Below, piece by piece: positions 1-35,976 of a DNA stretch of 35,976 nucleotides. The DNA comes from Gammaproteobacteria bacterium. GTDB taxonomy: Bacteria; Pseudomonadota; Gammaproteobacteria; Enterobacterales; GCA-2746155. How positions within the stretch are numbered: position 1 is the stretch's first letter; each line of letters starts with the position of its first letter. The notes beneath the pieces were generated by a model. It made no database searches and was not told the DNA's origin. It saw only the letters and a program-made list of their open reading frames with translations. Both the position numbers and the translations under genes were made by a program. The DNA is taken from assembly GCA_002746155.1 (NCBI GenBank), contig NVWF01000016.1, positions 1 to 35,976 on the forward strand. Direction: 5' to 3'.

Positions 1-99
1 GTGAAAAATAGATTATTTTTGGGGCATGACTTATGGAAAACTTGATTAGAGTTAGAGTTGGGTAAGACCTGATATAGTGTTTGTTCTACTTATACGCCC
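1..99 (+). repeat. IS91-like element end (candidate oriIS), copy 1
   Basis: These 99 bases are repeated without a visible difference at 2526-2624, where they lie about 105 bp downstream of an IS91-like transposase stop. That is where the replication-origin end (oriIS) sits in this rolling-circle family. The copy may extend left of the window. It contains an AT hairpin (AAAAATA, GAT, TATTTTT at 4-20) and ends with TATACGCCC. The next bases, 100-103, are CTTG, one of the two tetranucleotides (CTTG or GTTC) that IS91 elements are known to abut at their origin end. The repeat is seen directly; the oriIS role is inferred. Here the end cuts into mgtE. Confidence 0.65.
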
Positions 100-219
100 C
101 TTGATGTTAAAGAAAATGGACATTGATCCTGCCTTAGCAGGAGGAGTTATTTTAACCACCATTACAGATGTGTAGGACTAGTTGCATTTCTTGGATTGGC
201 AACTCTCATACTAGTTTAA
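100..219 (+). pseudogene. mgtE: 3' fragment of magnesium transporter mgtE
   Basis: Only the last 40 or so codons of an MgtE-type Mg2+ channel remain. Reading from TTG at 101 gives LMLKKMDIDPALAGG then VILTTITDV, the conserved start of the last transmembrane helix of MgtE. A one-base deletion near 173 (TA where a GTA-like codon is expected) puts the frame into a TAG. The next frame continues GLVAFLGLATLILV and stops at 217-219, exactly as an MgtE C-terminus should. The 5' part is replaced by the repeat at 1-99. MgtE facing PmbA is a familiar gammaproteobacterial arrangement, so this looks like the native locus, killed by insertion and then decaying. Confidence 0.75.
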
Positions 220-265
220 GCAAATAAACTGTTCTTTGAGATTATAATGCCTTGATTAAAGTCTT

Positions 266-1429
266 TTAATTGCCTGCCACTGTCATAGATTCCAGTAAGA
301 TAGAACCTGTTTGAGTTGAAAGTCTCGGATCGTAATCGTTTCCTATGGCGGTGATATTTGCCATCATTTCTTTTAGTGCGCCTGCAATAGTTATTTCTTC
401 AACTGGGAACTGAATTTCACCATTTTCTATCCAAAAGCCGCTTGCACCTCTTGAATAATCTCCTGTAAGAATATTGACGCCTTGTCCCATCACCTCAGTG
501 ATCAGTATACCTTTTTGCATTTTCTTCAACAATTGATTGAAGTTAAGATCAGAACTACTCACCCTGAGGTTGTGAACGCCACCTGCATTTGCTGTGGTTT
601 GCATATCTAGGCGTCTAGCAGAGTAACTACTTAGGACGTAGTTTGTAATAACTCCGTCTTGAACAAAATGTTGCCTTCTGGTCTCAACACCTTCTGAGTC
701 AAATGGTGCACTTGCCAATCCTTCTAAGATAAATGGATCTTCATAAATATTAATGGTTGATGGAAACACCTTTTCACCGAGATGGTCCAATAGGAAGGAA
801 GATTTTTTATAAAGATTGCCACCTTTTATTGCAGAGATAAAGTGGCCAATAAAACCTGCAGCAACATCAGGTGTTAGAAGAACTGGGTATTCACCCGTTG
901 TGATAGGTTGAGGACAAAGCCGAGCGATGGTACGTTCAGCGGCTTTTCTTCCGATCACTTTATCGTCTAATAAATTTTGCGCATTTCTTGCAACGGTATA
1001 ATAATAATCTCTTTGCATTCCTTTGCTATCTTCAGCGATCGCAACGGCAGAAAGAGAATGACGGCTTGTGGGATAACCTTCAAGAAAACCATGGGAATTT
1101 CCATACATTCGAATTCCCCTGTGACTAGAGAAACTTGTTCCATCGCTACTTTTTATTCGTTTATCGGTTTGTAATAGTTCTCTCTCTGCTGTCATAGCAC
1201 GGTCAATTGCTATTTCTGGAGTAATACCCATAGGATGGTCTAGTTGCAAATTCTTTACACTAGATGCCATCAGATCAGCATCGACTAAACCAGAATAAGG
1301 ATCTTCACTGGTTTGTTTTGCGATTGATATGGCGGCTTCAACGGCTGAGGTAATGGCAGCCGGGCTAGTATCTGAAGTACTGGCATTGCCTTTTCTTTTA
1401 CCCATGTAAACCGTTATGCCAAAACCACA
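266..1429 (-). pseudogene. pmbA: PmbA/TldE C-terminal portion, 5' end displaced
   Basis: These 387 codons match residues 65 to the C-terminus of PmbA/TldE, the partner subunit of the TldD/TldE metalloprotease that trims peptides such as microcin B17 precursor and degrades CcdA in E. coli. Family landmarks include FGITVYMGKRKG, GNSHGFLEGY, LLDHLGEKVFP, PFDSEGV, TGDYSRGASGFW and the terminal MTVAGN-type end. The first 64 codons are absent; they lie 4 kb away, at 5819-6010. Upstream of 1429 the frame stays open to 1504 through 25 codons antisense to the transposase. A chimeric 412-residue protein is therefore possible on paper, but it has no visible ribosome site. The segment 1016-1429 is duplicated at 5405-5818. 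Confidence 0.9.
1016..1429. repeat. pmbA: 414-bp direct repeat, left copy (inside pmbA)
   Basis: By reading, identical to 5405-5818, in the same orientation, offset 4389 bases. It encodes PmbA residues 65-202. The left edge diverges as G/C before CATTCC, and the right edge diverges after AAAACCACA. The two copies flank a 3975-bp insertion. Crossover between them would delete 4389 bp and restore pmbA. Confidence 0.95.
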
Positions 1430-2420
1430 TTCACTTTCATATGCTGTTACTTGATGGTGTTTACGCGGTAGATGACTATGGAAAAATGCGGTTTCACAGG
1501 ACAAAGGCTCCGGAATTAAAAGAACTTACCAAGTTAGTTCATACAATCAGCCTCAGAGTAGCCAGATTTCTTGAACGAAGAGGCTTACTTGAAAGGGATG
1601 AAGAAGACCGTTATTTAACCCTTGATTGTCTGGATGAAGAACCGATGCAGCAACTACATGGTCATGCCATTACTTATCGAATTGCACTAGGACCCCAACA
1701 AGGTCGAAAAGTCTTTACCTTGCAAACTATTCCACAGAGTAATGCTGGATCTTCTCTCTCAACACGTGTTGCTACGGAAGCCTTTCAGAGAGATAAGCTT
1801 GAGCGGTTGTGTCGATATATTGCTCGACCTGCTGTATCAGAAAACCGATTGGCAGTTCTTAGCAATGGCAATATTCGCTATCAACTCAAAACACCTTATC
1901 GAGATGGAACCACTCATGTGATATTTGAACCTCTGGATTTTGTTGCTAAGCTTGCAGCATTGATACCTAAACCGAGAGTTAACTTAACCCGGTTTCACGG
2001 AGTATTTGCACCGAACAGCAAATGGCGGGAGAAGGTTACTCCTGCAAAGAGAGGAAAAACTAAAAAGCTACCAGAAAAAGTGGATTTTGATAAATCACCT
2101 GCTAAACGCCATGTAGCAATAACCTGGGCACAGCGACTAAAGCGGGTATTCAATATCGACAAGGTGAATTGATGCATAGCATCAAGAGAGGGTGCCTGGG
2201 GTATATAGAAACTTGTGATGAATGTGGAGGTACTGTAAAAGTCATCGCCTGCATTGAAAACCCTGCAGTGATACCCAAAACATTCACTGCGTTCATGGGG
2301 CAAGCTTTAGACAGGATACTTTCCTACCTCAAAAGACAGAAGTCTGGTCAGATTATAAATTCAAATAAATCACAGATTTCATTATTACCTGAAGAAAGGG
2401 CCCCACCAGTTGACAGCTAG
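1430..2420 (+). pseudogene. IS91-family transposase, 5'-truncated and frameshifted
   Basis: Two frames, 1441-2172 and about 2200-2420, together make the C-terminal part of an IS91-type transposase. Landmarks are FHMLLLDGVY at the junction, RVARFLERRGLL, LTRFHGVFAPNSKWRE, VTPAKRGK, WAQRLKRVFNID and then IETCDECGGTVKVIACIE, ending in LPEERAPP. In relatives RVFNID runs straight into IETC. Here about 44 extra bases (2162-2205) separate them and bring a TGA at 2170-2172, so the protein is broken. A second, in-frame insertion of about 12 codons (PKTFTAFMGQAL) may interrupt the region after IENPAVI. The zinc-finger-like cysteines (CDEC) lie in the second frame. The family call is from remembered motifs. 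Confidence 0.8.
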
Positions 2421-2525
2421 TTCGCTTAATAATACTTGAGATTATTCATATACTATTTTTTGGTAGGGTAGTGCATGCCTTTTTTCTGAAAATAGTGATA
2501 TAAGAACGAATATTGTAGAGTATTT

Positions 2526-2624
2526 GTGAAAAATAGATTATTTTTGGGGCATGACTTATGGAAAACTTGATTAGAGTTAGAGTTGGGTAAGACCTGATAT
2601 AGTGTTTGTTCTACTTATACGCCC
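2526..2624 (+). repeat. IS91-like element end (candidate oriIS), copy 2
   Basis: Second copy of the 99-bp sequence at 1-99, here in its expected place downstream of the transposase remnant. The bases after it are ATTG rather than CTTG, followed by ytoQ sequence. This fits three of four bases of the usual IS91 target, so the flank may have changed or the target rule may be relaxed. Confidence 0.7.
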
Positions 2625-2895
2625 ATTGTTTGTATTTATCGCCAAAACGAATGATTGCTACATCGCAATTATTGATTAGCGTTGTTGTTCTGATAGCATT
2701 TACTTTAGCGGATTTGTGGTCGCGCCAGAAACTTTTATCTTCAGCGCCTAGTAAATCACCGGCACCATCACTTTTATCATGATCGGTCACTGGGGATGAA
2801 AAGGATATTGAAAGATTATTTTCTTCGCAGCCTTGAATTATTTTCTCTCTCCAGTCGGTATGTATTTCACCAGAAAGATAGACGTTTAATTTCAT
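2625..2895 (-). pseudogene. ytoQ: YtoQ family protein, C-terminus removed by IS end
   Basis: Starts at ATG 2895 with an AAGG ribosome site about nine bases upstream. The protein opens MKLNVYLSGEIHTDWREKI and continues with SPVTDH, LGAEDKSFWRDHKSA, NAIRTTTLI and VAIIRFGDKYKQW. These are signature stretches of the YtoQ family, about 150 residues, of unknown biochemical function and distantly like nucleoside 2-deoxyribosyltransferases. After KYKQW the native sequence stops at the IS91-like end; three further codons come from the element. Around 60 C-terminal residues are missing, and I do not see them elsewhere in the window. It is probably non-functional. Confidence 0.8.
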
Positions 2896-2983
2896 ATTGT
2901 TTTGCCTTGATTGAAGTTGAAACTAATCCTAGCAAAATACAATCCATTTCTCAATTTAGAAAAGCACTTGGAGTGGGCTAAAT

Positions 2984-3006
2984 AAGGCTCTGATTGACAG
3001 AGCCTT
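2984..3006. terminator. Hairpin between ytoQ and the lysine-rich gene
   Basis: A perfect 9-bp stem (AAGGCTCTG / CAGAGCCTT) with an ATTGA loop. It lies 50 bp past the stop of the minus-strand lysine-rich gene and upstream of ytoQ'. Neither side has a U-tract, so it is a weak or factor-assisted terminator, or another stable hairpin. Confidence 0.4.
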
Positions 3007-3056
3007 AGCTAAATTAGAAAGCCTGGGTTCATCTCAGGAATAACGATTTTTAACCG

Positions 3057-3350
3057 TTAGTTTTTCTTTGGGTCTTTTGCTTTCTTTTTGTCCTTCATTT
3101 TCTTTTTCATTTTCATTTTTTTATCTTTCTTACTTTTAGCGGCTCTGCTGTTGTCACGCCAATCATCTTCGTGTTCAGCCCCTCCATGTTTGACTTTCTG
3201 TTTCGCTTTATGTTTCGCTTTTGTTGCTTTATCTGCGGCCTTTGTTACAGGTGCTTTGGTTCGATCTTCTTTTGCTTTGGCTGCGTTGACTGTTGCTGAG
3301 GAAAAGGTCATCACTAAGATTAATACAGCTATTTGTATAAGTGTTTTCAT
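3057..3350 (-). CDS. Exported lysine-rich small protein
   Basis: A 97-residue protein with a typical signal peptide (MKTLIQIAVLILVMTFSSAT, cleavage likely after VNA near residue 23). The mature part of about 74 residues is extremely basic, with 27 lysines by my count, and ends in a run built from KKDKKMKMKKKMKDKK. A clear ribosome site GGAGAG lies six to seven bases before the ATG. The only acidic patch is AEHEDDWRD. There are no cysteines and no enzymatic motif. The composition suggests a periplasmic or secreted polycation that could bind nucleic acid, lipopolysaccharide or an acidic partner, but nothing shows which. The opposite strand is also open, because lysine codons read backwards as Phe/Leu codons. 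I do not recognise a family. Confidence 0.65.
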   Translation of the reverse strand: MKTLIQIAVLILVMTFSSATVNAAKAKEDRTKAPVTKAADKATKAKHKAKQKVKHGGAEHEDDWRDNSRAAKSKKDKKMKMKKKMKDKKKAKDPKKN

Positions 3351-3502
3351 AAGTTCTCTCCAGTTCGTTGTGAAATCATTCTAAACATATCAAAAAGTAA
3401 TCGACTTTGCCATGTTAATTTTTCACCTAGAGGTTCTTACATCTGCTAGCTTGTATGGCTTTGATAGATTAGTATGTTGTTGAATAATTAGAGGATCTGA
3501 AC

Positions 3503-5014
3503 ATGCGCTTTTTAAAATGTATTTTGATATTCATTGTTACGACTAGCCTACTGTCAGTAAATGGTAGTCCAAAAATTGATCTGAGCGATGTTGGTGACGT
3601 TTATATTGAAAATTCTGGCTCTGAAGATGCACAACAGCATTTTCTTCATGGTCTGGCTCAATTGCATAATTTCGAATATTGGTCAGCGGCTGAAGATTTT
3701 CAGAAAGTGCAACAAATTGATCCCGATTTCGCCTTAGCTTATTGGGGAGAAGCCTTGACCTATAACCATACTATTTGGATGAGGCAGGATAAGAAAGCTG
3801 CCTTGAAAGCACTTAATAAATACGCGAGTAGCCCATCTAAACGAGAGAAAAAAGCAAAGTCATATCTTGAGCGTGACTTATTAAAAGCTGTAGATATTTT
3901 ATATGGTGAAGGCACTAAACAGCAGCAGGATGATCTTTATTTATCCTTTATGGAAAAGCTTCATAATAAATATCCAAAAAATGTAGAAATAGCGAGTTTT
4001 TATGCCCTTGCCATTATGGGGACAGCGCATGAGGGGCGGGATTTCGGTCTTTATATGCAATCTGCAGCTGTATCTCAAAACTTTATTAAGGATTACCCTC
4101 GACACCCAGGGATCGCTCATTACTTGATCCACGCAACCGACGATCCAACACATGCGCCCTTGGGACTTGCGGCAGCAAATGCCTATGGTGATATCGCCCC
4201 GAATGCAGGTCATCCTCAACATATGACATCACATATCTTTCTTGCATTAGGTGATTGGAAAGGTGTCATCAAAGCGAATATACGAGCAATGGATCTGACT
4301 AATGCAAAACGAAAAGCAGAAGGAAAAGGACCCACTGGTTGCGGGCACTACGCATCTTGGTTGCAGTATGGCTACTTACAACAAGGCGATCAGCTTGCTG
4401 CACATGACATGATGCTGTTGTGTCATCAAAATGCTCAAGAGGATAAATATAAAAGACTTAGTTCTTATGCATGGCAGCGCGCTTTGTATTTACTCGATAC
4501 CGAAGATTGGGATGGTGATGTTGCACAGATGAGTGTAAGTTTTGGTGACGATCATCGAGCTCTATTTGAAAATCAGCTGATGGATGGCTGGATCGCTGTA
4601 AAAACAAATAATGCGAGTGCTGCTCGTTCTCAATTGAACAATGCCAACCAGACTTTTGAGCTTATTAAGCAAGACTGGGAGAGTAAGAAGCTAGCCAAAG
4701 ATCAGCCAGAACGCAAACTACCGATTGTGCAATTGAAGCAACTAGAGGCGCTAATAGTGTTACTTGAAGGTGAGCAAGAATCTGCTGTAAAAATTCTTCG
4801 CGAGGCAGTTGAAATCGAAAAAGCATTACCCTTTGGCTTCGGTCCTCCTAAACCAGCAAAACCAAGTCTTGAACTTTTAGGAGAAGTGCTTATTTCTCTT
4901 AAGATGTATGATGAGGCAAAGACCGTTTTAGAATCAAGCCTTAAACGTACTCCCAATAAGGCATTGACTGTTAAAGCTTTGGCAAAAATTGGAAAAATAA
5001 TTAAGCAGCAGTGA
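3503..5014 (+). CDS. Exported tetratricopeptide-repeat protein
   Basis: 503 residues with an N-terminal signal peptide (residues 1-21). Helical repeats follow, with typical TPR spacing (FALAYWGEALTYNH, residues about 75-90; ALTVKALAKIG at the end). The central block HPGIAHYLIHATDDPTHAPL then IAPNAGHPQHMTSHIFLALG (about residues 197-250) is a conserved histidine-rich signature. I recognise it from a large family of uncharacterised exported TPR proteins in marine Proteobacteria. The histidines could bind a metal, but no peptidase motif is present. The ribosome site is GAGGATC before ATG 3503. The next gene starts 37 bp downstream, so the two are probably cotranscribed. The gene lies wholly inside the segment that interrupts pmbA, so it is probably displaced relative to its original neighbours. 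Confidence 0.8.
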   Translation: MRFLKCILIFIVTTSLLSVNGSPKIDLSDVGDVYIENSGSEDAQQHFLHGLAQLHNFEYWSAAEDFQKVQQIDPDFALAYWGEALTYNHTIWMRQDKKAALKALNKYASSPSKREKKAKSYLERDLLKAVDILYGEGTKQQQDDLYLSFMEKLHNKYPKNVEIASFYALAIMGTAHEGRDFGLYMQSAAVSQNFIKDYPRHPGIAHYLIHATDDPTHAPLGLAAANAYGDIAPNAGHPQHMTSHIFLALGDWKGVIKANIRAMDLTNAKRKAEGKGPTGCGHYASWLQYGYLQQGDQLAAHDMMLLCHQNAQEDKYKRLSSYAWQRALYLLDTEDWDGDVAQMSVSFGDDHRALFENQLMDGWIAVKTNNASAARSQLNNANQTFELIKQDWESKKLAKDQPERKLPIVQLKQLEALIVLLEGEQESAVKILREAVEIEKALPFGFGPPKPAKPSLELLGEVLISLKMYDEAKTVLESSLKRTPNKALTVKALAKIGKIIKQQ

Positions 5015-5051
5015 AGATAAGAACTATGAAGTTGAAGGAAATTCTCAGATT

Positions 5052-5404
5052 ATGAAAAAGTCCGTTCCTGAAATTCGTTTTCTCCTACTCGGCTCTCTAT
5101 TTCTAGCCGCTAGTCCTACAGTTGCAGAAGATTTATTAGATCCTGTAAATGGAGCAGAAATTACTCATATCAATAGTCAGGCAAACGCGACAACATTTGC
5201 AGCTGCAAACCTAATTGATAAGGATTTCTCAACCGCTTGGAGATCTCCAGCTGGTCAATATACTAATGACTTCATTTTTAGGTTTGGCGTTGACTACCCG
5301 TTAAGATGTTTTGATGAATTTAGTTTCACCGGCTATGGTGGTTCTACGTCTGTGGAAACATTTATGTTATTAACGACGAATGATCTGGCGCTTGAACAAG
5401 ATAC
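5052..5404 (+). pseudogene. Exported discoidin-like protein, 3'-truncated
   Basis: Begins with a signal peptide (MKKSVPEIRFLLLGSLFLAA to about residue 25, cleavage near VAEDL). The next stretch, ATTFAAANLIDKDFSTAWRS, resembles the opening strands of an F5/8 type C (discoidin, carbohydrate-binding) domain, in which a LIDGD-S-W pattern is typical. At 5404/5405 the native sequence ends abruptly and the reading frame runs 15 codons antisense into the pmbA repeat before stopping at 5450. The rest of the protein is lost. It follows the TPR gene by 37 bp with a GAAGGA ribosome site and was probably its operon partner. The discoidin assignment is pattern-based and moderate. Confidence 0.6.
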
Positions 5405-5818
5405 CATTCCTTTGCTATCTTCAGCGATCGCAACGGCAGAAAGAGAATGACGGCTTGTGGGATAACCTTCAAGAAAACCATGGGAATTTCCATACATTCG
5501 AATTCCCCTGTGACTAGAGAAACTTGTTCCATCGCTACTTTTTATTCGTTTATCGGTTTGTAATAGTTCTCTCTCTGCTGTCATAGCACGGTCAATTGCT
5601 ATTTCTGGAGTAATACCCATAGGATGGTCTAGTTGCAAATTCTTTACACTAGATGCCATCAGATCAGCATCGACTAAACCAGAATAAGGATCTTCACTGG
5701 TTTGTTTTGCGATTGATATGGCGGCTTCAACGGCTGAGGTAATGGCAGCCGGGCTAGTATCTGAAGTACTGGCATTGCCTTTTCTTTTACCCATGTAAAC
5801 CGTTATGCCAAAACCACA
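5405..5818. repeat. pmbA: 414-bp direct repeat, right copy (inside pmbA)
   Basis: Right-hand partner of 1016-1429. On the pmbA strand it follows directly from the true 5' end of the gene (5819-6010), so this copy is in the native position. Its distal edge at 5405 joins the truncated discoidin-like gene. Confidence 0.95.
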
Positions 5819-6010
5819 GTCTCGATTAAACTCAACAGTTTCTACGTCATTATTCCTGACATTGACTGATAATCCTGATTGTTTGCTCACACCAACTTCA
5901 GCAGAGGTTGCCCCGAGGTTTTTTGCTTTATAGAGGATGTCTTTGATTAAATTAGACATGGTGCTCTTCTCGAAATTAATATCAAGATCATCACTAGTTA
6001 GTGCAGTCAT
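5405..6010 (-). pseudogene. pmbA: PmbA/TldE N-terminal portion, 3' end displaced
   Basis: Residues 1-202 of PmbA. The first 64 residues, missing from the 266-1429 piece, are here: LIKDILYKAKNLGATSAEVG, then GLSVNVRNNDVETVEFNRD, a close match to the family N-terminus. After residue 202 (..EDSKGM) the frame runs 23 codons into the insertion and stops. Two starts are possible: ATG 6010 with GGAG about 11 bases upstream, or ATG 5959 with a GAGAAGAG-like site; I favour 6010. Joining these 64 codons to the 387 at 266-1429 gives 451 residues, against 450 in E. coli, so nothing but the insertion and duplication separates them from an intact gene. The gene is divergent from darP, as in E. coli. Confidence 0.9.
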
Positions 6011-6070
6011 TTAAGGATTATCTCCAAAGATAAGCCATGATCATAAAAATCATGGTTATAAAAATATGTA

Positions 6071-6142
6071 TATACCCGTTCCACCTCAAGATGTATATTT
6101 CAGCATGACTAGAAACATGCATCTTGAGGTGGAACGGGTATA
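6071..6142. repeat. Large inverted repeat (MITE/REP-like hairpin)
   Basis: 31-base arms at 6071-6101 and 6112-6142 around a 10-base loop. The outer 22 bases are perfectly complementary (TATACCCGTTCCACCTCAAG and reverse complement), and the inner nine carry two mismatches. It sits in the divergent pmbA/darP spacer. A single arm with about 30 of 35 bases matching recurs at 20587-20621, so it is a dispersed repeat rather than a terminator unique to this spot. Confidence 0.85.
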
Positions 6143-6259
6143 GTATGGACTATATCGACAGATACAACATAATGCCAGTTGATCGTGTATAGTTGCCACA
6201 AGAATTTTCCTTATAGAACTTATTAGGCAGAAGGGATATTAATTTTAAGGGTTTTAATT

Positions 6260-6769
6260 GTGTCAAAAAAACAAAACACTGAGCAGCTAGAGCCAGATGA
6301 AGTGAGTAAAACCGAAGTCAAGAAGGAAATGATTGAGCTGCAAAAACTTGGTATTAAGTTAGTTGGTCTAGCGGATTCTCAGCTAAAAAGAATGCCACTT
6401 CCTGAAAACTTATCCGAAGCTATTCAGTCTGCAAAGAACATTACTAAACATGGTGGTTTAAAGCGGCAATTAAAATATATTGGTAAACTGATGCGCCACC
6501 TTGATCCTGAACCCATTATCCAAGCTTTCGATGTTATTGAAAATGGTAATCAAGAAGATAAACATTTATTTCATTTGAAAGAACAGTGGAGAAGTAAATT
6601 ACTTGAAGGTGATAATCAGAAGTTAACAGAATTTTTGAATCGTTATCCTGAAGCAGATGTACAGCGACTCAGACAATTAATAAGAAACTATAAAACTGCC
6701 AAATCAGATGATAAAAAAGCCCAGATAGCTCGACAGGTATTTAAGATTATCAGTGAACAGCTTGTCTAA
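6260..6769 (+). CDS. darP: Ribosome-associated protein DarP (YjgA)
   Basis: 169 residues starting at GTG 6260 with an AAGGG ribosome site about eight bases before. It matches the DarP/YjgA (UPF0307, DUF615) family: LKRQLKYIGKLMRHLDPEPI, HLKEQWRSKLLEG, EFLNRYPEADVQRLRQLIRN and a C-terminal ARQVFKIISE. DarP is an all-helical protein that binds late 50S assembly intermediates in E. coli. It is divergent from pmbA and converges on tldD with a one-base gap, the usual order of this cluster. The N-terminal 25 residues are acidic and variable, as in relatives. I see nothing unusual apart from the rearranged upstream neighbour. Confidence 0.92.
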   Translation: MSKKQNTEQLEPDEVSKTEVKKEMIELQKLGIKLVGLADSQLKRMPLPENLSEAIQSAKNITKHGGLKRQLKYIGKLMRHLDPEPIIQAFDVIENGNQEDKHLFHLKEQWRSKLLEGDNQKLTEFLNRYPEADVQRLRQLIRNYKTAKSDDKKAQIARQVFKIISEQLV

Positions 6770-6770
6770 G

Positions 6771-8240
6771 TTAAGTTGAAGTTCCACCAACGGTTAGTTC
6801 ATCAACTTTCAAAGTAGGTTGTCCTACTCCAACAGGGACGCTTTGTCCTTCTTTCCCACAAACGCCTATACCTCTATCGAGTTCTAGATTATTACCTACC
6901 ATACTCACCTTGGTTAGCACATCAGGTCCATTTCCAATTAAGGTTGCGCCCTTGATTGGGGTGGTTATTTTTCCATCTTCAATCAAGTAGGCTTGGCTTG
7001 CCGAGAAAACAAATTTGCCTGAAGTGATGTCCACCTGACCACCTCCAAAGTTACTGGCGTAAATACCACGCTTTACACTTTTGATAATTTCTTCATGCTC
7101 CGAATCACCTGGTAACATATAGGTATTGGTCATTCTTGGCATAGGTAGATGGGCGTAGGATTCTCTTCGACCGTTACCTGTTGATTGCTCACCCATAAGG
7201 TGGGCATTACGCTTATCTTGCATATAGCCTTTAAGTATGCCGTTTTCGATTAACATGGTGCAATTAGTTGGTGTACCTTCATCATCAATTGTTAAGGAGC
7301 CACGGCGCTTAGCTAAGGTGCCGTTATCCACAATAGAACAAATATCAGAGGCAACTCTCTCACCAATTCGACCACTAAAGGCAGAGGAGCCTTTTCGATT
7401 AAAGTCTCCTTCTAGTCCATGCCCAATGGCTTCGTGCAATAAAACGCCAGGCCAACCTGGACCAAGTACCACGGTCATACTGCCTGCTGGCGCATCTATA
7501 GCTTCTAAATTAATCAAGGCCTGATCAACAGCTTCCTTAGCTAAGATTAAGCTTTCTTCTGAAGCTGCGTAGTTGCCATCAGTAATATTTATAAACCTTT
7601 GATAGTCTTCACGTCCTCCAGCACCGGAAGAGCCTTTCTCTCTACGTTTTCCCTGCTCAGCTATGACACTTATGCTGCATCTTACTAAGGGTCTTACATC
7701 TGCCATGAGGGTTCCATCACTTGCCATGATCATCATTTGTTCATAACTACCTGTGAGACTAGCAGTAACTTGTATTATTCTAGGGTCGAGTTTTCTTGCA
7801 TAAATATCGATTTGTTCTAAGAGGGATATTTTTGCCTTATCGGGTATGCTTGATAGGGGATCTATATCAGTATACAAGGGACTAATTTGTCGATTAGTTG
7901 TAGGCTGTAATATTCCACTTTGTCCTGCTTTTGCGATACTTCTAGCAGCAATTGCTGATTGTTGTAGGGCGGGAAGTAACAAATCTTCTGAATAAGAAAA
8001 GCCTGTTTTTTCACCGGTCATGGCTCTGATGCCAACACCTGAGTTGGCGTTATAACTTCCGTCTCGTACAATGCCATCCTCTAAACTCCATGATTCATAA
8101 CGATGGCTTTGAAAAAATAAATCGGCAGCATCAACTGACTTACCTAAAATACTATTCATTACAGCACTTAAATCATTCAAGGTCATTGAACCTGGTGCTA
8201 GAAAGTGGTCTTCTACGGTTTGTAATATTGTTGATGTCAT
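6771..8240 (-). CDS. tldD: Metalloprotease subunit TldD
   Basis: 489 residues from ATG 8240 (an in-frame TTG at 8267 would add nine, but GGA lies well placed before the ATG); E. coli TldD has 481. The zinc motif [11 protein letters not shown] (HExxxH, near residue 270) is intact. Other family blocks are [15 protein letters not shown]-type, [54 protein letters not shown] and [16 protein letters not shown]. TldD is the catalytic half of the cytosolic TldD/TldE heterodimer, which degrades unfolded or modified peptides threaded into its cavity. Here the partner pmbA is split, so the complex may be absent unless the locus reverts. It is the last gene of the mre-rng-yhdP-tldD run. A 13-bp tandem duplication (TCAAAGCTTAATT at 8264-8276 and 8278-8290) lies just upstream. 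Confidence 0.95.
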
Positions 8241-8298
8241 TGTATTTATTCCAAGTTTAATTTTCAAAGCTTAATTATCAAAGCTTAATTCTCTAAAT

Positions 8299-11200
8299 TT
8301 AAGTACCGAAGGCACCATCGCAACTGAATTTTTGCTGTTCAGGATCAGGCTTTACAAAGGTAGATGCCGTCTCACCTGTGTTATCTACTATTGCTGTTCC
8401 TGCTGATTTTCCGATTTCAGTTATCACAGGGTTCTCAAAAGATCCTTCTACTTTATATTGAATTGCAGTTACAACTCTTAAGGCTGGTTGAAAGATTTTA
8501 CTCATAAGAAATACCACAAGACCTGTCACTGGTTCTATTGCCCAGCCTGCAAGAATCGGTAGACTGGCACTTAGATCAGGGTTAACGAGAATACAGTTTT
8601 CAATTCGATTATTAACAAAATCTGATGAGCCAATAATCTCAACATCGGCAGAAGTACCGGTAATTTTAAAATCATTGGTTCTAAATACACCGTCTTGAAT
8701 ATCAACGGTTGCTTTAAAGTCAGTGTAGAAGAATCCATCTTCAAACAGATCAGAGAAATCTAAGGTTAATTTTCTAGCAAGTGAGCCAAGACTTAGGATT
8801 GAAAATAATCTTGCCCCCCTATCACTGACATATTTTTGACTACCTTTTCCACCGTCTAACAGTATATTTCCGGTAAGTGATTTAAAATTTATTTGAGTTA
8901 AATCACCTTGCCAGCTAAGACCACCTTGCGCACTTATACTGGTATCTCGAATACCAGAATTAAGATTGAAAACGCTCAATAGATTTCCTAGGTTATTAGA
9001 GTTTAATGATCCCGAGAATTGTGTGATAACCTCGCCACTTCCATTTTTACTCCAGTCACCAGTGATGTTAAGTCCAAGTAGAGATTTATCTTTAATATTA
9101 ACTGTAAAAGCATTGCCCATTTCTAATGGAGTGATATTAACGACAGTTGCAGCAAACTTTTTATCGTTATAGACACACTCTTGGCATTGTATTTTTATAG
9201 GAGGTAAGGGTGCATAGTGAGAGATGGAATCCGTTTCGGAAGACCTTGATGGTTCATCTAGATTCTCTTGTGTCTCCCCAAGGGTGGGAAATTGATCCTT
9301 TATTTTAAGGGTTGCTAAATTAATATCAATGACTTGATTAAGATTGATATCTGGAATTTTAATCTCACCAGAAATCTCATTTCCTGCAAGCTTAAATAAA
9401 AAGCTATCTTGCAGGATATCTGCCGATATTGAGACTTGATTAAAGTTTAAAAAGTAGTAATTAAAATTATCTATTAATAAGTCTGTGACGTAAAAGTGAG
9501 AGTAGTCAGCGGCTTTAAAGTTCTCTTGTTCTGAAGAATTTAGTTGACTAGCGGCTAACCAAGTATTTAAATCAAACTGGCTTAAAGTGCCGGTAATTTC
9601 AATGCCTGCTTCGGTTGGTACTTTGGCCAATTGTTCACCAAAAATGATCTGTCCTCTGGTATTTAATTGCTCGGAGGTGTGTAACTTCATATCGACTAAA
9701 TTTTCTATTTGAGCATGGAACAATTGAGTTTCACCATTGAGTAATTGATAATTAAGATGAAAGGAATTGTCATTTGCAGCTTGCTTAGCAAATGGTGCTG
9801 GAAGCTTGCTTTTAATACCTCGAAGATCAGACTTAATAGATAAGCTCATAATAGGATCAGCTACATCTACGACTTCGGGAAATAATATATTTAATTGATA
9901 TTGAGTTTCACCTTGTATTGATTGTGGCATCCAATCAGGAAATGTATTTCTTAAATCTTTAATTGTCATGGCACCCTTACTTTCAATCTGGGTGATAACT
10001 GCTTGATTTGTATTGAGATGTTGAGCGATTGAAAATTCAGATAAATCACCCAAGACATTTGCAGTTAAATTTTTGCCACTAATCAAGGAATCATTTATTA
10101 AAATTGCACCTTGTATGTTATCAATCTTCAAGTCGAGAGGTTTTACAATTAATGAATTGTTAGCGAGGTTAATAATGCCGTTTACTTGAATGTTACTTTC
10201 ATTCTCCACCTTATCTATCGTATCTTCGTTACCAAGGGGAATAGTCAGATCCAAGTTAATTGAAAAGGGACCTTGTGTTGGTATGACATCAAAAATTACA
10301 CCTACTGAGTCTTTGAGAGGACTGTTATTAATATAGTTAATGCCCTGAATAAAGTCGCCCTTACTTTCATTTATGACGGTTAAAATACTATCATCAGCAC
10401 CTAGATCATCAATGATGGCAGAGGTGTTTGATAAAATTATGCCATCACTATTGCCGTGGCTTAGTTGAACTTCTAAAGACTTCTCAAGAAATATTAGTTC
10501 AGCAGTAAGATCTTTAATTTCAGGCCAGCCATCATAGAAAACAAATTCAGTATCAGTTAATAGCCCCTGAATAATAAACACGCCCTCAGGATTATTGAAT
10601 GGGAAGTCCGAAGCCTTTCCTCTGATAGCAATTTTTGTCGAATCTAATAACCCTGATTTGATACTGTTATCTAGATATTGGGTTAGATTTGAAGACATGA
10701 TTCCGGTGGGTAATAGTTTTTTAATCTGAGATAGGTCCACTTTATTCAGCTCAGAATAAATATTCAGATCCCAATAATCCCTGTCTTGAAAATGGGAAAT
10801 CAGTCCATCGGCTAAGAGTTGAGCTCCTAAAACCTCAATATTAAGACTTGATATTAGCAATTGGTTTTTGTGGTCTGACAGCTGCCATGAAAATTCACTA
10901 GTGAGATTATCGAGGGTAAGGGGCCATCGAAACATTGCAGGATAATTGATATCCACAGCTGAACTTTCTATGGATACATGGCCGGTATTCTTATGGACAA
11001 CAAAATCCCCAGAGATATTGGTAACGCCTGGTATTTTTTGCCATGGATTCCAGGTTAGTTTAACAAAGTCACCTTGAGCGGAAATTGCTTGTAATTCTTC
11101 TTTCACAAAACTGGCCGTAACTAGGGCATCATTGATGAAACCATTTGGATTCATAGTAAAAATCTGATTTCTTAGATCATCGGTTATATTCGGGTTAGTT

Positions 11201-12297
11201 AAGAATAAGTCGGCCCAAACCCCTAAATCGAGGCTTGAAGCTGAAAAGCTGTAGGTTCTTTGTGTTTTGTTCTTTTTCATCTCAATAAGAAGTGATGGAT
11301 CTGGCCAGCTTCTGTCTTGACTAATGAGCTCTATATTTTTTGATTCAACTTTCCAACCGTCAATCAGCCTTTCCCAAACTAGATAGCCGTTTACTTTATT
11401 AAGTTTCGATTGTGGTTCACCTTTTAGTGATAGTAAAAAATCATTCACAGCAAGTGAAAGGGTTGCCGATTCAAAATGACTGTTTTTCCAATCTGCCCAG
11501 AGTTTTAATTCAATGCTCCCCGAAAGAATATCAACCTCTTGCCAAATAGAATTTAGGGGTAAATCTGGCATAGTAATTTTATAGGTATCAATGTATAGCT
11601 TGCCTTTGGTATGAGGATCACTTAGAAAACCATCAGCTTCTAGAGTGAATGCTATTTGATTATTGCCTGGTATTTTGCTTAATCCAATAAGCTGATAAAT
11701 ATTTTTTCCCTTGTTAAATTGTATGGTGTCTAGAACAACAGGATAAACGCTTTCATTTTGAAGGTTAATATTCAAATGTGTGTCAAACAATAAGATATGT
11801 GATTGATGTTGTAACCAATTTTGAATGATTGATATAAAGTCTTTTTCAGCAGCTGTCGCTTCATCACTAGCTGTGGTAATGCCAGTTAAGGTGAGTTCAG
11901 AATTATTATCCTGTTTGATATTAAGTGATAGACCTCTAATCGTCAGTTGTTCCGTAACTAGGGTTTGATAAAACAAGGTTGGAAAGGTAGCTACTTTAAT
12001 TTGTATTTCTTTGATGGAAGAAAATTCTGAGCCTTCAGCATTTTCAGAAAGGGCAGCAACCTGAATATTCTTTATTTTTAAAACAGGACCTAAGGATTCC
12101 CAAGTTCCTTCAAGGTGTCCTATGGAGATTGGAATACCTGTTTTTTCAAAAACAATTTTTTCCAGAGATTGCTTATAATCATTTAGACTAGGTATCATAA
12201 ATCGCGCAACTGTCATCAGTACTGCGAATAAAATGATAATGAAAGCAATTAATTGCCAACATCGATTAAGAAGTGTGAAGGTAATTTGTTTTATCAT
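8299..12297 (-). CDS. yhdP: AsmA-like envelope protein YhdP
   Basis: 1332 residues, close to the 1266 of E. coli YhdP, with a single N-terminal transmembrane helix (about 12-34) and a long periplasmic body of beta-strand repeats (DUF3971 and AsmA-type C-terminal domain). The opening TGIPISIGHLEGTWESLGP is the family signature, as is the C-terminal block FSILSLGSLARKLTLDFSDL then FKATVDIQDGVF and WAIEPVTGLVVFLMSKIFQP. In E. coli YhdP, TamB and YdbH are redundant bridge-like proteins that move phospholipid from the inner to the outer membrane. It lies 13 bp after rng and upstream of tldD, the standard operon order, and is probably translated from the same message. Confidence 0.93.
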   Translation of the reverse strand: MIKQITFTLLNRCWQLIAFIIILFAVLMTVARFMIPSLNDYKQSLEKIVFEKTGIPISIGHLEGTWESLGPVLKIKNIQVAALSENAEGSEFSSIKEIQIKVATFPTLFYQTLVTEQLTIRGLSLNIKQDNNSELTLTGITTASDEATAAEKDFISIIQNWLQHQSHILLFDTHLNINLQNESVYPVVLDTIQFNKGKNIYQLIGLSKIPGNNQIAFTLEADGFLSDPHTKGKLYIDTYKITMPDLPLNSIWQEVDILSGSIELKLWADWKNSHFESATLSLAVNDFLLSLKGEPQSKLNKVNGYLVWERLIDGWKVESKNIELISQDRSWPDPSLLIEMKKNKTQRTYSFSASSLDLGVWADLFLTNPNITDDLRNQIFTMNPNGFINDALVTASFVKEELQAISAQGDFVKLTWNPWQKIPGVTNISGDFVVHKNTGHVSIESSAVDINYPAMFRWPLTLDNLTSEFSWQLSDHKNQLLISSLNIEVLGAQLLADGLISHFQDRDYWDLNIYSELNKVDLSQIKKLLPTGIMSSNLTQYLDNSIKSGLLDSTKIAIRGKASDFPFNNPEGVFIIQGLLTDTEFVFYDGWPEIKDLTAELIFLEKSLEVQLSHGNSDGIILSNTSAIIDDLGADDSILTVINESKGDFIQGINYINNSPLKDSVGVIFDVIPTQGPFSINLDLTIPLGNEDTIDKVENESNIQVNGIINLANNSLIVKPLDLKIDNIQGAILINDSLISGKNLTANVLGDLSEFSIAQHLNTNQAVITQIESKGAMTIKDLRNTFPDWMPQSIQGETQYQLNILFPEVVDVADPIMSLSIKSDLRGIKSKLPAPFAKQAANDNSFHLNYQLLNGETQLFHAQIENLVDMKLHTSEQLNTRGQIIFGEQLAKVPTEAGIEITGTLSQFDLNTWLAASQLNSSEQENFKAADYSHFYVTDLLIDNFNYYFLNFNQVSISADILQDSFLFKLAGNEISGEIKIPDINLNQVIDINLATLKIKDQFPTLGETQENLDEPSRSSETDSISHYAPLPPIKIQCQECVYNDKKFAATVVNITPLEMGNAFTVNIKDKSLLGLNITGDWSKNGSGEVITQFSGSLNSNNLGNLLSVFNLNSGIRDTSISAQGGLSWQGDLTQINFKSLTGNILLDGGKGSQKYVSDRGARLFSILSLGSLARKLTLDFSDLFEDGFFYTDFKATVDIQDGVFRTNDFKITGTSADVEIIGSSDFVNNRIENCILVNPDLSASLPILAGWAIEPVTGLVVFLMSKIFQPALRVVTAIQYKVEGSFENPVITEIGKSAGTAIVDNTGETASTFVKPDPEQQKFSCDGAFGT

Positions 12298-12310
12298 TGG
12301 AAGAAAATAA

Positions 12311-13783
12311 TCACATTAGGACAACATCATATTGTTCTTGGCTATAAAGAGGATCGGTTTTAAATTGGATCGGTTTACCGATGAACTCTTCAAGTTCAGC
12401 AACCATATAAGATGATTCGTCATGAAGTATATCGACGATTTCAGTGGCAGCCATCACAAGGAATTTTTGTCCCCCATAGGCTCTTTCTGAACGTAAAATT
12501 TCTCTAAAGATCTCAAGGCAAACAGTTTCTACTGACTTGATTGAGCCACGTTCGTTACATACTGGGCAAGCTTCACACAGTAGATGCTCAAGACTTTCTC
12601 GCGTTCTCTTGCGGGTCATCTCAACTAAGCCAAGAGATGATACCTCAGATATTTTGTTCCTTGCATTATCTTTTTCTAAAGCCTTTTCAAGATTTTTTAA
12701 CACCTGACGTTTATGGCTATCTTCCTTCATATCGATGAAATCTACTATAATGATGCCACCGAGATTTCTTAAACGAAGTTGTCGTGCAAGGGCACCAGCA
12801 GCTTCTAGGTTGGTTTTAAAAATAGTTTCCTCTAAATTCCTATGACCTACAAAAGCCCCAGTGTTTACATCAATAGTTGTCATGGCTTCAGTTTGATCAA
12901 TAACCAGATATCCACCTGATTTGAGCTGAACATTACGCTCTAGTGCTTTTTGTATTTCGTCCTCCACACTATAGAGATCAAATATGGGCCTTTCGCCAGT
13001 ATATAGCTCAATACTTTGGGATAACTCAGGCATGAATTGCTCTACAAAGTTCATAAGCTTTGTATGAGATTCTCTTGAATCAATTCTAATTCTATCAATG
13101 TTTGCAATATCTAAATCTCTCATGGTTCTTAATAACAGCGATAAATCTTCGTGTACTATATTAGTGTCTTTAACCTGAGTTTTATTTTTTTCGATACTTT
13201 TCCATAATTTTTTTAAAAACTGTATATCAGAAATTATTTTTTCTTCCTGGACTCCTTCTGCGGCAGTTCGAACAATAAAGCCTTGTTTAGGATCCTCAAG
13301 CAGATTTTCAACGAGGTCTTTTAGACGCTCTTTTTCTTCTGCAGACTCAATTCGCTGAGATACTCCTATATGAGGTGTTTCAGGCATAAGTACAAGATAG
13401 CGTGAGGCGATGGTTAAGTGTGCAGTTAATCTAGCTCCCTTGGTGCCCATAGGATCTTTAATGACCTGTACAAGAATACTCTGACCAGGTCGAAGCAGTT
13501 TAGTAATATCACCTTCTGCATTCTCTTTTACATGATCTTTTACATGATCGACATTGTTCTTAATCAGATCCGAGAGGTGTAGAAATGCAGCTCGCTCAAT
13601 ACCGATATCAATAAAAGCCGATTGCATACCAGGTAGTACTCTGATGACTTTGCCTCGATAAATGTTACCAACGAGTCCACGTCGACTTGCCCGTTCGATC
13701 ATTAATTCTTGAACAACACCATTTTCGACTATGGCAATTCTGGTTTCTCTAGGGGTGGCATTAATGAGTAACTCTTCGGGCAT
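12311..13783 (-). CDS. rng: Ribonuclease G
   Basis: 490 residues (489 in E. coli). The N-terminus EELLINATPRETRIAIVENG and the S1 RNA-binding domain (about residues 38-128, GNIYRGKVIRVLPGMQSAF) are followed by the RNase E/G catalytic core with the metal-binding aspartates in TTIDVNTGAFVG and IIIVDFIDMKED. The Zn-link region has CEACPVCNERG (CPxC). It lacks the long RNase E scaffold tail, which makes it RNase G. RNase G matures the 16S rRNA 5' end and degrades some mRNAs in the cytoplasm. It lies between mreD and yhdP. The maf-type gene (yhdE) that usually separates mreD and rng is absent here; only 65 bp lie between them. Confidence 0.96.
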   Translation of the reverse strand: MPEELLINATPRETRIAIVENGVVQELMIERASRRGLVGNIYRGKVIRVLPGMQSAFIDIGIERAAFLHLSDLIKNNVDHVKDHVKENAEGDITKLLRPGQSILVQVIKDPMGTKGARLTAHLTIASRYLVLMPETPHIGVSQRIESAEEKERLKDLVENLLEDPKQGFIVRTAAEGVQEEKIISDIQFLKKLWKSIEKNKTQVKDTNIVHEDLSLLLRTMRDLDIANIDRIRIDSRESHTKLMNFVEQFMPELSQSIELYTGERPIFDLYSVEDEIQKALERNVQLKSGGYLVIDQTEAMTTIDVNTGAFVGHRNLEETIFKTNLEAAGALARQLRLRNLGGIIIVDFIDMKEDSHKRQVLKNLEKALEKDNARNKISEVSSLGLVEMTRKRTRESLEHLLCEACPVCNERGSIKSVETVCLEIFREILRSERAYGGQKFLVMAATEIVDILHDESSYMVAELEEFIGKPIQFKTDPLYSQEQYDVVLM

Positions 13784-13848
13784 TATTTATTTTTCTTCCA
13801 GTGATGGTGGTTGATGTAATTAGTATAACACCAGATGCTAAACAACAA

Positions 13849-14337
13849 TTATCTAACGTTAAAGTTTCTACGAATATCACGAAGTATCAAGAATATCCAA
13901 GGCCATAAAAATGCACTTGATATGATAGGAAGCCAGTAGGTTGCAGGTCGAGGTTGAGTTTCGATAAAGTTTTGAATCCATAAACTCAGCACCAGATCAA
14001 AAGCAACCATAAGTGCAATAATGGCACTTTGTTTCCAAAGTGGGAATAGGCGTAATCGATTTGTCATGATTAAAATTAGATAGGCAATCAGCGCGAAGGT
14101 CAAACCATGGACGCCTAAAACAGAACCCAGCGTAACATCTGAAATTATGCCAAGCATCCATCCTGTGACAATGCCAATACGATGTGGTAGAGCTATTATC
14201 CAATAGATGAACACCATCAATAACCAGTTAGGTCTCCACCAAATAAGGAAATCAGGTAAGGGAAATAACATCATCACAGTCGCTATTACAAAACTAATAA
14301 TGATGACATAGCTTGCATTAGTTGTTGTTATCATCAC
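13849..14337 (-). CDS. mreD: Rod shape-determining protein MreD
   Basis: 162 residues, almost all membrane: five or six hydrophobic helices, with the MreD hallmarks FPLPDFLIWWRPNWLLMVFI near residues 25-45 and GIVTGWMLGIISDVTLGSVL near 55-75. The start at ATG 14337 overlaps the mreC end by 20 bp, implying translational coupling. MreD is an integral inner-membrane component of the elongasome and acts with MreB, MreC, RodZ, PBP2 and RodA in lateral wall growth. It follows mreC, as in nearly all rod-shaped gammaproteobacteria. Confidence 0.94.
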   Translation of the reverse strand: MMITTTNASYVIIISFVIATVMMLFPLPDFLIWWRPNWLLMVFIYWIIALPHRIGIVTGWMLGIISDVTLGSVLGVHGLTFALIAYLILIMTNRLRLFPLWKQSAIIALMVAFDLVLSLWIQNFIETQPRPATYWLPIISSAFLWPWIFLILRDIRRNFNVR

Positions 14338-15175
14338 CGGCCTCTTTATAGTCTGGAAAATTTGGCCATAATAGAATAACTAAACCTGTTCTAAGTAGAT
14401 CAGCACTGGTTCTTGCTGCTGCACTGGCGAAGGGTTTTCCAGGATCTCTGATCACTAGGTCAATTACCGCAACTGGAAAGCCAACTGGAAATCTCATGCC
14501 AAGACCTGAAGTCACTAGAATATCACCGGATTGGATGTCAGTGGTATGAGGGAACTGCTCAAGAAGTAATTGATTTGCAAGACCGGATCCTTTTGCAATA
14601 AGTCTAACGCCATTTCGCAAAATTTTAACGGGTATGGCGTGGGTATTATCAGTGATCAGTAGAACTTTACTTGTTAAAAGGGATGTACTGACAACTTGAC
14701 CAAGAACTCCCGTTGCATCTAAAACAGGTTGGCCTGTATAGACACCATTTTGGCTGCCCTTGTTGATGGTGACAAGATGTTGCGAAGGATCAGAATTAAC
14801 GTTCATGATCTCAGCAATTCTACGTTGGCCTTTCTCTCTTTTTAGTGAGCCAAGCAGTTGGCGAAGATGGGCGTTTTCTGACTCTAAAGAAATCATCTTT
14901 TGAGCTTGAACTTTAAGAAACATCTGCTCATCTCGCAACTCTTTAATTTCGAGATTCAGATCAGAACGAGAAGCCATGGATGAATCTGCCCAATCCACAA
15001 GGATTGTTGGGATAGCAGCAAGATACTCTAAGGGACTAATGAGGGTAGATATAAGCGCACGAATGGAGGACGTCTGTTGCTTTTGATGATCTGAAATCAT
15101 CAAAACTATTGAGATCACAACGACTAGGGCTAGTCTTATATGCTGAGAGGGACCTCGGCTAAAAATTGTCTTAAT
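14318..15175 (-). CDS. mreC: Rod shape-determining protein MreC, predicted AUU start
   Basis: 285 residues if read from ATT 15175-15173. The decoded N-terminus KTIFSRGPSQHIRLALVVV matches the KPIFSRGPSLQIRLILAVL start of E. coli MreC residue for residue. No ATG, GTG or TTG exists in this frame between the upstream TAG (15202) and a GTG at 15118. That GTG lies inside the transmembrane helix and would remove the cytoplasmic FSRGPS part. A GGAGG at 15187-15183 sits seven bases before the ATT. Residues about 11-30 form the single membrane helix, about 75-105 a coiled coil, and the rest the two beta-barrel domains that dimerise and contact PBP2 in the periplasm. It overlaps mreD by 20 bp. The AUU start could be a real low-efficiency start or an ATG sequencing or assembly error. 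Confidence 0.9.
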   Translation of the reverse strand: MKTIFSRGPSQHIRLALVVVISIVLMISDHQKQQTSSIRALISTLISPLEYLAAIPTILVDWADSSMASRSDLNLEIKELRDEQMFLKVQAQKMISLESENAHLRQLLGSLKREKGQRRIAEIMNVNSDPSQHLVTINKGSQNGVYTGQPVLDATGVLGQVVSTSLLTSKVLLITDNTHAIPVKILRNGVRLIAKGSGLANQLLLEQFPHTTDIQSGDILVTSGLGMRFPVGFPVAVIDLVIRDPGKPFASAAARTSADLLRTGLVILLWPNFPDYKEAGDDNNN

Positions 15176-15187
15176 AGTAAGTCCTCC
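15173..15187 (-). promoter_or_regulatory. mreC: mreC ribosome site with AUU initiation codon
   Basis: On the minus strand, GGAGGACTTACTATT: a consensus Shine-Dalgarno, a seven-base spacer, then ATT. AUU initiation is established for infC and pcnB in E. coli, where it lowers yield and makes it sensitive to IF3. Here it would hold MreC low relative to MreB. Confidence 0.7.
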
Positions 15188-15238
15188 AGTCCTGCTAGCC
15201 TATTGATTTAAAAATTTATCAGTTTAATGTTCAAAAAC

Positions 15239-16300
<1,062 letters not shown>

Positions 16301-16507
16301 CTAGAATAATATTTAGTTGTTTTAGTAATATGCGCTCTATTGTAAACAGTTTCATACTCTGGCTGAAGTCAGAATTGCAAAATAATTGCCAGATTTAGTA
16401 AATATGTGACGATCTTCGAAAAAAAACGTTGTATTTTGATGCATCTGCTTAAAATTAGTTATAAATGAGACAGTTAGTCCGACAACTGGTTCAGTCAACT
16501 GAATGAA

Positions 16508-18259
16508 CTAAAGTAAATTTTTAAGTAATCCATCAAAATCCAGTTGCTTAACACTAAGCAATTCTTGAAGAGATGAAATTCCTCCTAGGCTGCCACTTAG
16601 ACCTTGTAAATCACCAGAGGTTTTCGTGAGTATTTCAGCTTTTAATTGCTGCTTAAACTCTTTCAATTTTCCTGACACTGCCTGCTCGGCAATTTTAGCT
16701 GCAAGATTATTTAAACCAGGAGCACTAATTGTTAGTTCAGGTTTATCGAGTGTTCCTGTTATGTTGACTTTAATTTCAAATACATCAATTTCAGCTAAAC
16801 CTTTGACTACTTTATTTAACCAAGGAGATGATTGTGCCGTAGAAGACATCTGAAAGCGCGCTTTAGAAAATAATAAAGCAATGTCCACGTTCAATTTATC
16901 CTCAGTGATGTTCCCCGAACTGATAATATTTAATAAACCGCCGGTGGCAACGAAGGTTGAATCCTTAGCAAGATCACTGAGTTTTTTTAGTGATAACTTA
17001 TTCACGCTGAGCTCAAACATGTCCTTATAAGTATCTTTATGTCTGTGATCGAAAATTCCTGAAATTGCCATCTGTTCGAAATATTGAGCATTACCTTTTA
17101 GATTAAATTCCAAAGGGTGTTTCCATTTTTTAGGTTGACTTGTAAGATTTTTAACCTGTCCAGAAATTCTTACACCCTGTTCACTCTGCTCACCACTACT
17201 AATTTTAATCAGTTTAATTAAATTATCTGGCAAGCTTTGCTCGTCTTTAAATACAATATCTCGACCTGAATTTCTAAAGGAATTCTTTTCAGCAAGTTCT
17301 GCATTTCCTTGTACATCAGAGAATTGATCAAGCAAGGGAGCTAGTCGTTTATACCAGACCATTGCTTCTTTTACCCAACCGCCTAGTTGTTCACCAAACA
17401 CAGTCGCTGCCAAATTACTAACACCATCACCCGACAGGCTATATTGGTTAGTTAGTCTATTTAAGTCCTTAGCTGGTAGTGTTTTGATGTAACTTATCCT
17501 AGATGATAAATTCTTTTGAACGACCTTGACCTTTTTTCCAAACGCCTTAACGGCGTTAAGATCCTTTTTAATCGTTTTTTGTAAATCTTTTAATTCAGAA
17601 CCTTGACTGAGTAATCCGAGTAAACGATTACCTGATTTTTGCTTCTTTTTCAGCTGGCTCAATTGTTGTTTATGTTTATCTAAGGACTCTTGAGTGGGTA
17701 GGTTTTTATAATCAGCTTCAAGAGCTGTTGTTTGTTGTTTGACCTCCGATTGAAACTTTTCAATTTCTGTGAGTGTTTCAAGATTGCTTTTAGCGACGAT
17801 TGTTTTAGGGTCAGGTAATTCAATACTGGATAAATCACCCATGGGAGAAAACTTATCAAATGCTTCAACATTATCCAAAGAGAATCGACGGCCATCGATT
17901 GCACCTGATTCAGCGCGGGATGTATCAAGAAATAAATTTTCAACAAGTATTTCATCAATGATGGTTTTTTTCCAGAGCAGTGCATCACTGTCAAGATTGA
18001 AAGCGATATTTTCAGCTTCAAATACATTTCTCATGGGAGCATTAGGGTTAGTAACAGCCAGATCTGTAAGGGAGACACTGAATTCATCAAGATTAATTGA
18101 GCCTTTTGCTAAATCAACTTTAGCACCAACTGCTTCTGTACCAATTTCGATAATGGTTGATTTTAAAATTCGATCTGCAAATAGCAAATAGGCAGCTGAA
18201 ATAATGCCAACAATAAAAATAAATAATACTAGGCCAGAAACTCTAATAGGATTACTCAT
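16508..18259 (-). CDS. TIGR03545 family membrane-anchored protein
   Basis: 583 residues: a short cytoplasmic tail, one transmembrane helix (about 8-28), then an AsmA-like periplasmic start (GAKVDLAKGSINLDEFSVSL, about 45-64). A lysine- and glutamine-rich coiled coil spans about 165-260, and a C-terminal beta-rich part again resembles AsmA repeats (KPELTISAPGLNNLAAKIAE). This layout is that of the uncharacterised TIGR03545 family, known mainly for always travelling with TIGR03546. The ATG overlaps the end of the TIGR03546 gene (ATGA at 18256-18259), so the pair is translationally coupled. Its place directly upstream of mreB and the AsmA-like ends suggest an envelope role, perhaps in lipid handling, but no experiment that I know of says so. 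Confidence 0.8.
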   Translation of the reverse strand: MSNPIRVSGLVLFIFIVGIISAAYLLFADRILKSTIIEIGTEAVGAKVDLAKGSINLDEFSVSLTDLAVTNPNAPMRNVFEAENIAFNLDSDALLWKKTIIDEILVENLFLDTSRAESGAIDGRRFSLDNVEAFDKFSPMGDLSSIELPDPKTIVAKSNLETLTEIEKFQSEVKQQTTALEADYKNLPTQESLDKHKQQLSQLKKKQKSGNRLLGLLSQGSELKDLQKTIKKDLNAVKAFGKKVKVVQKNLSSRISYIKTLPAKDLNRLTNQYSLSGDGVSNLAATVFGEQLGGWVKEAMVWYKRLAPLLDQFSDVQGNAELAEKNSFRNSGRDIVFKDEQSLPDNLIKLIKISSGEQSEQGVRISGQVKNLTSQPKKWKHPLEFNLKGNAQYFEQMAISGIFDHRHKDTYKDMFELSVNKLSLKKLSDLAKDSTFVATGGLLNIISSGNITEDKLNVDIALLFSKARFQMSSTAQSSPWLNKVVKGLAEIDVFEIKVNITGTLDKPELTISAPGLNNLAAKIAEQAVSGKLKEFKQQLKAEILTKTSGDLQGLSGSLGGISSLQELLSVKQLDFDGLLKNLL

Positions 18260-18771
18260 AACGAATTCTCCCTGGTGTTAGCAAACATTTGAAATAAACT
18301 GCTACTTTTTAAAAGTACAATTAATTTTGATTTGGCTACCCATTTATTAAATGATATTCGATAGCGAATAATCAACCATTTAGAGAAAAAGAATAGCGGT
18401 ATAAACAATAATAAACTGAAGATTAGACTACCCATTATTATGGTGTTATTAAATAAGCTCAGACGTCCTAGTGATAGGTTATAAATACTTGTCCAGACAT
18501 GGGTTAGGGAGCTGTCTGTTAATAAATAATATCCAAACTGATCAAACACTGGATCAAGTAGTAAACCTAATATAGCAAACCCAGAAAGTGCAATAATAAA
18601 GGTGCTTAGATGAATTCTGAAAAATAAAATAATAAACAAAAACAAAATATTGTGTGGTGATGCTAGTGGCGTTAACCCCATAATCGCTGCGAAGCATATT
18701 GCAATTGCTAAGGAGTTTGGATTGGCATCCGAGGAGAGGGCTTTGAGTAACTTTATGAACATTCTTATCAT
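18256..18771 (-). CDS. TIGR03546 family inner-membrane protein
   Basis: 171 residues with three or four hydrophobic helices. The family signature is at residues 10-60: LLKALSSDANPNSLAIAICF, then AIMGLTPLASPHNILFLFII and LFFRIHLSTFIIA. The conserved LTPLxSxHN turn between the first helices resembles the short re-entrant loop of DUF2062-type membrane proteins. It is first of a two-gene unit; its stop overlaps the start of the TIGR03545 gene by four bases. The function is unknown; the fixed pairing implies that the two form one membrane complex (inference). Confidence 0.8.
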   Translation of the reverse strand: MIRMFIKLLKALSSDANPNSLAIAICFAAIMGLTPLASPHNILFLFIILFFRIHLSTFIIALSGFAILGLLLDPVFDQFGYYLLTDSSLTHVWTSIYNLSLGRLSLFNNTIIMGSLIFSLLLFIPLFFFSKWLIIRYRISFNKWVAKSKLIVLLKSSSLFQMFANTRENSL

Positions 18772-18939
18772 GGTAAAATCCTAACTTGCTTCTTGAGGTT
18801 AAGTTTATTCTTTATGAAGTATAAATAGCTTCACAGAAAATGCAAAGAAATACACTCAGCAAGCGCTATACATGGGTTGATTCATAGTATAGAGTGAGTA
18901 ATCAACACTCGCTGCTCGTTAAAACTGGTACAAATAACC

Positions 18940-19308
18940 ATGGCATTACAGTTTAAAATTGATAAAAAGCATTTGCTGATAATGGTTACAGTCAAAGATA
19001 CTATCGAATTACCTGATTTGCTAAAAGTCATCGATGATTATGAGTTGGATGAGGATTATTCAAAAGTGATGGATATCATATATGATTTCAGAGAGGGAGC
19101 CATCGATATTAGCTCAGATGGTATGCTCAAACTTGTTGAATATTTAAAGGAAAAGAAAAAAGGCAATAACTACAAGCTTGCTCTAGTGTCACAAAATGAT
19201 GGATTTATCGGCCAAAGTCGAATGTTCGATGTTTATGCCGATGACTTGTCATCATCTATTAGAATATTCAGAGATATGCCGGCCTGTTTACAATGGATAA
19301 ATCTTTAA
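18940..19308 (+). CDS. SpoIIAA/STAS-like small cytosolic protein
   Basis: 122 residues, no signal peptide or membrane helix. The alternating beta/alpha pattern (FKIDKKHLLIMVTVKDTIEL, DIIYDFREGAIDISSDGMLK, YKLALVSQNDGFIGQSRMFD, SIRIFRDMPACLQWINL) fits the SpoIIAA-like STAS fold. The closest resemblance is to stand-alone proteins with a terminal FRD-x-xxA-xxW-L strand and helix. Such proteins bind partners or small ligands; no phosphorylatable DSxG motif is evident, so an anti-anti-sigma role is not supported. The gene is divergent from TIGR03546, with a 168-bp spacer. Its end overlaps the convergent membrane-protein gene by four bases. The fold assignment is moderate, the function unknown. Confidence 0.65.
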   Translation: MALQFKIDKKHLLIMVTVKDTIELPDLLKVIDDYELDEDYSKVMDIIYDFREGAIDISSDGMLKLVEYLKEKKKGNNYKLALVSQNDGFIGQSRMFDVYADDLSSSIRIFRDMPACLQWINL

Positions 19309-20015
19309 TTCTTGCTCTCACTAGCTTCAGGCGTCTGAATAATTTCCTCAAGTGTTAAACCTGATAATTTTTGCACCGAACGAATTAACCAAAATAAAGT
19401 ACCCATCAAAATAACCATTGAAGGTAGAGCAATAACAGGATAACTAATTAGAGTAAGTTGTCCTAACTCTTCATTGAAGGCTTCGGTACCAGCAGGGCTT
19501 GAAACGATCATTCTTGCTAAAATATAATTTAAAGTTGCTGAAAAAAAGAAGGTGCCACTTAACAAATAAGATGCTTTTTTTAAGCGTTGTTCAAACTCCC
19601 CTCGAGTCTCTCTTTTTTCCATAGCTTGATCAACAAAAGTAGTGTTTATAATGGTAGGATTATAAAGCATGGTCTTGACAAGAGGCTTGCTTGTTTTCAT
19701 AGAGCCCAACACAACAAGGCCAATAATTAGAGGGATAGCAGCCTCTTTTATCGCTAGCCATTTTGGCTCTAGTTCCATTATCCCTATTCCACCCGTTAGT
19801 AAAACACTTACTATTCCTAAAATGGATATTAGATTAAACTTTTTGTGGGCCATCAGTTCATAAAGGCCATAAGAAAGTGGGAAGGCTAAAGCAGCTAGTA
19901 AAGCGTAGGTAGTCCCTAATTTCTGTTCTGAACTCAAGTTCATTAAAATAAGTGAGGGTATTATTATACTGATCAGCAGATCGAATAATGGATTACTTTT
20001 CTTTTTTGTATTCAA
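19305..20015 (-). CDS. VC0807-family multi-spanning membrane protein
   Basis: 236 residues with six or more hydrophobic helices. The N-terminal half reads NPLFDLLISIIIPSLILMNL, LAFPLSYGLYELMAHKKFN, ISILGIVSVLLTGGIGIMEL and WLAIKEAAIPLIIGLVVLGS. This is the pattern of the VC0807 family, distantly related to septation-type or transporter-like proteins of unknown substrate. A cytoplasmic loop (FEQRLKKASYLLSGTFFFSA) precedes the last helices. It is convergent with the STAS-like gene (4-bp overlap), and the next minus-strand gene upstream lies 41 bp away, so those two may be cotranscribed. The family call comes from recalled sequence pattern; no activity can be deduced. Confidence 0.7.
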   Translation of the reverse strand: MNTKKKSNPLFDLLISIIIPSLILMNLSSEQKLGTTYALLAALAFPLSYGLYELMAHKKFNLISILGIVSVLLTGGIGIMELEPKWLAIKEAAIPLIIGLVVLGSMKTSKPLVKTMLYNPTIINTTFVDQAMEKRETRGEFEQRLKKASYLLSGTFFFSATLNYILARMIVSSPAGTEAFNEELGQLTLISYPVIALPSMVILMGTLFWLIRSVQKLSGLTLEEIIQTPEASESKN

Positions 20016-20056
20016 GGGTATATTTACCAGTGGTTGATGGTAGTTAAGATGAGGAT

Positions 20057-20560
20057 CTAATTGTTCTTAGACTCGGTTATCAATTCCTCAAGCATGGGTT
20101 TTGCATTTCCAACTTGACTGAGTTTGTATGTTCCACCATAGGCTTCAAATTCAAAGCGTTCAGATTTTAGCCAACGTAATAGTTTAAATCCGTGGCTGCC
20201 GGTGTTATGAGGAAAATGTTTTTTTAGAAAGGCTTCATTAATTAACAATTCACGATATTCTATTATTTCTAGACAACAGCCGCCGTCGCCAAACTCCACC
20301 TTTTCAATGAACACGCGAAAAGCTTGATTATATGAGAAACTCGCTATTCGATAGGCGTGGCCTTTAATGGGTGTTTTTGCAACATTATCATACCAGACGT
20401 AGGGAGCTGTGGATAAAAAGTCTGGGAAGGGATAGCTAGAGCGAATTTTATCTTGTTTAACGGTAATAACTGATACAAGCCTATCACTGTCGGATATTTT
20501 GCTGGCAGCTGTTAAGGAGACTGAAAGTAGTATCAAAAGAGAGTAAATAATATGTTTCAT
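20057..20560 (-). CDS. Exported protein of unknown function
   Basis: 167 residues with an evident signal peptide (MKHIIYSLLILLSVSLTAAS, cleavage near residue 19). The mature part is rich in aromatic residues (FPDFLSTAPYVWYDNV, GHAYRIASFSYNQAFRVFIE) and has two adjacent cysteines in FGDGGCCLEIIEY (near residue 94) and no other cysteine. The adjacent pair is unusual for a periplasmic protein and might bind metal or react, but no known motif is completed. I do not recognise a family. It lies 41 bp upstream of the VC0807-type gene on the same strand. The DNA upstream is the decayed stretch 20561-21231. Confidence 0.65.
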   Translation of the reverse strand: MKHIIYSLLILLSVSLTAASKISDSDRLVSVITVKQDKIRSSYPFPDFLSTAPYVWYDNVAKTPIKGHAYRIASFSYNQAFRVFIEKVEFGDGGCCLEIIEYRELLINEAFLKKHFPHNTGSHGFKLLRWLKSERFEFEAYGGTYKLSQVGNAKPMLEELITESKNN

Positions 20561-20586
20561 AGTTGGCTATAGGCTTATTAATGTCT

Positions 20587-20621
20587 TGCTGAAATATGCA
20601 TCTTGATGTGGAGTTGGTATA
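20587..20621. repeat. Single arm of the 6071-6142 repeat
   Basis: TGCTGAAATATGCATCTTGA followed by TGTGGAGTTGGTATA matches the reverse complement of the left arm plus loop edge of the hairpin at 6071-6105, with five mismatches in 35. No second arm is present nearby. This is either a decayed copy or an independent half-element. Confidence 0.7.
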
Positions 20622-20691
20622 AGTATATCCGAAATCATCAGGCATTACTTCAAAACTCTTAGCAGCAACTCTTAAGGACTGTGATGGGGTA

Positions 20692-20934
20692 TTATTTTTG
20701 CGCCTCTAGAATATATTGCTTTATTTGATCATCCAGTACATCAAGGGGAAATTGAGTTGCTTGTTGTGCAAAACGACTATAGAAACTTGAGTCTGAATTA
20801 AACGGTATTTGATAAGCGCCATATTCAAATGAAGCTAGGTTGTCTTCAAGTTGCGATCGAAAGATTCGATAATTTATTTTCGATAAGTTATCCAGTTGCT
20901 GATAATTAATATTATTAGGGTAAAAGAGATGAAC
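20692..20934 (-). pseudogene. DUF885-family fragment
   Basis: A frame of about 81 codons without a start, opened after a TAA (20937-20935) and closed by TAA 20694-20692. Its middle, LDNLSKINYRIFRSQLEDNL then YGAYQIPFNSDSSFYSRFAQ, resembles the N-terminal portion of DUF885 proteins (peptidase-like, usually about 550-600 residues), where NYxxFxxQLED and a downstream PFN-F-F pattern are typical. Neither the earlier N-terminus nor the remaining 450 or more residues are present. It is a relic, part of a decaying 670-bp stretch between two intact genes. Confidence 0.55.
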
Positions 20935-21062
20935 TTAATGAGTAATAGGGGTGAAAATAACCGGCTTGTCATAGTCAATTGAGCTCCAGTAGGTAGAATT
21001 TAACGAAATTAGTGATTTTTGCGAATTTATATTTTTAATATAGGTAATGATATCAGTATGTT

Positions 21063-21212
21063 ATGCATAACATTGGATGGTTTGACTATAAATATGATTT
21101 ATTTGATGAACTAAATGAACTTTTTGGTATTGAGGGGGTCATAATTTATAGAAGTAATTTAGTCCCCATGTTTTTTGGTTGTTTTCCCCGTTTAATGGCT
21201 ACTGCAGAGTAG
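21063..21212 (+). other. Possible 49-codon small ORF or RNA
   Basis: From ATG 21063 the frame encodes MHNIGWFDYKYDLFDELNEL and ends in PRLMATAE just inside the terminator stem. No Shine-Dalgarno is evident, and the stop lies within the hairpin. It is either the 3' relic of a gene or the body of a short transcript ended by the 21195-21222 terminator. I do not recognise the peptide. Confidence 0.25.
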
Positions 21213-21222
21213 CCATTTTTTT
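21195..21222 (+). terminator. Rho-independent terminator (plus strand)
   Basis: A perfect 9-bp stem ATGGCTACT / AGTAGCCAT with GCAG loop, followed by seven T. It is oriented to end plus-strand transcription, yet no plus-strand gene is intact upstream, which points to a small RNA or a lost gene. Confidence 0.8.
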
Positions 21223-21231
21223 ATGCTCTCT

Positions 21232-21855
21232 CTAAGTAGAAACATCATCCCTATTTAAGCTGTTGTGATTAATAACTCCTTTAGCTTTAATTGCGTAATC
21301 TTTTGCTTGTTCTTGACGATTGTTAGCTGAAACTTCTTCATTTCTCTGGGTATCTAAATCAATGATTTCAGCTGTATTTTCTTGGTCATCATTAGGTTGA
21401 GATTTATTTTTTTGAATAAGCTCCCGGCTTTTAGGATCAACTGGCGACATGCCTTCTCTTGAGACATCAACAACTAAAGACTCGGATGAAGCACTGGTAT
21501 AACTCTCTTGATCTGAATTAGTTTGTAATTTTGGAGCAATATCAGGTGACTCAACTGCTAGAATATTAACGTGTGAGGTTGATAACTCTCTTGGGATATT
21601 TCTTCTGTCACAGAGGCCATATGCACCTGTAGACATGTGCTCATACAGTGAGCGATATTTTTCAGTGATATCCCCAAAAAGATGGGCGGATTCAGAAAAA
21701 TGCTCAGCTACATTGTCTTTATAGGATTGATGTTGTTTTTTATTTTCTTCAATGGTCGCTTCAAGTTCTTTTATATGCCGCGCATTGGGAGCAATAAACT
21801 TGCCTGAGAATATCCCTGCAATGAATGCGATGATTAATCCTAATATTAATTCCAC
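21232..21855 (-). CDS. zapG: Cell-division/envelope protein ZapG (YhcB)
   Basis: 207 residues from GTG 21855, preceded by AGAGG seven bases upstream. The N-terminal helix ELILGLIIAFIAGIFSGKFI (residues 2-21) is followed by a coiled coil HIKELEATIEENKKQHQSYK and the YhcB signature VAEHFSESAHLFGDITEKYR (about 48-67) and YEHMSTGAYGLC. This is DUF1043. The C-terminal 115 residues are polar, low-complexity and longer than in E. coli ZapG (132 residues in all). ZapG is an inner-membrane protein linked to the divisome and elongasome. Its position beside zapE and rplM-rpsI is the same neighbourhood as in E. coli, although def and a hydrolase gene separate them here. Confidence 0.85.
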   Translation of the reverse strand: MELILGLIIAFIAGIFSGKFIAPNARHIKELEATIEENKKQHQSYKDNVAEHFSESAHLFGDITEKYRSLYEHMSTGAYGLCDRRNIPRELSTSHVNILAVESPDIAPKLQTNSDQESYTSASSESLVVDVSREGMSPVDPKSRELIQKNKSQPNDDQENTAEIIDLDTQRNEEVSANNRQEQAKDYAIKAKGVINHNSLNRDDVST

Positions 21856-21890
21856 TGATTACCTCTGCAATTTCAACTGGTTAACAATAT

Positions 21891-22415
21891 TTACTCTTCA
21901 ACTGGCTGGCTTAACTCTTGTTCAAAGCCAAAACAACTCATATCAGGTATTCTCATAGGATACAGTATTCCATCGAGATGATCACATTCATGTTGTACTA
22001 CTATCGCATGAAAACCATCAACGGTTCGGTCGATGATATTACCCTTTTGATCAATACCCTTATATCGAATACTTGAGTGTCTTGGAACTAAACCTCGCAT
22101 ACCAGGAATACTTAGACAGCCCTCCCAATTTTCTACTATCTCATCATCTAGATGTTCTATCTCTGGATTTATTAATATAGTCATGGGCACATGTTCGGTA
22201 TCTGGATATCGTTCATTGCTATCTACTCCAAAGACTACTAGTCGTTGAAATACCCCGATTTGAGGGGCTGCGAGTCCTGCGCCTTGGTATTCTTCCATGG
22301 TATCAAACATGTCTTGGATCAGTTGGTCTAATTCTTTTGATGGCACGGTTAAAATTGGCTTACTTGTATCTAGTAGCCTTGGGTCACCCATTCTTAGTAT
22401 TTTTCTTACTGTCAT
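21891..22415 (-). CDS. def: Peptide deformylase
   Basis: 174 residues containing all three PDF motifs: GAGLAAPQIG (45-54), EGCLSIPG (98-105, metal Cys) and QHECDHLDG (141-149, HExxH metal site). The enzyme removes the N-formyl group from nascent proteins on the ribosome, using Fe2+ in vivo. It is not next to fmt, its usual partner, so it may be a second deformylase copy. MxVxxILRMGDPRLL at the start resembles the Def type found singly in marine gammaproteobacteria. No Shine-Dalgarno is clear before the ATG; the upstream sequence is ATTAAAAAA. It lies 35 bp before zapG on the same strand and is probably cotranscribed with it. Confidence 0.93.
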   Translation of the reverse strand: MTVRKILRMGDPRLLDTSKPILTVPSKELDQLIQDMFDTMEEYQGAGLAAPQIGVFQRLVVFGVDSNERYPDTEHVPMTILINPEIEHLDDEIVENWEGCLSIPGMRGLVPRHSSIRYKGIDQKGNIIDRTVDGFHAIVVQHECDHLDGILYPMRIPDMSCFGFEQELSQPVEE

Positions 22416-22511
22416 TTTTTTAATGCTACAGGATTACATCTCTTTTGACACTGTTTTGGTTTTGTTTTGGTTCTGATGAGTGAGTTAAACCTTTAGATCA
22501 GACTGTGCTCG

Positions 22512-22629
22512 AGCCCAGCTAGTGATGACTATTTCCACAGGACGCCCGTGAATACATCCTTGTAGGGCTTCGCTGCAGCATCCCTGCTGCAGAGACCTGT
22601 GGAAATAGTCATCACTAGCTGGGCTTTTT
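22512..22629. repeat. Long perfect palindrome with inner conserved hairpin
   Basis: Arms of 30 bases (22512-22541 and 22596-22625) are exact reverse complements, beginning AGCCCAGCTAGTGATGACTA. The 54-base centre has its own stem potential, with CTGCAG twice and GCAG/CTGC pairs around CATCC. The right arm runs into TTTTT (22625-22629), so plus-strand RNA would end here like a terminator. It lies between divergent def and the hydrolase gene, where no plus-strand gene precedes it. It is probably a mobile palindromic repeat; the centre sequence resembles short repeats that I recall from other gammaproteobacteria. Confidence 0.85.
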
Positions 22630-22685
22630 GGGATTTGCGGATAATTCTAGGTGCTAACTTGGGTTTAATCCTTCTATTAAATCAG

Positions 22686-22691
22686 TATAAT
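22686..22691 (+). promoter_or_regulatory. Candidate -10 box of the hydrolase-zapE unit
   Basis: A perfect TATAAT 80 bp upstream of the hydrolase ATG. The matching -35 is weak (GTTTAA at 22663-22668, 17-bp spacing). The rest of the 355-bp def/hydrolase spacer (22416-22770) holds only the palindrome. Confidence 0.4.
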
Positions 22692-22770
22692 GTGCTCTTC
22701 GTTATTAGTCTTTTTGGATTAAAATTTTGCTGGAAGGTCTAAGTACATAGAAGATGGGTAAGTTAATAAT

Positions 22771-23448
22771 ATGAATATCGATTGGGAAAACATGTCTGCT
22801 GGTGAGAACCTGCTTCAACTTGAGGGTGGGGCTGGGAAGATTGAAGCTATTTTACATCTTCCTCCTGGAGATGTTGTTGAGACTCCAGTTCAGGCTATGA
22901 TGATTTGTTGTCATCCCCATCCTCTCCATGGTGGCACCATGACGAACAAGATTGTGCATATTGTTTGTAAGACGTTTAGCAAGATGGGCTTGCCAAGTTT
23001 ACGTTTTAATTTTCGGAGTATTGGCGAGTCTGAAGGTAGTCATGATGAAGGTGTTGGTGAAAGTGATGACTTACTTATTTTGAGTCAGTTGATGGGTGAT
23101 GCTTGGCCTGATAGAGACCTGTGGTTAGCTGGTTTTTCCTTTGGTAGTTGGGTTGCCGCCCATAGTGCTTTTGCAGCTCAGGCTAAACAGTTATTGAGTA
23201 TTGCTCCTCCTGTTCAGCACTTTGATTTTAATAAGTTTAGCCAGCCGACTTGTCCTTGGTTGGTTCTTATGGGTGATGAGGATGATGTTGTTGAGCCAGC
23301 TAAGGTATATGAGTGGGTTGATTCTCAAGAGGATAATAAACCCGAATTGATCAGGTTTGCAGGTGCTGGACACTTCTTTCATGGTGAAATGGTGAATATG
23401 AGCAAAATCCTCGAAAACCATTACCGCCCAGTCCTTCAAGGATCCTAG
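22771..23448 (+). CDS. Alpha/beta-hydrolase fold protein
   Basis: 225 residues, cytosolic. The fold's landmarks are in order: HPHPLHGGTMTNKIVH (48-63, oxyanion-side loop), RFNFRSIGESEG (78-89), the nucleophile elbow GFSFG with Ser123, the acid loop LMGDEDDVV (Asp169 or Asp172) and GAGHFFHG with His201. This HPHP-LHGG-M form belongs to small uncharacterised hydrolases related to dienelactone hydrolase and YheT-like esterases. The substrate is unknown. Six bases separate its stop from zapE, so the two are cotranscribed, a pairing common in Pseudomonas-like genomes. Confidence 0.85.
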   Translation: MNIDWENMSAGENLLQLEGGAGKIEAILHLPPGDVVETPVQAMMICCHPHPLHGGTMTNKIVHIVCKTFSKMGLPSLRFNFRSIGESEGSHDEGVGESDDLLILSQLMGDAWPDRDLWLAGFSFGSWVAAHSAFAAQAKQLLSIAPPVQHFDFNKFSQPTCPWLVLMGDEDDVVEPAKVYEWVDSQEDNKPELIRFAGAGHFFHGEMVNMSKILENHYRPVLQGS

Positions 23449-23454
23449 TCGTTT

Positions 23455-24555
23455 ATGCAGCAGCAATTTCTATCCCCACGGGCTCGCTATGAAAAGGATA
23501 TCAAGGAAAATGATTTTTCCTCTGATGCTGCTCAGCTTCTTGCCTTAGAAAAGCTTGATGTATTGTTTTATCAATTGATTAAAAGTCAGCAAAAAAAGTC
23601 GCAATTGTTTAAATGGTTTTTAAAAAAATCATCAAATCCTGTTAAAGGTCTTTATATGTGGGGTGGGGTGGGGCGTGGCAAAACCTATTTGATGGACTCC
23701 TTTTTTGAAGCCCTGCCTATTAAAAAGAAAAAAAGGCTGCATTTTCACCGTTTTATGTATTGGGTTCATTCAGAACTAACTACCTTGAGTGGTAAAAGTA
23801 ATCCTCTAACTATAATTGCTGAGGATCTTGCAAAGGAAACTTCTGTACTTTGTTTTGATGAATTTTTTGTCAGTGATATCTCCGATGCGATGATATTAGA
23901 CGGCCTCCTTCAGGAGATGTTTAAAAGAGGGATTTCTCTTGTGGCAACTTCGAATATCGAGCCGGACAAACTTTATTGGAACGGGCTTCAACGTGAAAGA
24001 TTTCTTGGGGCCATCGAGTTAATAAAGCAACACACAGAAATTTTGAATGTTGATGGTGGTATTGATTATCGATTAAGGACCTTAGAGCAGGCTGAAATAT
24101 ATCACTCTCCCCTTGATCAGGCCGCTATTGATAATTTGAATTTTAGTTTTACTCATCTGGCTGTGAATGAGGTTAAAAAAAATACACAACTAGTGATCAA
24201 TGGACGAGAAATTCAAGTTAAGGCAATAGCGGATGGAATTGTTTGGATTGCTTATAATATAGCCTGTACAAGTCCAAGAAGCGCTAGGGACTATATTGAA
24301 TTTTCGAAACTATATAATACGGTACTCTTATCTGATATGCCCCAGTTAACTGATGAAGTTAATGATCAGGTGAGGCGATTTATCAGCCTAGTGGATGAGT
24401 TTTATGAACGAGGTGTTAAACTCATTATTTCTGCGGCTGTTCCCATGACAGAGCTGTATATTGGTAGTCAGTTAGCCCGAGAATTTAAGAGAACCTTGAG
24501 TCGATTAGAGGAAATGCAGTCTCACTCATATCTTGCACGACCACATCTCCCTTAA
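23455..24555 (+). CDS. zapE: Cell division ATPase ZapE
   Basis: 366 residues of the AFG1-like ATPase family. Walker A GGVGRGKT (70-77), Walker B VLCFDEF (131-137), then FVSDISDAMILDGLL, LVATSNIEPDKLYWNGLQRE with the R-finger region, and the C-terminal RFISLVDEFYERGVKLIISA and SRLEEMQSHSYL. In E. coli ZapE binds the Z-ring at late division and under low oxygen, and destabilises FtsZ polymers in an ATP-dependent way. Compared with E. coli the spacing and length (375) are normal. Gene order zapE then rplM-rpsI is widely conserved. There is no obvious terminator after it. Confidence 0.95.
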   Translation: MQQQFLSPRARYEKDIKENDFSSDAAQLLALEKLDVLFYQLIKSQQKKSQLFKWFLKKSSNPVKGLYMWGGVGRGKTYLMDSFFEALPIKKKKRLHFHRFMYWVHSELTTLSGKSNPLTIIAEDLAKETSVLCFDEFFVSDISDAMILDGLLQEMFKRGISLVATSNIEPDKLYWNGLQRERFLGAIELIKQHTEILNVDGGIDYRLRTLEQAEIYHSPLDQAAIDNLNFSFTHLAVNEVKKNTQLVINGREIQVKAIADGIVWIAYNIACTSPRSARDYIEFSKLYNTVLLSDMPQLTDEVNDQVRRFISLVDEFYERGVKLIISAAVPMTELYIGSQLAREFKRTLSRLEEMQSHSYLARPHLP

Positions 24556-24866
24556 TTTATCTAACGAATTGTCTAAAATGTAATATTTTCAAGAACTATT
24601 TTAACAATTTTGATGAAGATTAATTTTAAATGTTAGAAATACGCAGTACAGGCTGATTTAAACCTAGAATCTCACCTTGTTATCGAATTACTTAATATAA
24701 AACAATGAGATGCTGTAACTGTTAGATTGTTGACTCTCATTGAATTATGCAGTTATAGAGATACTTTTACCTGCAAATTTAGCCCTAAAATTCTATATTT
24801 TAGATTCACTTACTTACTCATATAAAACAGCTACTACAAAAATGATCAATTTTAGCTAATTCTCTC

Positions 24867-24895
24867 TTGTATCTTCTTGTTCATTTCTGTAGAAT
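24867..24895 (+). promoter_or_regulatory. Promoter of rplM-rpsI
   Basis: TTGTAT (24867-24872), 17-base spacer, TAGAAT (24890-24895), followed by a GC-rich discriminator CGCGCTCC, typical of stringently controlled ribosomal promoters. It gives a leader of about 115 bases. In E. coli L13 represses rplM-rpsI by binding this leader; I cannot verify that structure here. The rest of 24556-24866 is AT-rich without recognisable features. Confidence 0.65.
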
Positions 24896-25018
24896 TCGCG
24901 CTCCTTAACGGGACCTGTGTCTGTAATTGACCCTCATCCTGTTTTAAGTAAGGTATTGCGGACCAAAAATAGGTTCATTCTAGGATAATTGATAGTCCTG
25001 GAAAAGTTGGAGCAGAAA

Positions 25019-25447
25019 ATGAAAACCTTTAGTGCTAAACCTGCATCTGTGAAACGCGACTGGTATGTCGTAGATGCTGAAGGAAAAACTCTGGGCCGTA
25101 TGGCTACAGAAATCGCAAGAAGATTGCGTGGAAAACATAAGGCTGAGTATACGCCTCACGTTGATACCGGTGATTACATCGTAGTTATTAACGCTGAAAA
25201 AGTTACCGTTACAGGTAAAAAGACTACCGATAAGATATATTACAGACATACTGGTTATCCTGGCGGAATTAAAGAAATTAACTTCGAAAAGTTACAAGCA
25301 ATTAAGCCTGAGATGATTATTGAAAAGGCGGTTAAAGGTATGCTTCCAAGAAATCCACTTGGACGTGCTATGTTCCGTAAATTAAAAGTCTATGCCGGCA
25401 ACGCGCATAATCATGCTGCTCAGCAGCCACAAATTTTAGAGATTTAA
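25019..25447 (+). CDS. rplM: 50S ribosomal protein L13
   Basis: 142 residues, as in E. coli, from ATG 25019 preceded by GGAG six bases upstream; an in-frame ATT/ATG further 5' (24989) is not needed. [80 protein letters not shown] and [12 protein letters not shown] leave no doubt. L13 binds 23S rRNA domain VI/II early in 50S assembly. It is cotranscribed with rpsI, four bases downstream. Confidence 0.98.
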
Positions 25448-25451
25448 TACT

Positions 25452-25844
25452 ATGGCAGTTACTCAACATTACGGTACTGGACGTCGCAAGAGTTCAACAG
25501 CACGTGTTTTTATGCGTAAAGGTACTGGTAAAATTACAGTAAACACACGCTCACTCGACACTTACTTCGGACGTGAAACTTCACGTATGATCGTACGTCA
25601 ACCTTTAGAGTTAACAGAAACTCTTGAAAAGTTTGATGTGATGATTACTGTTAAAGGTGGCGGTGGAACTGGACAAGCTGGTGCAATACGTCACGGTATT
25701 ACTCGTGCTCTTATGGAGTATGACGAAACCTTAAGACCTGAGCTTCGTAAAGCTGGGTATGTAACACGTGATGCTAGACGTGTTGAACGTAAGAAAGTTG
25801 GCCTGCATAAAGCACGTAAACGTCCTCAGTTCTCAAAACGTTAA
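25452..25844 (+). CDS. rpsI: 30S ribosomal protein S9
   Basis: 130 residues (E. coli 130) with [41 protein letters not shown] and the conserved [11 protein letters not shown] tail, whose terminal Lys-Arg reaches the P-site tRNA anticodon loop. It follows rplM by four bases. Transcription ends at the hairpin 25879-25901. Confidence 0.98.
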
Positions 25845-25878
25845 TCGTAACTTCGTTACTTTACCGTTTTCTAAAAAA

Positions 25879-25901
25879 GCCCGATGTTATCGGGTTTTTT
25901 T
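25879..25901 (+). terminator. Rho-independent terminator of rplM-rpsI
   Basis: GCCCGAT / ATCGGG stem with GTT loop and seven T (25895-25901), 35 bp after the rpsI stop. A run of A precedes it (25873-25878), so it might work in both directions. Confidence 0.9.
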
Positions 25902-25961
25902 ATGCCCATGGTTTTTTCCATATTTTTTTCGAGAATAGTATAGCTAAATGTATGGTTTCCC

Positions 25962-25990
25962 TTGAAAAAAAGGGTACTTTTCTTTATCAT
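25962..25990 (+). promoter_or_regulatory. Promoter of petABC
   Basis: TTGAAA (25962-25967), 17-base spacer, TATCAT (25985-25990), about 95 bases before the petA ATG. No binding site for a redox regulator is evident. Confidence 0.6.
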
Positions 25991-26085
25991 TGCGCGACTT
26001 GCAAAGTGCTTATTTAGGACATCTTTAATAATGTCTCCTAATATGACGCTCTATTAATTAATTTGCCTCAGGGGAGATACTCAGC

Positions 26086-26688
26086 ATGAGTTCTGACGGT
26101 GTAGTAAAAACTGAACCTAGAGATATGGGCCGCCGCCGATTTTTGACAGTAACAACAGCTGTTGTTGGTGCCATTGGTGCAGGGTATGTCGCTGTACCTT
26201 TTTTAAGTTCTTGGATGCCAAGCAAGAAAGCCCTTGCTGCTGGTGCTCCAGTTGAAGCTGATATTTCTAAACTTGAATTAGGTCAAGCTATTAAAGTTGA
26301 ATGGCGTGGAAAGAGTGTGGTCATCATTCGCAGAAGCGAAGAGACTCTGAATACTCTTGTTCAAATTGAGGATGTATTGTTAGATCCTAAGTCGGAATCT
26401 GTTGATCAACAGCCTGCCTATGCTACCAATCAATATCGTTCGATCAATAAAGAATATTTGGTGCTTCTAAGTTGGTGTACACATCTAGGTTGCTCTCCAA
26501 CTTACGCTCCTGAAGTAAAAGCAGATTGGTCAGGTGGCTTCATTTGCCCTTGCCATGGTTCAAAATTCGATATGGCTGGACGTGTTTACAAGGGTATGCC
26601 AGCCCCGACAAACTTAATCGTTCCACCCCACCAGTATTTGAGTGATTCTCTAATTCTCATTGGTGTAGATGAAGGAGTACAAGCCTGA
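26086..26688 (+). CDS. petA: Ubiquinol-cytochrome c reductase Rieske iron-sulfur subunit
   Basis: 200 residues. A Tat-type N-terminus with the twin arginines in DMGRRRFLTV (residues 13-22) and a hydrophobic helix to about 42 anchors it in the inner membrane; the rest is periplasmic. The [2Fe-2S] ligands lie in CTHLGC (131-136) and CPCHGS (154-159), both intact including the extra disulfide cysteines. It takes an electron from ubiquinol at the Qo site and swings to cytochrome c1. Ribosome site GGGGAG. The TGA stop overlaps the petB ATG (TGATG at 26686-26690), so translation is coupled. Confidence 0.97.
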   Translation: MSSDGVVKTEPRDMGRRRFLTVTTAVVGAIGAGYVAVPFLSSWMPSKKALAAGAPVEADISKLELGQAIKVEWRGKSVVIIRRSEETLNTLVQIEDVLLDPKSESVDQQPAYATNQYRSINKEYLVLLSWCTHLGCSPTYAPEVKADWSGGFICPCHGSKFDMAGRVYKGMPAPTNLIVPPHQYLSDSLILIGVDEGVQA

Positions 26689-27923
26689 TGTCTAACAAAA
26701 AAGGTACGTTCATGGAATGGATTGATGTTCGATTTCCTGCTACGAAAGTTTGGAACGAACATATAGCTGAGTACTATGCTCCAAAGAATTTTAACTTTTG
26801 GTACCTTTTTGGTTCCTTAGCAATGGTTGTATTAGTGAATCAGATCCTGACGGGTATCTGGTTAACGATGAACTATACGCCAACTGCTGAAGATGCTTTT
26901 GCATCGGTTGAATTTATTATGCGCGATGTGAACTGGGGTTGGTTGCTACGTTACATGCACTCAACAGGCTCATCAGCATTTTTCATTATTATCTACCTGC
27001 ATATGCTACGAGGGATCATGTATGGTTCCTATAAAGCACCACGTGAGCTTTTATGGGTGTTTGGCATGATTATCTATGTATTGCTTATGGCTGAAGCCTT
27101 CATGGGATATCTTCTTCCTTGGGGTCAAATGTCCTTCTGGGGTGCTCAGGTAATCATTAATCTTTTTGGTGCCATTCCCTTTATTGGTGAAGACTTAACC
27201 TTATGGATCCGTGGTGATTACGTAATCAGTGGTGCAACTCTAACGCGTTTCTTTGCATTACACGTGATTGCAGTTCCAATAGCTCTGCTGTTAATGGTAT
27301 TTTTACATCTTGTAGCGCTACATAAAGTTGGCTCTAATAATCCAGATGGCATTGAAATTAAAGCTTCGAAAGATGATAAGGGTATTCCCTTAGATGGTAT
27401 TCCTTTCCACCCTTACTACACGGTGAAGGACATCATGGGTACTGTTGGATTTTTAATCTTCTTTTGTGCTGCGATATTCTTTGCTCCAGAAATGGGTGGC
27501 TATTTCCTTGAGCCACCAAACTTCTTGCCAGCTGACTCACTAACAACACCGGCTCATATTGCTCCAGTTTGGTACTTCACTCCATTTTACGCCATCTTGC
27601 GTGCTTTCCCTTCTATCGCGGGTTCATCATTTCCTGGTGTTGCTGCTATGGGGCTTGCTATTGTATTCTTATTCTTACTGCCTTGGCTTGATAAGTCTGA
27701 AGTAAAATCAATCCGCTATCGTGGTTGGATGTTTAAATTGGCTCTAGTGTTATTTTGTATTAGCTTTGTTGTTCTTGGATATCTAGGTATGCAACAACCT
27801 ACTGAGGCTAAGACACTGGTTACTAGAATCGCAACGGCTGTTTACTTCTTATTCTTCTTGGCCATGCCTTGGTACACTAAGATGGATAAAAACAAACCAG
27901 TTCCTGAGAGGGTCACAGACTAA
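26688..27923 (+). CDS. petB: Cytochrome b of the bc1 complex
   Basis: 411 residues with eight transmembrane helices. The four heme-ligand histidines are in place: His91 and His105 (RYMHSTGSSAFFIIIYLHML) and His192 and His207 (ALHVIAVPIALLLMVFLHL). GYLLPWGQMSFWGA marks the Qo side. The ef-loop motif reads PVWY (APVWYFTPFYAI) where mitochondrial and alphaproteobacterial proteins have PEWY. I believe this substitution is usual in gammaproteobacteria. It carries electrons from ubiquinol through hemes bL and bH to the Qi site and overlaps petA and petC by a base or so at each end. Confidence 0.97.
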   Translation: MSNKKGTFMEWIDVRFPATKVWNEHIAEYYAPKNFNFWYLFGSLAMVVLVNQILTGIWLTMNYTPTAEDAFASVEFIMRDVNWGWLLRYMHSTGSSAFFIIIYLHMLRGIMYGSYKAPRELLWVFGMIIYVLLMAEAFMGYLLPWGQMSFWGAQVIINLFGAIPFIGEDLTLWIRGDYVISGATLTRFFALHVIAVPIALLLMVFLHLVALHKVGSNNPDGIEIKASKDDKGIPLDGIPFHPYYTVKDIMGTVGFLIFFCAAIFFAPEMGGYFLEPPNFLPADSLTTPAHIAPVWYFTPFYAILRAFPSIAGSSFPGVAAMGLAIVFLFLLPWLDKSEVKSIRYRGWMFKLALVLFCISFVVLGYLGMQQPTEAKTLVTRIATAVYFLFFLAMPWYTKMDKNKPVPERVTD

Positions 27924-28786
27924 TGGCTACTAAAATAATCATAAAAAATATCGGTCTTTTATTGGCTATCATAGGTATGACGGCCAATTTACAGGCAGCA
28001 GGTAGTAGCAGTGAAACTCTTTCTGCCAATATTCGTAGTGATAATAAAGTATCTCTACAAGCGGGTGCAAAAACCTATATGAATTATTGCCTAGCTTGTC
28101 ATAGCATGAAGTATATGCGCTATGAAGTGTTAGTTGAGGGTTTAGGTATTCCAGCAGAAATTGTTGAGAAAAACTTAATGTTCACCGGTGATAGAATTTC
28201 TGACCATATAACAAATAATGTGTCTGAAGATGATGCCCAGGTTTGGTTTGGTAAAGCACCACCTGATTTAACGTTGATTGCAAGAGTACGTGGTGCAGAT
28301 TGGCTTTATACCTATCTAAAAAGCTATTATGCTGATGAGAAACGTCCCTTTGGCGTAAACAACAGCCTATTTAAAGACGTAGGCATGCCCCATGTTCTTG
28401 CTCCTCTGCAGGGTAAGCAGGTTATGTCTAGCCTTGCTAAAGAGCTTGAAAGTAAAATTGAATCAGCCGATTTAGGCATAGCTATTGCCAATCGCGATAA
28501 TGATCAGGCTAAGGTTATTAGTCAGCGATCTATTTTACAGCAAGCGACTGAGGATCTTACCCAGTTAAAGCAGAAAGGTGGCTATTTTGAAATCGCTGTA
28601 GCAGGCACACAGTCTGAAGTTGAGTATGATGAAACAGTAAGAGATTTAGTTAACTTCATGGACTATGCAGCAGAGCCAATGAAATTAGAACGTCAGGCTC
28701 TAGGCCTTAAAGTCATCCTATTTTTACTATTCTTCTTTGCCATAACTTACTTTTTGAAGAAAGAATATTGGAAAGACATTCATTAA
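27923..28786 (+). CDS. petC: Cytochrome c1
   Basis: 287 residues. Signal peptide (about 1-26, ending LQAAG), one c-type heme site CLACH (56-60) followed by SMKYMRYE as in cytochrome c1, a soluble periplasmic domain (APPDLTLIARVRGADWLYTY), and a C-terminal anchor helix VILFLLFFFAITYFLKKEYW (about 264-283). It accepts electrons from the Rieske protein and passes them to a soluble or membrane cytochrome c. The loop at about 165-215 (SSLAKELESKIESADLGIAI through QQATEDLTQLKQKGG) is charged and helical, a gammaproteobacterial feature. It is the last gene of petABC; a strong hairpin follows. Confidence 0.96.
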   Translation: MATKIIIKNIGLLLAIIGMTANLQAAGSSSETLSANIRSDNKVSLQAGAKTYMNYCLACHSMKYMRYEVLVEGLGIPAEIVEKNLMFTGDRISDHITNNVSEDDAQVWFGKAPPDLTLIARVRGADWLYTYLKSYYADEKRPFGVNNSLFKDVGMPHVLAPLQGKQVMSSLAKELESKIESADLGIAIANRDNDQAKVISQRSILQQATEDLTQLKQKGGYFEIAVAGTQSEVEYDETVRDLVNFMDYAAEPMKLERQALGLKVILFLLFFFAITYFLKKEYWKDIH

Positions 28787-28828
28787 TTCTCTTTTAATGA
28801 AAAATACTAAACAAATTTATAATTATAT

Positions 28829-28866
28829 GAGATGTCATGTTAAATCATGACATCTCTTCTTTTTCT
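28829..28866 (+). terminator. Terminator after petABC
   Basis: An 11-bp perfect stem GAGATGTCATG / CATGACATCTC with a TTAAAT loop, then TTCTTTTTCT. It separates petABC from sspA, whose ribosome site (GGAGA) begins 20 bases further on. Confidence 0.85.
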
Positions 28867-28887
28867 GTAAGACTGCGGAGATAATTC

Positions 28888-29529
28888 ATGGCTGAAGTTG
28901 CTAAGCGTTCGATAATGACGCTTTATTCAGGTGATTTAGATATTTATTCACATCAGGTACGCATTGTACTAGCTGAAAAGGGTGTTAACTTTGAAGTAAT
29001 TGATGTTGAACCTAACGACAAGCCAGAGGATTTGGCTGATTTAAACCCTTATAATACGGTACCAACTTTGGTAGACCGCGAGCTAGTTTTATTTCATGCT
29101 CAAATTATTATGGAATACTTGGATGAAAGATTCCCCCACCCACCTTTAATGCCTGTATATCCGGTAGCTCGTGCTCGTAGCCGTCTTATGATGCACCGTG
29201 TTGAAAAAGATTGGTATTCTCTTCGGACCGTTATTATGGATCCTAAGGCCAAGGCTAATGATCAAGATAAAGCACGAAAAGATCTTAAGGATTCTCTCAT
29301 CACCCTAGCCCCGGTATTTTCTGATACAGATTTTTTCTTAAGTGAAGATTTTACTTTAGTAGATTGCTGTCTGGCACCCTTATTGTGGAGATTAAAATCA
29401 ATGGGAGTAGAGCTAAACGGTCGTGGTGCTAAGGAAGTGGAAGGTTACATGGAACGTCTTTTTGCAAGGGAGTCTTTCCAAGCAAGCTTGACTACTCTTG
29501 AACAAGAATTTCACGAAACTGAGTATTGA
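28888..29529 (+). CDS. sspA: Stringent starvation protein A
   Basis: 213 residues of GST fold without GST activity in relatives. KRSIMTLYSGDLDIYSHQVR starts the thioredoxin-like half; NPYNTVPTLVDRELVLF and IIMEYLDERFPHPPLMPVYP carry the conserved cis-Pro turn and the PHP surface patch that E. coli SspA uses to contact RNA polymerase sigma-70. The helical half ends DCCLAPLLWRLKSMGVEL. In enterobacteria SspA is an RNA-polymerase-associated regulator of the stationary phase and acid response. Here, as in most gammaproteobacteria, it heads an sspA-sspB pair 21 bp apart. Confidence 0.96.
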   Translation: MAEVAKRSIMTLYSGDLDIYSHQVRIVLAEKGVNFEVIDVEPNDKPEDLADLNPYNTVPTLVDRELVLFHAQIIMEYLDERFPHPPLMPVYPVARARSRLMMHRVEKDWYSLRTVIMDPKAKANDQDKARKDLKDSLITLAPVFSDTDFFLSEDFTLVDCCLAPLLWRLKSMGVELNGRGAKEVEGYMERLFARESFQASLTTLEQEFHETEY

Positions 29530-29550
29530 ATAAACAAAGAGTAATAGCAA

Positions 29551-29946
29551 ATGACTCCTAATCAGCCTTACCTCTTAAGGGCCGTTCATGAATGGATTCT
29601 TGATAATAATATGACTCCTAATATTTTGGTTAACGCTGATATACAAATGGTCGAGGTGCCCCTACAGTCTGTTCAAGAAGGACAGATTGTACTCAATATT
29701 TCGCCTTCTGCTATCTCTAACAGCATTATGGATAATGAAGCCGTGAGCTTTTCTGCGCGATTTTCAGGAGTGGTTGAAAATATCTATATTCCCGTTCATG
29801 CTATTAAAGCTATTTATGCGAGTGAAAATGGTCAAGGTCTAGTATTTCCTGAATCGGACATTGACTACGAAGCCTCTGAAGGCGATGTCGTTTCTGAAGA
29901 TAAGCCACAGAAGACGACACCACCTTTCCTAAAAGTTATAAAATAA
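29551..29946 (+). CDS. sspB: ClpXP protease specificity factor SspB
   Basis: 131 residues. The N-terminal 110 form the SspB fold that binds ssrA tags (YLLRAVHEWILDNNMTPNIL, VLNISPSAISN, FSARFSGVVENIYIPVHAIK, YASENGQGLVFP). An acidic linker (DIDYEASEGDVVSEDKP) leads to the terminal PPFLKVIK, equivalent to the PALRVVK tail of E. coli SspB that docks on the ClpX zinc-binding domain. It delivers tmRNA-tagged polypeptides to ClpXP. It converges on dolP with only 14 bp between the stops. Confidence 0.95.
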   Translation: MTPNQPYLLRAVHEWILDNNMTPNILVNADIQMVEVPLQSVQEGQIVLNISPSAISNSIMDNEAVSFSARFSGVVENIYIPVHAIKAIYASENGQGLVFPESDIDYEASEGDVVSEDKPQKTTPPFLKVIK

Positions 29947-29960
29947 AACTAACCAATAAA

Positions 29961-31137
<1,177 letters not shown>

Positions 31138-31165
31138 TCATCCATCTCCATTTATTCAATTACAA

Positions 31166-31525
31166 TCAAAAAATATTTTTTATCCATTGTGCCGTTAATT
31201 GACCGTTAGTATCTGTTACTGCAACCAGATCAAAACGGCAAGCTACCTTGTCCATAAGCTTCTTGCGTTGTAGATAAGCCAAAGCAGCTCTTGTAAGCCG
31301 TTTTTTCTTCACTGCCGTAATAGATTCTAATGCACCACCAAATTTGTTTTGTTTTCTTCTCTTAACTTCCACAAATACCAGTGAATCTTTATCTTTCATT
31401 ATAAGATCTAATTCACCCACTCGAAAATTAACATTTTTTTCGATCAAATGTAATCCATTATCCATTAACATTTTGGCAGCAAATGTTTCAGCTTCTCTAC
31501 CTAATTCAATACTAGTAACTTTCAT
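31166..31525 (-). CDS. yraN: YraN family nuclease-fold protein (UPF0102)
   Basis: 119 residues from ATG 31525, which overlaps the end of lpoA by 14 bases, the usual coupling. An upstream in-frame extension lies inside lpoA and is unlikely to be translated. The core GREAETFAAKMLMDNGLHLI, FRVGELDLIMKDKDSLVFVE and VKRR has the GE-D-ExK pattern of the restriction-endonuclease-like fold. The function is not settled; a role in DNA processing is suspected for the family. It lies between lpoA and diaA, as in E. coli. Confidence 0.9.
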   Translation of the reverse strand: MKVTSIELGREAETFAAKMLMDNGLHLIEKNVNFRVGELDLIMKDKDSLVFVEVKRRKQNKFGGALESITAVKKKRLTRAALAYLQRKKLMDKVACRFDLVAVTDTNGQLTAQWIKNIF

Positions 31526-33353
31526 TAATTGATTGATTATTTTTGCTGAGTAAAATCGCTTTGCCCTTGTTAAATTTTGCCCAAGACAGACTTCTTTGGA
31601 TATGTCCGAGTTGATCAACTGATAAGACTCCTGAAAGTCCCTGAATTTGAAAGTGAGGGAAGTTTCTTAATTTATTAAGATCGGGGATCAGTGTAAATAG
31701 ATCATGTCCTAGTGCAAAAAGCCTTGCAGAATGAGTTTCGGTTGAGCTAGGCCAGATGTCAGCCATTCTATTTCTGAGATTAATGACACTTTCGTCATTA
31801 GATAACAACCAAGGAATATCACAAAATAAAACATTATCAAGATCACTATCTAGTTGTGGCTGTTGTTTTCCATTGTAGATACTCGAAGTAGAATATAAGG
31901 GTAAGTCATGGGCGTAATAAAAATCGATAAAAGGTTTTATTCGCCTAGCTTGTTTAACAGAGGCTTTAAAAAAGAGAAAGTCGGAGTCTTGTCTGCGACG
32001 AGCTTCAGACTTAAGTGTTACAGCAAGTAGTTGTTGTAAACTTGAATGTCGGGCAATAGATTTATCCACACCAAGTAGTTCCTGAACAGCCCTAGCATAA
32101 TCATTTCCACTACCATAGTTTATGATTTGCTGAGTTTCACCTCCCAGGCGTTGAAACTGTTCGGTAAAAGCTGTGCTAGTTCTTTCACCTATCACGCCAT
32201 TAGGGACGAGTACAATGGCGCGATTGAGTCCATCTTCCCAAGCTTTAATGGCAGCTTGTCTAGCTTCATCTTCAACGGGTAATCCGAATTGATAGAAATT
32301 TTGAGGAAGATACAACTCATGGGAAAGGCGATTAATGGTCATAACTGGAACCGGAAAATATTCTAACTTCGCAAGATCCTCAACAGCTTGTCGTCGTAAA
32401 GGGCCTATAACAAACGTAGCTCCCTGATCCACAGCCTGTTGATACAAGTTCTGAATGTCGCCTGATTTGCTACTGTCAAAGAACAAAATTTCAGGACGTT
32501 GTTCTACTGGTATATTGTAGATGGCAGCCAAAAGTCCATCACGAATTTGCTTTGCAGAAGTTGTTAAACTACCTTTTTCTGGTAGTAACAAGGCTATGAC
32601 ATCGGGTCGATAAGATCGGGCATCTTCAGCTCTTGCCATATCAATGGGTAGTTGAAGATTGGCGGGATGATTTTCATAAAGCAATCGCCATTGTTCTAAA
32701 TTAGTAATTAAAACGTCAGGTTGTTCTGCATAATTTTTTGCTAAGCTTGCTAATTCAAGCCAGCCAGCTACTAGCCTTGAGTTGATGCTATTTTGATAAA
32801 TGCTTAGATTATTGACCAACATCAAGGATTGCCAGAGCAATTCATTGTTCTCTTGGACTTCAAGAGTATCGCTAATATATTGTGTTAAGGCTATTCGCTG
32901 AAGTGAGCTTTCAAAATGCCGTGACATGGAAGCAAGCAGTTCAGCATAACCTCGATGAAAACTAATAAGTTGATATGACTTTAATAGCTCAGGCTGGCTT
33001 ATTTGACTATATTGTCCGAGGGCTTGACTGTTACGCTCTGCCAAGGTTAAAGCTTGGGCCGTTAATAAATGATGTAATTGCAGAGCTTGATTAGAAAGTG
33101 TATTACGATTGATGCTATTTAATATAGCTAGTGCCTTATCAGTTCTTTGTTGTGCTAAAAGAGCTTCAGAGGCTAAAAATAACCAATCGATTCTTTTTGT
33201 ACCTGATGACTTTTGGGCTTTAGTAAGATAGTACTGGGCCTGCTCTTCGGGGCTCGATTGGCTATTTATCGATGAAGTGCTTCCACAAGCAGCTAAGGCC
33301 GTGATTAAAAGGCATAAGATTGTATAGAAAGTAATATTTTTGACTCTATTCAC
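31512..33353 (-). CDS. lpoA: Outer-membrane lipoprotein LpoA, activator of PBP1A
   Basis: 613 residues from GTG 33353. The lipoprotein signal (TILCLLITALAAC, Cys23) decides this start; the frame continues upstream to 33494 but through rsmI's own 5' region. An N-terminal helical TPR-like domain (about 40-260) is followed by a periplasmic-binding-protein-like domain (from DVIALLLPEKGSLTTSAKQI near 255 to QGLSGVLSVDQLGHIQRSLS near 590). LpoA reaches from the outer membrane through the peptidoglycan to stimulate the transpeptidase of PBP1A. It is divergent from rsmI by 76 bp and first in the run lpoA-yraN-diaA-dolP. No strong Shine-Dalgarno is visible. Confidence 0.92.
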   Translation of the reverse strand: MNRVKNITFYTILCLLITALAACGSTSSINSQSSPEEQAQYYLTKAQKSSGTKRIDWLFLASEALLAQQRTDKALAILNSINRNTLSNQALQLHHLLTAQALTLAERNSQALGQYSQISQPELLKSYQLISFHRGYAELLASMSRHFESSLQRIALTQYISDTLEVQENNELLWQSLMLVNNLSIYQNSINSRLVAGWLELASLAKNYAEQPDVLITNLEQWRLLYENHPANLQLPIDMARAEDARSYRPDVIALLLPEKGSLTTSAKQIRDGLLAAIYNIPVEQRPEILFFDSSKSGDIQNLYQQAVDQGATFVIGPLRRQAVEDLAKLEYFPVPVMTINRLSHELYLPQNFYQFGLPVEDEARQAAIKAWEDGLNRAIVLVPNGVIGERTSTAFTEQFQRLGGETQQIINYGSGNDYARAVQELLGVDKSIARHSSLQQLLAVTLKSEARRRQDSDFLFFKASVKQARRIKPFIDFYYAHDLPLYSTSSIYNGKQQPQLDSDLDNVLFCDIPWLLSNDESVINLRNRMADIWPSSTETHSARLFALGHDLFTLIPDLNKLRNFPHFQIQGLSGVLSVDQLGHIQRSLSWAKFNKGKAILLSKNNQSINESY

Positions 33354-33429
33354 AAATGAACTCGCTAAAACTGATATCAGGCTGTATCTTACGTTAGTTA
33401 AGTGGAATTTAATATATTCTGGAATTATT

Positions 33430-34278
33430 ATGACATCAACTAGCGGTGTTTTGTATGTTGTTGCAACACCAATTGGAAATCTTGGCGATATCACCGAGAG
33501 GGCAAAGCATATTCTTCAATCGGTTTCTCTGATAGCTGCCGAGGATACACGACATACTGGCAGACTATTACAGCATTTGGGTATCACTAATAAGCTGATT
33601 TCATTGCATGATCATAATGAGCGTCAAAAAGCCTCTTTCTTTGTTGAAAAATTATCAAAAGGTAATGATCTTGCTCTTGTATCCGATGCTGGTACACCGC
33701 TTATCAGTGACCCAGGTTACTTTTTAGTTAGAGAAGTGAGAGCTGCAGGCTTAAAAGTAGTCCCTATTCCCGGCGCCTGTGCCTTAATAAGTGCATTATC
33801 TGCCTCGGGGCTTGCAACGGATAGTTTTGTTTTCGAAGGATTCTTGGCGGCTAAAACCACCGCTAGACAAAAGCAGTTAGCCTTATTAAAAAATGAACCA
33901 AGAACCATGGTTTTTTATGAATCAACCCACCGAATCCTTGATTCATTAAATGATATGAGCAATGTATTAGGAGAAGATCGTTTAGCCACCGTTGCCCGAG
34001 AACTTACTAAAACATTTGAGACAATTAACACTGATAGCCTCAAAAACTTAATTCGTTGGATGGAAGAGGATAGTGATCAAAAGCGTGGAGAGTTTGTGGT
34101 TATTGTTTCTGGAAATCCCAATTCACTGACTAGTGAAGAGAGTGAAGCAGATCGCCTAGTCGATATTATATCAACTAAACTGCCACTTGCTCAAGCCACA
34201 TCACTCACAGCAGAAATAACAGGAGAGCGAAAAAAAACGCTATATCAAAGAGCTTTGCTCAGAAGGGATGAATCTTAA
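33430..34278 (+). CDS. rsmI: 16S rRNA C1402 2'-O-methyltransferase RsmI
   Basis: 282 residues from ATG 33430 (GGA ten bases upstream); an in-frame ATG at 33340 would overlap lpoA and add non-conserved residues. The tetrapyrrole-methylase fold signatures are all present: LYVVATPIGNLGDITERA, AAEDTRHTGRLLQHLGI, LVSDAGTPLISDPGYFLVRE, VVPIPGACALISALSASGLA and GEFVVIVSG. RsmI methylates the ribose of C1402 in the P-site of 16S rRNA using AdoMet. It is divergent from lpoA, as in E. coli, with the two promoters sharing about 76 bp. No rnpB or mraZ follows it here, unlike Pseudomonas. Confidence 0.96.
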   Translation: MTSTSGVLYVVATPIGNLGDITERAKHILQSVSLIAAEDTRHTGRLLQHLGITNKLISLHDHNERQKASFFVEKLSKGNDLALVSDAGTPLISDPGYFLVREVRAAGLKVVPIPGACALISALSASGLATDSFVFEGFLAAKTTARQKQLALLKNEPRTMVFYESTHRILDSLNDMSNVLGEDRLATVARELTKTFETINTDSLKNLIRWMEEDSDQKRGEFVVIVSGNPNSLTSEESEADRLVDIISTKLPLAQATSLTAEITGERKKTLYQRALLRRDES

Positions 34279-34397
34279 TGGCTTGTTTACCATGCCCACT
34301 TAAGCAAGATTTTGTGAACAGTTACCGGTTGCTAATTAGCTGATTACGCAGTACATTATGACTAATTGGATGATATTCAAACAATAAAAAGGATGTT

Positions 34398-35976
34398 ATG
34401 GAAACCTCTCTCTTTTCAGAACTAAAAAGAAGAAATGTATTTCGCGTTGCCGTTGCCTATGTGGTGATTAGCTGGTTGTTGATACAGGTTATTGGCTTGG
34501 CGGCGGATTCGTTTGAAGCGCCGATCTGGGTGATGAAAATGCTCATCGTGATACTTATTGTTGGATTTTTACCGTCGTTATTTTTCTCCTGGGCATTTGA
34601 ACTGACTCCAGAAGGACTCAAGAAAGAATCTGAAATTGTCGATGAACAATCCGGTTCCAGTTATACAGCTAAAAAGTTAGATGTGATAACCATGGTTGCT
34701 GTGATTCTGGTCGGTGGTATTATTGTTTATGATCGAGTTGTCCCTGAACGAAAGTCGCAATTAACCACAAGCCCAATTTTATCAGTACAAGACAAGGCGT
34801 TAGAAATTAAGCCTAATACAATCGCTGTGCTACCTTTTATCGATTTATCTCAAGCAGGTGATCAAGAATATTTTTCTGATGGCATGGCAGAGGAAATTCT
34901 TAATGTTTTAGTAGGTGTTAATGCCTTGGAAGTGGCTTCACGAACTTCAGCCTTTCAGTTTAAAGGGCAGGAAATTGGAATACCAGAAATCGCTAAAAAA
35001 CTAAAAGTACGCCATATTCTGGAAGGCTCGGTACGGAAGTCTGGAACAACTATCCGTATAACAGCCCAGTTAATTGACGCTAAAAGTGATAAACACCTCT
35101 GGTCGAATACTTATGACCGACCTTTATCCGCCGATAATCTTTTTGCCATTCAAGACGAAATTTCCAATGCTATAGTTAAGGCGCTAAGTTCAACTTTGAA
35201 TATCAAAAACCTAAGCTCTATCGATGTCATTCCTGTGACGAATAATCTTTCGGCCTATGATCTTTACTTAGAGGCACGTCCACTTTACCGGGCTAGGTCA
35301 CAGCTTAATAAGGCCGATGAGTTATTAGGGAAGGCCATCGAGCTTGATACAAACTTTGCAAAGGCTTGGGAAATGAGAGCGGCACTGCAAACATTGAAAG
35401 TTATATACAACTTCTCAGATACCCCGTTTGCTGAAGCTGTATCCCTTGGAAATGAATTTGCAACCCATGCGATTTCAATTCAACCAGCTAGCGCTTTAGC
35501 GATCGCGGTCTTGGCATACAATAAACTGGAAGCAATGATACATAGTAGAGGATCTTTAAAGTTAGCAAGCATTATCGATGAGTTTAACAAGGCCTTGGCG
35601 ATAGAGCCTAGAAATGCGTCGGCTCTAAATTGGCGAGGGCTTACATTTATTCGTACTGGGCAGCTTACTTTAGCAATGGATGATTTTAGTAAGTGTCTGC
35701 AATATGAACCTTTTTATGAGCCTTGTCTTGAAAACCAATTTTTCTTTTTAGCGACCACGTCTAATGATAAAGCAGGGCTAATTGCTTATGAAAAGGCACT
35801 GGAGTTAGGAATCGCCAAGATTGAGTATGCAGATCTACTACTACTTGTAAGAGAGGAGAAGCGATTAGCCTTTTTATCATCAACCAATCATCCAAAAATG
35901 TTGCGTGGGTGGCATCGCCATGATGAGTTATACGAGGCATTGAAGCATCCTGAAATGCACCACGGAGAATTATTAA
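34398..35976 (+). CDS. TolB-like/TPR membrane protein (3' end outside window)
   Basis: The frame is open from ATG 34398 (AAAGGATG ribosome site) to the window edge, at least 526 residues. The N-terminus FSELKRRNVFRVAVAYVVIS is the hallmark of a large family often annotated as adenylate cyclase-like or TolB-like TPR proteins. Three transmembrane helices lie at about 16-36, 45-65 and 96-113. The periplasmic part starts IAVLPFIDLSQAGDQEYFSD then GMAEEILNVL (TolB N-terminal-like domain, about 145-270). TPRs follow (KADELLGKAIELDTNFAKAW, EFNKALAIEPRNASALNWRG). There is no cyclase domain in the part visible. It lies 119 bp after rsmI, where Pseudomonas-like genomes usually have rnpB and mraZ. Confidence 0.8.
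   Translation, partial: METSLFSELKRRNVFRVAVAYVVISWLLIQVIGLAADSFEAPIWVMKMLIVILIVGFLPSLFFSWAFELTPEGLKKESEIVDEQSGSSYTAKKLDVITMVAVILVGGIIVYDRVVPERKSQLTTSPILSVQDKALEIKPNTIAVLPFIDLSQAGDQEYFSDGMAEEILNVLVGVNALEVASRTSAFQFKGQEIGIPEIAKKLKVRHILEGSVRKSGTTIRITAQLIDAKSDKHLWSNTYDRPLSADNLFAIQDEISNAIVKALSSTLNIKNLSSIDVIPVTNNLSAYDLYLEARPLYRARSQLNKADELLGKAIELDTNFAKAWEMRAALQTLKVIYNFSDTPFAEAVSLGNEFATHAISIQPASALAIAVLAYNKLEAMIHSRGSLKLASIIDEFNKALAIEPRNASALNWRGLTFIRTGQLTLAMDDFSKCLQYEPFYEPCLENQFFFLATTSNDKAGLIAYEKALELGIAKIEYADLLLLVREEKRLAFLSSTNHPKMLRGWHRHDELYEALKHPEMHHGELL

Follow-up and report, generated by a model that had tools for sequence, protein, structure and literature searches.

A truncated ISCR-like element and a perfect 414-bp repeat in a split pmbA gene: a possible case of circle formation and integration by homologous recombination

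At the left end of contig C49, the gene pmbA lies in two parts separated by foreign DNA. Is the gene broken in the cell, and what could have broken it? The window (the whole stretch of DNA analysed, 35,976 nucleotides) starts at base 1 of this contig (81,536 bp), which belongs to a genome of 52 contigs (3.52 Mb, estimated to be 90% complete). N letters are scattered near many of the contig ends. The product, TldE (PmbA), is reported to act as a protease in a pair with TldD (PMC5810440).

The two parts of pmbA share an exact 414-bp direct repeat (R), with a start-to-start spacing of 4389 bp and a length and exactness far beyond chance expectation. A preliminary description of the locus had reported this duplication, with the C-terminal and N-terminal codons of pmbA on its two sides. 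We recover all of it at the same coordinates (Table 1), ORFs and profile matches being in agreement, and the two parts, joined once, again give 451 residues, the normal length. The insertion of about 4 kb needs a refinement: the foreign segment between the R copies (1430-5404) measures 3975 bp, and 4389 bp is the spacing, which includes one R. An ordinary transposon target duplication, which that description had already found unfit, is rejected, since a length of 414 bp is excessive for one and the inner ends of the repeats are not element ends. No element end lies at the joints 1429/1430 and 5404/5405, which calls for a minimum of two additional illegitimate joins.

Table 1 Features at the left end of the window (C49 coordinates).
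Feature	Position	Strand	Remarks
oriIS (right) end, first copy	1..97	+	ends ...CTACTTATACGC; cut by contig start; identical to 2526-2622
mgtE 3' fragment (mgtE')	98..219	+	joined to oriIS at CCCTTG; lacks one base near 172 vs C19, a frameshift
pmbA, C-terminal 387 codons	266..1429	-	NF008268, 538 bits; PF19289, PF19290, partial PF01523
R copy 1	1016..1429	.	PmbA residues 65-202; 100% to 5405-5818
ISCR/IS91 transposase gene (tnp')	1430..2172	+	N-terminally truncated at pmbA junction; PF04986 8e-26; NF052416 2e-76
oriIS end, second copy	2526..2622	+	ends exactly at CCATTG flank inside ytoQ'
ytoQ' 5' part (~residues 1-88)	2623..2895	-	truncated by oriIS; PF11071 / TIGR03646
97-aa Lys-rich protein, hydrophobic signal-like N-terminal stretch	3057..3350	-	no family match
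503-aa TPR-repeat protein, intact ORF	3503..5014	+	
Predicted secreted-type protein gene	5052..5404	+	cut at R junction; ORF 5052-5450 continues into R
R copy 2	5405..5818	.	
pmbA, N-terminal 202 codons	5405..6010	-	PF01523/PF19290 match; then darP (6260-6769), tldD (6771-8267), conserved order

The foreign segment opens with a mobile element (1430-2622), composed of a truncated transposase gene followed by an oriIS end. The gene product matches ISCR-clade/Y2_Tnp transposases and covers positions ~199-457 of the 509 positions of NF052416 (ISCR clade Ia); owing to the truncation, its score does not reach the full-length cut-off. The match to the IS91 model is weak, and the ISCR branch fits best. 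The nearest plasmid relatives share 66-70% amino acid identity, and the first of these matches adjoin sul1, as ISCR1 does; identity to the sul1-linked ISCR1 transposase is ~66%. The IS91-like element of the preliminary description is thus present and, by the NF052416 match and this identity, can be placed in the ISCR branch. The element is cut at 1429/1430 and presents neither a terIS end nor a complete HUH transposase. No complete transposase is found in the assembly above the family cut-off, and any activity of the element must have relied on a transposase in trans, or on one since lost.

A constant oriIS end lies downstream of the transposase gene, as in ISCR elements. The terminus is exact at both C49 sites and at C5, and has two mismatches at C31 and three at C13 and C22. 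Compared with the 22-bp oriIS of ISCR1 (sequence taken from PMC13023784), it matches at 14 of 22 positions, in register and with the same terminus; matches of this grade are expected by chance at ~1 in 10,000 window positions. At both joints, the sequence that follows abuts the ori end exactly, mgtE' and ytoQ' starting at the same base after ...TATACGC. In particular, the host sequence begins exactly at the joint, with CCCTTG (by comparison with intact mgtE in contig C19) and CCATTG (by comparison with an intact ytoQ at C49:36.3 kb, which reads across the point matching the 2622 joint). The IS91/IS801 tetranucleotides (GAAC, CAAG) are absent on the expected strand from the five ori flanks read (CCCTTG, CCATTG, CAGTCC, ACCGCA, and CACTGT). 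The CTTG seen at one joint corresponds to CAAG only as its complement; as an ISCR target it is rejected, since the other flanks read lack it.

The right end of contig C19 carries a partial third copy of R (139 bp). Leftward from it come the whole pmbA C-terminus and an intact, convergent mgtE (452 aa), and the window is nearly identical to this path (98-1154 vs C19:30803-31860, 1057/1058 in the alignment, one base near 172 being absent from the window). C19 is the empty site for the ori/mgtE' joint. The first 97-99 bp of the window repeat 2526-2624, and therefore the left pmbA part cannot be taken as plain native flank. When C19 is joined to C49 from 5405 onward, the result is an uninterrupted 451-aa PmbA with zero bases altered, in a gene order conserved in relatives: rapZ, pmbA, darP, tldD, and yhdP are grouped together in Idiomarina-type relatives, and a genome of the same genus (G001) reads mgtE ... 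pmbA - darP - tldD - yhdP. This order is the ancestral one. In the comparison with relatives that the preliminary description had proposed, pmbA is a single uninterrupted frame in every relative genome with a match; a search of GTDB r220 for close relatives returned none above 55% identity. The split itself stands for contig C49; for the cell it is not established, since C19 and C49:5405 give an intact, syntenic pmbA.

The left edge could also reflect a full-length ISCR copy in mgtE of a sub-population, the pmbA insertion being separate and the metagenome-assembled genome (MAG) mixing two strains. The ori abuts mgtE cleanly and C19 supplies the empty site; the one-base difference between mgtE' and mgtE would mark distinct alleles, and the N letters suggest unresolved variation. 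However, a further copy of the element at >=99% identity is absent from the MAG, as is any full-length transposase, and the contig passes from R through tnp' without a branch at 1430. We consider a mixture of this kind very improbable.

How the assembly connects these pieces bears directly on the question. Many contig ends share exactly 99 bp, a sign of a short-read graph with k near 99-100, and the left edge of C49 has 99 bp in common with its own interior. A graph built from C19 and C49 at k = 99 branches at just four nodes. C19 is the only source, the right part of C49 the only sink, and the sole predecessor of the first 99-mer of C49 is C49:2525. The rest of the graph consists of two cycles, Y (4389 bp) and B (2525 bp), each with R, tnp', and ori, and each closing exactly at the oriIS end. 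Cycle Y carries ytoQ', the 97-aa gene, the TPR gene, the cut gene at 5052, R, tnp', and ori; cycle B carries mgtE', the pmbA C-terminus, R, tnp', and ori. The assembly thus contains four joints, two of them at the ori end, and closed contig-graph cycles. The preliminary description lacks the other ori joint, that with mgtE' at the left edge, and hence cycle B; the 4389-bp excised circle that it named is allowed by the graph, and the corresponding empty site can be read from C19 and C49.

The graph is equally consistent with (i) an intact pmbA and free circles, (ii) a pmbA with Y inserted, and (iii) Y together with B copies in tandem, and a mis-phased contig end would yield an identical graph. 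The identical stretch between the mgtE' joint and tnp' (pmbA C-terminus and R) spans ~1.26 kb, which exceeds ordinary short-read insert sizes. In addition, contigs overlap one another at near identity over long distances (12 kb at 100% for C23/C27; 5 kb at 99.7% for C3/C24), so that a contig end is weak evidence for physical linkage.

These properties bear on the reading in which pmbA is intact in the chromosome, C19 being joined to C49 at R. The loop would then exist as a free circle of 4389 bp (with another of 2525 bp), or as a copy at a different place or in a different strain, and the split would be an artefact of an assembly path through the shared R. The unchanged PmbA in the order of the relatives, the unbroken frame in all relatives with a match, contig ends that overrun the sequence of other contigs by up to 12 kb, the shared 99-bp ends, and a k = 99 graph that fits loops outside the chromosome equally well all agree with it. 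However, C49 crosses R twice as one contig, possibly because the assembler had read pairs over the 414 bp. A free circle would also need its own maintenance, and no replication gene besides the truncated tnp was seen. On balance, we regard an intact pmbA as possible but less likely than not.

We propose instead that a truncated ISCR unit carrying R was made by rolling-circle replication and then integrated into pmbA via homologous recombination, and give this account an even chance. An ISCR-like (IS91-related) element, reduced to the C-terminal part of its transposase and oriIS, would have been fused to a 414-bp piece of the host pmbA. Replication would have started from oriIS, with transposase acting in trans, and proceeded leftward past the missing terIS into the neighbouring DNA. 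The read-through products would be units composed of captured DNA, R, tnp', and ori, of which two are visible (Y and B). Y may have entered pmbA by homologous recombination over R, which would leave R on both sides of the foreign DNA, in the manner of ISCR1 circles at sul1/qacE of class 1 integrons. B would have come later, when replication from that ori read back into pmbA and mgtE. From the joints and cycles we infer a rolling-circle origin, this order of events, and integration in preference to free circles. A circle model is plausible for the pmbA locus. The preliminary description had suggested Campbell-type integration of an IS91-like circle; the oriIS at two novel joints and the published ISCR1 precedent favour it; in the graph, an integrated loop is indistinguishable from a free circle.

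The cargo between the element and the second R helps to weigh a further alternative. Its ytoQ' is 76% identical to the intact ytoQ at C49:36307-36579, and its TPR gene has a shortened relative at C8:34938 (83-84% identity) and a 40% homologue in G001; recent duplication of the genome's own copies is thereby rejected for both. No relative of the gene at 5052 was found, and the cargo contains no defence genes. Base composition is uninformative as a mark of foreign DNA, with no G+C contrast to the host (39.4% vs 38.4%). A large tandem chromosomal duplication followed by deletion is rejected, the assembly holding no second copy of 2625-5404.

Illegitimate recombination without ISCR activity, by template switching or by homology-facilitated integration at DNA uptake, could have placed the 3975-bp fragment between the R copies with the truncated ISCR as a passenger. 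The foreign segment ends at arbitrary points (1430 in tnp, 5404 in a gene), away from any element end; the identities of ytoQ' and the TPR gene are such that the fragment may stem from a related lineage, and its G+C is that of the host. However, such an event leaves the left-edge ori/mgtE fusion beside the same pmbA segment unexplained and does not account for the closure of the graph into cycles through ori. It therefore seems improbable to us.

A second site in the same genome shows this layout too. At C5, a tnp that lacks its N-terminal part, with its ori end, is fused to a 413-bp 3' fragment of dxs. The fragment is 87% identical to the homologous stretch at C27:85658-86070, and the case is older than and independent of the pmbA locus. 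Host gene fragments thus appear to have been captured more than once in this genome. No flanking duplication like R was found at C5 or C31.

Should integration be real, TldE would be interrupted at residue 202/203 in the molecules concerned, and recombination across the two R copies could make it whole again. Reversible on/off switching of TldE across R, as the preliminary description predicted, is conceivable. More broadly, the locus might be a resistance-free counterpart of complex class 1 integrons in an environmental bacterium, in which core-gene fragments on ISCR units (from pmbA at this locus, from dxs at C5) serve as homology anchors for integration, excision, and amplification at the housekeeping locus, leaving TldE and the MgtE tail variable within the population. 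We offer this extension tentatively and think it rather doubtful. The proposed entry into pmbA resembles the route by which such elements spread resistance genes, and known examples of ISCR-type capture come mostly from such genes on clinical plasmids. A paper from 2018 points out that experiments had yet to demonstrate transposition of an ISCR element (PMC6218425). With both putative circle joints at the exact oriIS base and an older dxs case, this is a natural locus in which to study how chromosomal DNA is picked up and re-enters by homology. The locus is also a warning for short-read MAGs: where a long perfect repeat divides a gene, the assembly may have followed a loop, and the gene need not be broken.

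Several known systems resemble the locus in part. Helitrons, which transpose by an HUH-type rolling-circle mechanism, duplicate host gene fragments by failing to stop at the proper end (PMC4778049); the rolling-circle duplication of host gene fragments is shared as an analogy only, since Helitrons are eukaryotic, capture at the opposite end, and lack a homologous-recombination step. In Campbell-type (plasmid-like) integration, a single crossover between circle and chromosome likewise duplicates a host fragment at both sides, whereas the free circle here is hypothetical. IS801 has been seen in the laboratory to undergo one-ended transposition, mobilise adjacent gene fragments, and leave truncated copies (PMC3189936, PMC6354349). 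With IS801/IS91 the locus shares a constant ori end, a variable other end, capture of adjacent gene fragments, and truncated copies movable in trans; it differs from IS801, with its GAAC/CAAG-type tetranucleotide ends and targets, in its ori flanks, and from IS91 in a transposase of the ISCR branch.

In arrangement, the locus corresponds to the complex class 1 integrons formed with ISCR1. C49 has their order of repeat, ISCR transposase, oriIS, captured genes, and repeat; in both, a gene contributes the flanking repeat (sul1/qacE there, pmbA here), the oriIS termini are similar and in register (TATACCC in ISCR1, TATACGC here), and tandem repeats of the unit are possible. In those integrons, a circle that ISCR1 has made and that carries some of the 3'-CS is believed to recombine with a different 3'-CS, at times more than once, with six tandem 5134-bp repeats in one case (PMC13023784), and ISCR1-mediated homologous recombination has produced tandem copies, with loss of two copies on passage (PMC8386438). 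Here, in contrast, the repeat is pmbA and not the integron 3'-CS (qacEdelta1-sul1), which sets the locus apart from class 1 integrons proper; the anchor is a housekeeping gene, the cargo has no resistance gene, the transposase is truncated, the circle is a graph cycle only, and the host is an uncultured bacterium without a close named relative. On the proposed account, the locus would nevertheless belong to a kind already known, ISCR capture with homologous integration, with pmbA in the place of sul1.

The ISCR-like element of the pmbA locus also occurs as decayed pieces on many contigs of the genome (C3, C5, C12–C14, C16, C22, C24, C27, and C31), with identities of 67–93%. Several of these pieces carry internal deletions, and none of them is a full-length copy. 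The TPR gene of the foreign segment also has a shortened copy, on C8, which carries an internal deletion.

Coordinates of repeats, fragments, and gene copies in the window and elsewhere in the genome
Feature	Location	Length	Details
Inverted repeat	window 6071-6142	31 nt	near-perfect (TATACCCGTTCCACCTCAAGATG...); between pmbA and darP
Inverted repeat	window 22512-22625	30 nt	perfect; spacer 54 nt
dxs 3' fragment	C5:15052-15464 (= L164:7053-7465)	413 bp	87% identity to C27:85658-86070
N-truncated ISCR transposase with ori end	C5:15463-16707		joined to dxs 3' fragment
Shortened TPR gene copy	C8:34830-35298 (L163:2831-3298)	155 aa	~83% identical over first 120 residues

Within the window, the inverted repeat beside pmbA is possibly a repetitive hairpin or a small mobile repeat.

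The left ends of C23 and C27 are identical over ~12 kb in opposite orientation (C23:226-12242 and C27:1-12017; checked at either end and across 3.4 kb of the interior), and C23 has an unmatched overhang of 225 bp. The pairs C24/C3 (5 kb at 99.7%) and C24/C22 (1.4 kb at 99.9%) behave similarly. These near-identical stretches are either true duplications or redundant contigs. Close to many contig ends (for example, in the terminal stretches L062, L063, L101, and L154), N letters occur singly or intermixed with bases. The distance between some of them is a multiple of three, and the pattern looks like a merger of several sequence variants.

The dxs–ISCR fusion on C5 is an older parallel of the pmbA locus.
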